Source of the DNA: Glycomyces sp. YM15
GTDB lineage: Bacteria > Actinomycetota > Actinomycetes > Mycobacteriales > Micromonosporaceae
NCBI RefSeq assembly: GCF_016918015.1
Contig: NZ_JAERMK010000003.1
Location: 133,465 to 197,464 of the forward strand
Reading direction: 5' to 3'
Length of the DNA stretch: 64,000 bases
Shown: one piece after another, positions 1 to 64,000 of the stretch
Position numbering within the stretch: position 1 is the first letter of the stretch
Layout: every line of letters begins with the position of its first letter
Made by a program: the position numbers and the translations under genes
Notes under the pieces: generated by a model
What the model was told of the DNA's origin: nothing
What the model saw: only the letters and a program-made list of their open reading frames with translations
The model's database searches: none

Positions 1-87
1 CGGGGGGTGCGGTCTGGGGGGGGCGGGGCGGGGGGCCCCCCCCCCCGCCCCCCCCCCCCTCCCGCCACTTGACACAAGGAGAACGAC
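1..87. other. Low-complexity G/C tract at the window start
   Basis: The first ~60 bases are almost only runs of G then C, which is unlike the rest of the window. This most likely marks a contig end or a poorly resolved stretch rather than biology. From about base 64 normal sequence begins, and an AAGGAG ribosome-binding site sits just upstream of the first gene. No coding signal is seen in the tract. Confidence 0.6.
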
Positions 88-636
88 ATGACCGCTCACG
101 GCGTGACGCTCGAGCGTGCGGCCGACACCGACCTCCCCCTCTTCCGGAGGGAACTGCAGCGGGCGTTCACCGAAGCGGCCGCCGCATACGGCATCGGCGG
201 CGCAGAGGTCCCGATCCCTCCCGACGAGGACGTCCGAGCCTCATGCCGTGCGCCCGGAGCGGCCGTGTACCACGTGCTGCTCGAGGGAGCGAAGATCGGC
301 GGCGCGGTGCTGAGGATCGATGACCGGACGCGCCGCAACTCGCTGGATTTCTTCTACATCGCCCCGGAGCATCACGGCCGCGGGATCGGCCTGGCGGCGT
401 GGAGGGCGATCGAAGCCGCGTACCCGCAGACCGAGGTGTGGGAGACCGGGACGCCCTCCTTCGAGCAGCGCAACATCCACTTCTACGTCAACAAATGCGG
501 ATTCCACATCGTCGAGTTCTTCAACGAACACCATCCCGACCCCCACGACCCGCATGGAGAGGAAGCGGACGAGGACCATGCCGAACCTCCGGACGGCGAG
601 GGGTTCTTCAGGTTCGAAAAGATCATGCGGCCGTAG
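88..636 (+). CDS. GNAT-family N-acetyltransferase
   Basis: A 182-residue protein of the GNAT fold, which moves an acetyl group from acetyl-CoA to an amine. The substrate cannot be told. The core shows the usual strand with acidic residues (LDFFYIAPEHHGRGIG, about residues 85-100), where the HHGRGIG loop is the acetyl-CoA pyrophosphate-binding motif, and a late FYVNKCGFHIVEFF segment typical of GNAT motif B. The C-terminus is rich in Asp, Glu and His. The ATG at 88 follows an AAGGAG site, so the start is well supported. It stands alone on the + strand before an unrelated membrane protein. Confidence 0.85.
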   Translation: MTAHGVTLERAADTDLPLFRRELQRAFTEAAAAYGIGGAEVPIPPDEDVRASCRAPGAAVYHVLLEGAKIGGAVLRIDDRTRRNSLDFFYIAPEHHGRGIGLAAWRAIEAAYPQTEVWETGTPSFEQRNIHFYVNKCGFHIVEFFNEHHPDPHDPHGEEADEDHAEPPDGEGFFRFEKIMRP

Positions 637-774
637 GACCGCGGGGAAGCCGGGCCCGACCCGGTCGACTGCCGGCTTCCCCGCCGATCGGGGTCCCGGT
701 TCCCGCCGATCGGCGAGCCGGAAACCGCGTACTGCCGGGTGGTTCACGCCTTCCCGTCACCACAGAGTGAAGAC

Positions 775-2070
775 ATGACGCATTCGCAACCACCGCAAGA
801 GAAAGCGGCTCCGCATGAGCACGCATCTCCCTCGCTTCGAACTCCGGGCGAGCCCGACGACTCCGCCTTGACCGCTCCCCCTTCGAAGGGCGAGGCGTCG
901 ATGGGACGCCTCGTCGGCGTGGACCTGGCCCGCGCGCTGGCCGTGTTCGGCATGTATATCGTGCACGTCGGCCCGATGCTCTCGACCACGAGCGGTGTCG
1001 GCAGCTGGGTCCGCTACATGGCCGACGGGCACTCGTCGGTCCTGTTCGCCACCCTCGCCGGCTTCTCGCTGATGCTCATCGCCGGACGCAAGGAGCCCAA
1101 GACCGGCCTCGCCGGACGAAAAGCGAAGGCGCGCATCGCGATCCGTGCGGTCGTCCTGCTCGCCTTCGGCACCCTGCTCGCGAAGTTCTACGGCGACGTG
1201 ATCATCATCGGCTTCTACGGGGTCTACTTCCTCGTCGCCATGATGTTCCTCAAGCTGAGCGCGAAGACACTGGCGATCACCGCGGCGGCGCTCGCGGTCG
1301 TCGGGCCGCAGTCGGCGTTCCTCATGCGCCCGCTGCTGAGCGGCTCCTTCCAGCAGGCCGTCGACGCGTACGACCCGTTGGAGAAGCTCAGCGGCGTCGG
1401 CGTGATCGATCTGCTGTTCACCGGCTTCTACCCGACGATCCCCTGGATCGCGTTCGTGGTGGCGGGCATGGCCCTGGGACGAGTCGACCTGTCCGCCCCC
1501 GCCAACCAGCGCCGCCTCGCCGTCCTCGGCGCCGGACTCACGGCGACGGCCTACGGCCTGTCGCTGCTGCTGGCCGGCAAGGGCGCTCTGCGGAGCATGG
1601 CCGAGGACGGGTCCTCCGGCTCCTGGTCGGGTTCGGGTTCCGGCTCGTGGTCGGGTTCTTCGAAGCCGCCGATGGACAGCGGGTCGCTCGACTACCAGCC
1701 CTCGGTCAGGGAGCTGTTCGTCGCCGGGCCGCACAGCGGCACCACGTTCGACATCGTCGGCAGCGTCGGCATCGCGATCCTGGTGATCGTGGGCGCGACC
1801 TTCCTGATGGACCGCCTGCCGCGCCTTCGCCGCCTGATGACGCCGATCGTCGCGGTGGGCACGATGTCCCTGACGGCCTATGTCGGGCATTTCGTCGTCA
1901 TGTCCTCGCTGTCCCTGCCGGGCGGCGGTGTCCGCGGATCCTGGATCCCGGTCCTCACCCTCATCCTCGGAGCGATCGTCTTCGCCGCCATATGGTCCCG
2001 GTTCTTCAAGCGCGGGCCGCTCGAGTACCTGCTCAATCTCACCACCAAGCCGGCGAACCACCTTAAGTGA
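775..2070 (+). CDS. DUF418/DUF1624-like multi-pass membrane protein
   Basis: A polytopic membrane protein of about 431 residues with 8-10 hydrophobic segments. The start of the core, GRLVGVDLARALAVFGM, is the hallmark of the DUF1624/DUF418 group (relatives of heparan-alpha-glucosaminide N-acetyltransferase), and the last third has the matching TM bundle. A Ser/Gly/Trp-rich loop (about residues 280-305, SGSWSGSGSG type) is an unusual insertion between TM segments. The start is uncertain: ATG 775 has a weak GAAG site, GTG 739 has none, and ATG 901 lies directly before the conserved core. Function is unknown; an acyl-transfer or transport role is inference from the family. Confidence 0.75.
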   Translation: MTHSQPPQEKAAPHEHASPSLRTPGEPDDSALTAPPSKGEASMGRLVGVDLARALAVFGMYIVHVGPMLSTTSGVGSWVRYMADGHSSVLFATLAGFSLMLIAGRKEPKTGLAGRKAKARIAIRAVVLLAFGTLLAKFYGDVIIIGFYGVYFLVAMMFLKLSAKTLAITAAALAVVGPQSAFLMRPLLSGSFQQAVDAYDPLEKLSGVGVIDLLFTGFYPTIPWIAFVVAGMALGRVDLSAPANQRRLAVLGAGLTATAYGLSLLLAGKGALRSMAEDGSSGSWSGSGSGSWSGSSKPPMDSGSLDYQPSVRELFVAGPHSGTTFDIVGSVGIAILVIVGATFLMDRLPRLRRLMTPIVAVGTMSLTAYVGHFVVMSSLSLPGGGVRGSWIPVLTLILGAIVFAAIWSRFFKRGPLEYLLNLTTKPANHLK

Positions 2071-2075
2071 AGCCA

Positions 2076-2106
2076 GGGCCGGGGCGCGGCGATCGCACCC
2101 CGGCCC
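2076..2106 (+). terminator. Hairpin terminator after the DUF418-like gene
   Basis: A GGGCCGGGG / CCCCGGCCC stem of 9 bp (2076-2084 with 2098-2106) starts five bases after the stop codon at 2070. No T run follows, as is common for actinobacterial terminators. Confidence 0.6.
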
Positions 2107-2142
2107 CTGCGGGCCTCGCACCACCGCTTGCCCGAACGGCCT

Positions 2143-2173
2143 GGGGCGCCGAACCTGTACGGTTCGGCGCCCC
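2143..2173. terminator. Perfect 13-bp hairpin
   Basis: GGGGCGCCGAACC (2143-2155) pairs perfectly with 2161-2173 around a five-base loop. It lies between the DUF418-like gene and the GH12 remnant and could end transcription from either side. It may have belonged to a gene since lost from this spot. Confidence 0.55.
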
Positions 2174-2203
2174 TTGCCGCTTGCCGCAGGCTAGCGGAGG
2201 CTC

Positions 2204-2490
2204 CAGGACTGGTTGGCGCGCCCGATCGGCTCCTACGTCACCGACGTCAACCTCGGCGGCCAGAACTGGGCCCTCTACCAGGGCACCAACGGCGCGAACG
2301 CCGTCTACAGCTTCCTGGCCCGCAACCACACCACCGACACATGGGTGGACATCACCGCGCACGCCCAGTGGCTGGTGGCCAACGGCCGCATGCCGCGGGT
2401 TCGCATCGACGAGATCGCGTTCGGCTTCGAGATCACCTCGTCCGCCGGAGGCCGCAACTTCACCTGCAAACTACTCACTGTGGACCTAGC
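2204..2490 (+). pseudogene. C-terminal fragment of a GH12 endoglucanase
   Basis: About 90 codons read as the end of a family 12 glycoside hydrolase: WLARPIGSYV, then NLGGQNWALYQGTNGANAVYS, a DITAHAQWL segment, and a final strand with FGFEITSSAGG before LLTVDL. In intact GH12 enzymes the same order (P.GS..., G..W.LY.G.N, SF, the helix before the last strands, F.TEPF-like) closes the beta-jelly roll. Everything upstream, including the first catalytic Glu region, is missing, and a TAG stands in frame at 2192. The second catalytic Glu normally lies in the FGTE-like strand; here FGFEI keeps a Glu at that place. It faces the truncated GH74 gene tail to tail. No start codon or Shine-Dalgarno supports expression. 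Confidence 0.6.
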
Positions 2491-4468
2491 GAGCGATTCG
2501 CCGCCGCCGTCCAACCGCGCATGCGCTCGGCGCATCACAGCTAGAAATTCGATCGTGGCGCTTTTCCTGCCGTTGATCCGGCACCGGAAAAGCGCCACCG
2601 GCCTGATGCGCGAGCCGGAGTCCCTCGACGGGAGTCCAGGTCTGGCCGAGGTCGGTGCTGCACACCGGCGTGGTCGTCCCGTCCCCTGGAGACCAGACGA
2701 TCACCGCCCCGTCGGCGCTTACCGCGACGGTGCCCGCGTTGCCCCCGCCCGCGACGCCGTCCAGTCGCTTCGTGGTCAACCAGGTCGCACCGCGATCGAG
2801 GGAAACCCCCACGTGCCCGTCGACCTCGCCTTCCACATCGCCGGTGCCGACGACGACGTCGGGGTTCAGACCGGCGAAGTCGAGGCTGCGGCCGGACGTC
2901 CAGTTCGGGCGGCGGATCATGGCACCGGGCTGATCGAGGTCGGTCTGGACGAATCCGCCGAGGTCGCCCATAGCCGAGACGAGGGTCCCGCCGAGCGCGG
3001 CGATGTCCTGTACCGCGGTCTCCTCGATGCCTTGGACGCGGATGCCCACTTCGAACGGCTCGACCGGCAGCGGCACCTGGTGCCCGGCCGCGTCGTCCCA
3101 GCCGACCAGCGGGCCCTGCGCGTCCCAGGCCGTCAACTGCTCGGTGCCCCAGACGGTCCCGCCGATCCACATGATCCGGTCGGAGTCGTGCGGGTCGATC
3201 GAGAGGGCGTCGATCATCCAGCCGTGCTTGATCGCATAGGCCGGGCCGTCGTCGACCTTGCCGAAGGTCAGCCACTCGTTTCCGGTGGGGTCCAGGGTGA
3301 ACCGGTCGGTGCGCTCCGGAGGCCACGACCAGTTCGCGTCCCACGCGTAGTCCCAGCTGGTCTGCCAGGTGGCGCCGGAGTCCGTGGAACGGAACAGGAT
3401 CTCGTCGGGGTACCAGTGGTTCTCGGTCGCGGCCATCAGTGTCCCGGGGCGCTGCCGGTCGACGGTGATGCCGCCGAATCCGGGGATGGTGCCGAGGGGG
3501 TCGTACGCGGGGGTGATGTCGGTCCACTCGCCGGTGGCCAGCGCTAGACGCTGGATCGAGCCGCCTCGGCCGGTGGCGGGCGGGCCGTTGTAGGGTCCGG
3601 GGTTCCAGCTGGTGACGATGAACAGGTGGCCGTTCTCGTGGTCGATTGCGGCCTGCTTGGGGATGGTGCGGTTGCCGTCGGCGGTGCCGAGGGCTTCGGC
3701 CGCGCCAGGGACGGGCTGCCAGGTCCGGCCGCGGTCGGCGGAGACGTACAGCGGGTCGGCCGGGTCGGCGACGCCGACGAGGATCCGGCCGTCATCGGCG
3801 AACTCGACCCAGATGACGCCCTGGTTGTCGCCGGAGTAGGGGTCGCCGGGGGTGACGACGAAGTTCCCGGGGTTCGGAAAGTCGGTGACCTCGGCCCAGC
3901 TGCGGCCATGGTCGTGGGAGCGCCACAGGCCGTTGCCGTTCGGGGCTCCCAAGTAGACGACCGCGTTGTCGTGCGGGTCGACGGCCAGACGCTCGCCCAT
4001 GCCGCGGCCGGGCATGTTGCCGCCCTGCTTGAACGGCAACTCGGCCGCTCCCCAGGTCTCCCCGTAGTCGTCGGAGTAGAGGACCGCGCCGGAGGTCGGG
4101 TCCCAGTCGTTCGTGTAAGTCCCGACCGCCGCGTACACGCGGCCCGGCTCCACGGGGTCGGTGGCGACCGAGACGACGCCGGTCCAGCCCCAGTGGTCCC
4201 ACCCGATCCAGTCCAGCAGCGGCTTCCAGGTCTGGGTCGGTTCCTGCCAGCGGTAGAGGCCGCCGATATCGGTGCGGGCGTATATGAGGTCGGCTTCGGT
4301 CTCGTTGAAGACGATGCCGGGGACCCAGCCCCCGCCGTTCACGATCGCGTTGCGCCAGGTGTAGACGTCCTCGCAGCGGCCGGAGGCTTTGGCTTGGACG
4401 GCGGTGGGAACGGCGGCGGCTGCGAGCGCGGCGGTGCCGAGCGAAGCGGCGAGAGTGCGTCGTCGCAC
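2486..4468 (-). CDS. Secreted GH74 xyloglucanase, C-terminally truncated
   Basis: The protein (about 660 residues) is a family 74 endo-xyloglucanase, built from two seven-bladed beta-propellers that cut the glucan backbone of xyloglucan. A signal peptide (RRRTLAASLG then an Ala-rich core) ends near residue 27. The two catalytic Asp are visible, in ARTDIGGLYRW (about residue 67) and AMGDLGGF (about 500), and BNR/Asp-box repeats such as SDDYGETW and STDLGQTW are frequent. The start is taken as GTG 4468, because GGAG lies just upstream; an in-frame ATG at 4567 would add 33 residues with no signal function. Homology stops abruptly after the last Asp-box (TWTPVEGL). The reading frame then runs through a hairpin into non-homologous codons, so roughly the final propeller blades are gone. 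Activity is doubtful. Confidence 0.8.
   Translation of the reverse strand: MRRRTLAASLGTAALAAAAVPTAVQAKASGRCEDVYTWRNAIVNGGGWVPGIVFNETEADLIYARTDIGGLYRWQEPTQTWKPLLDWIGWDHWGWTGVVSVATDPVEPGRVYAAVGTYTNDWDPTSGAVLYSDDYGETWGAAELPFKQGGNMPGRGMGERLAVDPHDNAVVYLGAPNGNGLWRSHDHGRSWAEVTDFPNPGNFVVTPGDPYSGDNQGVIWVEFADDGRILVGVADPADPLYVSADRGRTWQPVPGAAEALGTADGNRTIPKQAAIDHENGHLFIVTSWNPGPYNGPPATGRGGSIQRLALATGEWTDITPAYDPLGTIPGFGGITVDRQRPGTLMAATENHWYPDEILFRSTDSGATWQTSWDYAWDANWSWPPERTDRFTLDPTGNEWLTFGKVDDGPAYAIKHGWMIDALSIDPHDSDRIMWIGGTVWGTEQLTAWDAQGPLVGWDDAAGHQVPLPVEPFEVGIRVQGIEETAVQDIAALGGTLVSAMGDLGGFVQTDLDQPGAMIRRPNWTSGRSLDFAGLNPDVVVGTGDVEGEVDGHVGVSLDRGATWLTTKRLDGVAGGGNAGTVAVSADGAVIVWSPGDGTTTPVCSTDLGQTWTPVEGLRLAHQAGGAFPVPDQRQEKRHDRISSCDAPSACAVGRRRRIAR
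2555..2598 (-). terminator. Long hairpin crossed by the GH74 reading frame
   Basis: GTGGCGCTTTTCC (2555-2567) pairs perfectly with 2586-2598. An inner TGCCG/CGGCA stem extends the hairpin to 18 bp with a two-base bulge. It looks like an intrinsic terminator but lies inside the present end of the GH74 frame. This suggests that the natural stop codon was once upstream of it and was lost in the truncation. Confidence 0.5.
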
Positions 4469-4507
4469 GAGTGCTCCAAAGGGGAGGGGGTGGTCGGGTT
4501 GGTAGGG

Positions 4508-4521
4508 AAACGTAAGCGTTT
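4508..4521. promoter_or_regulatory. LacI-like operator before the GH74 gene
   Basis: The inverted repeat AAACG-TAAG-CGTTT lies 40 bases upstream of the GH74 start. The central CG half-sites match the general style of LacI-family sugar repressor operators, and a related site precedes the GH92 gene at 60466. No LacI-type regulator is encoded nearby, so the binding protein would act in trans. Confidence 0.4.
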
Positions 4522-4707
4522 GGTTAGTTTTGAGCCTCAACATAACAAGCCGGTCCCTTTTGGGCAAGGGACTGGGCGAGGTTTTGTTCAGCGGGTTGAC
4601 AATTGGAGCCGACGCCTCGCAACGTGCCGAGTCGTGTTCGGTGCGTCGCGGAGCCGGGAGACGACGACGGCGATGCGGACCGTGGTCGGGGAGCGGACCG
4701 GTCGGGG

Positions 4708-5277
4708 TCAGCGCACGCCGGCCGCGTCGAGCAGGACGGCCACGGTGGGGGTGAGGAAGCCGTCAAGGTGCTCGGCGCCGATCCCGGCGCGCGCGCTGGC
4801 GCCGTCGAAGACCAGGGTGAGCTGCCGGGCGAGGAAGTCCGGATCAGCCGCCCCGCCCTGCTCGGCCTCGGCCCGGAAGAATGAGGTCAGGTCCGCTTTG
4901 ACCTGCCGTGCCACCCGGCTCGCGGGGTGGTCGGGGTCCTTGAGTTCGATCTCCGCCGACAGGTAGGGGCAGCCGCGGAACTCCGGGTCGGCCGACTGGG
5001 ATGCCACCTGCTCGAAGACGTGGAGGATCCGATCGCGGGCCGTTCGGCCGTCGTCCGCGGTGGGCAGGAGCCCCGCGACGTACGCCGAGGCGCGCCGGTC
5101 CAGACTGGCGGCCAGGAGCTCGTCCTTGCCGGCGAACAGCTGGTACATGGAGCGCTTGGACACACCGGCCGCCTTGCACAGCGCCTCGATGCCGATGTTG
5201 ACGCCTTCGCGGTAGGTGAGCGCAGCCGCCGCCTCCAGCAGCCGCTCTCGGGAACTGGGCTTCACGTCCGTGGTCAT
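4708..5277 (-). CDS. TetR/AcrR-family transcriptional repressor
   Basis: A 189-residue regulator. The N-terminal helix-turn-helix is clear (ERLLEAAAALTYREGVN, then IEALCKAAGVSKRSMYQLFAGKDEL, about residues 10-52). It is followed by an all-helical ligand domain with a CPYLSAEIELKDPDHPA segment around residues 100-116. It is divergent from the alpha/beta hydrolase at 5406, and the shared 128-bp gap carries three copies of a palindrome, so it very likely represses both itself and the hydrolase. The inducer is unknown; hydrolases in such pairs often act on the inducer, which is inference here. Confidence 0.88.
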   Translation of the reverse strand: MTTDVKPSSRERLLEAAAALTYREGVNIGIEALCKAAGVSKRSMYQLFAGKDELLAASLDRRASAYVAGLLPTADDGRTARDRILHVFEQVASQSADPEFRGCPYLSAEIELKDPDHPASRVARQVKADLTSFFRAEAEQGGAADPDFLARQLTLVFDGASARAGIGAEHLDGFLTPTVAVLLDAAGVR

Positions 5278-5309
5278 CGTGCCAGGCTAGCGCGATTCCG
5301 GCCAAACGA

Positions 5310-5379
5310 AAACTGATCGGTGTACCTCACTTGCATCGCGAAAACCGATCGGTTTACAATTGCTGAAACCGATCGGTTT
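5310..5379. promoter_or_regulatory. Triple TetR operator
   Basis: Two perfect 14-bp palindromes AAACCGATCGGTTT occupy 5342-5355 and 5366-5379, 24 bp apart. A third, degenerate copy AAACTGATCGGTGT lies at 5310-5323, next to the start of the TetR gene. The perfect pair sits next to the hydrolase start, so each divergent gene has its own operator. Confidence 0.7.
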
Positions 5380-5405
5380 ACAATCGAGCCTGAGGAGCAC
5401 CGACA

Positions 5406-6293
5406 ATGTCGAACGAAGCCCCGCGTCCCACCATCCGCATCCCCGGGACGACCAGCCACACCGTCCCCCCGCGCCACGCCCGCGAGGGGGCGCTGCGCTA
5501 CCTCAAGGCGGGCCGCGGCGCTCCCTTGGTCCTGCTGCACACCGTGCGCACCCAGGCCGAGCACTTCCGCGCCCTCATCCCACTGGTCGCGGACCGGTAC
5601 ACGGTGTACGCCCTCGACCTGCCCGGCATGGGCTACTCCGAGATCGTGCCCGGCGCCTCCTACGAAGAGCCCGCGATGCGCGCCGGAGTCGAACGGCTCC
5701 TGGCCGAGCTCGACCTCCACGACGTGACACTGCTCGGCGAGTCCATGGGCGCCACGCTCGCCCTGACCGCCGCCGCCGACCTGCCCGAGCGGGTCCGCCG
5801 CGTCATCGCGGTCAACACCTACGACTTCCGCGGCGGCATCGCCCGCTCAAGCCTCCTCGCCCGCGCCGTGATCAGCGGCGTCCGCGCCCCGCTGGTCGGC
5901 CCGGTAGTCGCCGGAGTCGAGCCCAAACCGGCCCTCCGCGCCATCCTCCAGGGCGGGCTCGGCGACAAGACCGCCCTCCACGAGGACTACGTGGACGAAC
6001 TCCTCCACGTCGGCACCCGCCCGGGCTACCCGACCGTCGCCCGCGGCGTCTACCTCAACCTCCCGAGCCTCATCGCGGCCCGCTCCCGCTACCGCGAGGT
6101 CAAAGCGCCCGTCCACTTCGTCTACGGCGAGCAGGACTGGTCCCGACCCTCGGACCGGGAGGCCAACCGGGCGCTGCTGCCCGACGCCGAGTTCACACAG
6201 GTCCCGGGCGTCGGCCACTTCATCGCTCTGGAACGGCCCGACCTGCTGGCCGAACTCTTGAACGCCCACGAAGGGACCGCGTCCGCGAACTGA
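5406..6293 (+). CDS. Alpha/beta hydrolase
   Basis: A 295-residue alpha/beta-hydrolase-fold enzyme. The nucleophile elbow is LLGESMGATLALT (about residues 109-121, Ser in GESMG), the oxyanion region is LVLLHTVRTQAEHF (about 39-52), and the catalytic His is in VPGVGHFIALE near 270. The acid is probably the Asp in YGEQDWSRPSD. A Thr-Val-Arg follows the oxyanion His instead of the usual Gly-X-Gly, which is a less common variant. ATG 5406 follows a GAGGAG site. It is divergently paired with the TetR gene and likely repressed by it. The substrate (ester, epoxide or lactone) cannot be inferred. Confidence 0.85.
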   Translation: MSNEAPRPTIRIPGTTSHTVPPRHAREGALRYLKAGRGAPLVLLHTVRTQAEHFRALIPLVADRYTVYALDLPGMGYSEIVPGASYEEPAMRAGVERLLAELDLHDVTLLGESMGATLALTAAADLPERVRRVIAVNTYDFRGGIARSSLLARAVISGVRAPLVGPVVAGVEPKPALRAILQGGLGDKTALHEDYVDELLHVGTRPGYPTVARGVYLNLPSLIAARSRYREVKAPVHFVYGEQDWSRPSDREANRALLPDAEFTQVPGVGHFIALERPDLLAELLNAHEGTASAN

Positions 6294-6337
6294 CGAACGA
6301 GGGTTGCGTGCGACACAAATCCTTCGAAGAAAAACCG

Positions 6338-6430
6338 GTCACGAACCCCGGCGCCGTCCCGCTCGCGCTCGAGGTCACCGACCCGGCGTCGATAGCGGCC
6401 GCGGCCGAGCAGGCCCAGGACGTCACCATA
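6338..6430 (+). pseudogene. Internal fragment of a short-chain dehydrogenase
   Basis: About 30 codons read VPLALEVTDPASIAAAAEQAQDVT, which matches the beta3-alphaC part of classical SDR enzymes (...ALDVTDPASVAAA...DV...). The N-terminal Rossmann glycine motif and the NNAG and YxxxK parts are absent. The piece stops at about 6430, exactly where a MerR fragment on the other strand begins. No start or Shine-Dalgarno is visible, so this is debris. Confidence 0.5.
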
Positions 6431-6476
6431 TCCGCAGGCTCAAGGACGTCCGCTCGGCCACCTCGCCGATCTGCAT
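6423..6476 (-). pseudogene. N-terminal stub of a MerR-family regulator
   Basis: From ATG 6476 the codons read MQIGEVAERTSLSLR, the first helix and turn of a MerR-family DNA-binding domain, which in intact genes continues TIRHYE or TLRYYE. Here the frame ends at once (IW then stop) at the junction with the SDR fragment. Only 15 codons remain, so the protein is not functional. A deletion that removed the middle of an SDR gene and most of the MerR gene explains both stubs. Confidence 0.55.
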
Positions 6477-6506
6477 GAACCCGCCGTCGTCCATCGTCAC
6501 CCCACC

Positions 6507-6893
6507 GTGGACTGCGGGCAGTGGCTCCCCTGGCGCGGGCGGCGCAACGCGAGCGGAACGAAGCTGATGCGATGCCGCTGCGGATGGTCGCGCCGCCTCG
6601 ACATGACGATCCTGCCCAACGGGGCGCTGGACCGGGGCCAGGAGCCGCGCACCGGTTTGCCGCTGTGGTTGCAGACCGAGTTCCGCGGGCGTCTCCTGTG
6701 GGCGGTGAACGAGCCCGATCTCGACTTCCTGGAGCGATTCGTGGCCGCCGGTGTGCGCGAGCAGAGCCGGGGCAACTCGACCTTGGCGAGCCGGCTCCCC
6801 GCCTGGATCAAGTCGGCCAAGCACCACCCCGCATTGGTCAAGGCGCTGGCCGGGATGCGGGCGACACTCCCGGAGTCGTTCAGCGCGACGTGA
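6507..6893 (+). CDS. Conserved hypothetical protein with Cys pair
   Basis: The reading frame encodes 128 residues from GTG 6507. The N-terminal third has Cys residues at 3, 23 and 25 (CRCGW), suggesting a damaged or partial zinc-binding knuckle. The rest is well ordered and rich in Leu and Trp: LPLWLQTEFRGRLLWAVNEPDLDFLERFVA followed by STLASRLPAWIKSAKHHPALVKALAGMR. The periodic hydrophobic pattern and biased third positions support real coding. I recognise the look of a family found in other actinomycetes but no function. The start is uncertain: ATG 6567 (MRCRCGW) is an alternative, and neither has a clear ribosome-binding site. Confidence 0.6.
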   Translation: MDCGQWLPWRGRRNASGTKLMRCRCGWSRRLDMTILPNGALDRGQEPRTGLPLWLQTEFRGRLLWAVNEPDLDFLERFVAAGVREQSRGNSTLASRLPAWIKSAKHHPALVKALAGMRATLPESFSAT

Positions 6894-6940
6894 ACGAGCC
6901 GGCCGGTCGGCGGATCGGGCGGGCCGAAGCGGCCCTGCCG

Positions 6941-7324
6941 TCAGCTCGCGAACGCCCACGGGCCGAAGCGTCCGATGGCGATGACGACGGCGATCATCAG
7001 GTAGACGAGATCGGCGATGGCCGTCTTCCGCTCGCCGCGGCGCAAGCGCATGGTCGTCGCCCCCACGAACAGGAAGGCCACGCAGGTGGCGGTCACGGGG
7101 ACCAGGATCGGGGCGATGTCGAGCGCGGCGGGGAGGATCAGGCCGATCGCGGCCAGGAATTCGAGGGCCGCGATGATCCGCAGCGAGGTCGGGCTGAAGT
7201 CGAGGACCCATTCGGCGGCAGGGCTGGTCGCGGCCATCCTCTCCCGCGGCACGAACGCCTTGGAGGTGCTGACGAGCAGGGCCGCGGCGAGCAGTCCCGT
7301 GAGGATCCAGAGGAAGAGGTTCAT
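6941..7324 (-). CDS. DoxX-family membrane protein
   Basis: A 127-residue, four-helix membrane protein. It begins with a transmembrane helix (FLWILTGLLAAALLVSTSKAF), then LRIIAALEFLAAIGLILPAAL, VTATCVAFLFVGATTMRLRRGE and LVYLMIAVVIAIG, the order and spacing seen in DoxX-like proteins. It is divergent from the ECF41 sigma gene (147-bp gap), a pairing that suggests common control. DoxX relatives are linked to redox or thiol stress; a specific role here is inference. Confidence 0.8.
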   Translation of the reverse strand: MNLFLWILTGLLAAALLVSTSKAFVPRERMAATSPAAEWVLDFSPTSLRIIAALEFLAAIGLILPAALDIAPILVPVTATCVAFLFVGATTMRLRRGERKTAIADLVYLMIAVVIAIGRFGPWAFAS

Positions 7325-7471
7325 GATCGGTTCCTTTGCGGTGTAGGCGGCCCGTTCGGGCCGTGGGCGGGGGAACGGGGCCCGTCGCGTGAGGCGGTCG
7401 TCGCAACGCTCGCCCGGCGTAGGATTTCGTTCCTTACTGCTCTGACGAACGGCGATGGGAAAACCAGACCG

Positions 7472-8341
7472 ATGGACGAATCAAGCTTGTCGGCCGAGCG
7501 TTTCGAGGAGCACCGAGGCCATCTGCGTGCGGTGGCGTACCGGATGCTCGGTTCGCTGAGCGAGGCCGACGATGCCGTGCAGGAGACCTGGATCAAGGCC
7601 GCTCGCGCCGATGTCGGCGAGGTCGAGAACCTCGCGGGCTGGCTGACGAGGGTGGTCAGCCGGGTGTGCCTGGACCAGTTGCGTTCGCGCAAGTCTCGGC
7701 GTGAGGATTCGCTCGACGAGCGGCCCGCCGAGCCCGCGGTGCGGTTGTTCCGGCGGACCGATCCCGAGGCGGAGCTGGTGATGGCCGATTCGGTCGGGTT
7801 GGCGCTCTTGGTGGTCATGGAGGCGCTGTCCCCGGTCGAGCGGTTGGCGTTCGTACTGCACGACCTGTTCTCGGTGCCGTTCGCGGAGATCGCGCCGATC
7901 GTGGACCGGAGCCCGGAGACGACGCAGCGGATCGCGAGTCGCGCGCGGCGGCGCGTGCGGGACCAGGGTGGGGCCGCCACCGGCGACCGGTTGCGGCGCT
8001 TCCGCGCGGTCGAGGCGTTCATGCGGGCCGCTCGGGACGGGGAGTTCGAGTCCCTGCTGTCGATGCTGGACCCGGAGGCCACCTACCGTCCGGACGAGGC
8101 CGCGCGGCGACTCGGCGCCGGCACCGAGATGTTCGGTGCCCGGACCATCGCGGAGCAGTTCGCCGGTGCGGGCCATTGGACGCGGGCGGTGCTGCTGGAC
8201 GGCGAGGTCGGCGTGGTCCTGGCGCCGAAGGGAAGGCTGAAGCTGGTGCTGACGGTGTCGTTCAAGGACGACCGGATCGCCGCGATCGAGGCGATCGCCG
8301 AACCGGAACGCCTGGAGGCGGTGGAGTTGCGCGTCCCCTGA
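7472..8341 (+). CDS. sigJ: ECF41-type RNA polymerase sigma factor (SigJ-like)
   Basis: A 289-residue extracytoplasmic-function sigma factor. Region 2 is seen in HLRAVAYRMLGSLSEADDAVQETWIK (about residues 15-40) with WLTRVVSRVCLDQLRS. Region 4 is SPVERLAFVLHDLFSVPFAEIAPIVDRSPETTQRIASRARRRV (about 130-172). The ~100-residue SnoaL-like extension at the C-terminus (FMRAARDGEFESLLSMLDPEATYR...) is the mark of the ECF41 group and modulates the sigma activity from within the same chain. ECF41 genes normally sit beside a carboxymuconolactone decarboxylase, oxidoreductase or epimerase gene; only a scrap of an NmrA-like oxidoreductase remains just downstream on the other strand. Confidence 0.88.
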   Translation: MDESSLSAERFEEHRGHLRAVAYRMLGSLSEADDAVQETWIKAARADVGEVENLAGWLTRVVSRVCLDQLRSRKSRREDSLDERPAEPAVRLFRRTDPEAELVMADSVGLALLVVMEALSPVERLAFVLHDLFSVPFAEIAPIVDRSPETTQRIASRARRRVRDQGGAATGDRLRRFRAVEAFMRAARDGEFESLLSMLDPEATYRPDEAARRLGAGTEMFGARTIAEQFAGAGHWTRAVLLDGEVGVVLAPKGRLKLVLTVSFKDDRIAAIEAIAEPERLEAVELRVP

Positions 8342-8349
8342 GTTCGCTC

Positions 8350-8453
8350 AGACGGCGAGATGTCGCCAGGAATCGGTCGCCGCGCAGGAACTTCTCGAGC
8401 GTCCACGGGCGATGCCCGGTGACGTGCTCGACGATGTGGCCGGTCACCGCGGC
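8350..8453 (-). pseudogene. C-terminal scrap of an NmrA-like oxidoreductase/epimerase
   Basis: On the minus strand about 35 codons read AAVTGHIVEHVTGHRPWTLEKFLRG, resembling the end of NAD(P)-binding NmrA-type proteins, where a (V)TG.PP..F..FV/A.. helix closes the chain. A stop lies in frame directly upstream (8454-8456) and the rest of the gene is absent. ECF41 sigma genes are typically next to such an oxidoreductase, so this is probably the remnant of the sigma factor's partner. The match is short. Confidence 0.4.
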
Positions 8454-8601
8454 CTAGACGGTTTTGCAAGGACCGCAACCAATTCCGCCAACCTCCGGAA
8501 TTGCGCCCCGGGCTCATTTACATTCAGGGCCGCATGTCCACCTGCCCCGCGGCCCGGAAACCCCGGGCCGCGGTCGGTATGCACCGAGAGGAACCGGGAA
8601 C

Positions 8602-9759
8602 TTGCACACGAGTCGAATCCTGGTCGCGGCGGCCTTCGGGGCCGTCGCGACCGTGACCTGGGCGCCCGCCGCCATCGCCGAACCCGACACCGAGCCGCGG
8701 TACGCGGCCGACCAGATCGCGCAGGTCGAGCCCGCCGACGTGTACCTGGAGGCGGGCGAGGCCCACCTCGTGCGCCACGAGGACGCGGCGTTCATCAAGG
8801 CCCGCTTCGACGAAGTGGTGCTCGGCTCCGGCGACACGCTCACCGTCGCGAGCCCCGACGGGGCCGAGTCCTACGTGTACGGAGCCGCCGATGTGGAGGA
8901 CGGGGAGCTGCGGGCCCTCTCGATCGAGGGCGACACCGCGGAGGTCCTGCTCCGCGACGTCGAGGACGGCGTCCCCGCGAAGGCCCGCCTCGTCGCGTAC
9001 TCGCGCGGGCTCAACGAGACCGAGCTGGCCTCGCGGCCCTCCGAATGGGAGGCCGGGCCCGAGAGCATCTGCGGGAACGACGACACGCAGAACGCCGCCT
9101 GCTACAGGGGGAACGACGTCGAGGCGTGGGAGGCCAGCCGCTCGGTGGCGCGGCTCATCATCGACGACCGGTCGTACTGCACCGCCTGGCTCGCCGACCA
9201 CGGGAACCGGCTCCTGACCAACAACCACTGCTTCACCACCAGCCGGGAAGCGCGGGTCACCGAGGTCCAGTTCAAGTACAAGTGCCGCAAGTGCGCGGGC
9301 GGGGCGATCAGCACGCCGCTCAAGGTGCGGGGTGCCAAGGTGCTGACCACGAACGCCAGGTACGACTTCACGCTGTTCACCGTGGACGACTACGCCAAGA
9401 TCGACCACCTGCCTCACCTGGAGCTCGACTCCGGGCACGCCGACAAGGGCGAGGAGGTCTTCATCCCCGAGCACCCGGGCGGCAGGCCGCTGCGGATCGC
9501 CTCGGCCAGCGACGAGGGCAAGCCCTCGCAGGGCATCGAGACCTGCCGGATCCTCGACAACCGGGCCGTCGGCTACGTCAGGGGCTCTGACCTCTCCTAT
9601 TACTGCGACACCGAGGGCGGCTCCTCCGGATCGCCCGTGATCAGCCGCTCGTCCGGAGCGGTCGTGGGCCTGCACCACCTGGGCGGCTGCCCGAACAGCG
9701 CGGTGCGGATGGACCTGATCTACCCGATGATCAAGCCGTACTTGAAGTACGACTTCTAG
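8602..9759 (+). CDS. Secreted trypsin-like serine protease
   Basis: A 385-residue exported protease of the chymotrypsin fold. The TTG at 8602 follows GAGAGGAA at a proper distance and opens a signal peptide (HTSRILVAAAFGAVATVTWAPAAIA). A ~130-residue N-terminal region of unknown fold precedes the protease domain. The catalytic triad is visible as His in LLTNNHCF (about 209), Asp in ARYDFTLF (about 256) and Ser in EGGSSGSPV (about 343). Eight or more Cys, including YKCRKC, suggest disulfides. The NNHCF and GGSSGSPV context is closest to lysyl-endopeptidase-like and glutamyl-endopeptidase-like bacterial enzymes; specificity is not assigned. A strong hairpin follows. Confidence 0.88.
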   Translation: MHTSRILVAAAFGAVATVTWAPAAIAEPDTEPRYAADQIAQVEPADVYLEAGEAHLVRHEDAAFIKARFDEVVLGSGDTLTVASPDGAESYVYGAADVEDGELRALSIEGDTAEVLLRDVEDGVPAKARLVAYSRGLNETELASRPSEWEAGPESICGNDDTQNAACYRGNDVEAWEASRSVARLIIDDRSYCTAWLADHGNRLLTNNHCFTTSREARVTEVQFKYKCRKCAGGAISTPLKVRGAKVLTTNARYDFTLFTVDDYAKIDHLPHLELDSGHADKGEEVFIPEHPGGRPLRIASASDEGKPSQGIETCRILDNRAVGYVRGSDLSYYCDTEGGSSGSPVISRSSGAVVGLHHLGGCPNSAVRMDLIYPMIKPYLKYDF

Positions 9760-9771
9760 TCGGGGCGAACG

Positions 9772-9803
9772 GCACGGGCGGCCGGATGACCCGCCGCCCG
9801 TGC
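9772..9803 (+). terminator. Terminator of the serine protease gene
   Basis: GCACGGGCGGC (9772-9782) pairs with GCCGCCCGTGC (9793-9803), a perfect 11-bp stem beginning 12 bases after the protease stop codon. It is followed by CTCTTG. Confidence 0.75.
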
Positions 9804-9962
9804 GCTCTTGCCCGAGGGGGCGCAGTTCCCGGGCCACCCCGACCTCGACCTCGGGGAAGCAGTGCTGCTCGCGGGAGCGGCGAGCGCAAGGGTTCGCGGT
9901 TCCCGATCTGCTCACAGCGAAACGTCCTGGTCCGCGGGCCGCCTCCGGACCTACGATGAGGC

Positions 9963-10367
9963 ATGGCCGAGACTGCACCCGCGTTGCCGGAGCACATCGA
10001 TCCGAAGCCGGACCGCGCGCCCCGCGACCACGCCTCCCACGACGACACCGCTCACGAGGGCGCCGCTCACGACAGTGAGCCGCTGTGGCGCGACGCCCTC
10101 GGCGAATGCCTCCGCGACCTGCGCCACGACCGCGGCGAGAAACTCACCGACACCGCCGGTCGCGCCGGGATCTCCCCGCAGTACCTCTCCGAGATCGAAC
10201 GCGGCATGAAGGACCCCTCCAGCGAGATGATCGCCGCCGTCGCCGGGGCCCTCGAACTCACCCTCACCGATCTCACCGTGGCCGTCGCCGAACGCCTGCA
10301 GTCGTTCCAGTTCTCGGCCTCCGTCGCCGCCTACGTCCACAATTCGGCGTACGCGCTGGCGGCCTAA
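9963..10367 (+). CDS. popR: PopR/ClgR-like XRE regulator with ssrA-like tail
   Basis: A 134-residue regulator of the Xre family. The helix-turn-helix is at about residues 48-85 (LRDLRHDRGEKLTDTAGRAG then ISPQYLSEIERGMKDPSSEM), close to ClgR and PopR, which activate clp genes in Actinobacteria. The protein ends in SAYALAA, nearly the ssrA degradation tag ending (YALAA). For PopR of Streptomyces the two terminal Ala residues are known to be needed for ClpP-dependent breakdown, so this tail is probably a degron that limits its own level. Its stop codon overlaps that of the convergent clpP gene by 3-4 bases. A candidate binding site lies upstream of the clpP pair at 11634. Confidence 0.78.
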   Translation: MAETAPALPEHIDPKPDRAPRDHASHDDTAHEGAAHDSEPLWRDALGECLRDLRHDRGEKLTDTAGRAGISPQYLSEIERGMKDPSSEMIAAVAGALELTLTDLTVAVAERLQSFQFSASVAAYVHNSAYALAA

Positions 10368-10951
10368 CGTTCCTGCATGACGACGTCGATGAGGCCGTAT
10401 TCCTTCGCGGCCTCGGCGGTGAACACGCGGTCCCGGTCGGTGTCGGCACGCAGCGTCTCGGCCGTCTGACCGGTGTGGCGCGAGAGGATCGACTCGATGT
10501 CGGCCCGCACCCGCACGAGCTCGTCGGCGGCGAGGATCAGGTCCGGGATCGTCCCGCGCCCCTGCGCGGCGGGCTGGTGGAGCACCATGCGGGCGTGCGG
10601 CAGGGCCGCCCGCATCCCCTCGGCCCCGGCCGCGAGCAGCACCGCGCCGACCGCGACGGCCTGGCCGACGCACGTGGTCGCCACCTTCGCCTTGATGTAC
10701 CGCATCGTGTCGTAGATGCCGAGCATCGCGCTCGGGTCGCCGCCCTCGCAGTTGATGAACAGGTTGATGGTGCGCTCGGAGTTCTCCGCGTCCAGATGGA
10801 GCAGCTGCGCGACGAGCGCGTTCGCGACCCCGGCGTCGATGCCGGTGCCCAGGTAGATGATGCGCTCCGAGAGCAGGTACGAGTAGACGTCCATGATCCG
10901 CTCGCCGCGGTCGTTCTTGGTGATGACGTTGGGGATCGAGTAGGTGCTCAT
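10364..10951 (-). CDS. ClpP-like subunit lacking the catalytic serine
   Basis: A 195-residue member of the ClpP peptidase family, second gene of a coupled pair. The His (MVLHQPAAQG) and Asp (TDRDRVF) of the triad are present. Where active ClpP has Ser in GQAAS or GMAASMG, this protein has GQAVAVGAVLL, with Ala (GCG codon) at the Ser place. The sequence around it (CVGQA...AVLLAAGAEG) follows the ClpP2-like branch of Actinobacteria. It should still assemble into rings but not cut peptides, like ClpR-type subunits elsewhere. The start ATG overlaps the stop of the upstream clpP (ATGA), so the two are translated together, consistent with mixed tetradecamers. It corresponds by context to clpP3/clpP4 of Streptomyces. 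Confidence 0.85.
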   Translation of the reverse strand: MSTYSIPNVITKNDRGERIMDVYSYLLSERIIYLGTGIDAGVANALVAQLLHLDAENSERTINLFINCEGGDPSAMLGIYDTMRYIKAKVATTCVGQAVAVGAVLLAAGAEGMRAALPHARMVLHQPAAQGRGTIPDLILAADELVRVRADIESILSRHTGQTAETLRADTDRDRVFTAEAAKEYGLIDVVMQER

Positions 10952-11577
10952 GCGGAGGCTCCTTCGCGGGTGAGGCCGAGCCCGACGCTGCGGCGCGTTT
11001 GCGGGGCGATCTCGTCGAACGCGGCCACCACGCCGTCGACGAAGCCGTAATCGAGGGCTTCGGCGGCGGTGTACCAGCGGTCGTGGAGGGAGTCCTCGAA
11101 GATCCGCTCGATGGGCTGGCCGGTGTCCTCGGCGATGAGGCCGAGCACCGTGTCGCGGGTGTGGCGCAGGTCGTTGGCCTGCAGTTCGATGTCGACGGCG
11201 GCACCGGCGATCCCGGCCGAGCCCTGGTGCATCAGGACGCGGGCATGCGGCAGCGCGCGGCGCTTGCCCTTCGTGCCGGCCGAGAGCAGGAACTGGCCCG
11301 CGCTGCACGCCAAGCCGAGCACCAATGTGGAGACATCACAGGGGATGAGCCGCATGACGTCGCGGATCGCGAGCATCGAGGGGACCGATCCGCCCGGGGA
11401 GTGGATCCACAGTGCGATGTCGGCGGAGGCGTTCTCGCCCGCGAGGGAGAGCATCTGCGTGGCCAGCAGCGTCCCGTTGTCGTCGTCCAGCGCGCCGTCG
11501 AGGACGAGCACGCGCTGCTGGTACAGCTCGCGCCTGGCCCGGTCGTCGAACAGCGGCGGTTTCCCGTTTTCACTCAT
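10948..11577 (-). CDS. clpP: ATP-dependent Clp protease proteolytic subunit
   Basis: A 209-residue ClpP with a complete triad: Ser in GLACSAGQFLLSAG (about 103), His in HARVLMHQG (about 128) and Asp in SLHDRWY (about 177). The fold landmarks ALWIHSPGGSV and AIRDVMRLI are normal. It resembles the ClpP1-like branch and is the first gene of the pair, and the partner at 10364 has lost its Ser. The N-terminus (MSENGKPPLFDDRARRELYQQRVLVL) is usual for the family. A GGAGG lies very close to the ATG, so an unusual spacing or another start is possible. Regulation by the convergent PopR-like protein is likely. Confidence 0.9.
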   Translation of the reverse strand: MSENGKPPLFDDRARRELYQQRVLVLDGALDDDNGTLLATQMLSLAGENASADIALWIHSPGGSVPSMLAIRDVMRLIPCDVSTLVLGLACSAGQFLLSAGTKGKRRALPHARVLMHQGSAGIAGAAVDIELQANDLRHTRDTVLGLIAEDTGQPIERIFEDSLHDRWYTAAEALDYGFVDGVVAAFDEIAPQTRRSVGLGLTREGASA

Positions 11578-11633
11578 GCCTCCACGATGCGGCCCCGCGA
11601 GCCGCGGCGGCAACCGGTTCCGCCTGCAGCGGA

Positions 11634-11648
11634 TCTGCTCTGAGCAGC
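11634..11648. promoter_or_regulatory. Candidate PopR operator upstream of the clpP pair
   Basis: TCTGCT-CTG-AGCAGC is an interrupted palindrome of 6+3+6 bases, 57 bases before the clpP start. It matches the outer bases of the PopR box I recall from Streptomyces (TCTGCC-3N-GGCAGA). With a PopR-like gene next door this is a good candidate activator site. The consensus is from memory and was not checked. Confidence 0.5.
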
Positions 11649-11693
11649 GCGAAACTCCCGCGAGCCGGCCCCTTCGCTGCTTAGGCTCCACGC

Positions 11694-12221
11694 ATGACCA
11701 GATGGATACGACACCAGCGCGCCTGCGCGCTCGCCGCTGCCGCGTTCGCCCTGTTCGGAGCCGCCGCGTGCGGTGACTCCGATTCGGACGACGGAGGCTC
11801 GCCCTACGGCGCGCCCACCACGACCGCATCGCCCACCGACGAGGGCACCGCCGAGGTCGCGGCCTCGCTCGCCACGGACACCGACGATGAGCTCGGGGAG
11901 TTCCTGGTCGACAACGACGGGATGGCGCTCTACCTGTTCACGCCCGACACGACCAGCGAGTCGACCTGCTACGACGAGTGCGCGACGAAGTGGCCGCCGC
12001 TGCTGACCGACACCGAGGACGTCACCGTCGGCGACGGTGTGGACGCGGGGCTCATCGGCACGACCGAGCGTACGGACGGGACGATGCAGGTCACCTACAA
12101 CGACCACCCGCTGTACTACTACGCGGACGACAAGGAGCCGGGTGATACGGAGGGGCAGGGTGTGCAGGACATCTGGTGGGTGGTGAACCCGGCCGGCGAG
12201 GGCGTCACCACCAAGAACTAG
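11694..12221 (+). CDS. Lipoprotein of the COG4315 secreted-repeat family
   Basis: A 175-residue lipoprotein. A basic N-terminus and hydrophobic helix end in a lipobox (FGAAAC, Cys at about 24), followed by an Asp/Ser/Thr/Pro linker. The mature part carries the Lipoprotein_15 (COG4315) pattern twice: LGEFLVDNDGMALYLFTPDTTSESTCYDECATKWPPLLT, then VTYNDHPLYYYADDKEPGDTEGQGVQDIWWVV. Function in this family is unknown; some members lie near electron-transfer genes. It is convergent with the two-component regulator gene, whose stop overlaps its own. Confidence 0.85.
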   Translation: MTRWIRHQRACALAAAAFALFGAAACGDSDSDDGGSPYGAPTTTASPTDEGTAEVAASLATDTDDELGEFLVDNDGMALYLFTPDTTSESTCYDECATKWPPLLTDTEDVTVGDGVDAGLIGTTERTDGTMQVTYNDHPLYYYADDKEPGDTEGQGVQDIWWVVNPAGEGVTTKN

Positions 12222-12907
12222 GGATGGGGGCCGTCCGCGCGGCGCCAGCGGTAGCGGCGCTCCGGGCGGCCCCGCCCCGCGTACTTCAGCGCCACCTCGG
12301 CGCGGCCGGTGTCGGCCAGCTGCTCCAGGTAGCGGCGGGCGCTCACCCGTGAGACGCCGATCTGCTCGGCGCATTCGGCGGCCGACAGGGTCCCTTCGGC
12401 CTCGCGCAGCGCCGTCTCCACGAGTTTCGCGGTCTCGCTGCTGAGCCCCTTGGGCAGCATCGCGATCGGCCCGGTGGCGGGCCGGTCGAAGGCCCGGTCC
12501 ACGTCGGCCTGGTCGCGCACGGCGGCCGCGGCGAGGCCGGCCCGCCGGTTGGCGTACTGCTCGAGGCGTTCGGTGAAGTCGTCGAAGCTGAAGGGCTTGA
12601 GCAGGTAGGAGACGACGCCGAGGCGCACGGCCGCGCGCACCGCCTCCGCTTCGCGGGCCGCCGAGATCACCAGGACGTCGCATTCGTGGCCTTCGGCCCG
12701 CATCCGCCTCAGCAGGTCGAGACCGAACGCGTCGGGCAGGTACAGGTCGAGGAGCACCAGGTCGGGCTTGTGCTCGGCGAGGGCCGCGAGGGTCTCCTCG
12801 CCCGTGCGGGCGCAGGCGACGACCCGGAAGCCGGGAGTGCGTTCGACGAAGCCCCGGTGGATGTTGACCAGCCGGAAGTCGTCGTCGACGACCAGCACAT
12901 CGATCAT
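12218..12907 (-). CDS. CitB/DcuR-type response regulator
   Basis: A 229-residue response regulator. The receiver domain shows the acidic pocket (VLVVDDD), the phosphoacceptor Asp in DLVLLDLYLP (about residue 54), Thr/Ser in LVISAA and the conserved Lys in LLKPFSFDDF. The C-terminal half has a winged or HTH segment CAEQIGVSRVSARRYLEQL (about 180-200), as in CitB/DpiA/DcuR proteins that answer to di- and tricarboxylates. Its ATG overlaps the stop of the sensor kinase (ATGA). With the divergent tctCBA genes it most likely switches on tricarboxylate uptake. Confidence 0.9.
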   Translation of the reverse strand: MIDVLVVDDDFRLVNIHRGFVERTPGFRVVACARTGEETLAALAEHKPDLVLLDLYLPDAFGLDLLRRMRAEGHECDVLVISAAREAEAVRAAVRLGVVSYLLKPFSFDDFTERLEQYANRRAGLAAAAVRDQADVDRAFDRPATGPIAMLPKGLSSETAKLVETALREAEGTLSAAECAEQIGVSRVSARRYLEQLADTGRAEVALKYAGRGRPERRYRWRRADGPHP

Positions 12908-14619
12908 GTCGGTTCCTTCACCGGGCGGGCGGATTCGAGCGGGGCGGCGTCGTTCCTCAGGGCGGAGTCGTGGAGGAGCGGCAGGACCGCGGTGAAGCGG
13001 GCGCCCTGTTCGGTGTGCTCCAGGGTCACGGAGCCGCCGTGATGCTCGCACACGAGCCTGGTCAGCGCAAGTCCGATGCCGTGCTCCCCGGCCGCGGCCT
13101 TGGTGGTGTAGCCGTGCGCGAAGACCTCCTCGGCGGTCTCGGGCGGCACGCCGGGACCGGAGTCGTCGACGGTGATGTGCACGGTCCCTTCGTGTTCGCG
13201 GATCGAGACGGCCACCCACGCGTCCGTGTCGCTGCGGCGCGGGAGGGGCGCGTCGCGCGCGTGGGAGGCGGCGGCCTCGACGGCGTTGTCGACGAGGTTG
13301 CCGAGGACGGTGCCGACGTCGGCCGAGTCCTCGTGTGCCAGCGGCGCGAGCGCGCTCTCCGCGACGATGTCGAGACGCACCCGCCGCTCGGAGGCCTGCG
13401 CGGACTTCGCCATGAGCAGCGCGGCGATCGCCTTGTCGCGGATGGGTTCGGCGATGTGCAGGTCGAGGGACTGGCGGTGCCGGTTGAGGGCGTCGATATA
13501 GGCCACGACCTCCTCCTGCTCGCCGATCTGGATGAGCCCGGAGATGGTGTGGAGCTTGTTGTCGAACTCGTGCGCCTGGGCCCGCAACGCCTCGGCGGTC
13601 GAGCGGAAGGACCCGAGGTCGCGTTCGAGCTGGACGAGCTCGGTGCGGTCGCGGAGGGTGGCGACCGAGCCGAGCGGGCGGCCGTCCTTCGCGACGGGCA
13701 TCCGGTTGACGACCAGCACCCGATTGCCCTGCAGCACGACCTGGTCGGGGCCTTCGGCCGCGCCGGTGAGGACGTCGCGCAGGCGCGCGGTGAGGTCGAG
13801 CTCGTCGACCGTGGCGCCGACGGCGGTGTCGGGCAGGTCGAGGAGGCGGCGGGCCACGGCGTTGACGAGGGTGACGCGGTGCTGCTCGTCGAGGGCGACG
13901 ACGCCTTCGGCGATCCCGTAGAGCATCGCCTCGCGGTGCTCGGCGAGCCCGGCGATCTCGCGCGGCTCCATGCCGAAGGTCTGGCGTTTGATGCGGCGGG
14001 CCAGCAGCCAGGACCCGGCGACGCCGAGCGCCGAGGCGATCCCCAGGTAGAGCAGCAGGTTCGGGCTGTCCCCGGCGAGCAGCGCGGCCGCCGAGGGCAC
14101 TTCCTGGCCGACGACGGCGACGCCGAGGAGGTCGTAGTCCGCGTCGTCGATCACCGGCGCCTGCCCGACGAGTTCGGTGCGGCCGCCCAGCTCGATCTCG
14201 CCCCGCCAGCCGCGACCGTCGAGCACGCCCGGACCGAGCGGCAGTTCGGTGCCGATGAGCAGCGGGTTCGTGGACGCGACGACCTCGCCGTCGGCGTCGG
14301 CGATCGTCACCGAGGACACCTGCCAGCGCTCGAGGCTCGACTGGATCTCGGGCGCGAGGGTCTGCGCGGGTACCGGCTCGGGCAGGCGGCCGCGCACGAG
14401 GTCCGCAGCGGCGAGGCTCTCGGCGAGCTGGGTGACGCGGCGGCCCTGCTCGATGGTGAACAGCGCCTGCGATTGCGCGATCGAGACGCCGGCGACGGCG
14501 GCGAGCACGAGGAGGATCACCGTCAGCTGGAAGACGAGGAGCTGACCGGCGAGGGTCGGGCGGCGCGAGAGGCGCAGTCGGGGCCTGAACACAATGAACT
14601 CAATGATCGTTACGGACAC
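12904..14619 (-). CDS. CitA/DcuS-type sensor histidine kinase
   Basis: A sensor kinase of up to 571 residues for di- or tricarboxylates. Order: transmembrane helix (about 28-48), an extracytoplasmic Cache/PAS-like sensing domain (about 50-180), a second helix (LLLYLGIASALGVAGSWLLA), a cytoplasmic PAS (LYGIAEGVVALDEQHRVTLVN), the SpoOB-like dimer domain with the phosphorylated His in AHEFDNKLHTISGL, and the ATPase domain with NLVDNAVEAA, DSGPGVPPE and GIGLALTRL. Two GTG starts are possible, 14619 and 14592, and neither has a convincing ribosome-binding site. It is translationally coupled to the response regulator and divergent from tctC, so ligand and transported substrate are probably the same. 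Confidence 0.9.
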   Translation of the reverse strand: MSVTIIEFIVFRPRLRLSRRPTLAGQLLVFQLTVILLVLAAVAGVSIAQSQALFTIEQGRRVTQLAESLAAADLVRGRLPEPVPAQTLAPEIQSSLERWQVSSVTIADADGEVVASTNPLLIGTELPLGPGVLDGRGWRGEIELGGRTELVGQAPVIDDADYDLLGVAVVGQEVPSAAALLAGDSPNLLLYLGIASALGVAGSWLLARRIKRQTFGMEPREIAGLAEHREAMLYGIAEGVVALDEQHRVTLVNAVARRLLDLPDTAVGATVDELDLTARLRDVLTGAAEGPDQVVLQGNRVLVVNRMPVAKDGRPLGSVATLRDRTELVQLERDLGSFRSTAEALRAQAHEFDNKLHTISGLIQIGEQEEVVAYIDALNRHRQSLDLHIAEPIRDKAIAALLMAKSAQASERRVRLDIVAESALAPLAHEDSADVGTVLGNLVDNAVEAAASHARDAPLPRRSDTDAWVAVSIREHEGTVHITVDDSGPGVPPETAEEVFAHGYTTKAAAGEHGIGLALTRLVCEHHGGSVTLEHTEQGARFTAVLPLLHDSALRNDAAPLESARPVKEPT

Positions 14620-14686
14620 AAGGCTGACGTCGGGGCCGCGCCAGGGTGACCATCGTCTCTCACACCACCCTCGAAATGAAAGAGCA

Positions 14687-15694
14687 ATGACGATGAAATT
14701 TCACCGGAGGGCCTTCCTCAGCGCTGCGGCGGCCGTCCCCGCCCTTGCGGCGGCCTCGGCCTGCGGCGTCACCGCCGACGACGCCGGCGGCGACGGCGGC
14801 GGCCCGCTCACGGGCCTGCGCATCATGGTTCCCAACAGCCCCGGCGGCGGCTACGACACGACCGCCCGCTCGATCGCGCGGATCATGGAGGACGAAGCGA
14901 TCGCCAAGGGCATCGAGGTGTTCAACCTCGAAGGCGCCGGCGGGACCGTCGGCCTCCAGCGCACCGTGAGCGAGTCCGGCAACGGCGAGCTCGCCATGCA
15001 GATGGGTCTGGGCGTCGTGGGCGCCTCCTACACGCAGAACTCCGAGGCGAAGCTGACCGGGACCACCCCGCTCGCCAAGCTCGTGGAGGAGTCCGGCGCC
15101 ATCGTCGTGCCCGTCAATTCCCCGTACCAGTCGATCGACGACCTGGTCGCGGCCTGGTCGGCGGACCTCGCCGGCGTCACCGTCGGCGGCGGCTCCTCTC
15201 CCGGCGGGCCCGACCACCTGCTGCCGATGCAGCTCGCGGGGGCCGTCGGCATCGACCCGACCAAGGTCAACTACGTGTCCTACGACGGCGGCGGCGAGCT
15301 GCTGCCCGCGCTGCTGGGCGAGAAGATCAGCTTCGGCGCGAGCGGCGTGGGCGAGTTCATCGACCAGATCGACGCCGGGCAGCTGCGGGTCCTCGCCGTC
15401 TCCGGGGCCGAGCGGGTGTCGCTCGTGCCCGACGCGCCGACGCTCGTCGAGTCCGGCATCGACCTGGAGTTCACGAACTGGCGCGGCTGGGTCGCGCCTC
15501 CGGAGATCGAGGACGCCGACCGCGACAAGTGGATCGACGCGCTCACCGCCATGCACGACTCCGCCGCGTGGCAGGAGGAGCTCGAGAAGCAGGGCTGGAC
15601 CGACGCGTTCGTCACCGGCGACGACTTCGCCCAGTTCCTGGAGGAGCAGGACCAGCGCGTCGCCGACGTCCTCACCGAACTGGGCCTGGCATGA
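14687..15694 (+). CDS. tctC: Tripartite tricarboxylate transporter substrate-binding lipoprotein
   Basis: A 335-residue extracytoplasmic binding protein of the TctC (Bug) family. The N-terminus has both a twin-arginine-like start (HRRAFLSAAAAVPALA) and a lipobox (ASAC), so the mature protein is lipid-anchored. The family core begins LRIMVPNSPGGGYDTTARSIA, the classical loop that binds the carboxylate, and continues with VTVGGGSSPGGPDH and SGVGEFIDQIDAGQLRVLAVS. ATG 14687 with GAAAGAG upstream is preferred to longer readings. It heads the tctCBA operon (ATGA overlap with tctB), divergent from its citrate-type two-component system. Citrate or a related acid is the likely ligand. Confidence 0.92.
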   Translation: MTMKFHRRAFLSAAAAVPALAAASACGVTADDAGGDGGGPLTGLRIMVPNSPGGGYDTTARSIARIMEDEAIAKGIEVFNLEGAGGTVGLQRTVSESGNGELAMQMGLGVVGASYTQNSEAKLTGTTPLAKLVEESGAIVVPVNSPYQSIDDLVAAWSADLAGVTVGGGSSPGGPDHLLPMQLAGAVGIDPTKVNYVSYDGGGELLPALLGEKISFGASGVGEFIDQIDAGQLRVLAVSGAERVSLVPDAPTLVESGIDLEFTNWRGWVAPPEIEDADRDKWIDALTAMHDSAAWQEELEKQGWTDAFVTGDDFAQFLEEQDQRVADVLTELGLA

Positions 15695-16236
15695 CCGTGC
15701 CCGACGAGGCCGCCGCGCCCTCTGAACGGGAGGGCGCGGTGGCGACCGCCGAACCGCCGCCGCGGCGCGACCTCGCGCAGCTGTGGGTGTGCGGCTTCCT
15801 CGCCGTGCTCGGCGTCCTCGTGATCGTCGACGCCTCCCGCCTGGCCGGCTTCACCGCCTCGAACGACCCGATCGGTCCCAAGCCGGTCCCGGTCATCCTC
15901 GGGATCCTGCTGTTCGCCGTGGCCGCGTTCTACACGCTCGACGTGCTGCGCGGCGGCCGGGGCGAGGCCGAGAACGGCGAGGACGACGGGAACTTCGACT
16001 GGCGGACGATCGGCCTGCTGTGCGCCGTGTTCATCGCGAACGCGCTGCTCATCGACTGGCTGGGCTGGGTGATCTCCGGGTCGCTCCTGTTCTGGGGCGC
16101 AGGCGTAGTGCTCGGCTCGCGCCGGTACCTCCTGACACTGGCCGCGGCCGTGGCGCTCGGCCTGGCGACGTTCTACGGCTTCGCGATCGGGCTCGGCGTG
16201 GGCCTGCCCGCGGGCATCCTGCAGGGGATTCTCTGA
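15691..16236 (+). CDS. tctB: Tripartite tricarboxylate transporter small membrane subunit
   Basis: A 181-residue protein with a ~30-residue polar N-terminus and four transmembrane helices: [53 protein letters not shown] and a C-terminal pair through [14 protein letters not shown]. The spacing and the [12 protein letters not shown] motif after the first helix are typical for TctB. The start codon overlaps the tctC stop (ATGA) and its stop overlaps the tctA start by one base, so the three subunits are made together. Confidence 0.9.
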
Positions 16237-17744
16237 TGGACAACCTCAATGCGCTGATGGACGGCTTCGCCGCCATCCTCACCCCGGGCAATCTGCTCAT
16301 CGCGCTCATCGGCGTCACGATCGGCACGGCCGTCGGGGTCCTCCCCGGCCTGGGCACCGCGATGGCGGTGGCGCTGCTGCTGCCGGTCACGTACGGGATG
16401 GAGCCGACGCAGGCGTTCATCATGTTCGGCGGGATCTTCTACGGCGGCATGTACGGCGGCTCGACCACGTCGATCCTGCTCAACACGCCCGGCCAGTCGT
16501 CCTCGGTGGTCACTGTCCTCGAGGGCTTCAAGATGGCGAAGAACGGCCGCGGCGGGCAGGCGCTCGCGACGGCTGCGATCGGCAGTTTCGTGGCCGGGAC
16601 CATCGCGACCCTGGCGCTCGTGTTCGTCACGCCGGTCACGGTGCAGTTCGCGATCACGCTCGGTGCGCCCGACTACTTCGCGATCATGGTGCTCGCGCTC
16701 GTCGCCACCGCCTCGGTGCTCGGCTCCTCGCGGGTGCGGGGCTTCGCGTCACTCCTCGTCGGCCTCGTCATCGGGACGATCGGCATCGACGCGGTGACGG
16801 GCCAGCAGCGGCTCACGTACGGCGTGGCCGAGCTCGCCAGCGGCGTCGACGTCATCATCGTGGCCGTCGGCATCTTCGCCGTGGGCGAGGCGCTGTGGAC
16901 GGCCGCGCGGCTGAAGACCGACGCGGGGAGCGTCATCCCGGTCGGCAAGGTGTGGATGGGCAAGTCGGACTGGAAGCGGTCGTGGGGGCCGTGGCTGCGC
17001 GGTTCGGCGCTCGGGTTCCCGTTCGGGGCGGTGCCGGCCGGGGGCGCGGAGCTGCCGACGTTCCTGTCGTACATCACCGAGCGGCGCTTCTCGAAGCACA
17101 AGGAGGAGTTCGGGAACGGCGCGATCGAGGGCGTCGCGGGCCCGGAGGCGGCGAACAACGCGTCGGCGGCGGGCACGATGGTGCCGATGCTGGCGCTGGG
17201 TCTGCCGGTGAACGCGACGGCCGCGGTGATGCTCGCGGCGTTCCAGAACTACGGGATCCAGCCGGGCCCGCTGCTGTTCGAGAAGCAGTCGGCGCTGGTG
17301 TGGACGCTCATCGCGAGCCTGTTCGTGGGCAACCTGCTGCTGCTGGTGCTGAACCTGCCGCTGATCCCGGTGTGGGTGAAGCTGCTGCGGATCCCCAAGC
17401 CGTACCTGTACGCGGGGATCCTGTTCTTCGCCTCGATGGGCGCCTACGCGGTGAACGCGCAGCCGTTCGACCTGTTCCTGCTGCTCACGCTCGGTCTCGT
17501 GGGTCTGGCGATGCGGCGGTTCGGTCTGCCGGTGCTGCCGTTGATCGTGGGGCTGATCCTCGGGCCGATGGCCGAGCGGCAGGGGCGGATGTCGCTGCAG
17601 CTCTCGGGCGGGGACCTGACGGGCCTGATCGGCGGCCCGACCTCGTGGACGATCTACGCGATCATCGCCCTGATCGCCTTGTGGCCCTTGGTGGGGCTCA
17701 TCAAACGTCGCGCTGCTCGCGACAGGGTCGCGGTCGCCGCATAG
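16236..17744 (+). CDS. tctA: Tripartite tricarboxylate transporter large membrane subunit
   Basis: A 502-residue integral membrane protein, the ion-coupled channel of the tricarboxylate transporter. About twelve hydrophobic segments are visible. The strongly conserved TctA loop is present near residue 30 ([25 protein letters not shown]), as is the [22 protein letters not shown] motif around 70-90. The internal repeat [20 protein letters not shown] (about 255) and [27 protein letters not shown] (about 290) match the second half of the inverted fold. Uptake is driven by Na+ or H+. A strong terminator follows. Confidence 0.93.
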
Positions 17745-17765
17745 CGGCCGGGACCCGAGAGGGGG

Positions 17766-17801
17766 AGGTGCGGGCCGGAGGGGGCTTCCCGGCCCGCACC
17801 T
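17766..17801. terminator. Terminator between tctA and the DUF418 gene
   Basis: AGGTGCGGGCCGG (17766-17778) pairs perfectly with 17789-17801 and is followed by TTAT on the + strand. The two neighbouring genes converge on it, so it probably serves both. Confidence 0.8.
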
Positions 17802-17807
17802 TTATGT

Positions 17808-18965
17808 CTAGCGGAGTACTGCCTTCTGCAGCATCTCGGCGGGCCCGGTGGTGAAGCGCCGCAGCCACAGGCTCGATCCGACGAGCAGCACGGCGCTGAT
17901 CGCGGCCCAGAGGCCGAGGACGAACCACGGGTTAGCGCCGAACCTCGCGGCGAGACCGAGGCCCCAGCCGTAGCAGACCGCCGAGGCGAGCAGGTTCTGC
18001 AGGATGTAGCCGCTGAGGGCGGTGCGGCCGAGGCTTTCGAAGGCGGCCATGGCGGTCCCGCGCCGCGCGTGCTCGACGACCAGGCCGACGAGTCCGATGT
18101 AGCCGAACATGACCACCGGTGCGGCCACGTACCGTTCCAGGAAGAACAGCCCGTCCGGCCCGGCCATCATCGCGAGGTTCAGCGGCACGCCGATGCCCAG
18201 GCCCCACACGAGGAACCGCCTCCGGATCCGGCTGCCGGTCTCGCCGCCTCCGAACGCGCCTGCGCGGAAAAGCTTGACGCCCAGCATGAACAGGAACACC
18301 AGGAGCGGGAAGGTGACGACGGGTTCGATGCGGAAGACGAGCGCGTTGTCGAGCCGGAACTGGACCTGGTCGATCCAGGAGCCGGAGGCGTAGAGGGCCT
18401 CGATCTCCGGGTCGCGCTGCTGCTCCACGCCCGGGCCGCCGAGCATCGCCGCGGTGATGAGGCCCATGAGCGCGAGGTGCAGGCTGAGCGCGGTCCACAT
18501 GACCGCGTTTTGCGCGCGCTGCGAGCGCCGCAGCATCCAGGCCACGACGATCGCGGTGACGGCATAGCCCATGAGCACGTCCCACGCGAACACGAGGACG
18601 AAGTGGACGGTTCCTTCGGCGAAGAGGAACAGCGCCCGCCAGTGGTAGCGGCCGGGCCAGCGGCGGCCGCGCTTCTCGGCGGAGCGGAACTGGATCGCCA
18701 GGCCCACCCCGAAGAGGACGGTGAGCATCGAGAGGAACTTGCCGTTGGTGAGCAGTTCGAAGAGGGCACCGAGCAACGAGTCGTCGTTGGTGGCGCCGGA
18801 ACTGCCCAGCAGCGGCCCGGCCTCCCCGGCGGGGGAGGCGAAGATCCAGATGTTGGTGCCGAGCGTGCCGAGGATCGCGACGCCGCGGAGCACGTCGAGC
18901 AGCGGCAGGCGCTTCGACGCTGGCGTGGCTTCGGCGGCCGGTGCCGCCGCGGTAGAGGTGTGCAT
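17808..18965 (-). CDS. DUF418 domain-containing membrane protein
   Basis: A polytopic membrane protein of about 385 residues. The conserved opening is RLPLLDVLRGVAILGTLGTNIWIFA, followed by GKFLSMLTVLFGVGLAIQF and the C-terminal DUF418 block (GRTALSGYILQNLLASAVCYGWG). ATG 18965 (MHTSTAAAP) is chosen; ATG 19013 would add 16 residues and cannot be excluded. The family is found widely in Bacteria, sometimes with thiol or cell-envelope genes, but no reaction is established. It faces tctA across a shared terminator and lies 111 bp downstream of the DUF2306 gene on the same strand. Confidence 0.85.
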   Translation of the reverse strand: MHTSTAAAPAAEATPASKRLPLLDVLRGVAILGTLGTNIWIFASPAGEAGPLLGSSGATNDDSLLGALFELLTNGKFLSMLTVLFGVGLAIQFRSAEKRGRRWPGRYHWRALFLFAEGTVHFVLVFAWDVLMGYAVTAIVVAWMLRRSQRAQNAVMWTALSLHLALMGLITAAMLGGPGVEQQRDPEIEALYASGSWIDQVQFRLDNALVFRIEPVVTFPLLVFLFMLGVKLFRAGAFGGGETGSRIRRRFLVWGLGIGVPLNLAMMAGPDGLFFLERYVAAPVVMFGYIGLVGLVVEHARRGTAMAAFESLGRTALSGYILQNLLASAVCYGWGLGLAARFGANPWFVLGLWAAISAVLLVGSSLWLRRFTTGPAEMLQKAVLR

Positions 18966-19076
18966 GTACTCAGGTTCGCGCGCCGCGGGCCCGAAGGAAT
19001 CCTTCCGCGGCATGGACTTTCGCCTGCGCCGGGGCGACCGGGGGTGGAGGCCCGGCCGCCCCTAAGGTCGCAGGGC

Positions 19077-19817
19077 TCAGGCCCCGACTGCGACTTTGGT
19101 GGCAGGCGCCCGTCGGCGGGGCTTCCGGTCCAGCCACCACTGGGCGATCATGAGGTTCACGATCCAGCTGGTCCAGATCGAGGCGACGGCCGCGTCCTCG
19201 ATGAGGGCGTCCATGTCGCCGCCGTAGTAGCCGTCGCGGAACGGGATGAGCGCGACCAGGAACAGCACCAGCCACACTCGGTTGACCACAATGGACGTGC
19301 AGAGCGCGAAGCTGCGGATCATCCAGCGCCGGTGCTCCTGGAAGCGGCGGCGCCTGGCGGCGACGAGCCCGGCGAAGGTGACGGCGAACCACAGGAGCGC
19401 GAGGAACACGTTCCCGACCTTCCCGGCCGGGCCGATCACCGACGCGATGCTCACGACCAGGGCGAACAGGCCCGAAGGCACGACGCCCGCGAACACGTAG
19501 ACCCGGCCGGAGATCCGGTGGACCTTCGGGTGGTGCCGGCGCAGCCACGGCCAGACCTGCATCGAGCAGGTGATGATCGCGATCGAGCCGAACAGGATGT
19601 GCCCCGAGAGCATCAGGTAGTGCGTCTCGGGGAAGGCCTCCTGCAGCTCGACGAGCGAGTCGCCGGTGTCGAAGCTGAGGTAGGAGGGCAGCCGCGCGGC
19701 CACGAACAGGCCCACGATCACGAACAGCGGGACGATCCATGGGCGGCGGTACCACTTCGGTTTCGCCTGTGCGGGAGGGGTTTCGGGGGCTTCGGCGAGG
19801 AGTGTCGGCTCGGCCAT
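19077..19817 (-). CDS. DUF2306-type membrane protein
   Basis: A 246-residue protein with a polar N-terminus and six or seven membrane helices. Landmarks are WIVPLFVIVGLFVAARLPSYLS, HYLMLSGHILFGSIAIITCSMQVWPWLRRHHPKVHRISGRVYVFAG (an HxxxG..W...HxxxHR pattern with His residues in or near membrane helices), and EHRRWMIRSFALCTSIVVNRVW. These His and Arg positions are shared by the DUF2306 family and recall haem-containing membrane proteins, which is inference. It is divergent from a TetR gene, and a 36-bp perfect palindrome lies between them, 31 bases upstream of this ATG. Confidence 0.82.
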   Translation of the reverse strand: MAEPTLLAEAPETPPAQAKPKWYRRPWIVPLFVIVGLFVAARLPSYLSFDTGDSLVELQEAFPETHYLMLSGHILFGSIAIITCSMQVWPWLRRHHPKVHRISGRVYVFAGVVPSGLFALVVSIASVIGPAGKVGNVFLALLWFAVTFAGLVAARRRRFQEHRRWMIRSFALCTSIVVNRVWLVLFLVALIPFRDGYYGGDMDALIEDAAVASIWTSWIVNLMIAQWWLDRKPRRRAPATKVAVGA

Positions 19818-19848
19818 GGGGGTGCTCCGATCACGGGGTCAGAACGAT

Positions 19849-19884
19849 GCGTATGAGGTACGCTAATTAGCGTACCTCATACGC
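19849..19884. promoter_or_regulatory. 36-bp perfect palindrome, TetR operator candidate
   Basis: Bases 19849-19866 are the exact reverse complement of 19867-19884, with no spacer. The half-site is GCGTATGAGGTACGCTAA. It sits between the divergent DUF2306 and TetR-type genes, in the place expected for an autoregulatory operator. The length would allow two TetR dimers to bind nested sites. Confidence 0.75.
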
Positions 19885-19961
19885 CAAATTGACGGGTGCC
19901 GCGAACATCCGGCCGGGACGTAGGCTGCGGGTCTCGGGACGCGAGCGGAAGGAACGCACCA

Positions 19962-20651
19962 GTGGGGAAAGTCGACTACAACCTGCTCTGGGGCGAGGCG
20001 GCCCGCGCCGGCCGCGGACGCCCCCCAGGTCTCAGCCGCGAACGCATCGTCGCCGAAGCCGTCGCCATAGCCGATGCCGAAGGCCTGCAGAAGGTCTCGA
20101 TGAAGCACCTCGCCGAACGCCTGGGCAGCGGCGTCATGTCCCTCTACCGCCACGTCCCCGGCAAGGACGAACTCGTCGTCCTCATGTACGACTCCCTCAT
20201 GGCCGGGCCCTTGCCCCTCCCGGAGGCCGACCACTGGCGGGACGTCCTGCGCCACTGGGGACTCGGCGTGCGCGACCTCTTCATCGCCCACCCGTGGGCG
20301 CTCACCGTGGCCACCTCCGAGCGGACCATGGGGCCGGGCGAGGCCGGATGGGTGGACGCCGTGCTCGGCCGCCTCAGCGCCGTCGGCCTGCCCGCCGAAC
20401 TCGGGCTCATCGCCGTCCTCACCGTCGACTGCTTCGCGCTCGGCGCGGTCCGCCCCGAGATCGGCAGCGCCGGAGGCGACACCGACTTCTTCCAGTTCCT
20501 CGCCGACCCGGCCGCACGCGCACGCTTCCCCGACCTCGCCCGCCTCGTCGCACCCGGCTCCGCGTCCGGCGCCTCCATGGAGGACTACTTCGAATTCGGC
20601 CTCGACCGCGTCCTCGACGGCCTCGAACGGTTCATCGAGTCGCGGCACTGA
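19962..20651 (+). CDS. TetR-family regulator with tetracycline-repressor-type C domain
   Basis: A 229-residue repressor. The DNA-binding domain starts late (residues 24-70: LSRERIVAEAVAIADAEGLQKVSMKHLAERLGSGVMSLYRHVPGKDELV). The rest resembles the TetR_C ligand-binding domain (DHWRDVLRHWGLGVRDLFIAHPWAL..., then a GLPAELGLIAVLTVDCFALGAV helix). GTG 19962 follows GGAAGGAACG. It is divergent from the DUF2306 gene with the 36-bp palindrome between, which it probably binds. The inducer is unknown. Confidence 0.9.
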   Translation: MGKVDYNLLWGEAARAGRGRPPGLSRERIVAEAVAIADAEGLQKVSMKHLAERLGSGVMSLYRHVPGKDELVVLMYDSLMAGPLPLPEADHWRDVLRHWGLGVRDLFIAHPWALTVATSERTMGPGEAGWVDAVLGRLSAVGLPAELGLIAVLTVDCFALGAVRPEIGSAGGDTDFFQFLADPAARARFPDLARLVAPGSASGASMEDYFEFGLDRVLDGLERFIESRH

Positions 20652-20658
20652 CCCGGGG

Positions 20659-21480
20659 TCAGTAGGTCTCGGTCCCGATGCCCTTGCGCATCGTGGCGAC
20701 GTTGAACGCCTGCCAATGGGACTTCGACGTTCCCAGGTAGCCGCCCTTGCCGATCCGCTCCAGGACCTCGTGCGAGTGCCGCTTGGCCTGGTCGCTCCAT
20801 ACGCCGTCGATGGCGGTCCCCTTGCCCCAGATATAGCGGCAGCTGGCCTGAACATGCAGGATCTGCGACTTGGTCCTGGTGAAGGAAGTGGTGCCGGTGC
20901 CGGACGTCATGTTGTCGACGTAGAGGCTGACTCTGCTGCCGTTGAGATAGGTCCGCACCGTTCCGAAGTGGTAGTGGAGGGTCGCCGCAGTCGCCCAGTA
21001 GTTATTGCGGGCGTAGGTGAGGCCCGAACCGCTCCCTCTCCCCCAGATCTCGTAGTTGGCCTGGAAGGCGCCCTGCGCGTTGGGGCCGCCGTGATTGACG
21101 TAGATGTGGTCGAGGAGGAGCGCCCTGCCCTGCTGCTGCGCCGCATTGCCGCTGTCCTTGTGGACTCCTGAGATCCACACTCTGAGCGGTTTTTCGTACG
21201 GCGTGTTCTCGAACCAGAGCTGCAGCCAGGCGTTCAGCTTGTCGTGGAACGCCGGTCGGTACCTGTATGACTTGAGTTGAGCGTTGGACGCGTTGACCGT
21301 CTTCTGAGCCCAGATGCCGGAGTAGTACCGGAGTTCGCCGTGCGCCTGCGCCGCGGTCGCGGGGAGGAGGATGCCCGAGGCGGCAGCGGCCCCTCCCGCC
21401 GCGAGCGTGAAGAGCCGTCGGCGGTCGAAGCCGCCGACGGAAACGGTAGAACCTTCGGTGGTGTTGCCGTTGTCGACCAT
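20659..21480 (-). CDS. Tat-exported protein of unknown function
   Basis: A 273-residue protein with a twin-arginine signal: GFDRRRLFTLAAGGAAAASG (about residues 17-36), ending in AAQAHG. The mature part (about 230 residues) is rich in Tyr, Trp, Asn and Gly (ELRYYSGIWAQKTVNAS..., LNAWLQLWFENTPYEKPLRVWISGVHKDSGN, NYWATAATLHYHFGTVRTYLNGSRVSLYVDNM), which suggests an extracellular beta-structure. There is one Cys (ASCRYIW). I do not recognise the family. The start at ATG 21480 places the RR motif normally; an upstream ATG at 21594 would give an implausible leader. Convergent with the TetR gene, 7 bp apart. Confidence 0.75.
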   Translation of the reverse strand: MVDNGNTTEGSTVSVGGFDRRRLFTLAAGGAAAASGILLPATAAQAHGELRYYSGIWAQKTVNASNAQLKSYRYRPAFHDKLNAWLQLWFENTPYEKPLRVWISGVHKDSGNAAQQQGRALLLDHIYVNHGGPNAQGAFQANYEIWGRGSGSGLTYARNNYWATAATLHYHFGTVRTYLNGSRVSLYVDNMTSGTGTTSFTRTKSQILHVQASCRYIWGKGTAIDGVWSDQAKRHSHEVLERIGKGGYLGTSKSHWQAFNVATMRKGIGTETY

Positions 21481-22150
21481 GAGGTGATACGCCTTATCTC
21501 TGGTGGGAATGTGGTGCCCTGGCTGCTGAATGCCGCCATTTTTCGCGATGCTCGCACGAATGTCGCACGGCTTCCGCACGGCCGAGCCGTGCATCGAACT
21601 CCTGGCGCCGTGGCGGGCGAGCTGATGGCGCAGGGCCGTGCAGCTCGCCTGGCTGCCGACCGGTGGCAGGAGCGGGGCGTTGCCCGTTGAAGGGTTGCGC
21701 TGCGCTCATCGATGCAGCCGGCTCGCTCAACGCCGAGGGCCGGGACGAACGTGTCAATCGCGGCTCGTCTTTCCCTGCCACTCATGATGGTTCTGCGCAC
21801 CCTTCAGGTCGGGCGACTTCGATTCTCTCGCCGGAACCGGCTGGGATCAAGGCGGGCCAGCGGCGGGAGACCGGCAGAAATCAGTCCCATACCAGCTGCC
21901 TCCTGCCACATGGGCGGGCAGAACTGAGCACCATGGCTGAACCCATCCGTCCCCGATGAAGCACCCTTCTCGTCGCCAACCGAGGATCATGCCTACGCGC
22001 GAGGACCGGTCCCGAGGACAACCGTCCAGCTTGAGCTGCATCGGTACCGGTCGGCATCTTGCGTGGACGAATCCGCTCGATGCCTGGCGCCAGACCGGCG
22101 GTGGGGCACCACTCATCAAGCGGCCGTCCGTATATGGCGAACAGCGAAAC
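21481..22150. other. 670-bp gap without a recognised gene
   Basis: Several short open frames cross this stretch but none shows a start signal, third-position bias or a recognisable protein. A small perfect hairpin, GCACGGC-CGA-GCCGTGC at 21576-21592, lies about 95 bp upstream of the Tat-protein start. GC content is lower than in the flanking genes. It is probably a regulatory gap or the remains of a lost gene. Confidence 0.5.
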
Positions 22151-22179
22151 GGGGGCCGGTCCGCATCGGACCGGCCCCC
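22151..22179. terminator. Terminator downstream of the dicarboxylate symporter
   Basis: GGGGGCCGGTCC (22151-22162) pairs perfectly with 22168-22179 around the loop GCATC. The symporter gene on the minus strand ends 52 bases away, at 22231. Confidence 0.7.
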
Positions 22180-22211
22180 GATCTTTCAGGAGAGAGGGTA
22201 AAGCTCAGGGA

Positions 22212-22223
22212 ATCCTATAGGAT
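22212..22223. promoter_or_regulatory. 12-bp perfect palindrome
   Basis: ATCCTATAGGAT lies between the symporter stop codon and its terminator. Palindromes of this AT-rich kind can be operators, but its place in the 3' trailer of a gene makes the role unclear. It could be a leftover promoter region of a deleted neighbour. Confidence 0.3.
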
Positions 22224-22230
22224 ATATGGT

Positions 22231-23592
22231 CTAAGCAGGTTGTAGCGCGGGCTCGCCCTTGCGAGGCGGCTCCTCCGAGCCGGCCTCTGCGGCACCGCCG
22301 AAGGCGGCCTCGGCGTCCAGCGGCACCGGCTTGGCGTCGTACACCTCGAGGTCGAGGTTCTTCTCCGACCTCGCCACGATCACCGGCACCACCATCTGCC
22401 CGGTCACGTTCGTGGCCGTGCGGATCATGTCCATGATCGGGTCGATCGCCAGCAGCAGGCCCACACCCTCCAAGGGCAGGCCCAGCGTCGAGAGCGTCAG
22501 GGTCAGCATCACCGTCGCACCGGTCAGGCCCGCCGTCGCCGCCGAGCCGATCACCGACACGAACGCGATGAGCAGGTAGTCCTGCACGCCCAACGGCACC
22601 CCGTACACCTGCGCCACGAAGATCGCGGCGATCGCCGGGTAGATCGCGGCGCAACCGTCCATCTTCGTCGTCGCACCGAACGGCGACGCGAACGACGCGT
22701 AGTCGCGCGCCACCCCGAGCCGATCCGTCACGATCCGCTGCGCCAGCGGCAGCGTGCCGACCGACGAGCGCGACACGAACGCGAACTGGATCGCCGGCCA
22801 CGCCTTGCGGAAGAACTGGACCGGCGAGACCTTCGCGACCAGGCGCAGCAGCACCGGGTAGACCACGAGCATCACGATCAGCGCGCCCGCGTAGATGTCG
22901 ATGCTGAACACCGCGAGCGGCTCCAGCAGGTCCCAGCCGTACGCGAACACCGACTTGCCGATGAGCGCCGCGGTACCGATGGGCGCCAGACGGATCACCC
23001 ACCACAGAGCCTTCTGGACCAGCGCCAGCGCCGACTCGTTGAACTTCAGGAACGGCTCGGCCCTGTCGCCGAGCTTCGCGGCGGCCGCGCCGACCACGAT
23101 CGCGAGGAACACGATCTGCAGCACGTTCACGTTCACGAACGCGTCGACCACGTTGGTGGGGATGATGCCGGTGAGGAAGTCGGTCCACGAACCGGTCGTC
23201 TCCGGTGCCGCGGCCGAACTGGTCAGGGTCACGCCCTCGCCCGGGTTTGTGGCGAGGCCGATCGCGAGGCCGATCGCCACGGCGATGGCCGAGGTGAGCG
23301 CGAACCAGCCGAGGGTCTTGGCGACCAGGCGGCCCGCGTTTGCGAGATTGCGCAGGTTCGCGATCGAGGCGACGATCGCGGTGAACACCAGGAACGGGAC
23401 GATCAGGAACAGCAGCTGCACGAACAGCGTGCCGACCGTCTCGAGGGTCGTGCCGAGCCAGGCCACGGACCATTCGCGGGCCGCGAACCCGAGCACGAGG
23501 CCGAGGACGAGGCCGATCAGGAGCTGCCAGGCGAACGGGATCTTGAAGCGCTTGCGCCGCTTCGCGTCGTTTGACGCCGCGGTTGCGGACAT
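22231..23592 (-). CDS. Dicarboxylate/amino acid:cation symporter (DAACS)
   Basis: A 453-residue membrane symporter of the GltP/DctA family that takes up dicarboxylates such as C4-acids or glutamate with H+ or Na+. Visible signatures are LVFTAIVASIANLRNLANAG, hairpin 1 with SRSSVGTLPLAQR (the serine-rich motif), TTKMDGCAAIYPAIAAIFVA (TM7, Thr-Lys-Met-Asp-Gly) and DPIMDMIRTATNVTGQMVV (TM8, substrate-binding). The C-terminal 45 residues are a variable, charged tail. It stands alone with a terminator downstream. Taken with tctCBA it points to a carboxylate-using lifestyle. Confidence 0.92.
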   Translation of the reverse strand: MSATAASNDAKRRKRFKIPFAWQLLIGLVLGLVLGFAAREWSVAWLGTTLETVGTLFVQLLFLIVPFLVFTAIVASIANLRNLANAGRLVAKTLGWFALTSAIAVAIGLAIGLATNPGEGVTLTSSAAAPETTGSWTDFLTGIIPTNVVDAFVNVNVLQIVFLAIVVGAAAAKLGDRAEPFLKFNESALALVQKALWWVIRLAPIGTAALIGKSVFAYGWDLLEPLAVFSIDIYAGALIVMLVVYPVLLRLVAKVSPVQFFRKAWPAIQFAFVSRSSVGTLPLAQRIVTDRLGVARDYASFASPFGATTKMDGCAAIYPAIAAIFVAQVYGVPLGVQDYLLIAFVSVIGSAATAGLTGATVMLTLTLSTLGLPLEGVGLLLAIDPIMDMIRTATNVTGQMVVPVIVARSEKNLDLEVYDAKPVPLDAEAAFGGAAEAGSEEPPRKGEPALQPA

Positions 23593-24066
23593 GGTGAACC
23601 TCTTGGATTCTGGGCGGACAGCAGGGCACGGCCCGGCTGCGGGATTTCAGGGAGACGCTGGGGTGGGCTCGAGGCCAGCGGAAAGGGGAGTCATCGGCGA
23701 GCCCGCCGGTGAAGAGGTTCGGGCTAACGACAGAGCACGGCGGACACGCGGCAGAGGTCGAGGTGACGCCTGCGTGTCAGGTGCTGGTCAGTGATCGTGT
23801 AGCGCATCGCGAGCCAACGGTAGCGGCACTCGCATAACAGGCGCAAGCGTCAGTGAGGGACCGCATACGGGGCCGCGAGAGGGAATAACGGCGGCCCCGC
23901 CGCTCGGGCCCGGCCGCCCAACCGTTCAGTTGGGGCGGTGGTCGGGTGGTCATGGCCGGTACCGGGTTCGCTCGGCCCCGATCCGACACCCCGACCACCG
24001 ACCCGGCCGAGACACCGCGGCCAGGGGCCGCTCCCGGTTCGGCCGGACAGGCCCTAGATTCAAGAC
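23593..24066. other. 470-bp gap upstream of crcB
   Basis: No convincing gene. A hairpin CCGCCCAAC ... GTTGGGGCGG with one bulged G lies near 23917-23942 and may end transcription or shape the crcB leader. I looked for a crcB-type fluoride riboswitch before the GTG at 24067 and did not find its conserved segments. The promoter of the symporter gene must lie at the left end. Confidence 0.45.
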
Positions 24067-24507
24067 GTGCCCGAATCCCCGCGCCCGCCGCTGCGCCACA
24101 TGCTCCGCGCCGTGTCCCGACCCGCGCTCGCCGCGGTCGCGGCCGGCGGCGCGATCGGCGCCCTCGCCCGTTACGGCCTCGGCGTCGCCTTCCCCGCCTC
24201 CCCCGGCTCGTTCGACCTGGGCACGTTCATCGCGAACACCGTGGGCGGCCTGCTCATCGGGATCCTCATGATCACGGTCACCGAGGTCGCGCCGGGCCTC
24301 AGCATGATCCGCCCGTTCGTCGGCGTCGGCATCCTCGGCGGCTTCACCACCTTCTCCACCTACATCGTCGACATCGGCCGGGCCGCGAACGCCGGGGCCA
24401 CCGCGCTCGCCGTCGTGTACGCGTTCGCGACCATGGCCGCGGCCCTGCTCGCCGCCGCCGCCGGCATGTACGCGACCCGCCGACTCCTGGTGCGGGGCCG
24501 CGCATGA
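24067..24507 (+). CDS. crcB: Fluoride efflux channel subunit CrcB/Fluc
   Basis: A 146-residue four-helix membrane protein of the Fluc fluoride channel family. Conserved features are AAGGAIGALARYGLG (helix 1 with the Arg), FIANTVGGLLIGILM (the pore Asn) and VGILGGFTTFSTY (helix 3 with the GGFTTFSTF-type break that holds the Na+ and the Phe box). The GTG start follows a purine-poor leader. Its stop overlaps the next crcB start (ATGA). Paired genes of this kind form a heterodimeric channel. Confidence 0.93.
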   Translation: MPESPRPPLRHMLRAVSRPALAAVAAGGAIGALARYGLGVAFPASPGSFDLGTFIANTVGGLLIGILMITVTEVAPGLSMIRPFVGVGILGGFTTFSTYIVDIGRAANAGATALAVVYAFATMAAALLAAAAGMYATRRLLVRGRA

Positions 24508-24866
24508 CGCTCCTCCTGATCGCGGCCGGCGCCGCCGTCGGCGCGCCCGCGCGCTTCCTCACCGACCTCGTCGTCGCCCACTACGCGGGCCGGTTCCTGC
24601 CCTGGGGCACGTTGGTGGTCAACGTCTTCGGCTCAGGCCTCGCCGTGTTCCTCGCGGTCGCCGTCGCCGCCCCCGGCTGGTCGGCGCTGCTCGTCACCGG
24701 TTTCTGCGGGGCGCTCACCACGTACTCGACGCTCTCGTACGAGACGCTGCGGCTCGTCGAGGACGGGCGCTGGCACCACGCCCTGTGGAACGTGGCCGCG
24801 AACCTCGCGGGTGGCCTCGGCGCCGGCCTGCTCGGGTTCGGCCTCGCGCACCTGCTGACCGCCTGA
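24504..24866 (+). CDS. crcB: Fluoride efflux channel subunit CrcB/Fluc, second copy
   Basis: A 120-residue Fluc subunit with AAGAAVGAPARFLTDL, FLPWGTLVVNVFGSGLAVFL (pore Asn in VNVFGS) and VTGFCGALTTYSTLSYE in place of GGFTTFSTF. It overlaps the upstream crcB by four bases and should pair with it in the membrane to let F- out of the cell. The divergence between the two copies is usual for Gram-positive pairs. Confidence 0.92.
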   Translation: MTLLLIAAGAAVGAPARFLTDLVVAHYAGRFLPWGTLVVNVFGSGLAVFLAVAVAAPGWSALLVTGFCGALTTYSTLSYETLRLVEDGRWHHALWNVAANLAGGLGAGLLGFGLAHLLTA

Positions 24867-25019
24867 CCAGCTCGCCGATCCCGACACGCGACACGGCCGC
24901 GCGGCAAATGCGCGCTTCGCACGCCGCCATGCCCGACGATCGAGGTCCTGCCATAGCTGCCGGTCGGGGCCCGGGCGCCTCCGGTGCGCCCGACCGGCAC
25001 GACTCGAAGGGGACCCCTG

Positions 25020-27551
25020 ATGCCGGGCTTGCGCCGAAACACACCAGACCTCCGCGGTCGGCCGACCGTGCTCCGCGGTACTTCCCGCACGACCGCATTC
25101 GTCGCCGCCGCGGTCGCCCTGCCGCTGCTCGCCGCCTCGGCCCCTGCGGCCCAAGCGAATCCGGACGGCGCGGCCCAGGTCTGGCTGGTCGAACTCGCGC
25201 CCGGCGCGGGCGCCTCGATGCTCGAGGCCGCCGCCCACGGCCTCGACTACACGATCCGGCACGACTTCGAACGCGTCTGGAACGGCGTCTCCGTCGCGAC
25301 CGACCCCGCCACCGCCCGCCGCCTGGAGCGCCTCGACCTCGTCGAAGAGGTCTGGTCCGACGTCCTCTTCATGGGCCCCGCCCGCGTCGGCGACCGGCCC
25401 GAGGAGGCGCAACCCGAACTCGCCCAGGCAATCCAGACCACGCATGCGGCGAACGCGCACGATCGTGGCATCACCGGCGAGGGCGTCAAGGTCGGCATCA
25501 TCGACACCGGCATCGACTACACCCACCCCGACCTCGGCGGCTGCTTCGGCCCCGACTGCCGGGTCGCGTACGGCACCGACTTCGTCGGGGACGAGTTCGA
25601 CTCCGACGACCCCGAGCACGCCGAGCCCGTCCCCGACGAGGACCCGGCCGACTGCGGCGGACACGGCACGCACGTGGCGGGCATCGTGGGCGCGGACGGG
25701 AACGTCACCGGCGTCGCCCCCGACGTCGAGTTCGGGGCCTACAAAGTGTTCGGCTGCGACGGTTCCACCAGCTCCGAGGTCATCTTGCAGGCCTTCGAGG
25801 CGGCGCTCGACGACGGCATGGACGTCGTGAACCTCTCGCTCGGCCTGTCCTTCCAGTGGCCGGGCTACCCGACCGCCGAGGCCGCCGGCCGGCTCACGGA
25901 GGAGGGCGTCACCGTCGTCGCCTCCATGGGCAACGACGGCGAGACCGGGGTCTACTCCGGTTCGGCGCCGGCCGTCGGCTCCGACGTGATCGCCGTGGCC
26001 TCCACCGACAATCCGAAGCAGCGCATGGACGCCGCATTCGTCCCGGCCCTGGACCGCACCATCGGCTACCGCGGCATCGACGACACGCCCGCGCCCGAGC
26101 CGGGCGCCGCGACCGACCCGCTCGTGTGGTTCGGCCGCGCCTGCCCCGACGACGAGTCCGAAGGGGACGTCAACGGCAAGGCCGCGCTCATCGTGCGCGG
26201 TACCTGCACCTTCAAGGCCAAGTACGAGCGCGCCGTCGCCGAGGGCGCGACGAGCGTCGTCATCTACAACGACCGGTCGGGCCCCTTCGGCGGCACCGGC
26301 ATCGAGGACGGCCCCGTCCCTGCGCTCGCCGTCACCGACGCCGACGGCGAGGACCTCCACGACCTGGCCGCGATCGGCAGATCGCCGGTCCTGGAGTTCA
26401 CCGACGAGACGGTCCTGGTCGACCTCCCGCGCGGCGGCTTCGCCTCGTCGTTCACCGCGTACGGGCCCGCCCCGGACCTGTCGTTCAAACCGGACCTGAC
26501 CGCTCCCGGCGGCGGCATCTGGTCCACCGTGCCGGTGGCCGACGGCTCGTACGAGTCCCTTTCGGGCACTTCGATGTCCTCTCCGCACGTGGCGGGCGCG
26601 GCCGCGCTCCTGCTCGACGACGACCCGCGCCTGACACCGCGTGACGTGCGCACGCGACTCGCCAACTCCGCCAAGCCGGTCGCCTGGGGCGAGAACCCGG
26701 ACCTCGGCGAACTCGAAGCGGCGCACCGGCAGGGGGCCGGCGTCATCGACGTGATCGACGCCCTCGACGCCGAGGCCTGCCTCTACCCGACGGGCGTCAA
26801 CACCGGCGACGGCACGGGCCCGCGCACCTTCGAACTCCAGCTCACCTCGCGCGACACCGCGACCCGCTCGTACAAGCTCACCCACCGGTCCACGATCGCC
26901 ACCAGGGGCGACACCCGCGACCCGGGATTCGCTGCGGCCGAACCGAAGGTGACCTTCGAGCCGAAGACCCTCGACCTCTACCCGGGCCAGACCGCCACGG
27001 TCCAGGTCACGATCGAACCGAGCGCCGACCTGCCGCTCGGCAGCGTCTTCGGCGGCCGCATCACCGCCCGCCCCGACAATGGAGAGTCGCTGACGGCGGC
27101 ATACTCGGGCTACCAGGGCGACTACCTGGCGATCCCGGTCCTCGAGCATCCCGAGTTCCCGCGCCTCGCGGCGATCGTCGGCCAGGACCCGGAGACGCAC
27201 GAGTTCGACTACCGCGACATCGAGGAAGGCGAGACCTTCAGCCTCACCGAAGACCCGGACCTCGCGGCCTTGGTCTACCTGGGACATCAAGTGTCCGCAA
27301 TGGAGATCAGCGCCGAGAACGCCGACACCGGCGCGATCATCGAATGGGAACCCGAGCACTACCTGCAGCGCTCCCCGGGCCCGAACGACGCCATGGGCAT
27401 CCACCTCGAAGACCTCGCCGCAGCCCGCCCGAACGCCCTCGAACCCGGCCAATGGACCCTGCACGTCAAGGTCCTGAAAGCCCTCGGCGACGAGGCGAAC
27501 CCGGCCCACTGGGAGCAATGGGAATCCCCAGCGTTCACGCTGACCGACTAG
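25020..27551 (+). CDS. Secreted S8 subtilisin-like protease with PA domain
   Basis: An 843-residue subtilase. ATG 25020 follows a GAAGGGG site; a signal peptide (TTAFVAAAVALPLLAASAPAAQA) ends near residue 46. A short propeptide region is followed by the S8 domain: catalytic Asp in VGIIDTGIDYTHPDL (about 160), His in CGGHGTHVAGIVG (about 215) and Ser in LSGTSMSSPHVAGAAALL (about 525). A PA (protease-associated) domain is inserted at about 345-460 (GKAALIVRGTCTFKAKYERAVAEGA). The C-terminal 280 residues carry a fibronectin-III-like part (DLYPGQTATVQVTIEPS) and an unassigned end. The architecture is that of lactocepin- or cucumisin-like extracellular proteases. A bidirectional terminator follows. 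Confidence 0.93.
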   Translation: MPGLRRNTPDLRGRPTVLRGTSRTTAFVAAAVALPLLAASAPAAQANPDGAAQVWLVELAPGAGASMLEAAAHGLDYTIRHDFERVWNGVSVATDPATARRLERLDLVEEVWSDVLFMGPARVGDRPEEAQPELAQAIQTTHAANAHDRGITGEGVKVGIIDTGIDYTHPDLGGCFGPDCRVAYGTDFVGDEFDSDDPEHAEPVPDEDPADCGGHGTHVAGIVGADGNVTGVAPDVEFGAYKVFGCDGSTSSEVILQAFEAALDDGMDVVNLSLGLSFQWPGYPTAEAAGRLTEEGVTVVASMGNDGETGVYSGSAPAVGSDVIAVASTDNPKQRMDAAFVPALDRTIGYRGIDDTPAPEPGAATDPLVWFGRACPDDESEGDVNGKAALIVRGTCTFKAKYERAVAEGATSVVIYNDRSGPFGGTGIEDGPVPALAVTDADGEDLHDLAAIGRSPVLEFTDETVLVDLPRGGFASSFTAYGPAPDLSFKPDLTAPGGGIWSTVPVADGSYESLSGTSMSSPHVAGAAALLLDDDPRLTPRDVRTRLANSAKPVAWGENPDLGELEAAHRQGAGVIDVIDALDAEACLYPTGVNTGDGTGPRTFELQLTSRDTATRSYKLTHRSTIATRGDTRDPGFAAAEPKVTFEPKTLDLYPGQTATVQVTIEPSADLPLGSVFGGRITARPDNGESLTAAYSGYQGDYLAIPVLEHPEFPRLAAIVGQDPETHEFDYRDIEEGETFSLTEDPDLAALVYLGHQVSAMEISAENADTGAIIEWEPEHYLQRSPGPNDAMGIHLEDLAAARPNALEPGQWTLHVKVLKALGDEANPAHWEQWESPAFTLTD

Positions 27552-27564
27552 CAGCGCATACGAA

Positions 27565-27596
27565 ATGAGGCCGGGCCCGTTCGGGCCCGGCCTCAT
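27565..27596. terminator. Bidirectional terminator after the subtilase gene
   Basis: ATGAGGCCGGGCCCG (27565-27579) is the reverse complement of 27582-27596, a 15-bp perfect repeat with a two-base centre. It lies between the subtilase stop and the end of the convergent membrane-protein gene. Confidence 0.8.
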
Positions 27597-27617
27597 CGGC
27601 TTCAATACCGGTTCGGA

Positions 27618-28415
27618 CTACAGGAGCGAGACGCTGGAGATGGCGGCGTCGATCTCGGTGCGCAGCGCGTCGTCATCGGGCTGGACGATGCCCATGAGGA
27701 AGACCGAGCGGTTGTCGTCGGTGAGGATGTGGACGATGTGCCCGTACATCGGCTCGTCGTCGGCCTTGCTGACCTGCCAGGTGAAGCGGTAGGCCTCCTG
27801 GCCGTCGACTTCGATGGGCTCGGAGATCAGGATCTGGCGGTCCTCGGCGTAGTGGTAGAAGTATTCGGAGTTCTCGCCCGCAATGATCGAAGTGCTCATC
27901 GACATCTCCTCATCCGTCATCCCCTCACCGGAGAACGCGAAGACGGATGCGCTGCCGGTCTCGGTGGTGACGCTCGCACTTGAGGTGAAGGCCTCGATGA
28001 GGTCTTCGGAGGCGAACTCTTCCCAGCCTTCGGGGAGCGAATATGCGACCCCGGACTCGGAGTCCTCGATGACCAAGCCCTCTGCTTGGGAGCTACCCGG
28101 GCCGTCGCCGCCGGGATCGGCCAGGAACCACCACGCCCCAGCTCCACCCCCGACGACAAGCAGCGCGAGCACGACAACGAGCGCAATGACGCCCCCGCGC
28201 TGCTTGCGAGCAGGCGGCGGAAGCGGAGGAGGCGGCCCGGGTTGAAGACCTTGCCCGCCAGCCGGATACGGCTGAGGTGGCGGCCCCACCGGCTGATAAG
28301 CCCCAGGGCGGGACTGGGGAGGACCGGGCTGCCACTGCTGAGGCTGCCCCTAGGGCGGCTGTTGAGGGTTCGACTGCTGCCCGTAGGGCGGCTGGGGATT
28401 CGGCTGCTGGTACAT
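27618..28415 (-). pseudogene. Membrane-anchored secreted protein with in-frame TAG
   Basis: The complete frame from ATG 28415 is 265 codons: a Pro/Gln/Tyr/Gly-rich cytoplasmic tail, one transmembrane helix (GGVIALVVVLALLVVGGGAGAWWFL), then a soluble exported domain of about 165 residues (GVAYSLPEGWEEFASEDLI..., ending DAAISSVSLL). Codon 22 (28352-28350) is TAG. The repeat context is PPYGQQ, and the stop replaces a TAC in QQPPYGQPQQ, a single-base change. Translation could restart at GTG 28289, which keeps the helix and domain, so function may survive. The gene ends a cluster in which every neighbour but one is also damaged. Confidence 0.65.
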
Positions 28416-28425
28416 GTTCGGTCTT

Positions 28426-29155
28426 TCAGTGAGAGGGTCGGGACACGCGAACCAGGTGAGTCGAACGGAACCAGTCCAGCAGAGGCTTGCGTACCCTCGA
28501 ACGGGTCGATCGCCGCAGCCTGGTCGGTGGGAATACCATCGGGAAAGTAACGACCGACCGCGTCTCCCTCGCTACCCGGCTCAATACCCCCGATAGGAGC
28601 AATGTATTCGATCCCGCCTGGATCGCTAACCGGAACACAGCCCGACTGGATCGTGAAGACTACCAAGTCCAGCACCCTGTACCAGAGAGCGATGCCATCA
28701 TCTCGCTGAGCGACAAGAGCTCGATCCAACCGTTCTCCTCGAGCAGTCTCAGTATCGTCCGTGATTTCGTAGCCCTCGGATATCCAGAATTCGCGCAACT
28801 CGTCGACGTAGCTTTCACGAACCATCTCGGATTCCGAGTTCTCGCTCGAGAATTCATAGGTAATCTCGACCATGGTGTAGTCCGGATCGTCCACGCCGTT
28901 GCGAGTGCAGGGCATTTGATACCACGTTCGCTTCTCAAACCCTGGGAAGTCCGGTAGCACTGCAACCGCTGCTGCGGCGGCGGCTTCCATGGGCGTATAG
29001 GCTTCAGCCTGAGTGAAGTCGGATTCCGGCGGTTGGTTCAAACCTTCTCCAAAGAACGAACAGGAAGCAAGTTTTAGGGAAACGGAAGCGAGGCACACTG
29101 CTCCCAGCATCCGTCTCGATGCGGACTTCCAGCGGTAACGCGCAAAGAAACTCAT
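28426..29155 (-). pseudogene. Lipoprotein that has lost its stop codon or frame
   Basis: From ATG 29155 the frame encodes a lipoprotein with a clear signal and lipobox (LGAVCLASVSLKLASC, Cys 32). About 200 residues of acidic protein follow (DFPGFEKRTWYQMPC..., YVDELREFWISEGYEITDD, LDLVVFTIQSGCVPV). No stop comes before the next gene: the frame stays open for another 500 bases through the out-of-frame coding sequence at 27618-28415, which cannot be real. A frameshift or a lost stop near 28430 is the simplest reading; a TGA stands at 28426 in the adjacent frame. GC content and codon bias are lower here than in the rest of the window. Confidence 0.55.
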
Positions 29156-29177
29156 CCTGCTAATCCTGCCTGCCCTG

Positions 29178-29512
29178 TCACAATGGCCGCCATGGTGTCG
29201 CGGCAAGACCAATCGAATCCAGATCATTGCGAGTGGCCCAGACATTCGATTCGTCCACTCCGAGCGAAGCAGCGGATTCAACGCCGGCTCCGGTCGAGGC
29301 CACGAAGACGATATTGTCGGCTTCAACTCCTTCAGTTGAGGCAGCGGTCCCGATGACAGTAGTGCCATAGGAACGCCCCTGCAATGACGTTCGTTTCGCA
29401 GCCGTTCGGTCTGCTCGGTCATCTTGGGCACATAACCACTCCAGTGCACGCCAATAGTCTGAATCGCGCCGCAATCGAGATCGCGGAGATCCTTCCAAGA
29501 CATGTCGCTCAT
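29178..29512 (-). pseudogene. Internally deleted DUF1023 alpha/beta hydrolase
   Basis: Two pieces of one gene are joined. From ATG 29512 about 42 codons read MSDMSWKDLRDLDCGAIQTI then a WSGYVPKMTEQTERLRNE helix, the N-terminus of large hydrolases found next to WXG100-like proteins. At about 29385 the frame shifts, and the next ~65 codons read GRSYGTTVIGTAASTEG...IVFVASTGAGVESAASLGV...VWATRNDLDSIG, the nucleophile elbow and following strand of DUF1023 (GHSYGTTV in intact proteins). A normal gene would have several hundred codons between these parts and about 100 more after. The acid and His of the triad are missing. Confidence 0.65.
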
Positions 29513-29523
29513 GGGGGTGCGTC

Positions 29524-29898
29524 CTACCAGTCGGGGCGGGCTGAGGCGTTTTCGTTTGCCCGGCCGGGGTAACGGTCGTGGTCGGCGAGGGAGGCGAAGT
29601 CGCCGGCGTTGTACTCGTCGACTTCGACGGCTTCCTCGGCACAGACGGCCAGGTACTCACCTGTGTTGCCGCACAGTCGCGAGAATCCTCCAGCTCGGAA
29701 GAGCTGCCACCACTCTGCGGCCTCGGCCAGCGCGGGGCCGAGCGCCGTATCGGAGTCTTTGAGTTGTTGCGCGAGTTCGGTCGTGCTGTCGATGAGCGTC
29801 ACGGTTTGGGCTTCGACCTCGGATTCGACGTCGAAGAGGATTTCCACCGACTTGTGGACTTCCTCGGGCTCCATCGTGAAGACATCAGCGCCGGCCAT
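29524..29898 (-). CDS. EspC/WXG100-like small helical protein
   Basis: A 124-residue protein from ATG 29898, predicted all-helical: EPEEVHKSVEILFDVESEVEAQTVTLIDSTTELAQQL, a turn, GPALAEAAEWWQLFRAGGFSRLCGNTGEYLAVCAEEAVEVDEYNAGDFASLADHDRY. Two helical hairpins with a central WW resemble the EspC/WXG100 superfamily of proteins exported by type VII systems. It lies 11 bases upstream of the DUF1023 remnant, a gene order seen in actinobacterial WXG100-hydrolase modules. It seems intact but its partners are broken, so it is probably an orphan. Confidence 0.55.
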   Translation of the reverse strand: MAGADVFTMEPEEVHKSVEILFDVESEVEAQTVTLIDSTTELAQQLKDSDTALGPALAEAAEWWQLFRAGGFSRLCGNTGEYLAVCAEEAVEVDEYNAGDFASLADHDRYPGRANENASARPDW

Positions 29899-30830
29899 GT
29901 GCGGCCTCCATTGCCTTGCGCGGGAAGGCAATCGCTTGGGGAAGGCACCTGGGGGGGGTGGTGTCATTCGTCGTCTCCGTGGGGATAGGAGCGGGTTCGG
30001 GACTCTGGGTCACTGTATCGAGTTGGAGAGTCACGTGGGGTACATGACTCGAATGCCGAGATCACAATGGTTTGCGGTGCAATGTGAGTCGTGTCCGCCC
30101 GGGTGAGTTTGCGACGGACCGGGCGGACACGGGTTCAGGGGATCGCGCGGCGGGACGCACTGGGGCACAGGGAAGACGTTCGGGGCGAGTCGGGCTTTTC
30201 GGCAGCGAGACTCAGGGTACCGGGGAATCACACACTGTGCGGTACACGGAATCAGGCACAGGTGAGCGATGGCTTCCAGACGTATTTACACGGGGTGCGT
30301 CGCGGATTGGAAAGCATCAGACTTGGGCAGCAACAGAAGACGTGGAGGAAACCGTCGAACCCGAGCCCGCGCTCCGAAGCGGGTGGCGACGTGCCGCCAT
30401 GGCGACCTGTGCAGCGCACCCTCACGCCCGCACCGGAACCCGAGCGCGAGCGCGGCACGAACCCGGTCCGAGACACCACCCCAAGCCGGAGCCGGAGACC
30501 CAGCCTGGCAGCTCGATTGAGACGCCGCCGCTCCCACCGTCCCCGAACCAGCCCGCCCTGCGCCGCCGCCCCGCGTTTCTGGAAGGAGGGCAGCGAAGGC
30601 GAGCTGTGTGTTGAAGTGACGCAGTAGGAGCTGTTTGAGAAACAGCGCGAAGGCGCCTGGGACCGATCCATCATCGAGTCCTCCGAACTCGCGGCTATCC
30701 ACTGGGCGAACCGACGAGACCTGGACAACCAGCACCGGTGGCCGATCACCGCAATCCTGCACTTGGTTCAACGGATGATCATGGTCTTCAAGGACCGCAT
30801 CGAGCCTGCAGCACCCGCGTCCGGCTTGGT
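29899..30830. other. 930-bp region with degenerate coding remains
   Basis: The stretch between the EspC-like gene and repeat copy A has no intact gene. The left part is lower in GC and featureless. From about 30360 the sequence becomes rich in Pro, Arg and Glu codons on both strands, without a start signal. The right end holds the degenerate reading frame listed at 30616. Confidence 0.5.
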
Positions 30831-30951
30831 AACGGGGTCGGGTCTGGTTCGGTTGGGACGCAACCGATCCGGGCGTGCGTGGGACCTGGAACGTGAATGG
30901 TTTCGCATCGTGTGGGTGATGACAGTCGGGGGCTGTATGGGGGATACTTGA
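30616..30951 (+). pseudogene. Coding remnant interrupted by TAG
   Basis: After TAG 30625-30627 the frame reads ELFEKQREGAWDRSIIESS then ELAAIHWANRRDLDNQHRWP and ITAILHLVQRMIMVFKDRIE. This is a helical, amphipathic sequence that looks like real protein and has no homopolymer bias. The only start just upstream (GTG 30616) gives three codons and then the TAG, so a nonsense mutation has separated the start from the body. A strong GGAAGGAGGG lies at 30581-30590. The right end passes into the repeat described at 30840. I do not recognise the family. Confidence 0.35.
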
Positions 30952-31745
30952 GGTACGTACAGGGACAGGGAATTTGTACAGGTGTCGGGGTAGGTGTAAG
31001 CAGACTACGACAAGCCTCTGGCCGATCCGACAAACCGACTTATTCCGAGGCGACGACCCCGCAAGCCAGGGTGCTCCTCCTTCTTGGAGGCGTCCGATCT
31101 CACCCCCGTGCCATCGCCCGCAGCTGTCCGCGCCCCCGATGGGCCGTGACTGGGTGGACGATTCCCTAGTTGGGATCACCCCAACCAGCAGGCAGTGCCT
31201 TGCAAGGAGGCACTCGCGATTCGAGCACGACCCGCCAGCGTGAGGGGCGAAGCCAGGCCAGGCAACAGAGGACCCGGCCCGGGCAGCACCAGCACGTCCA
31301 TGGCGAGCACCACCCCGTCCCGGCAGCGTCGCGCCCGAAAGCTCCCGCGCGCCTCCAGGACGGACCCGAAGCACAGGAAGCAAGAACCGGGAGGCGAATC
31401 CACCTCCGGCGTTCATTCGGGGAGACCGCCGGGAGGCTGAACCACTCCGGCAGGGACGGCAGGCAACTACATCCGCCCCGGCAGGGACGGCGTGTTCAGG
31501 CGAAAGCCGAAGGGCCAGAACCGGAAGCCCAAGCAAGGTCGACAAGGCCAGCGAGGAAAGCAAGTAGAGCAGCGGGAAGGAGGCGACAGGCACATGAAGA
31601 CCACGAACACGAGCACGAGCACGAGCACGATCATGTCCGGGCCGATCCCGTCGACCGGCGGCTCCCTCGTCGCCGACCACCCAGTCGCTGCGGCATCGGG
31701 CCGGACCCACCCGTCCCGACCGGAAGCGACCACCGGCCCCGCCCC
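30840..31745 (+). repeat. Dispersed ~0.9-kb repeat, copy A (possible structured RNA)
   Basis: This segment recurs at 53560-54485 in the same orientation. The match starts weakly near 30835 and becomes nearly exact from 30916: a 66-base run at 30976-31041 is identical to 53703-53768. It is looser at about 31215-31500, then tight again to about 31740, where similarity ends suddenly. Conserved hairpins include ACAG/CTGT around the GGGGG loop, CCTCC/GGAGG (31076-31090, loop TTCTT here and ACT in copy B), GTTGGG/CCCAAC (31169-31185) and AGTGCCT/AGGCACT (31194-31214). The last is kept as a helix in copy B by paired changes. No long frame is shared across the first 650 bases. The 3' part carries a Shine-Dalgarno and a small ORF. 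Confidence 0.75.
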
Positions 31746-32019
31746 GGCGGCCCACCCCCAGGCCACCGCAACAGCACCGACAACGACAACGACAACGGCT
31801 CGAGTCCGGCCGGAATCCCAGGTGCGGCCGGGTCCCCAAGAACTCCAAGTCCGTCGGGGTCCCACACGCCGCCAGCGCTCCAACTCCAGCTGGGATCCCG
31901 AGTCCCCCCAACGACGGCAACACACCCGAATCCCGCCACCCCACCGCCCTGACCGCAACCAGCCCTCACGACAGCACCACACCCCCGGACCCGACCCACA
32001 CCGCTCTGTCGCTGCCTGA
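31594..32019 (+). CDS. Small ORF with (Thr-Ser)n start at the end of repeat copy A
   Basis: ATG 31594 follows AAGGAGG (31577-31583), conserved in both copies. The protein is 141 residues: a short TS repeat from an ACGAGC hexanucleotide (three units here), then STIMSGPIPSTGGSLVADHP and AASGRTHPSRPEATTGP, shared with copy B. After that point the two proteins share nothing; here the tail is rich in Thr, Arg, Pro and Gln and low in complexity. It could be a real small protein with a variable end, or a chance frame in a conserved RNA. The near-identity of the DNA means synonymous-change tests cannot decide from two copies. Confidence 0.35.
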   Translation: MKTTNTSTSTSTIMSGPIPSTGGSLVADHPVAAASGRTHPSRPEATTGPAPAAHPQATATAPTTTTTTARVRPESQVRPGPQELQVRRGPTRRQRSNSSWDPESPQRRQHTRIPPPHRPDRNQPSRQHHTPGPDPHRSVAA

Positions 32020-32135
32020 TTGAAGGGCGACCCAGCTCCAGTCCTCGAGGCAGCTCCACGCCACGACCGGCTGGGACGCGTCTTCTTCCCCGAGCGGCCT
32101 GGCGGTATCCGGGCCTTCGGAGTGCCCCGGAATCG

Positions 32136-32873
32136 CTATTGGCGGCGGTGAACCTGCTGGGCGCCGGTCTGGTCGCGCGGCATGATCGTGATCTGGTCGA
32201 CGTTCACGTGCGCGGGTCGCGTTGCGACCCAAGCGATCGTCTCGGCGATGTCATCGGCGGTCAACGGGGTCATGCCCGCGTAGACCGCGTCGGCGCGGTC
32301 CTGGTCGCCTTCGAAGCGGACCAGGCTGAACTCGGTCTCGACCATGCCCGGGTCGATCTCACACACGCGCACCGGCCGGCCGAGGAGTTCAAGGCGGAGT
32401 ACGCGGGTGACCGCCGCTTCGGCGTGCTTCGCCGCGTTGTAGCCGCCCCCGCCCGGGTACGGCTGGTGCGCCGCGATCGAGCCGATGACGACGACTTGGC
32501 CGTCACCGGAGTCGACCAGCTTCGGCAGGAGCGCCTTCGTGACTCTGATCGTGCCGAGCACGTTCACGTCGTACATCTTCTGCCACAGTTCGAGATCGGC
32601 CGTGGCGATCGAGTCGAGCCCGAGGGCCCCGCCCGCGTTGTTGACCAGCAGGTCGCAGCGCTCCACCTGCTCCACGAACGCGGCCACCGAAGCCTCGTCG
32701 GTGACGTCGAGCGCGATCGCCCGCCCGCCGCACTCCGCCGCGACCTCGGCGAGCCGGTCGGCCCGGCGGGCCCCCAGCACCACCTCGAAGCCGGCCTTGG
32801 CGAGTGCCTTCGCGGCGGCGGCCCCGATCCCGCTGCTCGCTCCCGTGACTACTGCTACAGGTCTGGTGCTCAT
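32136..32873 (-). CDS. SDR-family NAD(P)-dependent oxidoreductase
   Basis: A 245-residue classical short-chain dehydrogenase: cofactor motif VVTGASSGIGAAAAKAL (TGxxxGIG, residues 8-24), ALDVTDEASV, LLVNNAGGALGL (NNAG), catalytic Ser in VVIGSIAAHQPYP and YNAAK (YxxxK, about 147). Arg at the end of the second strand (GARRADRL) suggests NADP. It resembles the YdfG-type serine/3-hydroxy acid dehydrogenases. ATG 32873 is preferred because the longer reading adds 17 unlikely residues. It stands alone, divergent from the metE riboswitch. Confidence 0.9.
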   Translation of the reverse strand: MSTRPVAVVTGASSGIGAAAAKALAKAGFEVVLGARRADRLAEVAAECGGRAIALDVTDEASVAAFVEQVERCDLLVNNAGGALGLDSIATADLELWQKMYDVNVLGTIRVTKALLPKLVDSGDGQVVVIGSIAAHQPYPGGGGYNAAKHAEAAVTRVLRLELLGRPVRVCEIDPGMVETEFSLVRFEGDQDRADAVYAGMTPLTADDIAETIAWVATRPAHVNVDQITIMPRDQTGAQQVHRRQ

Positions 32874-32974
32874 GGGCCCCGAGCCTACCCATGCCACCGG
32901 AGATCCGCGACGCTCTCGTCCCACTCTGCGGCCTCGTCAGGGGCTCAGGCCGGTGCGCGGCCGTACCATCGGTT

Positions 32975-33160
32975 CCGACGCTGGTTCCGAGGCGGTGCAC
33001 ACCGCTTCGGCTAAGAGGGAATCTGGTGTGAATCCAGGACTGCCCCGCAGCGGTGAGAGGGAACGAAACCCGCCATGAGCACTGGGCCCGGAACCTGGGA
33101 AGCGGTGGGGATTAGGTGCCGGAGACGGCGCGCCCTCGAGTCCGAATACCTGCCCGCGTA
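32975..33160 (+). promoter_or_regulatory. Cobalamin (B12) riboswitch
   Basis: The leader of metE carries the conserved parts of an adenosylcobalamin riboswitch: AAGAGGGAA, then GTGAATCCAGGACTGCC and CCGCAGCGGTGAGAGG, a GCCATGAGCACTGG block, GGTGGGGATTAGG and the B12 box AGTCCGAATACCTGCC at 33139-33154. Cobalamin binding should shut off the B12-independent methionine synthase, which implies that the genome also has a B12-dependent metH. Confidence 0.92.
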
Positions 33161-33212
33161 CCGCGCGCGACCGCGCGCGGTCCCGTTGTCGCACGTTCGA
33201 GGGAACTGACAC

Positions 33213-35468
33213 ATGAACACGACTACCAGCGTGCCCGCGAAACGACCGCAGGCCACCGCACTCGGCTATCCGCGCATCGGACCGAACCGCGAGCTCAAGC
33301 GAGCACTCGAGTCCCACTGGTCCGGTCGGCTCGACGCCGCCGGGCTGGAAGCGGCCGCCGCCGCCGTCCGCTCCGGGATGCTCGACGACCTCTCGGTGCT
33401 CGACACGGTCCCGACCGGCACCTTCTCCTACTACGACCACGTGCTCGACACGATCTGCGCCGTTGACGCGCTGGCTCCGCGCCACCGGCGGGAGACCGAG
33501 CTCGCCTCCTACTTCGCCGCCGCCCGCGGCGACGAGGCGGCCGTGCCGCTCGAGATGACCAAGTGGTTCGACACCAACTACCACTACCTCGTTCCGGAGA
33601 TCGGACCCGAGACCGCGTTCGCGGCCAAGCCCGCGAAGGCGATCGCCGAGTTCCTGGAGGCGAAGGAGCGCGGACTCGACGCCCGACCGGTGCTGCTCGG
33701 CCCGGTCTCGTTCCTCCTGCTCGCCAAGCCGAGCGAGGACGCGCCCGCCGATTTCATCCCGCTCGACCGGCTCGACGACCTCGTCGAGGTCTACGTCGAA
33801 CTCCTTGCCGCCCTCGCGGAGGCCGGGGCGGGCCTGATCCAGCTCGACGAGCCCGCGCTGTGCGCCGACCGCACCGAAGTCGAGCTCGCGGCGACCGCCG
33901 CGGCCTATCGGCGGCTGGTCGCGGGCGCGGAGATCCTCATCGCGGGCGGTTACGGGCCGTTCGGCGAATCGCTGCCGGTGCTGCTCGAAGCCGGCGTGGA
34001 GGGCGTGGCCCTGGACCTCGTGCGTGGCCGCAGTGACCTGGAAACACTTGAGGCACTGAATGTTTCACGTGAAACATTCTTGCTGGCCGGGGCGGTTGAC
34101 GGCCGCAACATCTGGCGCGCCGACCTCGCCAAGGGCGCGGCCGACCTCGCACGGCTGCAGGGCATCAGCGACCGCGTCGGGGTCTCCTCCTCGTCCTCGC
34201 TGCTGCACGTCCCGGTCGACCTCGACGCCGAGCAGGACCTGCCTGAGGCGCTGTTCGAGCGCCTCTCGTTCGCGCGACAGAAACTCCTCGAGATCAAGGC
34301 GATCGCCGACCCCGAGGGTTCCCGCGAGGCCCGGCCGCAGACGCCGGCGGACTGGCGCGACGATTCGGTGCGCGAGCGGCTCGCCGCCCTCGGCGCGGAC
34401 GCCGACCGGCGGCTGCCGTACAGCGAACGCCAAGCGGCCCAGGCCGAGCGCGTCCCGCTCCCGCCGCTGCCGACGACCACCATCGGCTCGTTCCCGCAGA
34501 CCGCCGAGCTGCGCAACGCCCGCGCCGCGCACCGCCGCGGCCTGATGATCGACGCCGACTACAAGGCCCGCATGAAGGCCGAGGTCGCCGCCGTCATCGC
34601 CGAGCAGGAGAAGCTCGGCCTCGACGTGCTCGTCCACGGCGAGCCCGAGCGCAACGACATGGTGCAGTACTTCGCCGAACAGCTCACCGGGTTCGCGACC
34701 ACCGCCGCCGGCTGGGTGCAGTCCTACGGTTCGCGCTGTGTGCGCCCGCCGATCCTGTTCGCCGACGTCGCGCGGCAGGCGCCGATGACCGTGGAGTGGA
34801 CCTCGTACGCGCAGTCGCTCACCGAGAAGCCCGTCAAGGGCATGCTGACCGGGCCCGTCACGATCCTGGCCTGGTCGTTCGTGCGCGACGACCAGCCGCT
34901 CGCCGACACCGCCGACCAGGTGGCGCTCGCGCTGCGCGACGAGGTCGCCGACCTCGAAGCGGCCGGGACCGCGATCATCCAGGTCGACGAGCCCGCGCTC
35001 CGCGAGCTCCTGCCGGTGCGCGCGGCTTCCCGTGCGGCGTACCGGGACTGGGCGACGCGCTCGTTCCGTCTCGCCACGGCGGGCGTGCGTCCGGAGACCT
35101 CGATCCACACGCACCTGTGCTACTCGGAGTTCGGCGAGGTCATCGACGCGATCGCGGCCCTGGACGCCGACGTCACCTCGATCGAGGCGTCGCGTTCGAA
35201 GATGGAGGTCCTCGCCGACCTCGACCGCGCGAACTACCGCAGCGCGGTCGGCCCCGGCGTGTGGGACATCCACTCGCCGCGCGTCCCCGCGGCCGACGAC
35301 ATGGCCGAGGCCCTGCGCCTCGCGGTGGCCGCGCTCGGCCCCGAGCGGGTCTGGGCGAACCCGGACTGCGGTCTGAAGACCCGCCGTTACGAGGAGGTCC
35401 GCCCGTCCCTCGAAGGACTCGTGGCCGCCGCCCGCGCCGTGCGCGAGCAGCTCGCACAGTCCGCGTAG
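33213..35468 (+). CDS. metE: Cobalamin-independent methionine synthase
   Basis: A 751-residue 5-methyltetrahydropteroyltriglutamate-homocysteine methyltransferase that makes methionine without B12. The N-terminal barrel starts ATALGYPRIGPNRELKRALESHWSG. The catalytic C-terminal barrel has LPTTTIGSFPQTAELR, the zinc ligands in IHTHLCYSEF (His, Cys), the distal Cys in WANPDCGLKTR and Glu in EASRSKMEVL. Length is normal. The gene is under a cobalamin riboswitch 50 bases upstream. A perfect parS site lies inside the coding sequence at 34061, where it encodes NVSRETF. Confidence 0.95.
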   Translation: MNTTTSVPAKRPQATALGYPRIGPNRELKRALESHWSGRLDAAGLEAAAAAVRSGMLDDLSVLDTVPTGTFSYYDHVLDTICAVDALAPRHRRETELASYFAAARGDEAAVPLEMTKWFDTNYHYLVPEIGPETAFAAKPAKAIAEFLEAKERGLDARPVLLGPVSFLLLAKPSEDAPADFIPLDRLDDLVEVYVELLAALAEAGAGLIQLDEPALCADRTEVELAATAAAYRRLVAGAEILIAGGYGPFGESLPVLLEAGVEGVALDLVRGRSDLETLEALNVSRETFLLAGAVDGRNIWRADLAKGAADLARLQGISDRVGVSSSSSLLHVPVDLDAEQDLPEALFERLSFARQKLLEIKAIADPEGSREARPQTPADWRDDSVRERLAALGADADRRLPYSERQAAQAERVPLPPLPTTTIGSFPQTAELRNARAAHRRGLMIDADYKARMKAEVAAVIAEQEKLGLDVLVHGEPERNDMVQYFAEQLTGFATTAAGWVQSYGSRCVRPPILFADVARQAPMTVEWTSYAQSLTEKPVKGMLTGPVTILAWSFVRDDQPLADTADQVALALRDEVADLEAAGTAIIQVDEPALRELLPVRAASRAAYRDWATRSFRLATAGVRPETSIHTHLCYSEFGEVIDAIAALDADVTSIEASRSKMEVLADLDRANYRSAVGPGVWDIHSPRVPAADDMAEALRLAVAALGPERVWANPDCGLKTRRYEEVRPSLEGLVAAARAVREQLAQSA
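34061..34076. other. parS: Perfect parS chromosome-segregation site
   Basis: TGTTTCACGTGAAACA is a 16-bp perfect palindrome identical to the bacterial parS consensus bound by ParB. It is embedded in metE in frame. In Streptomyces and most Bacteria such sites cluster near oriC, so this window is probably in the origin-proximal part of the chromosome. Confidence 0.9.
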
Positions 35469-35473
35469 CGCGA

Positions 35474-35536
35474 GGGTGCGTGCCCGTCGACCCAGGCATC
35501 GGCGCTGCCGGAGCCGAACGCGGCGGGCACGTACCC
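35474..35536 (+). terminator. Hairpin between metE and alr
   Basis: GGGTGCGTGCCCG (35474-35486) pairs with CGGGCACGTACCC (35524-35536), with one G-T wobble and a 37-base loop. It begins six bases after the metE stop. The right arm lies nine bases before the alr start, so it could also affect alr translation. Confidence 0.5.
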
Positions 35537-35544
35537 TTGCATAT

Positions 35545-36732
35545 GTGGCGATCGACAACTACCGCGTCCTGACCGAACCCGAATTCGGCACCATGTCCGG
35601 CCTGGCGAAGGCCAGCGCCGACTGGCGCCGGCTCGCGCACAACGTCGAGGCGCTCGCGGCCGTGGCCGGGGTGCCGATGATGGCGATGGTGAAGGCCGAC
35701 GGGTACGGGCACGGCATGGTCCCCGCCGGGCGGGTCGCGGTCGAGGCCGGGGCGGTGAGCCTCGGGGTCGTGACGCTCAGGGAGGCTTGGCGGCTGAAGC
35801 GCCTGCCGGATCTGGCGGACACGACGGTGATGGCGTTCTTCTTCTCCCCTGACCAGCCGGGCCTGGCCGAGGTGGTCGGCGCGGGGGTCGAGCTCGGGGT
35901 GTCGTCGCTGGCGCAGTTGGACGCGGTGGCGGCGGCCGCCGACAAGGCCGGGCGTCCGGCGCGGATCCATCTCAAGGGCGATACGGGCATGTCGCGCGGG
36001 GGTGTGGCCGAGCACGAGTGGGCGGTCGCGGCGGAGGCCGCGGCGAAGCGTCAGGCGGCGGGTTCGCTGGTGGTCGTGGGTGCGTGGAGCCACATGGCGT
36101 GCGCCGACGAGATCGGGCATCCGGCGAACGCCGAGCAGAAGGCCGCGTTCGAACGGTTCCTCGGGACGGTGGCCGCGTCGGGCCTGGAGCTCGAGGTGCG
36201 GCACCTGGCGAATTCGGCGGCGCTGATCTCGGACCCGGAGACGCGGTACGACATGGTGCGTCCGGGGATCGCGCTGTACGGGTACAACCCGGTGCCGGAG
36301 TTCGCGGTCGATCTGCGGCCGGTGATCGAGCTGCGGTCGGTGGTGATGTCGGTGAAGCGGGTCCCGGCGGGTTCGGGGATCTCGTACGGGCACACCGTGC
36401 ATCTGGAGCGGGACACGAATGTGGCGCTGGTGCCGCTGGGTTACGCGGACGGGGTGCCGCGGGCCGCTTCGGGCAGCGCCGAGGTGTATCTGGCGGGGAA
36501 GCGCCGCCGGGTGCTGGGGCGGATCTGCATGGACCAGTTCATGGTCGACTGCGGCGATGACGCGGTGAAGGCGGGCGAGCCGGTGGTGCTCATCGGTGCG
36601 GGTGAGCAGCATCCGGATGCGGACGACTGGTCGGCGTGGGCGGAGACGATCCCGAACGACGTGTTGACGGGGCTCGGTTCGCGGGTGCCGCGGTTGTGGA
36701 ACCGCGGTCTGGTGCCGCGTGAGGATGCCTGA
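35545..36732 (+). CDS. alr: Alanine racemase
   Basis: A 395-residue PLP enzyme that makes D-alanine for peptidoglycan. The PLP lysine is in AMVKADGYGHG (about 53), the catalytic Tyr in SGISYGHTVHL (about 280), and MVRPGIALYGYNP and LGRICMDQFMVDCG are family hallmarks. GTG 35545 is the first usable start. ATG 35593 (MSGLAKASADW) lies closer to the usual family start, but Alr often has a short extension. Followed after 76 bp by an alpha/beta hydrolase and the t6A genes, an order common in actinomycetes. Confidence 0.93.
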   Translation: MAIDNYRVLTEPEFGTMSGLAKASADWRRLAHNVEALAAVAGVPMMAMVKADGYGHGMVPAGRVAVEAGAVSLGVVTLREAWRLKRLPDLADTTVMAFFFSPDQPGLAEVVGAGVELGVSSLAQLDAVAAAADKAGRPARIHLKGDTGMSRGGVAEHEWAVAAEAAAKRQAAGSLVVVGAWSHMACADEIGHPANAEQKAAFERFLGTVAASGLELEVRHLANSAALISDPETRYDMVRPGIALYGYNPVPEFAVDLRPVIELRSVVMSVKRVPAGSGISYGHTVHLERDTNVALVPLGYADGVPRAASGSAEVYLAGKRRRVLGRICMDQFMVDCGDDAVKAGEPVVLIGAGEQHPDADDWSAWAETIPNDVLTGLGSRVPRLWNRGLVPREDA

Positions 36733-36808
36733 GTACTGATCGCCGCGTCTCGCACGGTGCGGCGGTTCGGGGCGGAGAGCTTGGTGTTCGAGAGCATTGC
36801 GAGGCGGC

Positions 36809-38044
36809 ATGGGTGAGCGGCGGTCCCGCCGGAGGCGCGGTTTCGCGATCGCGGGCGGGGTGACCGGTGGTGTGGCACTCGGTGCGGCTTTGGCATGGGG
36901 GGTGCCGCGGTATCTGGCGCGGCGCACGAAGGCGGCGTCGAGCGACCCGTACGCGCATGAGCCGTTCGAGCTGCCGCCGCAGCGCTCGGTGATGACGGTG
37001 GAGTCGCGCGACGGGGTGCCGATCCATGTGGAGACGGCGGGTCCGGCGGACGCGGACCTCACGGTGGTGTTCGTGCACGGCTATATGCAGGACATGGCGA
37101 CGTTCTACTTCCAGCGGAAGGCGGTCGCGGAGGCGAACCAGAGCCAATCGATGGCTCGCGAGCTTCACCGGGACCGTGGCGTGTCGCTGCGGGCGGTGCT
37201 GTACGACCAGCCGGGGCACGGCCGGTCGGGTCCGCTTCCCCGTACTGAATACGGGATCGAGGATCTGGCCGAGGTGCTGCACGACGTGCTGGCGGCGGTG
37301 GCGCCGCGGGGCCCGCTCGTTCTCGTCGGGCATTCGATGGGCGGCATGACGATCCAGGTGTTCGCGCGGCTCTATGAGGCGGATTTCCGGGAGCGTGTGA
37401 AGGGCGTGGCGTTCTTCTCGAGCAGTGCGGCGGGGCTCGACACGGTGGAGACGAAGCCGATGCGGGCGCTGCGGCGGCTGCGGCGCACGGTGCTGCCGAT
37501 GCTGCAGCAGGTGGCGGGTTGGACGCCGGATCTGATCGACCGGTCGCGGCTGCTGGCGGGGGACATCGGGTGGCTGCTGACGCGCAAGGCCGCGTTCGGT
37601 CATGTGGATCCGCCTGCGTCGCTGGTCACGCTGGTGGAGCGGATGAACCGGCGGACGTCGATGCAGAGCATCGTCGGTTACGCGCGCGCTATTCTCGATC
37701 ACGACGAGACGGCGACGTTGCCGCTGTTCGAGGGGCTTCCGGCGCTGGTGGTGGTCGGTGACGAGGATCTGCTGACGCCGCCGGAGCATTCGCGGCGGCT
37801 GGCGGCGGCGCTCGGGGGGTCGCGATTCGCGCTCATAGCCGAGGCGGCTCATTCACCGCAGCTGGAGTACCCTGGTGAGATCTCACAACTGTTGTTGGAG
37901 ATGATCGACAAAGTCGTGGCCGAGATCGGCGAGGGCTCCGCTGTGTCGGCCGCTCCTGAGGCGGCGCCGGAGGAGCGCGACACTTCGCGATATCGCAGGT
38001 GGTCGCCGTTCTCGCGTCACCACGGGCATCGTCTCGAGCCGTGA
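36809..38044 (+). CDS. Membrane-anchored alpha/beta hydrolase
   Basis: A 411-residue hydrolase with an Arg-rich start and an uncleaved membrane helix (GFAIAGGVTGGVALGAALAWGVP). The hydrolase core shows FVHGYMQDMATFYFQ (oxyanion), the nucleophile elbow LVGHSMGGMTIQV, Asp in VVGDEDLLTPPEH and His in IAEAAHSPQLEYP. It sits between alr and tsaE, the place where actinomycetes carry this hydrolase. Role is unknown; the position hints at cell-envelope lipids. ATG 36809 has GAGG just upstream and is preferred to TTG 36797. Confidence 0.88.
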   Translation: MGERRSRRRRGFAIAGGVTGGVALGAALAWGVPRYLARRTKAASSDPYAHEPFELPPQRSVMTVESRDGVPIHVETAGPADADLTVVFVHGYMQDMATFYFQRKAVAEANQSQSMARELHRDRGVSLRAVLYDQPGHGRSGPLPRTEYGIEDLAEVLHDVLAAVAPRGPLVLVGHSMGGMTIQVFARLYEADFRERVKGVAFFSSSAAGLDTVETKPMRALRRLRRTVLPMLQQVAGWTPDLIDRSRLLAGDIGWLLTRKAAFGHVDPPASLVTLVERMNRRTSMQSIVGYARAILDHDETATLPLFEGLPALVVVGDEDLLTPPEHSRRLAAALGGSRFALIAEAAHSPQLEYPGEISQLLLEMIDKVVAEIGEGSAVSAAPEAAPEERDTSRYRRWSPFSRHHGHRLEP

Positions 38045-38136
38045 CTCGAGGCTTGACCGAGCTTTGCGACCATGCTTTGAAACCCTGCTGCGCCGCGCCG
38101 ACAGGACGCGGCCCAGAGCACTTGGAGGAGTGAAAC

Positions 38137-38613
38137 GTGAGGCTGACGCTCCAGACGGCCGGAGACACCCACGAGTTCGGGCTGCGCCTCGCCGCGGTCC
38201 TTCGCGCGGGTGACCTCCTGATCCTCACCGGGCCGCTCGGCGCCGGGAAGACCGCCCTCACCCAGGGCATCGGCGCCGGTCTCGGCGTCGAGGGGCGGAT
38301 CACCAGTCCCACCTTCGTGATCGCCCGTTCGCACCGCGCGGGCGAGGCGGGCGTGCCGCTCGTGCACGTCGACGCGTACCGGCTCGAGACCCTGGACGAG
38401 CTCGACGACCTCGACCTCGACACTGATGTGGACGCGGCGGTCACGGTCGTCGAATGGGGCGCGGGCCTGGCCGAGCGCCTCGCCGAGTCGCACCTGGAGA
38501 TCGCGATCGAGCGGCGGGCCGACGAGGTCCGCGAGGTCGTGCTGCACGGCCGCGGCGGCGACTGGGCCGAGCGCCTGGCCTCACTCGAAGCCCCGGTGGG
38601 TGCGGCCGCATGA
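38137..38613 (+). CDS. tsaE: tRNA t6A biosynthesis ATPase TsaE
   Basis: A 158-residue P-loop ATPase needed for N6-threonylcarbamoyl modification of A37 in ANN-reading tRNAs. The Walker A is GPLGAGKTALTQG (about 32-44), followed by ITSPTFVIARSH, VHVDAYRL and VEWGAGLAERL. GTG 38137 has GGAGGAG upstream. It is the first gene of the tsaE-tsaB-rimI-tsaD operon and overlaps tsaB (ATGA). Confidence 0.95.
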   Translation: MRLTLQTAGDTHEFGLRLAAVLRAGDLLILTGPLGAGKTALTQGIGAGLGVEGRITSPTFVIARSHRAGEAGVPLVHVDAYRLETLDELDDLDLDTDVDAAVTVVEWGAGLAERLAESHLEIAIERRADEVREVVLHGRGGDWAERLASLEAPVGAAA

Positions 38614-39281
38614 GGGTCCTCGCCATCGACACGTCCACTGCCGCAGTGCAGGCCGCGCTCGTCGACCTCGACGACGACGAGTTGTTCCTGACCTCGTTCC
38701 GCCGCGAGGTGGACGCGCGCGGGCATGTGGAGAAGCTGGCGCCGTTCATCGAAGGCTGCCTCGCCGACGCGGGCCGCACCGTCAAGGATGTGGACGCGGT
38801 CGTCTCCGGCGTCGGTCCCGGGCCGTTCACGGGCCTGCGCGTGGGCATGGTCACCGCGGCCGCGTTCGCCGACGGCGCGGGGATCCCCGTCTACGGCGTC
38901 TGCTCGCTCGACGGCATCGGCGCCAACACGCGGGGCCGCGCCCTCGCGGCCACCGACGCGCGCCGCAAGGAGATCTACTGGGCCGTCTACGAAGACGGTG
39001 TGCGCGAAGGCGAACCGCAGGTGTGCAAGCCCTCGGAGCTCCCCGACTGGGTCACCGAGACCGGCGGCGCGGACTACGCGATCGGCGAAGGCGCGAGCAA
39101 GTACGCCGACGAGCTCCCGATGGAGGCCGAGGCCACGCCGATCTTCCCCGACCTGGTGAAACTCGTCGAACTCGCCGCCCCGCGCCTGCTCGCGGGCGCG
39201 CCGACCGAGCAGCTGACCCCGCTGTACCTGCGCCGCCCGGACGCGCAACCCGCCGCGGGAAGCCCGGCGCCGCAGCCCTGA
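38610..39281 (+). CDS. tsaB: tRNA t6A biosynthesis protein TsaB
   Basis: A 223-residue ASKHA-fold protein that dimerises with TsaD. The N-terminus MRVLAIDTSTAAVQAALV is the ATPase-like phosphate motif, followed by VVSGVGPGPFTGLRVGMVTAAAFA and TDARRKEIYWAVY. The Pro/Ala-rich C-terminal tail is variable. It overlaps tsaE by four bases. Confidence 0.94.
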   Translation: MRVLAIDTSTAAVQAALVDLDDDELFLTSFRREVDARGHVEKLAPFIEGCLADAGRTVKDVDAVVSGVGPGPFTGLRVGMVTAAAFADGAGIPVYGVCSLDGIGANTRGRALAATDARRKEIYWAVYEDGVREGEPQVCKPSELPDWVTETGGADYAIGEGASKYADELPMEAEATPIFPDLVKLVELAAPRLLAGAPTEQLTPLYLRRPDAQPAAGSPAPQP

Positions 39282-39307
39282 GCCGCCGCGTGGTACAGCT
39301 TGATGCG

Positions 39308-39754
39308 ATGAACGACTTGCGGATCGACCGGTTGCGCTGGTGGCACCTGCCCGCCGTCGCCGAGATGGAGATCGCGATCTTCGAGGCCGAGGCCTGGAGC
39401 GAGGGCCTGCTGTGGACCGAGCTCTCGGCCGGGAACGACTACCGCGCGGTCTTCGACGGCGATCGCATCGTCGGCTACGCGGGCACCGCGTTGCACGGCA
39501 CTGAGCTGTGGATCAACAACATCGCCGTCGCCCCGGACGCCCGCCGCCGGGGCGTGGCGCAGATGCTCATGGACGATCTGATCGAGCGCGCGCGGGCGCA
39601 TGACGTGAAGTCGGTGTACCTGGAGGTCGCGGTCGACAACGTCCCGGCCCAGCGCCTGTACGACCGGTACGGTTTCTACGGCGTCGGGGTGCGCAAGAAC
39701 TACTACCAGCACACCGGCACGGATGCCGCCGTGATGAGGATGGACCTGCTGTGA
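39308..39754 (+). CDS. rimI: Ribosomal protein alanine N-acetyltransferase RimI
   Basis: A 148-residue GNAT enzyme that acetylates the N-terminal Ala of ribosomal protein S18. Features: [21 protein letters not shown], acetyl-CoA-binding [24 protein letters not shown], and [20 protein letters not shown]. In Actinobacteria rimI lies between tsaB and tsaD. Its stop overlaps the tsaD GTG start. Confidence 0.92.
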
Positions 39755-40809
39755 AGAACAACCCTGTGGTGATGGGCATCGAGACCTCGTGCGACGAGAC
39801 CGGTGTCGGGATCGTGCGCGGCCACGAGCTGCTGGCCGACGCCGTCGCGTCGTCGGTCGACGAGCACGCCCGCTTCGGCGGGGTCGTCCCGGAGGTCGCC
39901 AGCCGCGCGCACCTGGAGGCCATGGTGCCGACGGTGCAGCGCGCGCTCGACGACGCCGGGCTCACCTTGAACGACCTCGACGGCATCGCCGTCACCGCCG
40001 GTCCGGGCCTCGCCGGGGCGCTCATGGTCGGTGTGGGCGCGGCGAAGGCCTACTCGCTCGCCACCGGCGTCCCGCTCTACGGCGTCAACCATTTGAGCGC
40101 GCACATCGCCGTGGACACCTTGGAGAACGGCCCGATCCCGGAGCCGGCGATCGGCCTGCTCGTCTCGGGCGGCCACTCCTCGATCATGATGGTCGAGGAC
40201 CTCGCCGGGAAGGTGACGCAGCTCGGCGCGAGCATCGACGATGCCGCTGGCGAGGCGTTCGACAAGGTCGCGCGCCTGCTCGGGTTGCCCTTCCCCGGCG
40301 GCCCGTACATCGACAAGGCCGCGAAGGAGGGCGACCGCGCGTTCGTGCGGTTCCCGCGCGGGCTCACCGCCGCGAAGGACATGGAGCGCCACCGCTACGA
40401 CTTCTCCTTCTCGGGCCTGAAGACCGCCGTCGCCCGCTGGATCGAAGCCCAACGGGCCGAAGGCAACAACGTCCCCGTGAACGACGTGGCCGCCGCGTTC
40501 CAGGAGGCGGTCTGCGACGTCCTCACGCAGAAGGCGATCCTCGCGGCGAAGGAGCACGGCGTCGGCACGATCCTCCTCGGCGGCGGCGTGGCCGCGAACT
40601 CGCGCCTGCGCACCCTCGCGGTGGAGCGCGCCGAGGACGCCGGGATCACGCTGCGCTACCCGCGGCCGAAGCTGTGCACCGACAACGGCGCCATGGTCGC
40701 CGCCCTCGGCTCGCACCTGGTCACGGCCGGTGTCGCCCCGTCCGTGATCGACTTCCCCGCGAACTCCTCGATGGACGTCGAGGTCGTGAGCCTCGCCAAC
40801 CGCCTCTAA
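39751..40809 (+). CDS. tsaD: tRNA t6A transferase TsaD
   Basis: A 352-residue metalloenzyme that transfers threonylcarbamoyl to A37 of tRNA. Conserved parts are [17 protein letters not shown], the metal-binding [10 protein letters not shown] and [10 protein letters not shown] motifs, [25 protein letters not shown] and the C-terminal [11 protein letters not shown]...[13 protein letters not shown] 39751 overlaps rimI. The opposite strand carries an open frame along its whole length because a convergent small gene lacks a stop. Confidence 0.95.
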
Positions 40810-41214
40810 GACCGTCGGGGCCGCGACCGGTTCGGCCGCTCTGCTCGCACGGCGGACGCCGACGAGGTAGAGGACCGACCCGACCACCGCGAGGATCCAC
40901 GGCGAGGGCAGCAGGATCATGGTGTCGACCACGGTCCAGGCGAGGACCGCCCAGCCGAGGAACGCGGGCGGCACGATCCCGCGCCGGTCCATCCACAGCA
41001 CCGTGAAGCCCAGTGTCAGCAGCGGCACGCCGAAGCCGCCGACGCTGAGCCAGTACGCGGCCATCGCCGGGCTCATCGCGATCACGCCCTCGTCCGGCCG
41101 CCACAGGTCACCGCTGAACCACGCGGCGGCGTGATCCGGCGCGACCAGCGCGAGGCTGAGCAGCGTGTGCCCGATGCCGAGGAAGACGAAGATCCATCCG
41201 GCCCATTTGACCAT
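40810..41214 (-). CDS. DUF6463-like membrane protein, no stop before tsaD
   Basis: From ATG 41214 a four-helix membrane protein is encoded: MVKWAGWIFVFLGIGHTLLSL, SPAMAAYWLSVGGFGVPLLTLGFTVLWM, PPAFLGWAVLAWTVVDTMILLP and WILAVVGSVLYLVGV. This matches the DUF6463 family in length and layout, about 130 residues. The frame then continues without a stop through the antisense of tsaD to 39703, which would give an impossible 503-residue protein. The natural end is therefore lost by a frameshift or substitution near 40810. It is divergent from a TetR gene with an inverted repeat between, so it is probably that regulator's target. Confidence 0.6.
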
Positions 41215-41227
41215 GCCGACTCCTAAT

Positions 41228-41263
41228 TACGGAACTGATAGTTTCGATACTCTTGGTTCCGTA
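41228..41263. promoter_or_regulatory. TetR operator candidate
   Basis: TACGGAAC (41228-41235) and GTTCCGTA (41256-41263) are exact inverted repeats with 20 bases between. They lie in the gap shared by the DUF6463-like and TetR genes, and the right arm ends 10 bases before the TetR start codon. Confidence 0.55.
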
Positions 41264-41273
41264 TCCTAGAGCC

Positions 41274-41879
41274 ATGTCGGAACCGAAGCAACCCGTGGGC
41301 CGCCCCCGCGACAGCCAGATCGATCACGCCATCGCCAGCGCCACAAGGGCGATCCTGTCCGAAGACGGCTACGGCAAACTCACGATGGACGCCGTCGCCT
41401 CCCGGGCGGGCATCGGGAAGGCCGCGATCTACCGGCGGTTCGCGACCAAGCAGGAGATGATCTTCGCGGCCACCGTGCATGACATGGAGGAGCAGCCGCC
41501 GCCCGATTCGGGTTCGCTGCACGGCGATCTGGAGGCGATCTGCGAGGTCATCGCGAGTCAGCTCGCGACGGCGCCTCCCGCTGTGCTGCATGGTCTTCTG
41601 GCCGACATCCACCGCGACTCGTCGCTGGGGGCGCGGTTCACGAGCACGTTCATCGAGCGCGAGCGGTTCGTGATCGACACCGTGCTCGCGCGGGCCGTCG
41701 AACGCGGGGAGCTGGCGGCGGCGCCCGACACCGGGATCGTGCACGCCCTGCTGCTGGGGCCGATCTTCTACTGGCTGCTGATCCTCATCGGCGAACGTGG
41801 CAAGCTGCCCGACCTGGTGCGGACGACGGCCGCCGCGGTCGCCGGCGCGTTGGCCGCTACCGCACCGCCGTCCCGGTGA
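41274..41879 (+). CDS. TetR/AcrR-family regulator
   Basis: A 201-residue regulator with the DNA-binding domain at residues 13-60 (IDHAIASATRAILSEDGYGKLTMDAVASRAGIGKAAIYRRFATKQEMI) and a helical C-terminus resembling the AefR/TetR_C_11 type (FTSTFIERERFVIDTVLARAVERGEL). ATG 41274 is chosen. It is divergent from the membrane gene at 41214 and convergent with the MFS gene, overlapping it by 23 bases at the 3' end. Either could be its target; the shared operator favours the membrane gene. Confidence 0.9.
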   Translation: MSEPKQPVGRPRDSQIDHAIASATRAILSEDGYGKLTMDAVASRAGIGKAAIYRRFATKQEMIFAATVHDMEEQPPPDSGSLHGDLEAICEVIASQLATAPPAVLHGLLADIHRDSSLGARFTSTFIERERFVIDTVLARAVERGELAAAPDTGIVHALLLGPIFYWLLILIGERGKLPDLVRTTAAAVAGALAATAPPSR

Positions 41880-42681
41880 GCACACGGCGGCCGGGCACCG
41901 CCAGCCCCAGTGCCGCCGCGACCAGGACCCCGGCGAACGATCCGGCGCCGAACAGCACGAGGACGACCGGTACCCACAGGTCGCCGAGCCCGGCGGTCTC
42001 GGTGACGACGGGCGCGATGTACGTGAACGCGCCGAACGTCGCCGCGTTCACCAACGCACCCAAGGCCATCACCAGGATCAATCGGGGTCGGCGGAGCGCG
42101 TTGAGCTCGGTGCGCAGCAGCGGACCCTCCGCGCCGCGGGTCGCCGGGACGCCGCGGCGGACGCCGAGCGCAGCGGGCAGGCACAGCAGTGCGACCGCCC
42201 AGAACGTGGCGCGCCAGCCGAGGAACGCACCGAGCAGCGCCCCGCCGGGGACCCCTGCGACGACGGCGATCGTCGTGCCGCCCAGCAGGACCGAGAGCGC
42301 GCGGCCCTTCCGGTCGGGCGCGACCAGCGCGGCGGTCGCGGTGAGCGCGACGGCGAGGAACCCGGCGTTCGCGAACGCCGCGACGATCCGGGTCGTGAAC
42401 AGGACCGCGAAGCTGTGGGTGACCGCGCCGATGACGTGCGCGGTCAGGAACAGGCCGAGGAACGCGATCAGGCTCGAGCGCGCGGGGCGGTTGCGGGCGA
42501 GCGCAGCGACGAGCGGGGCGCCGACGGCCATGCCGACGGCGAACGCGGAGGTGAGCAGGCCGGCGGTGGCGACGGTGACGCCGAGGTCGGCCGCCAGGTC
42601 CGGCAGGAGGCCGGCGAGCATGAATTCGGAGGTGCCCATGGCGAAGACCGCCAGGGCGAGCAGATATACGGGAAGCGGCAT
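41857..42681 (-). CDS. MFS transporter, C-terminally truncated
   Basis: A 274-residue protein of the major facilitator superfamily, DHA1 drug-efflux type, close in pattern to Cmx/CmlR-like chloramphenicol exporters (VYLLALAVFAMGTSEFMLAGLLPDLA...). Motif A-like ALARNRPARS and motif C-like GGTTIAVVAGVPGGALLG are present. Complete members have about 390 residues and 12 helices; here only about eight and a half are present and the chain ends GSFAGVLVAAALGLAVPGRR. This looks like a deletion joining helix 8 to the far end of the gene. Transport activity is unlikely. The 3' end overlaps the convergent TetR gene. Confidence 0.75.
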   Translation of the reverse strand: MPLPVYLLALAVFAMGTSEFMLAGLLPDLAADLGVTVATAGLLTSAFAVGMAVGAPLVAALARNRPARSSLIAFLGLFLTAHVIGAVTHSFAVLFTTRIVAAFANAGFLAVALTATAALVAPDRKGRALSVLLGGTTIAVVAGVPGGALLGAFLGWRATFWAVALLCLPAALGVRRGVPATRGAEGPLLRTELNALRRPRLILVMALGALVNAATFGAFTYIAPVVTETAGLGDLWVPVVLVLFGAGSFAGVLVAAALGLAVPGRRVLTGTAVR

Positions 42682-42886
42682 CGGATGGTTCCGTGGTGTC
42701 GAACGTTCGGTTGGGACGTCTCGTCACCGCGGCCAGCGGCCTGCCTGGGCTAGGGGGCTGGCGGGTGACCGGCAGCCCCTGCCGTGTCCGATTCCGGATT
42801 CACCATGCCGGGACTCTATGCGGGCGGGCCGCGCGGACGCAACGCGTTTCCACCGGAGTGTCGTGAGGTCGGTCTACGGTGTCGGC

Positions 42887-43465
42887 ATGACTGCGAACGA
42901 CTACTGGTGGGAGCCGCCCCTGGCGGGGACCGACGAGGCGCATCTGGTCGGGGCGCTCGACCGGCTGCGGGCGACCTTCCGTTGGAAGACCGACGGGCTC
43001 GACGCGGCGGGGTTGAACACGCGGATCGGGGCGTCGGCGCTGACGTTGGGCGGGTTGCTGAAGCACCTTGCGCGGGTTGAGGACGTGACGTTCAACTGGA
43101 AGCTGCGCGGGCGCGCGCCCGGCCCGGACTGGGACGAGAGCCTGCTCGACGACACCGATGAGTGGGAGTTCACGTCGGCGGCCGAGGACTCGCCCGAGTT
43201 CCTGTACGACCTGTGGGACGGGGCGGTCGCGCGCTCCCGCGAGCGGCTCGCCGCGGTCCTGGAGGAGGGCGGTCTCGACCAGCCCGCGCATCTGGAGTGG
43301 CCCGGGCGGGGTCATCTGAGTGTGCGCCGGGTGGTGTTCGACCTGGTGGAGGAGTACGGCCGCCACACCGGTCACGCCGATCTGATCCGCGAAGCGGTCG
43401 ACGGGCTTGCAGGCGAGGACCCGCCGGCGGGCTGGCGCCCGGTGAGCGGATCGGGCAGAGCGTAG
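42887..43465 (+). CDS. DinB/DUF664-family protein
   Basis: A 192-residue four-helix-bundle protein of the DinB superfamily. Metal-binding His are expected in LKHLARVEDVTF (His, after GGLLKHL) and in YGRHTGHADLIREAVDG (HTGHAD). The order (helix 1 with LVGALDRLRATFRWKTDGL, the LTLGGLLKHL helix, the LVEEYGRHTGHADLIRE end) is typical for DUF664/MST-type bacillithiol- or mycothiol-linked enzymes. Actinobacteria use mycothiol, so a mycothiol-dependent role is possible but not shown. ATG 42887 is chosen from the domain boundary. Confidence 0.85.
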   Translation: MTANDYWWEPPLAGTDEAHLVGALDRLRATFRWKTDGLDAAGLNTRIGASALTLGGLLKHLARVEDVTFNWKLRGRAPGPDWDESLLDDTDEWEFTSAAEDSPEFLYDLWDGAVARSRERLAAVLEEGGLDQPAHLEWPGRGHLSVRRVVFDLVEEYGRHTGHADLIREAVDGLAGEDPPAGWRPVSGSGRA

Positions 43466-43536
43466 CCGTCGTCGATCGTCACCGTCCCACCGCTTAACCG
43501 CTTGATCACCGGTCACTTCTCCGGAATGCTGACCGG

Positions 43537-44484
43537 ATGAGCGGCAACCCGAACCGGCCGAACGGCGAACTCCGGCTCGACCTCTCCGTCTTCCTGGCCC
43601 GCTTCGGCCTTGTGGCCCTCGGCGAAGCGGAGCCGCTGCTCGGCGGCGAGGACAACATCAACGCTCGCGTCGCGACCGACCGCGGCGATGTCGTCGTCCG
43701 CGAGTACGTCCGCTCGGCACCCGGCAAGGTCGCGGCGGAACTCGCCCTCGTCACGCATCTCGCGGGCAGCGGCTTCCCGACCCCCGCCCCGTTCACGGCC
43801 GACAGCGGCGAACCGTTCGCGCTGGTCGCGGGCAAGCCGATCGCGGTGTTCCCCTTCGCCTCCGGCGAAGTCCCTCCCGCCATGACGCGCGACCTCGCCG
43901 AACGGTCCGGCACGCTCCTGGCCCGGATGCACACGGCCGCGACCGGTTGGGCCGACGACCGCATCCCCGTCACCGACCGCCTGGGCATCCTCCGATCCGC
44001 GACGACCGCCGACGTCGATCTCGCCGGAGCCGACCGATGGCGCGAGGAGATCCGCGACTTCCTCGACCGCCACGCCGAGGCCCTGGACCTCCTCGCCGAG
44101 CAGCCCTCGGGCCCGCTCCACCACGACCTCCACCGCCGGAACCTCCTCGTCGACGACGACCGGATCACCGCCGTGCTCGACTTCGACGAGCTCAACCACG
44201 GCCCGCTGATCCTCGACCTCGCCCGGCTCCTCCACTACGCCGCGCTCGAGCAGCCGGACCGCGGGCTCCCGTCCGCCGTCGCCGAGGCCGCGCTCACGGG
44301 CTACCAGAAGGTCCGGCCCCTCACGCTCGACGAACTCGAGCTCCTCCCGGTCGCCTTCGACCTCGCGGGCCTCGTCGACGCGACCGGATTCATCGTGTGG
44401 GCCGCCCCTCACCTGGAGGTCCGCCACGTCGAGGAGTGCCACAGCTGGCTCGCCTACCTCGCCAACCGCGACGCCTCCCACTGA
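43537..44484 (+). CDS. APH-like kinase/phosphotransferase
   Basis: A 315-residue protein of the aminoglycoside phosphotransferase/homoserine kinase type II fold. The ATP-binding N-lobe is short (VVVREYVRSAPGKVAAELALVTHL). The catalytic loop is GPLHHDLHRRNLLVDDD (His-Asp-Leu-His, Asp near 198), and the metal Asp is in ITAVLDFDELNHGP. Layout and length recall homoserine kinase II (ThrB2) and choline-kinase-like enzymes; the substrate is not assigned. It is monocistronic, with a 10-bp terminator two bases after the stop. Confidence 0.85.
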   Translation: MSGNPNRPNGELRLDLSVFLARFGLVALGEAEPLLGGEDNINARVATDRGDVVVREYVRSAPGKVAAELALVTHLAGSGFPTPAPFTADSGEPFALVAGKPIAVFPFASGEVPPAMTRDLAERSGTLLARMHTAATGWADDRIPVTDRLGILRSATTADVDLAGADRWREEIRDFLDRHAEALDLLAEQPSGPLHHDLHRRNLLVDDDRITAVLDFDELNHGPLILDLARLLHYAALEQPDRGLPSAVAEAALTGYQKVRPLTLDELELLPVAFDLAGLVDATGFIVWAAPHLEVRHVEECHSWLAYLANRDASH

Positions 44485-44485
44485 C

Positions 44486-44509
44486 CACCCCTGACTTTCG
44501 TCAGGGGTG
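44486..44509 (+). terminator. Terminator of the APH-like kinase gene
   Basis: CACCCCTGAC-TTTC-GTCAGGGGTG forms a perfect 10-bp stem with a four-base loop directly after the stop codon. Confidence 0.8.
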
Positions 44510-44562
44510 ATTCCGGAAATTCGGCCGAAGGCAGCGGCCTCGAAAGTCCATAGCCTTCGAAC

Positions 44563-46026
44563 ATGCACCCGATCGAACCGAAGCACCCCGCGAGATCCCG
44601 ACTCACCGAGGCCATCACCGCCGCGGGGATCGCCTTGGCCGCCTTCACCTTCGCCGCTCCGGCCGCCTCCGCCGCGCCAGCGGCCGAGCTGACCCCCGAG
44701 TCGATCGACGCCTACATGAGCGACCTCTACGAGGCCTCCCGCGTGCCCGGCCTCGCGGTCGTCGTCACCCGCGACGACGAAGTGCTCCACACCGCCGGAT
44801 ACGGCCACGATTCGAACGGCGACGACATCACCGAGGACACCCCGTTCCGCGTCGCCTCCGTCTCGAAATCGTTCACCGCGATGGCCGTCATGATCCTGGC
44901 CGAGGAAGGCCGGATCGCCCTCGACGGGCCCGTCGTCGACCAGCTCCCCGGTTTCGACATGGCCGACGAGCGAGTCGACGAGGTCACCGTCCGGCACCTC
45001 CTGAACCAGACCTCCGGGTTCTCGGACACCACGATCGACGTCGTCGAACTCGAAGACGCCGCCTCCCTCGAGGACTACGTCGCCCGCCTCGCGGACGACT
45101 CGCTCGCCGCCGACCCCGGCTCCGACTGGGCGTACGCCAACCCCAACTTCAACGTCGCCGCCCGCCTCGTCGAGGTCGCGAGCGGCGAGCCCTTCGGAAC
45201 GTTCATGGAGGAGCGCGTCTTCGCCCCGCTCGGCATGGAGCACAGCGCCACCCGAGACGAGACCGTCGAACCCGGCCTCGGCTACAACCATCTCTTCGGC
45301 CTCTGGATCCCCCGCGGCACCGCGGCGGACGGCATGCTCGACGACTCGGGCTCGGGCGGCGTCATCACCACCGCCGCCGACATGGGCCGCTGGCTCATCA
45401 CCCAGAACGGCCAAGGCGCCCAACTGGTCTCCGAAGCGGGCCTGGCCGAGATGCACACGCCGTCCGCAGTCCAGGACTACGGCATGGGCTGGGGCGTCGA
45501 ACCCGACGGCACGCTCGTGCACTCCGGGAACCTCATGTCCTACAACGCGGTCGAATGGATCGACCCCGAGAGCGGCCATGGCATCGCGGTCCTCACCAAC
45601 GGCGCCGGCATGACCGACGTGGCCTACTCGGCGATGGAAGGACTGGCCGCCATGGCCAAAGGCGAAGCGCCCGACAAGCCGAACGGCGACGGACTGATCC
45701 AGATCGCCCTCGCCGCGCTCACCGCCGTCGCGATCGCCCTCGGCGCCGCCGGCGTCATCCGGTCCCGCCGCTGGGCCGAGAAGCACCACGGCCGATCGGT
45801 CTGGCGGATGGGCCTCCGCCTCGTCCCCGTCCTCCTCCCCGCGACCCTGTTCCTGTCCTATCCGACCCTGGTCTCGCTCATCTCGAACGGACGCACGGTC
45901 ACCTGGCCGTCGGTGTGCTACTTCGCGCTGCCGCTCACGCTCATGCTGCTCGTAGCGGCCCTGGCCGGCACGGCGACGGCGATCGCGCGCCTGCTCCGAC
46001 TCCGATCGGTAGGCTCGGCCGCATGA
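44563..46026 (+). CDS. Membrane-anchored serine beta-lactamase-like hydrolase
   Basis: A 487-residue exported enzyme of the class C beta-lactamase/D-aminopeptidase family (Pfam Beta-lactamase). A signal peptide (AITAAGIALAAFTFAAPAASAAPA) ends near 45. Active-site elements are SVSKSFTAM (SxxK, about 104), YANPNF (YxN, about 190) and HSGN (HxG type, about 323). The last 130 residues hold three or four membrane helices, anchoring the enzyme. The stop overlaps the sensor kinase start, so this is the first gene of a hydrolase-HK-RR operon and may be part of sensing cell-wall stress or peptides; that link is inference. Confidence 0.88.
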   Translation: MHPIEPKHPARSRLTEAITAAGIALAAFTFAAPAASAAPAAELTPESIDAYMSDLYEASRVPGLAVVVTRDDEVLHTAGYGHDSNGDDITEDTPFRVASVSKSFTAMAVMILAEEGRIALDGPVVDQLPGFDMADERVDEVTVRHLLNQTSGFSDTTIDVVELEDAASLEDYVARLADDSLAADPGSDWAYANPNFNVAARLVEVASGEPFGTFMEERVFAPLGMEHSATRDETVEPGLGYNHLFGLWIPRGTAADGMLDDSGSGGVITTAADMGRWLITQNGQGAQLVSEAGLAEMHTPSAVQDYGMGWGVEPDGTLVHSGNLMSYNAVEWIDPESGHGIAVLTNGAGMTDVAYSAMEGLAAMAKGEAPDKPNGDGLIQIALAALTAVAIALGAAGVIRSRRWAEKHHGRSVWRMGLRLVPVLLPATLFLSYPTLVSLISNGRTVTWPSVCYFALPLTLMLLVAALAGTATAIARLLRLRSVGSAA

Positions 46027-47009
46027 GAAACGGGGCGCTGCTGGCGGTCATCGCGCTGGCCGGACTGGTCGACGGAGTGGCGACGTTCGCGCTGCCGATG
46101 TCGCGTCAGGCGCTCCTGATCCTGGTCGCCGCCGCGGCCTACCTCCACGGTTGGCGACTGACGGTCCGCTACGGCTGGTGGATCCTGGGGGCGGTCGCGG
46201 GTCTGGGCGCACTGCTCGGCCTCGCCTCCGCCCGCGACCCGTTCAACACCCTGCTCACGTTCGGTTCGTTCGTGGTGCTGCCCTGGCTGATCGGACGCTT
46301 CCGGCGGCAGCAGACGGCACTGGTCGCCGCCGCGGCCGACCGCGTCACGCGACTCGAACGCGAAAAGGAGCTGGTCGCGGCGCGGGCCAGGGCCCAGGAG
46401 CGGGCACGGATCGCGACTGACATGCACGACTCGCTCGGCCACGAACTCGCCCTGATCGCCCTTCGAGCCGGAGCCCTCGAACTCGCTCCGGACCTGACCG
46501 ACGACGACCGCGAGGCGGCCGCCGCCCTGCGGCGCAACGCGGTCGACGCGACCGATCGACTCCGCCAGACCATCGGCATCCTCCGCGACGAGCCGGCCCC
46601 GGCGGCACCGCTCGACGAGTCCATCGAAGCCCTGATCGGGCGCGCCGCCGAAGCCGGCATGCGCGTCACGCTGGGATCCGACGCCGTGCCGCTCCCGCCG
46701 CTGGCGGCGAGGACCGTGCACCGGGTGGTCCAAGAAGCCCTGACGAACGCGGCGAGATACGCCCCGGGCGCGGAGGTGAAGGTCGGCATCGAAGTCGCCG
46801 ACTCGATCGCCACCGTGTCGGTCCGCAACAGCGGCAGGCGCATCGAGATCCCTTCGGGCAAAGGCAGCGGCCTGGTCGGCCTGGAGGAACGGGTCCGGCT
46901 CCTGGGCGGCGCCTTCAAGGCAGGGCCGATGGAAGGCGGCTTCGAAGTCCGGGCCGAAGTGCCGCTTGAGAACGCGACGATCGACGCGACATGGCAGGGG
47001 AACCGATGA
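46023..47009 (+). CDS. NarL-type sensor histidine kinase
   Basis: A 328-residue kinase of the HisKA_3 (LiaS/DesK) class. Four membrane helices fill residues 1-88 without a large external domain. A short coiled coil (RRQQTALVAAAADRVTRLEREKELVAARARAQERAR) leads to the phosphorylated His in ATDMHDSLGHELALIALR, and the HATPase has VQEALTNAARYAPGA and GKGSGLVGLEERVRLLGG. The start overlaps the serine hydrolase stop and its stop overlaps the response regulator start (both ATGA), so the three are co-translated. Confidence 0.92.
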   Translation: MRNGALLAVIALAGLVDGVATFALPMSRQALLILVAAAAYLHGWRLTVRYGWWILGAVAGLGALLGLASARDPFNTLLTFGSFVVLPWLIGRFRRQQTALVAAAADRVTRLEREKELVAARARAQERARIATDMHDSLGHELALIALRAGALELAPDLTDDDREAAAALRRNAVDATDRLRQTIGILRDEPAPAAPLDESIEALIGRAAEAGMRVTLGSDAVPLPPLAARTVHRVVQEALTNAARYAPGAEVKVGIEVADSIATVSVRNSGRRIEIPSGKGSGLVGLEERVRLLGGAFKAGPMEGGFEVRAEVPLENATIDATWQGNR

Positions 47010-47659
47010 TCCGCGTGCTGCTCGCCGACGACGAGGCGATGATCCGGGCCGGAGTCGCGGCCATCCTCGCCACCGACCCCGGCATCGAGGTCGTCGCCGA
47101 AGCGGGCGACGGCGCCGAAGCCGTGGAACTCGCCCGCGCGCACCGCCCGGACGTCGCGATGCTCGACATCCGCATGCCGAAACTGGACGGCCTGGCCGCC
47201 GCGGCCGAACTCCGCCGGGTGATGCCCGAGGTCGCGGTGGTCGTGCTGACCACCTTCGACGAAGACGCGTATGTGGCCCAAGCGCTCTCGCAGGGCGCGA
47301 GCGGCTTCATGCTGAAGGCCGCCGACCCGCGCGAACTGATCATCGGCGTGAAGGCGGTCGCCGAGGGCGCCGCCTACCTCTCACCGCGAATCGCCCAGCG
47401 GGTGATCTCCCGGCTCGACAACGCCAGGCTCGAACGCGCCGCGCCGGCGCGAAAACGCATCGACTCGCTCACCCCGCGCGAGCGAGACGTACTGGCCCTC
47501 ATAGGAAAAGGGGAATCGAACCACGACATCGCCAAACAACTGCACGTTTCCGAGGGCACGGTGAAGAACCATGTGACGACCATTCTCACGCGCCTCGAAG
47601 CGAAGAACCGCGTCCAAGCCGCGATCACGGCATACGAGGCGGGCCTGGTGGACGGCTGA
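47006..47659 (+). CDS. NarL/LuxR-type response regulator
   Basis: A 217-residue regulator. Receiver: VLLADDEAMIRAGV, phosphoacceptor Asp in PDVAMLDIRMPKLDG (about 54), Thr in VVVLTTFDED and Lys in FMLKAADPRELI. The C-terminal LuxR HTH is SLTPRERDVLALIGKGESNHDIAKQLHVSEGTVKNHVTTILTRL (about 152-196). It is the partner of the overlapping kinase at 46023. Its targets probably include the operon itself. Confidence 0.93.
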   Translation: MIRVLLADDEAMIRAGVAAILATDPGIEVVAEAGDGAEAVELARAHRPDVAMLDIRMPKLDGLAAAAELRRVMPEVAVVVLTTFDEDAYVAQALSQGASGFMLKAADPRELIIGVKAVAEGAAYLSPRIAQRVISRLDNARLERAAPARKRIDSLTPRERDVLALIGKGESNHDIAKQLHVSEGTVKNHVTTILTRLEAKNRVQAAITAYEAGLVDG

Positions 47660-47715
47660 CCCGGCCGTGGCTCGCCCGGGACCGGTCCCGGTCGGACCCG
47701 CTTACGGTCGAGCGC

Positions 47716-48035
47716 ATGTCGTTCATCAACGCGCTGCAATGGCGCTCCCCCGCCGCAGCCGCCCTGCTCGCGATGCTCGTCCTGGCCGGCTGCGCCGCCG
47801 GTGTCGACGACGACCCGGACGCCGAGAGCAACCCGAGAGCCGACGACTCCAGCGGCGCTGCGACCATCGCCGAACCCGAACCGTCGGCGGAACCGCCGCC
47901 AACGGCTCCGGCACGACCTGCCACGGCCCGGTCGAAGGCGACCCTCCCGCGCCGCGACCCGCAGCAGGCGAAGTCGCCCTCGAACTCATGCACGTCACCG
48001 ACGGCACCGCGATCATCCGGCTGACCGTGGGCTAG
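47716..48035 (+). pseudogene. Frameshifted small lipoprotein
   Basis: ATG 47716 opens a lipoprotein (LLAMLVLAGCAAGVDDDPD, lipobox LAGC, Cys 26) with an acidic, Pro-rich linker. After about residue 60 this frame turns into Arg/Ser/Pro codons without pattern. The next frame meanwhile reads a plausible domain: TCHGPVEGDPPAPRPAAGEVALELMHVTDGT, ending RLTVG at 48035. A one-base change near 47900 would join them into a protein of about 106 residues. Frameshift or sequencing error; the parent function is unknown. Confidence 0.5.
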
Positions 48036-48157
48036 TACCGCGGCGTGCGAGCGCCGACTAGCATCACGACACCGGCATTCGCCCACACCCTGACACCCGC
48101 CGGTGCCCAGGCGCGAGCACGGGCCGCCTGCACGCCCCCGAACCATGGATTTGCGAT

Positions 48158-48841
48158 ATGAGCGCACACTCTCGCAGTGAGACCGCCGTCCACGAGCGGA
48201 TCCGCCCCTGCGACCTCGCCCTCTTCCTCGTCACGTTCGCGTTCCTCGTCGCCTTGCCGTGGATGCTGGTGAGCGCCGGGAGCGAGCCCGCCGAGTACCG
48301 CGACCAGCGGTCGAACACCACGTTCACCGTTCCAGACTGGCTCGGCCTGCTCGCGTTCTTCGTCCCGTTCCTCGTGTGGCCCGGGATGAAGGCCTGGAAT
48401 CTGCTCGCGAAACCCGCCGCGGCGACGCTCGGACCGGGCGGCATGCGCCTCTACGACGACATCCGCGGGTCGTACGCCCGCGAGGGCAGGAAGACCGTGA
48501 ATCTCTCCTGGAGTGAAGTCCAGCGGATCGTCCTGTGGCGCAAGCGCGTGCGCTGGCTCGGGTGCATCCCGGGCTGGACCTCGCAGGTCGGGGTCGAGAA
48601 GCGGGGCGACCGGCACGAGGTCAGTCGCCGCGAGCCCACCGCCGAGGAGCGGAGCAGCCCCGGCCACCGCCCCGACGGTTCCCCGATCCGCCTGAGCGCC
48701 GAACTGCACTCGCGCAGCGTCCGGCTTGGACCGGCCGCGTTCAAGGAAGTCGCGCGGGCCGCCGCGCGGTACGCGCCGCAGGTCGAGGTCGTCGACGAGC
48801 GCGTGCACGGCGACCGCCGCATCCTCCGAAGCGGCCCGTGA
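48158..48841 (+). CDS. Membrane protein of unknown function
   Basis: A 227-residue protein with two N-terminal helices (LALFLVTFAFLVALPWMLVSA and WLGLLAFFVPFLVWPGMKAW), then a soluble part of about 150 residues. The latter (LGPGGMRLYDDIRGSYAREGRKTVNLSWSEVQRIVLWRKRV..., RLSAELHSRSVRLGPAAFKEVARAAARYAPQVEVVDE) has the look of a bacterial PH-like domain: a strand-rich half followed by a final helix. Its stop overlaps the GTG of the small gene at 48838, so the two are coupled. Confidence 0.7.
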   Translation: MSAHSRSETAVHERIRPCDLALFLVTFAFLVALPWMLVSAGSEPAEYRDQRSNTTFTVPDWLGLLAFFVPFLVWPGMKAWNLLAKPAAATLGPGGMRLYDDIRGSYAREGRKTVNLSWSEVQRIVLWRKRVRWLGCIPGWTSQVGVEKRGDRHEVSRREPTAEERSSPGHRPDGSPIRLSAELHSRSVRLGPAAFKEVARAAARYAPQVEVVDERVHGDRRILRSGP

Positions 48842-49008
48842 TCTGGTCGACGGACGCGCTCGGGCACCCGGACTGGCATGAGTTCCAAAGACTTCCCCGC
48901 GTGCTCCTCGGCGCCCGCCGGAAGGCACTGATCCGTCTGAAGTCTCGGGGCATCCTCTCCTACGGCGACTTCAGGGGCTTCGACAACGCACCCCTCGATG
49001 CCGCCTAA
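48838..49008 (+). CDS. 56-residue protein coupled to the membrane gene
   Basis: GTG 48838 overlaps the upstream stop (GTGA) and opens a 56-codon frame: VIWSTDALGHPDWHEFQRL then PRVLLGARRKALIRLKSRG and ILSYGDFRGFDNAPLDAA. It is basic and amphipathic with normal codon bias. I do not know the family. The tight coupling to a membrane protein suggests a shared job. The stop codon overlaps that of the convergent gene at 49005. Confidence 0.55.
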   Translation: MIWSTDALGHPDWHEFQRLPRVLLGARRKALIRLKSRGILSYGDFRGFDNAPLDAA

Positions 49009-49367
49009 GCCTTGGTGGCCCGACTCAAGCAGACGATGTGGTCCTTGCCGTCGGCTTCGACGACGCTGTAGGTCGACCAGCCGTCGACGCGCTCCCGGCA
49101 GTAGTCCGCTTCCCAGTCCTCGGAGTCGCTCAGGGACTCCGGGACGGGATTCGACGTGATGACGGCGTACGCGGCGAACATCGAATCGCAGGAGTCGACG
49201 GTCAAGTACTTGTCGCCTAGGTACCGGGCCACGCAGGTGCTGGGGCTGGCTTCGGCGATCTGGTTGGCGGCGAACAGGAACGCCGTTCCGACGATTCCTG
49301 CGAGTCCGAGCGCGCCGAGGGAGAGGAGGGCGACTCTGCGTTTGCGAGGGGGTTTCACCGCCTGCAT
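49005..49367 (-). CDS. Small membrane-anchored exported protein
   Basis: A 120-residue protein with a basic start (PPRKRRVALLSLGALGLAGIVGTAFLFAANQIAEA), one membrane helix, and a short external domain with four Cys (PSTCVARYL, VDSCDSMF, ADYCRERVDG, HIVCLSRA), which probably form two disulfides. The family is not recognised. It lies 37 bases downstream of the methyltransferase gene and may be read with it. Confidence 0.7.
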   Translation of the reverse strand: MQAVKPPRKRRVALLSLGALGLAGIVGTAFLFAANQIAEASPSTCVARYLGDKYLTVDSCDSMFAAYAVITSNPVPESLSDSEDWEADYCRERVDGWSTYSVVEADGKDHIVCLSRATKA

Positions 49368-49404
49368 GCTACTTTGGCGGCGAACCGCCCCGCCTCGCCG
49401 ATCC

Positions 49405-50148
49405 CTAGTCGACGAGCCGATAGACCGACACGTGATAGGGCGAGTCGGCGGTGAACTCGCCGCCCTGCCAATCGGCGTGGCGGGCTTCGAGCTCGAAGCC
49501 CGCGAGCCGCGCCATGAGGTCCAGCTCGGACGGCCAGATGTACCGGTGCGGGGTGCGGTCGAGACGGGCCCGCCGGGCCTCGTTGAAGGTGAAGTGGTGG
49601 GAGACCACGTGCTGGCTGAGGGTGTCGTACGTGTCGAGCAGGATGTATCCGTCCTCGACGACGCCGACCGTCGCCTTGCGCCCCTCCGGGAGCGCGCGCA
49701 GTTCGGGCACCCACAGCTCGATCACGAACCGTCCGCCCGGAACGAGATGCCGGGCCGCGTTCCGGAAGCACTCGACCTGCTGGTCCTGGGTGAGCAGGTT
49801 CGATATGGTGTTGAACACCAGATAGACCAGGTGGAAGTCACCGGGGGCCCGGACGCTGGTCATGTCGCCTTCGCTCACCGGGAGCACCGATTCGTCCACT
49901 TTGGTGCGAAGCTGCGCGATCATGTCGGGCGACAACTCGATCCCGGTCACCGGCACTCCGCGCTCGGCGAGCGGCACACCCACCCGCCCCGTGCCGATCG
50001 CGAACTCGAGGGCGCTGCCGCCTTCGGCGAGCTCGGCAAGCCGATCGACGGTCGGGTCGAGGACCGACGGCGCGAACATGCCCCTGCCGGGGGTGTCGTA
50101 CCTGCGGGCCGCCTCGGCGTCCCAGATGTCATTGGATTCCATCACCAC
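49405..50148 (-). CDS. Class I SAM-dependent methyltransferase
   Basis: A 247-residue methyltransferase of the Methyltransf_25/11 type. The SAM-binding strand is GSALEFAIGTGRVGVPLAERG (GxGxG variant AIGTGRV, about 43-63), motif post-I is VTGIELSPDMIAQL, and motif III is NAARHLVPGGRFVIELW. MVMES or MES (50142) may be the start. The substrate is unknown. Confidence 0.9.
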   Translation of the reverse strand: MVMESNDIWDAEAARRYDTPGRGMFAPSVLDPTVDRLAELAEGGSALEFAIGTGRVGVPLAERGVPVTGIELSPDMIAQLRTKVDESVLPVSEGDMTSVRAPGDFHLVYLVFNTISNLLTQDQQVECFRNAARHLVPGGRFVIELWVPELRALPEGRKATVGVVEDGYILLDTYDTLSQHVVSHHFTFNEARRARLDRTPHRYIWPSELDLMARLAGFELEARHADWQGGEFTADSPYHVSVYRLVD

Positions 50149-50197
50149 AGGCTTCCGCAGGCAGCCACCCTTGTCGAGCGGTTTGCAGCGCCGGACG

Positions 50198-50857
50198 CTA
50201 CAGCGCGGCCAATGCGGGGGGCGGCATCGAACCGCGCCGGTCCCAATTCGGCGAGAGCAGCGTCGGCTCCCACGCAGGGTCCGGCTTGAAATCGGTCAAC
50301 GTGCCGTCGAACGGATACTTCCCGGCCTCGACCGACGCGATGGCGCGTTCGCCCTCGGCGCGGATCGCGGCCGCCTCGTCCTCCGTCCAGTAGTCGGGGT
50401 GGCCGGTGCGCTCCGCGAACTCGTCCTCGTCCTTCCAGCGCCACTGCCGATCCGGCGTCACCCAGATGTCGAGCACCAGGTCGCTCATGTCGAGCCCGCC
50501 CGCCCAACGCTGTGAGGGCGTCTCGAGATTCACGTACCAGCCGAAGAACGCGCCGGCGGCGTCGAAGAACCACCAGACCGAATGCGAGGCCCCGGGCGGC
50601 GTCAGGCAGAGGACGTTGGTGCCGGTCCATTGGTGGGGTGCGAGCATCGTCGGCACCTCGGCCAGTTCCGCGACGCTGAACCGGCGCACCCGCTCCCCGG
50701 CCAGGGTGGTCCGCCACATGACCTGCGAGCCGGCCGACGTCCACGTCAACACGCCCCGGTCGTCGTCGGCGATCACCCTCACCGCGACCGCCGAGGTAAC
50801 CCGGCCGTCGGTGTGGATATCCCTGCGGACGACCGTCTGCCCGATCTGAAAGCTCAT
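50198..50857 (-). CDS. DUF402 domain protein
   Basis: A 219-residue protein of the DUF402/FomD group. The conserved block is HSVWWFFDAAGAFFGWYVNLETPSQRWAGGLDMSDLVLDIWVTPDRQWRWKDEDEF, with the Tyr-Val-Asn-Leu, the Asp pair and the Lys-Asp-Glu-Asp-Glu cluster that bind divalent metal and nucleotide in FomD-type hydrolases. Members cleave nucleoside phosphates or phosphonates. ATG 50857 (MSFQIGQTV) is chosen; the longer reading from 50920 adds 21 residues. Confidence 0.85.
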   Translation of the reverse strand: MSFQIGQTVVRRDIHTDGRVTSAVAVRVIADDDRGVLTWTSAGSQVMWRTTLAGERVRRFSVAELAEVPTMLAPHQWTGTNVLCLTPPGASHSVWWFFDAAGAFFGWYVNLETPSQRWAGGLDMSDLVLDIWVTPDRQWRWKDEDEFAERTGHPDYWTEDEAAAIRAEGERAIASVEAGKYPFDGTLTDFKPDPAWEPTLLSPNWDRRGSMPPPALAAL

Positions 50858-50986
50858 GGCCCCCAGCGTAGACAGCGATACTCTGGGGCCGAACATGGTC
50901 GGGCCCGGTGCCATGAGCACCGACCGACAGCCGGGAGGCTCCTTGACCGCCTTCGATGGGGCGATTCGGCGAAGGACACGACGACC

Positions 50987-51778
50987 TCAGCGGCCCTTGG
51001 GATCCGGGCCCAACAAGGTGTCTCGGTACGCCGCCAGTCTCGCCGCTGCTGCCATGAAGCCTCGATCGTGGCGTTCGTGACGCTGGGCCTCGAATCGGGG
51101 GTCGCCGGCCTGGATGCGTTGCCGAAGGAACGTTCCGGTCGAGTGCAGGCGCAGGATGGCGTCGTCCACGACGTCCTCCGGGTCGAGTCCGCCGTAGGAC
51201 TCGCAGAGAAGGGCGAGTCGGGCGCGGCGGTCCGGTGGGCTGTCCCAGCCCCAGCTGGAGATGTCGTCGCCCAGATGGAACGGAACGAACTGGTGCGCAA
51301 GGTAGGCCATGTCCCAGGATCGGGTCATGGGCCCGGCCGCGTCCCAGTCGATGATGCCCGCTACTTCGGTGCCGCCGAAGACGATGTTCCATGGGGCGAG
51401 GTCGCCGTGGCCGATGATCTCCGGGTCGCCGACCGGTCGGCAGGTCTCGAGCGGATGCCATTCGTAGGCTTGGTGACCGGCGAAGGACGCCGAGAGGTCG
51501 TGAATCGCGCGGGCGGCTCGCGCCACCGAGACGAGCGCGCCCTCGGACCGCAGCTCCTCCGTCAGCGGGGGATAGCCGGTGACGCCCGGGATATAGGAGA
51601 GTCGCTCGTGCGCTTCGGAGGCTTCGAGTACTCGAGGCGTCAACGTGCATCCCTTGGCCTCGAAATGCCGGAGCAGCGCACGGGGACCGGAATTGTCGGC
51701 GGTGGGGTGTCGCACCACGGTGTCGCCCTCGCGGTGTGCGTTGGCGAACCGGCCTCGCGCCATTGCATCTTCATGCAT
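50987..51778 (-). CDS. Aminoglycoside phosphotransferase-family protein
   Basis: A 263-residue APH-fold protein. The catalytic loop EIIGHGDLAPWNIVFGG and the metal site VAGIIDWDAAGPMTRSWDMAYLA (Asp-Trp-Asp, Asp) are complete. The N-lobe is short (DNSGPRALLRHFEAKGCTL). Small actinobacterial APH proteins of this type often have no drug substrate. It overlaps the upstream NUDIX gene by eight bases and is probably co-expressed. Confidence 0.88.
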   Translation of the reverse strand: MHEDAMARGRFANAHREGDTVVRHPTADNSGPRALLRHFEAKGCTLTPRVLEASEAHERLSYIPGVTGYPPLTEELRSEGALVSVARAARAIHDLSASFAGHQAYEWHPLETCRPVGDPEIIGHGDLAPWNIVFGGTEVAGIIDWDAAGPMTRSWDMAYLAHQFVPFHLGDDISSWGWDSPPDRRARLALLCESYGGLDPEDVVDDAILRLHSTGTFLRQRIQAGDPRFEAQRHERHDRGFMAAAARLAAYRDTLLGPDPKGR

Positions 51779-52259
51779 GAGTTATCCGACTCGTGGCCAC
51801 GGTCTCGCAGTCGTCGGCGAACACGAACTCCGCTTGAATCCGCTGGCCGGCCAGTGCCTGCGGGAGCCAGTACTGGTTGTCGTCCCACATGTTCTGGACC
51901 GGCAGGTCGTCGATCGGGTACCAGCGCGGGGCGATCTCTTCGGTTTCTCGTGCGTCGCCGGAGAACCGGTCGCCGACGAACACCGCGACCTGCATGTCCC
52001 AGGCGGGCTTGACTGGGAACCGGAACGTCACGTTCGCGATCTCGCGGAGATCGCCGACGGCCACGATGAGGCCCGATTCTTCGGCGGTCTCACGAGCGGC
52101 GGCTTGGACCGGGGTCTCGTCCGGTTCCACGTGTCCGCCGAGTCCGACGACCTTGCCGGTACCGAAGCCAAGCTTCTTTCGACGCCCGAGCAGGACTTCC
52201 CGTCGCCCGTCCGGAGCGCGGCGGGTGAGGAGGCACAGGCACATGGGCGTCAAGGTCAT
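51771..52259 (-). CDS. NUDIX hydrolase (MutT-like)
   Basis: A 162-residue NUDIX enzyme. The Nudix box is GGHVEPDETPVQAAARETAEESGL (about residues 41-64), matching GX5EX7REUXEEXGU. The LLGRRKKLGFGTGKVVGLGG strand before it and the MQVAVFVGDRFSGDARETEEIAPRWYPIDDLPVQNMWDDNQYWLP end are like human MTH1 and 8-oxo-dGTP diphosphatases, so clean-up of oxidised purine nucleotides is likely. ATG 52259 follows from the domain start. Confidence 0.9.
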   Translation of the reverse strand: MTLTPMCLCLLTRRAPDGRREVLLGRRKKLGFGTGKVVGLGGHVEPDETPVQAAARETAEESGLIVAVGDLREIANVTFRFPVKPAWDMQVAVFVGDRFSGDARETEEIAPRWYPIDDLPVQNMWDDNQYWLPQALAGQRIQAEFVFADDCETVATSRITHA

Positions 52260-52325
52260 ACGGCATTCTTGCAGGCCCGCGACAATCCGGTTGCCCGGTA
52301 ATCGGTTCCGTCCTAGCCTGCGGTG

Positions 52326-53252
52326 ATGTGGAAACCCATGATCGACGCCGGCCTGGTCCGAGAACGCATCGCCGAGGAGATCGGCCCGGTCACCGCTTGG
52401 GAGGCCATCACCGAGGGGGAGAACTCGCAGGCCTACAGCGCCGTCGTCGGCGGCCGGGAGGTCGTCGTCCGGGTGAATCTCAGGCGCGAGGGCTTCGATC
52501 TGGACGCCTGGGCGGGTGCGCTGCGGCTCGGCGACGGCGTTGCGGTTCCCGAGGTGATCGCCATCGGCGCGATCGATCAGGCGTGGTGCTGCACCAGCAC
52601 TCGCCTTCCTGGGACGAGGCTCTGCGATCTCGACATGTCGGCGGTCGCCGCGGCGGCGCCCGCCATCGCCGAGGCGCTTCACCGGATCAGTGACATGCCG
52701 TTGACCGGTGTCAGCGGTTTCGGGGGCATCGACCCGTCGACGGGCAACGGCCGCAGCCCTTCTTGGGCGGGTGCGGTCGCGTGGGGCGTCCCGCGATCCT
52801 GGTCGGCGATCGCCGACCGCGCCGATCGGGCGTTCCTCGAGAGCCTGGCGGCAGGGGTTCTCGCCGAGGTCGAGGCGCTTCCGGACTTCAGTGATCTCGT
52901 GCACGGCGATCCCAGTGCCGACAACCTGATCGTCGGAGAGGACGGCACGATCGGCGTGATCGACTGGGAGGGCGCGATGATCGGCGACCCGCTCTGGGAC
53001 CTGGCCTACCAGTTGTTCTGGAGTCGCGCTTGGCCGGTCATGGCTCCGCAGGCGCGCGCCGCGGCGGCGGCCGATTTCACGTCGGAGGCCTTGAACCGGC
53101 TGCGCTGCTACATGCTCGTCGCAGGGCTGCGGTCGGCTTCCTTCTACCTCAGCGGGACTCGCGGACCCGAACTCGACCTGATGATCGACCAGCTCCGAGC
53201 CATACCCGAGGCGCCGAAAGCGATTGCGGAGCTTCTGCCGCATGCGAACTGA
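52326..53252 (+). CDS. Phosphotransferase (APH family)
   Basis: A 308-residue APH-fold protein. The catalytic loop is LVHGDPSADNLIVGEDG (His-Gly-Asp, Asn), and the metal site is GVIDWEGAMIGDPLWDLAYQLFW. The N-lobe WEAITEGENSQAYSAVVGGREVVVRVN is a complete nucleotide-binding sheet. The catalytic Asp is followed by Pro instead of the usual Leu/Phe. It is divergent from the NUDIX gene, 66 bp apart. The substrate is unknown; hygromycin-B-kinase-like proteins look similar. Repeat copy B begins about 300 bp downstream. Confidence 0.87.
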   Translation: MWKPMIDAGLVRERIAEEIGPVTAWEAITEGENSQAYSAVVGGREVVVRVNLRREGFDLDAWAGALRLGDGVAVPEVIAIGAIDQAWCCTSTRLPGTRLCDLDMSAVAAAAPAIAEALHRISDMPLTGVSGFGGIDPSTGNGRSPSWAGAVAWGVPRSWSAIADRADRAFLESLAAGVLAEVEALPDFSDLVHGDPSADNLIVGEDGTIGVIDWEGAMIGDPLWDLAYQLFWSRAWPVMAPQARAAAAADFTSEALNRLRCYMLVAGLRSASFYLSGTRGPELDLMIDQLRAIPEAPKAIAELLPHAN

Positions 53253-53559
53253 ATCTCCACCGCAGGGTGCGCTCGAGGACTTCCCTGCTATCGGCGAACC
53301 TCAACTGCTCGACGGCCCGCAGGGGAGACGTGACAAGTCGACGCCGCGGTGCTGAAGCCGGCGAGCTTCGCTGTGGAGGTCCGATGGCGGGCTTCGACCC
53401 TCGACAGGGTTCCTGACACCGATCTGGTTCGGATCGCCCGCCCACTGCATTCCAGGGGTGGGCGCCGGTTTGCCGCCGTGTCCCCCGCGGGGTCGGTTCT
53501 TGGTCAGGGTTCGAGCAGTCAGCGACGGAGGGGTGGGTGGCGGGGTCGGCGGGGTGGCG
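53253..53559. other. 300-bp gap before repeat copy B
   Basis: There is no gene signal. The left part has an ordinary base composition; the right part becomes rich in GGGTGG-type G tracts on the + strand. The first weak similarity to the region upstream of copy A begins near the right end. Confidence 0.4.
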
Positions 53560-54583
<1,024 letters not shown>

Positions 54584-54830
54584 GTGCTACCTCGCGTTTC
54601 CGTCGCTGCCAGTTCGAACCGGGGTTGAATCGCCGCCCGGCCCCGGAGACGGAGCTTTAGGGGTTACCCCGCGTTTCCGTCGCTGCCCGGTTGAACCCGG
54701 GTCGAATCACCGCCCGACCCGGACACGGACCCGCATTTTCTTCTCGCTGCATCCGTCGTTGCCGGATTGAAGCTCGCCCCAGACGTCGGCCGATCTCGGT
54801 CACGCGCCTCGAGGCGAACTTCATCGTTCC

Positions 54831-55065
54831 CTAGTAGACACTCGCCACGTCGGGCAGATCAATGCCGATGCGGGGCAGTGCACTCAAGTCAAGGGTCATC
54901 AGGTAGTCCTTCGGGATCCCGCAGCCGTCGCGAGCCCACGCGACCTCCTCCGGCGGCAGCGCGGCCCGCGACCGAGGCGACGACCGGTGACGGCCCGTCG
55001 GCCCGGCGAAGCCCGATCGAGTCCCGCCAGAGCGCGCGCCACTCTGCGAGTTTGTCCGGTTCCAT
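54831..55065 (-). pseudogene. Frameshifted small hypothetical gene
   Basis: ATG 55065 starts MEPDKLAEWRALWRDSIGLRRADGP, a believable helix, but the frame then loses pattern and stops early. The neighbouring frame continues with ALPPEEVAWARDGCGIPKDYLM then TLDLSALPRIGIDLPDVASVY to 54831. Joining the two by one frameshift near 54990 gives a protein of about 75 residues. The family is not recognised. Confidence 0.4.
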
Positions 55066-55131
55066 TGCTGCTCCAACAAGAACGGGGATTCGCGGTCAGG
55101 GTATGGCACGGCCGCAGTAGGCTCCCGGCGC

Positions 55132-56163
55132 ATGAGCGATGCCACCGTGATGCTGAAGACCGTCGATCGTGAGGGCGGCTCCTCGAAGCGGCGGCCCTGG
55201 TACCGGTGGCGGTGGCTTCGGGTCCTGTCGTGGCTCGGGACGGCCGGGGCGCTCGCCTACGGGGCGGTCCGGATCTTCGGATTGGAGAGCGGGTTCCTCC
55301 TGGTCACGACCGTGGCGTTCGTTCCCTATTTCGTGGTCGCCGCGCTCGTCGGGGCGGGGTTGCAGGCGGCCATCCGGCACTGGCTCGCCGCGGGCGTCAC
55401 CGCGGCCGTGGCGGTCGGGCTGGCGATCGTGCTCGTGCCTCGCGTCGTCGCCGACGACCAGCCCGCGGCGGGCGGGGCGGAGCTGACGGTCATGTCCGTC
55501 AATCTCTATGTGGGCAACGCGAACTTCGACTACATCATGGAACTGGTCGAGGAGCACCGGCCCGACCTGCTCAGCGTCCAGGAGTTGACGCCCGGTTCCC
55601 CCGACGCGTTCACCGAGCGGGGCCTCGACGAGCTCATGCCGTACTCGATCCTGGAACCGTACGACCTCGCGATCGGGACCGGCCTGTACTCGCGGTACCC
55701 CCTCGAGCGCATCGAGACCGTCGGGCGCGACGCGATCTTCTACCAGATCGCCGCCGAAGTCGACATGCCCGAAGGGACCGACGTCCGCTTCATGGCGGCC
55801 CACCCGGCCGCGCCCGCATCGGCCGAGCGGATCCCCTTGTGGGAAGAGGATTTCGAGCAGCTCCCGCGCCCCGACGACGGGCTGCCGTGGGTGCTCGCCG
55901 GGGACTTCAACGCCACCCTCGACCACGAGAACATGCGCGAGCTGCTCGACTCCGGGTACACGGACGCCGCCGAAGCCACCGGTGACGGACTCGACGCCAC
56001 CTGGCAGCCGACCGTCGGCTACCTGAACGGCCTCGTCACGATCCCCGCCGTCACCCTCGACCACGTCATCGCCCAGGACGGCATCGAAGTGCTCGACTGG
56101 GAGGTCCTCGACAAGGACGGCAGCGACCACGCCCCGGTGGTGGCCCGCCTGCGGCTTCCCTGA
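55132..56163 (+). CDS. Membrane-anchored endonuclease/exonuclease/phosphatase-family protein
   Basis: A 343-residue protein with three membrane helices in the first 110 residues (VLSWLGTAGALAYGAVRIFG, LLVTTVAFVPYFVVAALVGAG, GVTAAVAVGLAIVLVP), then an EEP domain outside the membrane. Catalytic landmarks are VMSVNLYVGN (Asn), LLSVQEL (Glu), VLAGDFNATL (Asp-Asn) and GSDHAPVVARL (Asp-His). Substrates of such anchored EEP proteins may be DNA, phosphodiesters or phospholipids; none is shown. Confidence 0.9.
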   Translation: MSDATVMLKTVDREGGSSKRRPWYRWRWLRVLSWLGTAGALAYGAVRIFGLESGFLLVTTVAFVPYFVVAALVGAGLQAAIRHWLAAGVTAAVAVGLAIVLVPRVVADDQPAAGGAELTVMSVNLYVGNANFDYIMELVEEHRPDLLSVQELTPGSPDAFTERGLDELMPYSILEPYDLAIGTGLYSRYPLERIETVGRDAIFYQIAAEVDMPEGTDVRFMAAHPAAPASAERIPLWEEDFEQLPRPDDGLPWVLAGDFNATLDHENMRELLDSGYTDAAEATGDGLDATWQPTVGYLNGLVTIPAVTLDHVIAQDGIEVLDWEVLDKDGSDHAPVVARLRLP

Positions 56164-56261
56164 TCTTCGGAAGGGATTTCCGCTCTTGCGATGAATCCCG
56201 GCGGGCCGCCTCGTCATAGTGGGTGTAAGCAACAAGCGTTCACTACTGAAAGGGCGGCACC

Positions 56262-56828
56262 ATGCGCCAGCTCATCGTCACCGCGTTCATCTCCCTCGAC
56301 GGCGTCATGGAGGCCCCCGGCGGGGAGGCCGGCTACCGCAACACCGGCTGGACCTTCAAGGACATCGAGTTCGTGCCCGAGGCGTACGAGCTCAAGGAGC
56401 GCGAACAGGAGGAGGCCGGGGCGCTGCTGCTCGGCCGGAAGTCGTACGAGGCCTTCGCGCCCGTGTGGCCGACCATGGTCGACGAGTTCGCCGGGTACAA
56501 CGCCATGCCCCGGTACGTGGTGTCCACGACCCTCGAGAAGGACGACGAGCGCTGGCCCGCCACGATCCTCCGCTCGATCGACGAGGTCGCGGCGCTGAAG
56601 GAGACCGAAGGCGGCCCCATCTCGGTCCACGGCAGCGCCACCCTCGGGCAGAGCCTCGCCGACGCCGGGCTCGTCGACCGCTACCACCTGCTGGTCTTCC
56701 CGAAGCTCCTCGGTGCGGGGAAGCGCCTGTTCAGCGAGGCCGACAAGGACGCGACACTGCTTGAGCTCGTCGAGCACGAGGTGTACAAGAACGGCATCCA
56801 GAAGCAGGTCTTCGACGTCGTCAAGTAG
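56262..56828 (+). CDS. Dihydrofolate reductase-family protein (RibD C-domain type)
   Basis: A 188-residue NADPH-binding protein: MRQLIVTAFISLDGVMEAPGGEAG is the family start, followed by LLLGRKSYEAFAPVWP, PRYVVSTTLEKDD and ISVHGSATLGQSLADAGLVDRYHLLVFPKLLGAGKRLF. These yyaP/yqjY-type proteins are wide-spread in Actinobacteria, where a flavin or deazaflavin reductase role has been suggested. A GGGCGGC-like site lies before the ATG. A small hairpin terminator follows. Confidence 0.9.
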   Translation: MRQLIVTAFISLDGVMEAPGGEAGYRNTGWTFKDIEFVPEAYELKEREQEEAGALLLGRKSYEAFAPVWPTMVDEFAGYNAMPRYVVSTTLEKDDERWPATILRSIDEVAALKETEGGPISVHGSATLGQSLADAGLVDRYHLLVFPKLLGAGKRLFSEADKDATLLELVEHEVYKNGIQKQVFDVVK

Positions 56829-56834
56829 GCGCGG

Positions 56835-56849
56835 AACGGCAATGCCGTT
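56835..56849 (+). terminator. Small terminator with T tail
   Basis: AACGGC-AAT-GCCGTT with TTT at the end, six bases after the stop of the DHFR-like gene. It has a classic intrinsic-terminator shape. Confidence 0.65.
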
Positions 56850-56876
56850 TTACGGCTCGCAAGCTTCGCCGAGACC

Positions 56877-56898
56877 GGGCCGGAATCGCTTCCGGCCC
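56877..56898. terminator. Hairpin between convergent genes
   Basis: GGGCCGGAA-TCGC-TTCCGGCCC is a perfect 9-bp stem between the DHFR-like gene and the end of the GNAT gene. It probably stops transcription coming from the right. Confidence 0.65.
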
Positions 56899-56914
56899 AT
56901 GGCGCTGCCCGGGG

Positions 56915-57454
56915 TCAGTCCTCGACGTGATGGTCCTTGGGGAGCGTCAAGCGCGCGCACGGAAGGGTAGCGCCGCTGATCTCCTGGGTCTTGCGTTCGC
57001 CGTCGGGGACGAAGCCGTAGCGCGTGTAGAAGCGGCGGCTGACCTCGTTGCCCTCGAGCTCCCACACCCGGACCGGCAGGAGCCCCTGCTCGGCGAGCCA
57101 GCGCTCGCCCTCGCGCATGAGGGCGCGGCCGGTGCCGCGGCCCCAGTGGTCGGGGTGGACGTAGAGCATGCGCACGTCTCCGGGGACGCCCGGGCCGGCG
57201 TCCTCCTCGTTCGCTTCGGTGCTGTCCCAGGTGAAGACGCCGAAGCCGATGACATACGGGCCCTTCTCTGCCACGAGGGTGAGTTCGAGGTACGGGGGCT
57301 CGGCGAGGTGCCGCACGTAGCGTTCGGAGGCCTCTTCGGGGAGCCCTGCGAGCACTTCGGCGTCGATCAGGCCGGCGTAGGCCGCGCGCCATGCGGCGGT
57401 GCGGACTTGAACCATCTCATCGGCGTCTGCGGGGGTAGCCGTTCGGATCCTCAT
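56915..57454 (-). CDS. GNAT-family N-acetyltransferase
   Basis: A 179-residue acetyltransferase. MRIRTATPADADEMVQVRTAAWRAAYAGLI is the common start of this subgroup. The acetyl-CoA site is VRMLYVHPDHWGRGTGRALMREGERWL (Q/RxxGxG/A type WGRGTG, about 103-110), followed by VRVWELEGNEVSRRFYTRYGFVPDG. Substrate unknown. ATG 57454 is chosen over 57481 because the family starts there. Confidence 0.9.
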   Translation of the reverse strand: MRIRTATPADADEMVQVRTAAWRAAYAGLIDAEVLAGLPEEASERYVRHLAEPPYLELTLVAEKGPYVIGFGVFTWDSTEANEEDAGPGVPGDVRMLYVHPDHWGRGTGRALMREGERWLAEQGLLPVRVWELEGNEVSRRFYTRYGFVPDGERKTQEISGATLPCARLTLPKDHHVED

Positions 57455-57541
57455 GTCTACCAACCGTGCCCCAAGGTCCACAGGAAAGCAACCATTGGCG
57501 CGCGGTGAATTGTCGGAGCAACCCGTCTGTGCAAGAAACGT

Positions 57542-58522
57542 CTAGACGACGGGCGATTCCAGGAGCCGCAGCGTGCGGTCGGTCGCGTCCACCGCGGCCA
57601 GGGTGCCGATGGGCATCGGAAGGTTCGGCCCGGTGTGTCCGAAGTCGACTCCCGCAAGAATGGGGAAGTCGTAGTCGCCGAGGACGTCGAGCACGATGTC
57701 CTTGACCGCGAGCGGCCCGAACGAGGATTCGGGGGGAAGGTCGACATCGAGCGGAATGCCGACCACCATGGCGCCGATCCGGTCGAAGACGCCCTGCATC
57801 CGGAGCACGTGCAGCTGGTTCCAGACGTGGCCGAGGTTGCGGCCCACGTCCTCCCAGAAGTAGAGCGCGCCGTCCCAGGTCTCGGGGGCGAGCGCGTAGG
57901 GGGAGCACTGGACGTTGATGAGGCGGTCGAGCAGGCCGCCGACCAGGCGTCCGGTGGCCCGGCCGGGCTTCCATGTCTCCCAGGTGTTGTCGGCCGGGAG
58001 GTCCACCTGTTCGAGCTTGCCGGTGAGGAGGTCGCGGTAGAGGGCGCGCATCTCGTCGCGCCGCTGCGGGGTCGCGCCCTGCCAGGTGCCGCCGATCCCG
58101 GGCCCCGCGATGTCGGCGTGGAAGCCGATCAGGCCGGTCTGGGAGTGGAGGGCGAGGTGCAGCGCGGTGATGTCGCTGTAGCCGAGCAGCGGCTTGGGGT
58201 CGCGGCGGACCGCGTCGTAGTCGATGCGATCGAGGTAGGCGGTGGTCGCGTTGCCGCCGGTGAAGGAGATGATCGCGCGCACTTCGGGGTCGTTGAGGAG
58301 CGCGTTGAGTTCGGCGGCCTGCACCTGGGGCGGGGCGGCCCTCCAGTAATGGTGCTCGCCGGATTCGACGAGCGCGGTGCGACGGACGCGGAAGCCCATG
58401 GCTTTGAGCTCGGCGGCGCCCGCTTCGAGCTGGTCCCTGCGCTCGGGGAGCGCGGGACCGGAGAGGCCCGCGATGGCGATCGTGTCGCCGGGCTGCAGTC
58501 GCTTGGGCCGCAAGGGTTCCAT
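57542..58522 (-). CDS. LD-carboxypeptidase (peptidase S66)
   Basis: A 326-residue serine peptidase of family S66 that removes the terminal D-Ala from the tetrapeptide of recycled peptidoglycan, or (as MccF relatives) cleaves peptide-nucleotides. Landmarks are LQPGDTIAIAGLSGP, IISFTGGNATTAYLDRIDYDAV, the nucleophile Ser in LLGYSDITALHLAL (about 115), Glu in ALYFWEDVG, and His in AGVDFGHTGPNLPMPIG (about 300). ATG 58522 (MEPLRPKRL) is the natural start. Confidence 0.9.
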   Translation of the reverse strand: MEPLRPKRLQPGDTIAIAGLSGPALPERRDQLEAGAAELKAMGFRVRRTALVESGEHHYWRAAPPQVQAAELNALLNDPEVRAIISFTGGNATTAYLDRIDYDAVRRDPKPLLGYSDITALHLALHSQTGLIGFHADIAGPGIGGTWQGATPQRRDEMRALYRDLLTGKLEQVDLPADNTWETWKPGRATGRLVGGLLDRLINVQCSPYALAPETWDGALYFWEDVGRNLGHVWNQLHVLRMQGVFDRIGAMVVGIPLDVDLPPESSFGPLAVKDIVLDVLGDYDFPILAGVDFGHTGPNLPMPIGTLAAVDATDRTLRLLESPVV

Positions 58523-58607
58523 CGGGTTCTGCCTCCATCGGGACGGGAGCGGGGCCGCCCACAGCCTACGACTGGAGGCGGCCGGGTGCAATGCCTGAGT
58601 GCAAGCG

Positions 58608-59720
58608 TTATCGGTGCGACGGGGCGGGCGCTTCGACGGCCGCCGCGGGTTCCGCCGGGACCGCCTTGCGCGCCTTGCCGACCGTCAGCGCGATCCCGGC
58701 CGCCGCGACGAGGATCGAGGCCGCGAACCCGGCCAGCGTCGCCGCGTCGGGGGCGATGAAGGACTGGCCGCGCACCGCCTGGACCACGGTGGTGGCGAAG
58801 ATCCCCAGGTAGCCGAGCGAGAACCAGCGGATGATCGCGGCGCGGACGCGCTCGTCGCCGAGCCGACCGCGGATCGCCGCACTGCGCCTTGAAAGGAAGA
58901 CCAGCAGCATCGCGAGGCCGATGAGCACCTGGATGCCGTGCAGGCCGATGAAGTGCGAGACGCGCATGTCGCCGCCGGTGGTGGACCAGCCGGTGAGGAA
59001 CATGCCGTTGCCGTCGAGGTCGCCGACGCCGTGCCCGGCGTTGAGCGGGACCTCGTTCCCGTCGGCGTCCAACGCGGTGCGCTCGCCCTGGCCGCCCACG
59101 GTGACGATGAAGAACGCGGCGAACATGCCGAGGCTCGACAGGAGCAGACCCCAGCGGACGAGGGCCGTGACGGCCTTGTCGCCGATCCGCTGGAACAGCA
59201 CGATCACCGCGATCACCAGGTTGGCCAGGAACATGACCGGCACGAACTGGAACGCGAGCTGCACGACCTGGTTGAACGGGTCCTCGGAGGCGTTGAAGTG
59301 GCTGTAGGTGCCCGCGGCGGCCGCCGCGACGATCACGCCGACCTCGGCCGCGCTAATCACGGCGAAGAGCGTGCCGAAGGCCCAGCCGGTGCGGCGCAGC
59401 TTCGTCATGTGGGAGAGGAGCCAGGCGAGGCTCAGGCAGTAGGTGAAGAAGGAGAAGCCGAACTTGAAGGCCTTGAGCCAGACGCTCTCGCCTTGGAGTG
59501 TGCGGTCGTCGAACGGGATCGCGAGCAGGGAGGCGAGCGCGACGACGCCGCAGGCGATGCCGAGGACGAGCAGCGGCCGGTGCCAGCGGCGCCCGCCCGT
59601 GGTCAGGGCGAGGCCGGACGCGGCGGCCCTCTCGGTCACGCGCCCGATGGCGCTGTTCTCGTCGGCGTGGCGGGGGCCGGCGGCGGGGCTGGCCTGCGCG
59701 GCTTCGAGGGTCTTGTCCAT
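58608..59720 (-). CDS. Multi-pass membrane protein of unknown function
   Basis: A 370-residue protein with about nine membrane helices after a polar N-terminus of 45 residues. Segments: LLVLGIACGVVALASLLAI, FGFSFFTYCLSLAWLLSHM, AFGTLFAVISAAEVGVIVAAAAAG, FQFVPVMFLANLVIAVIVLFQ, WGLLLSSLGMFAAFFIVTVGG and three more. A conserved-looking DMRVSHFIGLHGIQVLIGLAM with two His in membrane context suggests haem or metal binding, which is inference. ATG 59720 is the best start; the longer reading is not supported. Confidence 0.8.
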   Translation of the reverse strand: MDKTLEAAQASPAAGPRHADENSAIGRVTERAAASGLALTTGGRRWHRPLLVLGIACGVVALASLLAIPFDDRTLQGESVWLKAFKFGFSFFTYCLSLAWLLSHMTKLRRTGWAFGTLFAVISAAEVGVIVAAAAAGTYSHFNASEDPFNQVVQLAFQFVPVMFLANLVIAVIVLFQRIGDKAVTALVRWGLLLSSLGMFAAFFIVTVGGQGERTALDADGNEVPLNAGHGVGDLDGNGMFLTGWSTTGGDMRVSHFIGLHGIQVLIGLAMLLVFLSRRSAAIRGRLGDERVRAAIIRWFSLGYLGIFATTVVQAVRGQSFIAPDAATLAGFAASILVAAAGIALTVGKARKAVPAEPAAAVEAPAPSHR

Positions 59721-59816
59721 GGGTACGACGGTATTGGCGTTCGCGTTGCGGCACATTGACGTTGACCGCCGAATAAGAGGTAGGGCCAGCCTTACCCACG
59801 GCGATACCCTGCGGCG

Positions 59817-60395
59817 ATGGGAATCGTGTACGTAGTGCAGCACGGCGAGAAGGAACGGGTGCAGGGCGATCCGGGGCTGACGGCGCGGGGCCGGGAGCAG
59901 GCGGCGCTGGCGGCGGAGTGGTTGCGGGACAAGGGTTTGCGGGCGGTGTACGCGAGTCCGCTGTTGCGAGCGCGGCAGACCGCCGAGGCGGTCGCGGCGG
60001 TGGCGGGCCTGCCGGTGCTGGTCGACGCGCGGGTGGCGGAGCGGATGAACTGGGACGGGAGTGTGCCGGCGGAGCGGTTCTTCGCGGACTGGTCGCGGGC
60101 GAGTGCGGACCGGGATTTCATTCCGGCAGTGGGGGATTCGTCGCGGGCGGCGGGCGCCCGGTTCCGTGAGTTCATTGCGGCGAACGAGACGGAGGGGCCG
60201 ATCGCGGTGGCCTGCCACGGCGGAGTGACCGTGGACCTGCTGCGCACGCTGCTCGGCGACGAGGCGGTGCCGGAAGCGCTGCTATCGGACGGCGTGCCGT
60301 CGGGGGCGATCACCACGCTCGACGGCCTGCGGCCGGTGCTGATCGCCGCGACCGGGCACTTGGCCGGTTCGGAGACGGGGCACCGGCCGGGCTAG
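59817..60395 (+). CDS. Histidine phosphatase-like protein with QHG instead of RHG
   Basis: A 192-residue protein of the phosphoglycerate mutase-like fold. In active members the start is (L/I)xxxRHGET; here it is VYVVQHGEKERVQGDPGLTARG, so the phosphate-binding Arg is Gln. The other parts are normal: YASPLLRARQTAEAVA with the second Arg, Glu in VAERMNW, and the second His in AVACHGGVTVDLL. The catalytic His is kept. Reduced or changed activity is likely. It is divergent from the membrane protein at 59720, about 96 bp apart. Confidence 0.85.
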   Translation: MGIVYVVQHGEKERVQGDPGLTARGREQAALAAEWLRDKGLRAVYASPLLRARQTAEAVAAVAGLPVLVDARVAERMNWDGSVPAERFFADWSRASADRDFIPAVGDSSRAAGARFREFIAANETEGPIAVACHGGVTVDLLRTLLGDEAVPEALLSDGVPSGAITTLDGLRPVLIAATGHLAGSETGHRPG

Positions 60396-60465
60396 GGGCC
60401 TCACGGGGCGTTCGCTCCGATGATGTTTCGCATTGCGCAGCAGGGAATGCTAGACGAAGTGCGCG

Positions 60466-60483
60466 TGAACGCTTGCGCGTTCA
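60466..60483. promoter_or_regulatory. LacI-like operator before the GH92 gene
   Basis: TGAACGC-TTGC-GCGTTCA has 7-bp perfect arms and ends 25 bases before the GH92 start codon. It is similar in type to the site before the GH74 gene (AAACG-TAAG-CGTTT). It probably binds a sugar-responsive LacI-family repressor encoded elsewhere. Confidence 0.55.
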
Positions 60484-60508
60484 TCGGGCCGTAACGAGGA
60501 TGTGACGC

Positions 60509-62788
60509 ATGACCTCTAACCTCGTTCGAATATTGGACTCAGTAGACCCGTTCATCGGCACCGAGCCTGCCGATCTGCCCGCGGCACAGGGGCTGGCCGC
60601 GGCTTGGTGGTGGCCGAAGGCGCAGGTCGGGAACACCCACCCCGGCGCCTGCCACCCGCTCGGCATGGTCTCGGCCTGCGCCTGCTCCGGCGCCTACCCC
60701 ACCGGTTACGGCCGCTACGGCATGTCCACCGAGGGCGCCCCCGCGCCCCTCTACGACGATTACCTGGCCAGCGGCTTCACCCACTTCCAGCAGTCCGGTA
60801 CCGGCGCGATCCGCAAGTACTACAACTACTTCCGCGTCACCCCCATGATCGAGCCGCTCGACGCCCTCGGTACCCGCTGGAAGCTCCGCGACGAGGTCGC
60901 CGAGCCCGGCTACTACGCCGCGACCCTCGAGAACGGCATCCGCTGCGAACTCACCGTCGGCGAGAAGACCGCCGTCCACCGCTACACCTTCCCCGAGGCG
61001 TCCTCGGCCCGCGTCGTGCTCGACTTCTCGTACGGCGGCCTCGCGATCGAGCACGGCATCACCGTCCCGCTCCGCGCCGGCCTCGAGAGCCTCGGCCAGG
61101 GCTGCGCGCAGGGCACGGTGGTCATGGAGGGCATCCCGCTGTCCGTGTTCATCGACTCGGACACGCCGAAGGCCTGGCGCCAGCTCGTCTGGTACGACCG
61201 CCGCCGCGTCGACGGCGGCACCCGCCTCGACTTCGACTACATCCGCCGCACCACGCTGCGGCCCTTCGGCCTCATGTTCATGGGCCCGGCCCGCGCGGGC
61301 ACCACGGTCGAGATCCGCATGGGCTTCTCCATGCGCGGCACCGAGCAGGCCCGCGCCAACCTCGAGGAGCACCTGCCCGGCGGTTTCGAGAACGGCTTCG
61401 AGCGCGTCCGCGCGCAGACCTATGACGCGTGGAGCGGCTACGCCTCCCAGGTCGAGGTCGACGGCGGCACCCCCGAACGGCGCACCGTGTTCGCCACGAG
61501 CCTCTACCACTCGCTCATCAAGCCGTGCTTCGCCGAGGACGAGAGCCCGTTCTGGCCTTCCAAGGGCCCGTTCGTGTTCGACATCGCGACCATGTGGGAC
61601 ATGTACAAGACCCAGTTCCCGCTGCTCACGGCCCTCGACCCGGTGAAGGGCGCGGCGATGCTCGAATCGCTCGTGCGCATCGCCGAGGAGGAGGGCAACC
61701 TCCCCATCGGCTACCGGATGGCGCGCGGCTCCGACCGGTTCTTCCGCCAGGCCTCGGCCCTCGCCCACACCGTGCTCGCCGACGGCTACCAGCTGGGTCT
61801 CGAAGGCCTGGAATGGGATTGGGCACTCGTCCACATGCAGGACGACCTGCGGCGCGGCTACGGCGAGGACTTCGCCGAGCGCGGCATCGTGCACCCGGTG
61901 AGCCACACGCTCGACCTCGCGACCGGCTACTGGTGCACCGCGATCGTCGCCCGCGGCCTCGGCGACCACCGGCTCGCCGACGAGCTCGAGGCGAAGTCGC
62001 GGGCGTGGACGAACGCGTTCGGCGGCGACGGGCTGCTGCGCGACTCGAGCTTCTACGAGGGCGGGCGCTGGAACTACTCGTTCCGGCTCCTGCACGACAT
62101 GGCCGCCCGCATCAAGCTCGCGGGCGGCGACAAGGCGTTCACGGCGATCCTCGACCGCTTCTTCGGGTACGGGGCCGGGCCGGTCACGCAGCTCGGCGTC
62201 CCGCCCTTCGGCCCCGAGTTCGCGATCGGCCAGGACCTCAACCGCTTCGAGGGTCTCAACAACGAGCCGGACATGGAGGCCCCCTGGGCCTACCACTACG
62301 CGGGACGGCCCGACCGCACCGCCGAGGTCGTGCACGCCGCGCTCGCCTACCAGTTCGGGACCGGCCGCGGCGGCCTGCCCGGCAACGACGACTCCGGGGC
62401 GCTGTCCTCGTGGTACGTCTGGGCCTCCTTGGGGCTCTTCCCGGTCGCGGGCCAGAACCTGTTCCTGGTCAACGCGCCCGCGTTCGGCGGGGCGAGCCTC
62501 AATTTCGGCGGCAACGACTTCGAGCTGGTGACCACCGGCCACGTCGAGTCCGGCATCGGCGAGGACGCCGCCGGGTCCGCCGCGCAGTACGTCCAGTCGG
62601 CCCGCTTCAACGGCAAACCGCTGGACCACGGGTTCCTCACCGGCAACCAGCTGCACGGCGGCGGGCGGCTGGAGGTCGAGCTCGGACCCGAACCTTCCGA
62701 CTGGGCGACGAAGATGCGCCCGCCGTCCGCCTCCGACCGGCACCCCGAGTGGCGGGGCGGGGCCCGACTCCAGGAGTACCTACCGTGA
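60509..62788 (+). CDS. GH92 alpha-mannosidase-family glycoside hydrolase
   Basis: A 759-residue family 92 enzyme; members are calcium-dependent exo-acting alpha-mannosidases. The N-terminal beta-sandwich opens DSVDPFIGTEPADLPAAQGLA and has GNTHPGACHPLGMV. The (alpha/alpha)6 barrel carries WDMYKTQFPLLTALDP, the acid region GLNNEPDMEAPW and the base region GLPGNDDSGALSSWYVWASLGLFPV. No signal peptide is present, so the enzyme acts in the cytoplasm on imported oligosaccharides or glycans. A LacI-like operator precedes it, and the stop overlaps the glycosyltransferase start (GTGA). Confidence 0.92.
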   Translation: MTSNLVRILDSVDPFIGTEPADLPAAQGLAAAWWWPKAQVGNTHPGACHPLGMVSACACSGAYPTGYGRYGMSTEGAPAPLYDDYLASGFTHFQQSGTGAIRKYYNYFRVTPMIEPLDALGTRWKLRDEVAEPGYYAATLENGIRCELTVGEKTAVHRYTFPEASSARVVLDFSYGGLAIEHGITVPLRAGLESLGQGCAQGTVVMEGIPLSVFIDSDTPKAWRQLVWYDRRRVDGGTRLDFDYIRRTTLRPFGLMFMGPARAGTTVEIRMGFSMRGTEQARANLEEHLPGGFENGFERVRAQTYDAWSGYASQVEVDGGTPERRTVFATSLYHSLIKPCFAEDESPFWPSKGPFVFDIATMWDMYKTQFPLLTALDPVKGAAMLESLVRIAEEEGNLPIGYRMARGSDRFFRQASALAHTVLADGYQLGLEGLEWDWALVHMQDDLRRGYGEDFAERGIVHPVSHTLDLATGYWCTAIVARGLGDHRLADELEAKSRAWTNAFGGDGLLRDSSFYEGGRWNYSFRLLHDMAARIKLAGGDKAFTAILDRFFGYGAGPVTQLGVPPFGPEFAIGQDLNRFEGLNNEPDMEAPWAYHYAGRPDRTAEVVHAALAYQFGTGRGGLPGNDDSGALSSWYVWASLGLFPVAGQNLFLVNAPAFGGASLNFGGNDFELVTTGHVESGIGEDAAGSAAQYVQSARFNGKPLDHGFLTGNQLHGGGRLEVELGPEPSDWATKMRPPSASDRHPEWRGGARLQEYLP

Positions 62789-64000
62789 CCCAGCAGCCCC
62801 GCGGCCAGCAGCAGCGCCGGACCGACCAGGCGGCCCAGCGGCGCCTCGTCATCGTGGTCCGCGCCGACCCGGTCATCTGCGGCCACGCCACGGAAGCGCG
62901 CGGCCTCGCCGAGGTCGCCCTCACCCGCGGCTTCGACGACGTGCGCATCGTGACGTGGCCGATCGAGGCGCTGCAGGCGGCGGGGCTGCCGCTCAAACCG
63001 CTCGACGAGCTCCTGCCGTATTCGCCGGGCATCACCGTGGAGCGGCCGGGACCGGTCGGGGACTACCGCGTCCCCACCGGCCGCCACCTCCTCGGCCTCG
63101 CCGGGCGGCTCTTCGAGCTGTTCACCGACGGCGTGCCCACGGTGTGCATGTCGATGTACCTGACCCCGCACGCGAACGCGGTCGCCGAGGCGCTGCGCTC
63201 GGTGCGCGCGTCGGGCTTGGACGCGGACGTCACGACGATCGCCGAGGCGGTGGGCTCGGACATCACGAACGTGGTGCGCTCGTGCATCGCGGAAGGCGCG
63301 ATCGGTGCGGCCGCTTCACTGTTCACCGCATACCTGTCGCATGACCGGTGCGTGGCGGTCTCCGCGTACACGCGGGAGCTCATCCTCGAATCGGCCGCGC
63401 AGGTCGATCTCGCGTGCGGCACCAGGTTCGCCGACGAGGTGGCCGACCGCGTCGAGGTCTCCTACCCGGCCGTGGACGCCGGCGCGTACCTCGACCTCGA
63501 TCCGTCCGCAGTGGACGCCGCACTCGCGGCGCGGGGTCTGACCCGCGACGGCTACATACTCTTCCTCTCCCGCGTCGCCGCCGCGAAGGGCGCGGACGAC
63601 CTCATCGCCGCCTTCCGCGCGTCGGACGCGTCGAGCACGCACCGCCTCGTGATCGCCGGGAACGGCCCCGCGCAGGCCGAGACGAGGGCCCTCGCCGGGG
63701 ACGACCCGCGCATCCTCTTCCTCACCGACGTCGGCGACGAGGAGAAGCCGCTGCTCATGAACGGCTGCGCCGCATACGCACTGCCGTCGAAGCCGCGCCC
63801 AGAGTTCGTCGAGACCTTCGGCATCGCCCTCGTCGAGAAGATGCTCGCGGGCGGCGGCCCGGTGATCACCACCCGCACCGGCGGCATCCCCGAAGCCGTG
63901 GGGGACACCGCGATCGAGGTCCCGCACGCCGACCCGGCGGCGCTCGCGGCCGCGCTCGACCGCGCGCTCGCGATGAGCCCGGCCGAACGGGAGGCCGCGA
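62785..64000 (+). CDS. GT4-type glycosyltransferase, cut by the window end
   Basis: GTG 62785 overlaps the GH92 stop. About 405 codons are in the window and no stop is reached. The first part (RLVIVVRADPVICGHATEARGLAEVAL) is the N-terminal Rossmann domain. The second has ILFLSRVAAAKGADDLIAAF, LVIAGNGPAQAET, and the E-x7-E motif in PEFVETFGIALVEKMLAGGGPVITTRTGGIPE, so it is a retaining GT-B enzyme of family 4. Coupled to an intracellular GH92, it may build or remodel a mannose-containing glycan; the direction of that link is inference. Confidence 0.88.
   Translation, partial: MTQQPRGQQQRRTDQAAQRRLVIVVRADPVICGHATEARGLAEVALTRGFDDVRIVTWPIEALQAAGLPLKPLDELLPYSPGITVERPGPVGDYRVPTGRHLLGLAGRLFELFTDGVPTVCMSMYLTPHANAVAEALRSVRASGLDADVTTIAEAVGSDITNVVRSCIAEGAIGAAASLFTAYLSHDRCVAVSAYTRELILESAAQVDLACGTRFADEVADRVEVSYPAVDAGAYLDLDPSAVDAALAARGLTRDGYILFLSRVAAAKGADDLIAAFRASDASSTHRLVIAGNGPAQAETRALAGDDPRILFLTDVGDEEKPLLMNGCAAYALPSKPRPEFVETFGIALVEKMLAGGGPVITTRTGGIPEAVGDTAIEVPHADPAALAAALDRALAMSPAEREAA

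Follow-up and report, generated by a model that had tools for sequence, protein, structure and literature searches.

What kind of element is the ~0.9-kb sequence that lies twice, at 30840-31745 and 53560-54485, in a 64,000-nucleotide stretch of DNA from the soil bacterium Glycomyces sp. YM15 (the whole stretch analysed, hereafter the window), and what does it make? A reading of the sequence alone had described the pair as a ~0.9-kb dispersed element with signs of conserved RNA structure. The two copies aligned over their whole length, as claimed, and an exact 66-base run common to both was counted in their alignment. The outline of the element was redrawn. The conserved RNA core is shorter than 0.9 kb (~30948-31213 in copy 1, ~53675-53935 in copy 2); at the three sites compared, relatives lack a block of greater length (~1.3-1.7 kb); and the signal is that of a family with many members rather than of a pair. 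The reading that we prefer, and to which we give about an even chance, is that of a mobile element found in the genus Glycomyces, one that encodes no protein, is bounded by inverted repeats and would have a structured RNA acting in trans as its sole product. Features of the promoter region, core and 3' part were assigned as follows.

Copy 1, 30890..30896 (+): motif AACGTGA, 22 nt upstream of the -35-like hexamer.
Copy 1, 30919..30924 (+): -35-like hexamer ATGACA (loose-pattern match).
Copy 1, 30943..30948 (+): -10-like hexamer GATACT, after an 18-nt spacer.
Copy 1, 30948..31116 (+): RNA domain 1 (fold alignment, model R1).
Copy 1, 30957-30960/31108-31111 and 30962-30964/31104-31106 (+): P1.
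Copy 1, 30969-30973/31042-31046 (+): P2.
Copy 1, closing pairs 31047-31049/31099-31101 (+): P3, a hairpin of variable length.
Copy 1, 31169..31185 (+): D3 hairpin, with GGGATCACC at 31172-31180.
Copy 1, 31195..31213 (+): D4 hairpin, the one singled out by the sequence-only reading.
Copy 1, 31214..31760 (+): faster-evolving 3' part, common to the long type of this genome.
Copy 1, 31602-31630 (+): hexamer array inside the faster-evolving 3' part.
Copy 1, 30887..31742 (+): own-genome profile match, with no significant inverted-repeat arms.
Copy 2, 53617..53623 (+): motif AACATGA.
Copy 2, 53646..53651 (+): -35-like hexamer ATGACA.
Copy 2, 53670..53675 (+): -10-like hexamer GACAAT, after an 18-nt spacer.
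Copy 2, 53675..53841 (+): RNA domain 1.
Copy 2, 53892..53908 (+): D3 hairpin.
Copy 2, 53918..53935 (+): D4 hairpin.
Copy 2, 53611..54486 (+): own-genome profile match.

The two copies had been said to share no reading frame, and this held: no clear 3-base period was found in any window of 90 nt, and indels of 1-2 nt were present. Codon-level selection was sought by diversity periodicity and by codon differences and was found in no frame. A candidate small ORF, with an SD-like AAGGAGG and an ATG at 54320, was located in copy 2. The SD string was present in 25/30 copies fetched from the own genome, always with an ATG after it, and length changes past the ATG were mostly multiples of 6, as might be expected if the element were a degenerate protein-coding gene or held a small ORF. 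However, 3210/4407 single-base codon differences in pairwise comparisons of this ORF were nonsynonymous, the differences fell on the three codon positions as 1340/1736/1331 with no 3-base period, and the copies differ in where the frame ends; we find a protein-coding origin scarcely credible.

Upstream of the core, -35-like and -10-like hexamers stood 17 nt (32 sequences) or 18 nt (25 sequences) apart in 57/65 sequences searched with loose patterns. Mean column identity over 63 sequences was 0.84 for the -10, 0.79 for the -35 and 0.59 for the spacer. From these hexamers, family members are predicted to carry a sigma70-like promoter, and the start of RNA domain 1 coincides with the transcription start expected from it. 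AAYRTGA, found upstream of the -35-like hexamer in 55/63 sequences, is perhaps a regulator site.

The RNA core of ~270 nt consists of domain 1, domain 2 and then hairpins D3 and D4. P1, the long-range helix that closes domain 1, brings GCAC and GGG together with their partners GUGC and CCC, which lie >100 nt downstream; P2 joins GGAAU with AUUCC, and P3, variable in length, is closed by GAG/CUC. D3 carries GGGATCACC in 46/47 rows of alignment A3, from which three diverged rows, all without the D3 motif, were left out. We take this near-invariant sequence (31172-31180) to resemble the 3' end of 16S rRNA (GGATCACCTCC), maybe by chance; a 16S model search of the own assembly gave no match. At D4 (31195-31213 against 53918-53935), the reported changes from G-C to A-T and from T-A to G-C with pairing intact were recovered, and the exchanged columns show several standard pair types across 19 own-genome copies.

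Structures of domain 1 and D3/D4 were partly derived from the sequences on which they were tested, which biases the following values in their favour. For domain 1 (43 sequences, 21 pairs), 96.7% of cells were paired, against 29-52% in slid controls, double-sided changes occurred in 8 pairs (30 cells), and the covariation score was equalled by 0/500 shuffles. For D3 and D4 (47 sequences, 12 pairs), 95.2% of cells were paired and double-sided changes occurred in 5 pairs (15 cells); shuffles came as high in 0/500 cases for the covariation score and in 4/500 for the number of pairs. Placed on trees, one-step double-sided events numbered 14 in domain 1 and 5 in D3/D4, with 4 at pair 15-186. By a per-pair G-test that keeps the tree (a home-made null, applied to an earlier MAFFT alignment), no pair was individually significant. 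The sequence-only reading had placed selection on RNA or single-stranded DNA structure and had proposed covariation as the check. Selection on structure is supported by covariation with controls, and the check came out in part, the shuffle tests on domain 1 and D3/D4 being positive and the stricter tree-keeping null negative. On the promoter's strand, G.U was found in 188 cells, 43 of them from one invariant pair, and A.C in 14. Because of this excess, and because the promoter-like hexamers lie on the same strand, RNA appears favoured over single-stranded DNA as the selected molecule.

A second pairing was noted for GUGCUAUCG (31108-31116): besides its place in P1, it could instead bind CGAGGCAC near D4 (3' strand). 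The alternative was 98.1% paired in 47 sequences, and 49-50/500 shuffles reached its covariation measures. The two pairings may form a switch; the alternative is compatible with the sequences and hardly covaries.

The family was sized by BLAST and by models of the fold, and the likeness among its copies goes far past what chance would give. BLAST against the own genome returned 50 matching stretches, several of which stop at contig ends, so that some copies were possibly missed; 23/30 fetched own-genome copies were near full length. Model R1 gave at least 35 members in the own genome and 155 matches in 15/22 Glycomyces genomes, with 35 in the own genome, 20 in G006 (G. lechevalierae), 17 in G014 (G. 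luteolus), 15 in G008 (G. amatae) and 2 to 11 in the remaining positive genomes. Seven of the 22 gave no R1 match; one of these, G017, had partial BLAST matches at contig ends. Model R2, built on the domain adjoining that of R1, matched 14/40 relatives, every one of them in the genus.

Under stricter filters, R1 matched 4 of 298 genomes of the order, none outside the genus; in the phylum (396 genomes), it matched the own genome alone. The order-level BLAST matches at query positions 342-426 were short and weak. A motif scan of genome contigs returned at least 95 stretches, and among the matches listed 89 were from Glycomyces and 6 were not. Three of these six had short weak R1 matches at the motif, the best with E 0.0086; of the other three, one had a weak match off the motif, and the fifth stretch and L286 had none. 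The six were taken as chance matches. Origin from a phage or plasmid was rejected, with no match among 50,697 phage and 72,556 plasmid records, and the sole motif match on a viral contig was not recovered by R1 even at a cut-off of E 1.

Orthologous sites were compared between the own genome and its relatives. At site L103, flank matches lie ~20 nt (G014) and ~10 nt (G016, G. algeriensis) apart, against ~1.67 kb here; at L106, the interval is ~105-115 nt in relatives and ~1.3-1.4 kb here, and the block stands where the relatives show an apparent terminator hairpin. The block at copy 2 was missing in four relatives. The right end of this block falls within the reverse-strand frame 54831-55145 (-), which has lost its C-terminal part relative to G014, whose counterpart continues for ~180 codons, so this frame was apparently shortened by the insertion. 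An empty site in relatives, a mark of MITEs and non-autonomous transposons, was found at L103, L106 and copy 2. No target-site duplication was seen by eye at the junctions of these three sites. At copy 1, no element was present in relatives' loci reaching 1.5 kb beyond the neighbouring gene (a comparison at the level of the locus), and a search at L118 gave no clear junction.

A repeat search of the three insertion blocks returned inverted arms of 22 nt (86%) at copy 2, 57 nt (74%) at L103 and 57 nt (77%) at L106. At L103, both arms lie ~20 nt or less from the ends of the 1.67-kb block absent in G014 and G016, and this was the only one of the three blocks with arms at its very ends. The outer features of copy 2 are listed here.

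53254..54848 (+): block missing at this site in four relatives.
53508..53529 (+): 5' inverted-repeat arm; complementarity of 86% to the 3' arm at 54599-54620.
~53476-53561 with ~54491-54576: wider arm, with 0/100 shuffles as high.
54599..54620 (-): 3' inverted-repeat arm, matched again within the following tandem repeat (54676-54698).
54563..54729 (+): 77-nt tandem repeats of the 3' arm.

Arms were then scored throughout the family: the sequence upstream of the promoter was aligned to the reverse-complemented sequence downstream of the core, with dinucleotide shuffles as controls for own copies. Own copies scored above all 100 shuffles in 9/23 cases and were exceeded by at most 5/100 in 14/23; the remaining 9/23 had no arm signal at 5%, copy 1 being beaten by 63/100 shuffles. 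In other species, 29/71 loci scored above all 60 shuffles and 36/71 were beaten by at most 3, leaving 35/71 that fail the 3/60 cut-off; in the direct-orientation control for the same species, 6/71 loci scored above all 60 shuffles. Arms reached up to ~200 nt in other species' loci, where the significant ones lie at ~-320 to -30 and ~+720 to +1480 from the profile start. Since the 5' arm is upstream of the promoter, the arms belong to the DNA unit rather than to the RNA. Repeats of 77-140 nt were present in the 3' arm of four other own copies. Terminal inverted repeats, likewise a mark of MITEs and non-autonomous transposons, were found in part of the copies. As a separate observation, the left end of the L103 block (L103:3456-3560) bears a strong hairpin, CGAGCGAG...CTCGCTCG, directly past the stop of the upstream gene; it looks like a terminator and forms part of the outer inverted repeat.

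Genes around the element were examined at 93 placed loci, of which 45 lie in convergent, 39 in tandem and 9 in divergent gaps. Element-free gaps at the same loci numbered 129 convergent, 406 tandem and 158 divergent, so that the element shows a preference for convergent gaps (Fisher p ~2e-9, the loci being partly dependent). Tandem-gap loci were divided 15 and 24 by orientation (p=0.20). Judged by eye, the largest neighbour clusters look like ABC ATPases, at 11 loci, and response regulators, at 7; each is a common family, and several smaller clusters were explained by orthologous loci. No TnpB, IscB or Y1 protein was seen by eye in the 25 largest neighbour clusters within 4 kb of the 93 loci, and of the 79 Pfam families among the 59 nearest proteins, the 25 commonest include no transposase. 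The varied neighbours and the lack of a recurrent transposase argue against a leader and, for the loci examined, also against a linked transposase, while a single autonomous copy may lie elsewhere.

A cis-regulatory leader or riboswitch for downstream genes would suit a fold as complex as that of a riboswitch and a GUGCUAUCG that can pair in two ways. The next gene, however, is on the opposite strand in 69/93 loci and co-directional in 24/93, with a median gap of 823 nt past the profile match, and the neighbouring genes are of varied function with none in common. We regard this identity as highly improbable and reject it on genomic context.

The preference for convergent gaps could also be that of a single-stranded DNA structure or of a terminator or insulator repeat (REP- or BOX-like) at the 3' ends of genes; in keeping with this, L106 replaces an apparent terminator hairpin and the L103 block starts with a strong one. 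But the G.U excess on one strand, the promoter-like elements, the long core and the near-invariant loops do not fit such a repeat, which we consider very unlikely.

The main alternative, and a strong rival to the mobile-element reading, is a family of host genes for structured RNAs, each standing alone, acting in trans and serving the cell, for example as a protein- or ribosome-bound scaffold; such genes would be copied by occasional ordinary recombination or with ends acquired from a mobile element. We hold it to be a real possibility, short of an even chance. The history of individual loci bears on it directly. Two own copies were 89% (L126) and 88% (L129) identical overall to G014 copies judged orthologous by their flanks. 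Against its probable G014 orthologue, L129 was 94 and 94% identical in the core, 75 and 79% upstream and 87 and 56% in the tail; L126 was 97 and 89% identical in the core, 89% near upstream, 53% far upstream, 94% over the next 170 nt downstream of the core and 65% at the tail end. At L123, the far flank and a far downstream stretch were kept about as well as the core. Some loci are old. That the core is kept in old copies suggests that the RNA serves some purpose, be it for the host or for the element itself; and since L129 and L126 have stayed at orthologous sites with a constrained core, unlike a dead mobile copy, they favour the host genes. The side-by-side presence of subtypes 54-69% identical to each other is a further point for the host family. 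Also counted against the mobile-element reading were the copies with no arm signal, the missing target-site duplication, the lack of a recurrent transposase and the negative tree-keeping null, and two further observations: the D4 loop is altered in the long type of the own genome, though kept elsewhere, and G008 has 15 R1 matches and 1 R2 match.

On the other side, a family of host genes does not readily explain 7/22 genomes of the genus without an R1 match, a copy number of 2 to 35 where the family is present, or the inverted arms and the empty sites in relatives. The long type has, to judge from the three compared insertion sites that are empty in relatives, spread recently. It is also homogenised within the species: with four other own copies, the own copy at L102 shares 88-95% identity, and with the G014 and G016 copies at the same site 73 and 71%, where the flanks are 83-90% identical to those in the relatives. 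Because arms were found in many copies, by the repeat search and against shuffles, the mobile-element reading is ranked above the host RNA gene.

In the mobile-element reading, the unit would be ordered as 5' inverted-repeat arm, promoter, ~270-nt core, fast-evolving tail and 3' inverted-repeat arm, an arrangement for which the promoter-like hexamers, the RNA fold and the arms of many copies argue. Sigma70-type transcription would begin ~7 nt past the -10 element, and the folded RNA would work in trans, most likely in an RNA-protein complex with a presumed partner. An enzyme encoded elsewhere would copy the DNA unit, by way of arms that serve as its ends, into intergenic gaps; damage to promoters would select for convergent gaps, and recombination would homogenise young copies within a species. 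The gene-free context, empty sites and within-species homogeneity seen in the genomes compared are consistent with these steps. A bolder version, which we think unlikely, is that the RNA itself helps to copy its arm-bounded DNA into convergent gaps, with the hypervariable P3 and the tail as carriers of copy-specific information.

If true, a single genome with 35 or more copies of a large structured RNA gene not recorded before would hold an unusually expanded family. Structural studies could draw on ~155 natural variants, and concerted evolution could be followed in RNA genes that are dispersed. The family would also serve to test whether RNA can be the sole product of an element that spreads.

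Known RNA families were searched with Rfam 15, which gave one match in the whole window, a cobalamin riboswitch outside the element. This riboswitch (32965-33171 (+), 99.3 bits) is ordinary and lies upstream of a large ORF (33213-35468), a putative gene for methionine synthase. When the search of the element and four relatives' loci was relaxed to E 5, it gave only weak matches far below threshold. Literature searches returned no description of this Glycomyces RNA family. The earlier remark that no described actinobacterial RNA of this shape was known agrees with the lack of an Rfam match and of a published description, and the element is outside the named RNA families tested.

By its product, the element is most like OLE, GOLLD and ROOL, each a long non-coding bacterial RNA with an elaborate conserved fold; to our knowledge, none of the three occurs as dozens of dispersed, homogenised copies, and their models gave no match in the window, the element or the four relatives' loci. 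OLE, GOLLD and ROOL are reported to form homo-oligomers (PMC12286853). With HEARO/omega RNA, the Glycomyces element shares a structured RNA within a dispersed element; it differs in having no Rfam match, in its long inverted arms and in the absence of a recurrent transposase or nuclease gene beside the examined copies. HEARO/omega RNA belongs to IS605-like transposons, a dispersed element some copies of which are without a protein gene.

By its manner of spread, the element is closest to MITEs, which are likewise dispersed and protein-less, with inverted arms (here in many copies) and empty sites in relatives. MITEs as a rule have no conserved gene, whereas the promoter and RNA core of the Glycomyces element are mostly better kept than its outer parts. 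REP/BIME, BOX, Correia and RIME sequences also occur in many intergenic copies with hairpins, but the Glycomyces unit is far longer and keeps its promoter and core across species. rRNA operons are multicopy RNA genes under concerted evolution and, like the long type, are homogenised within species; the Glycomyces copies, in contrast, are scattered over the genome, and some of them are short-lived where they stand. On the sequences compared, the Glycomyces element seems to resemble the orphan large structured RNAs by its product and the MITEs by its spread.
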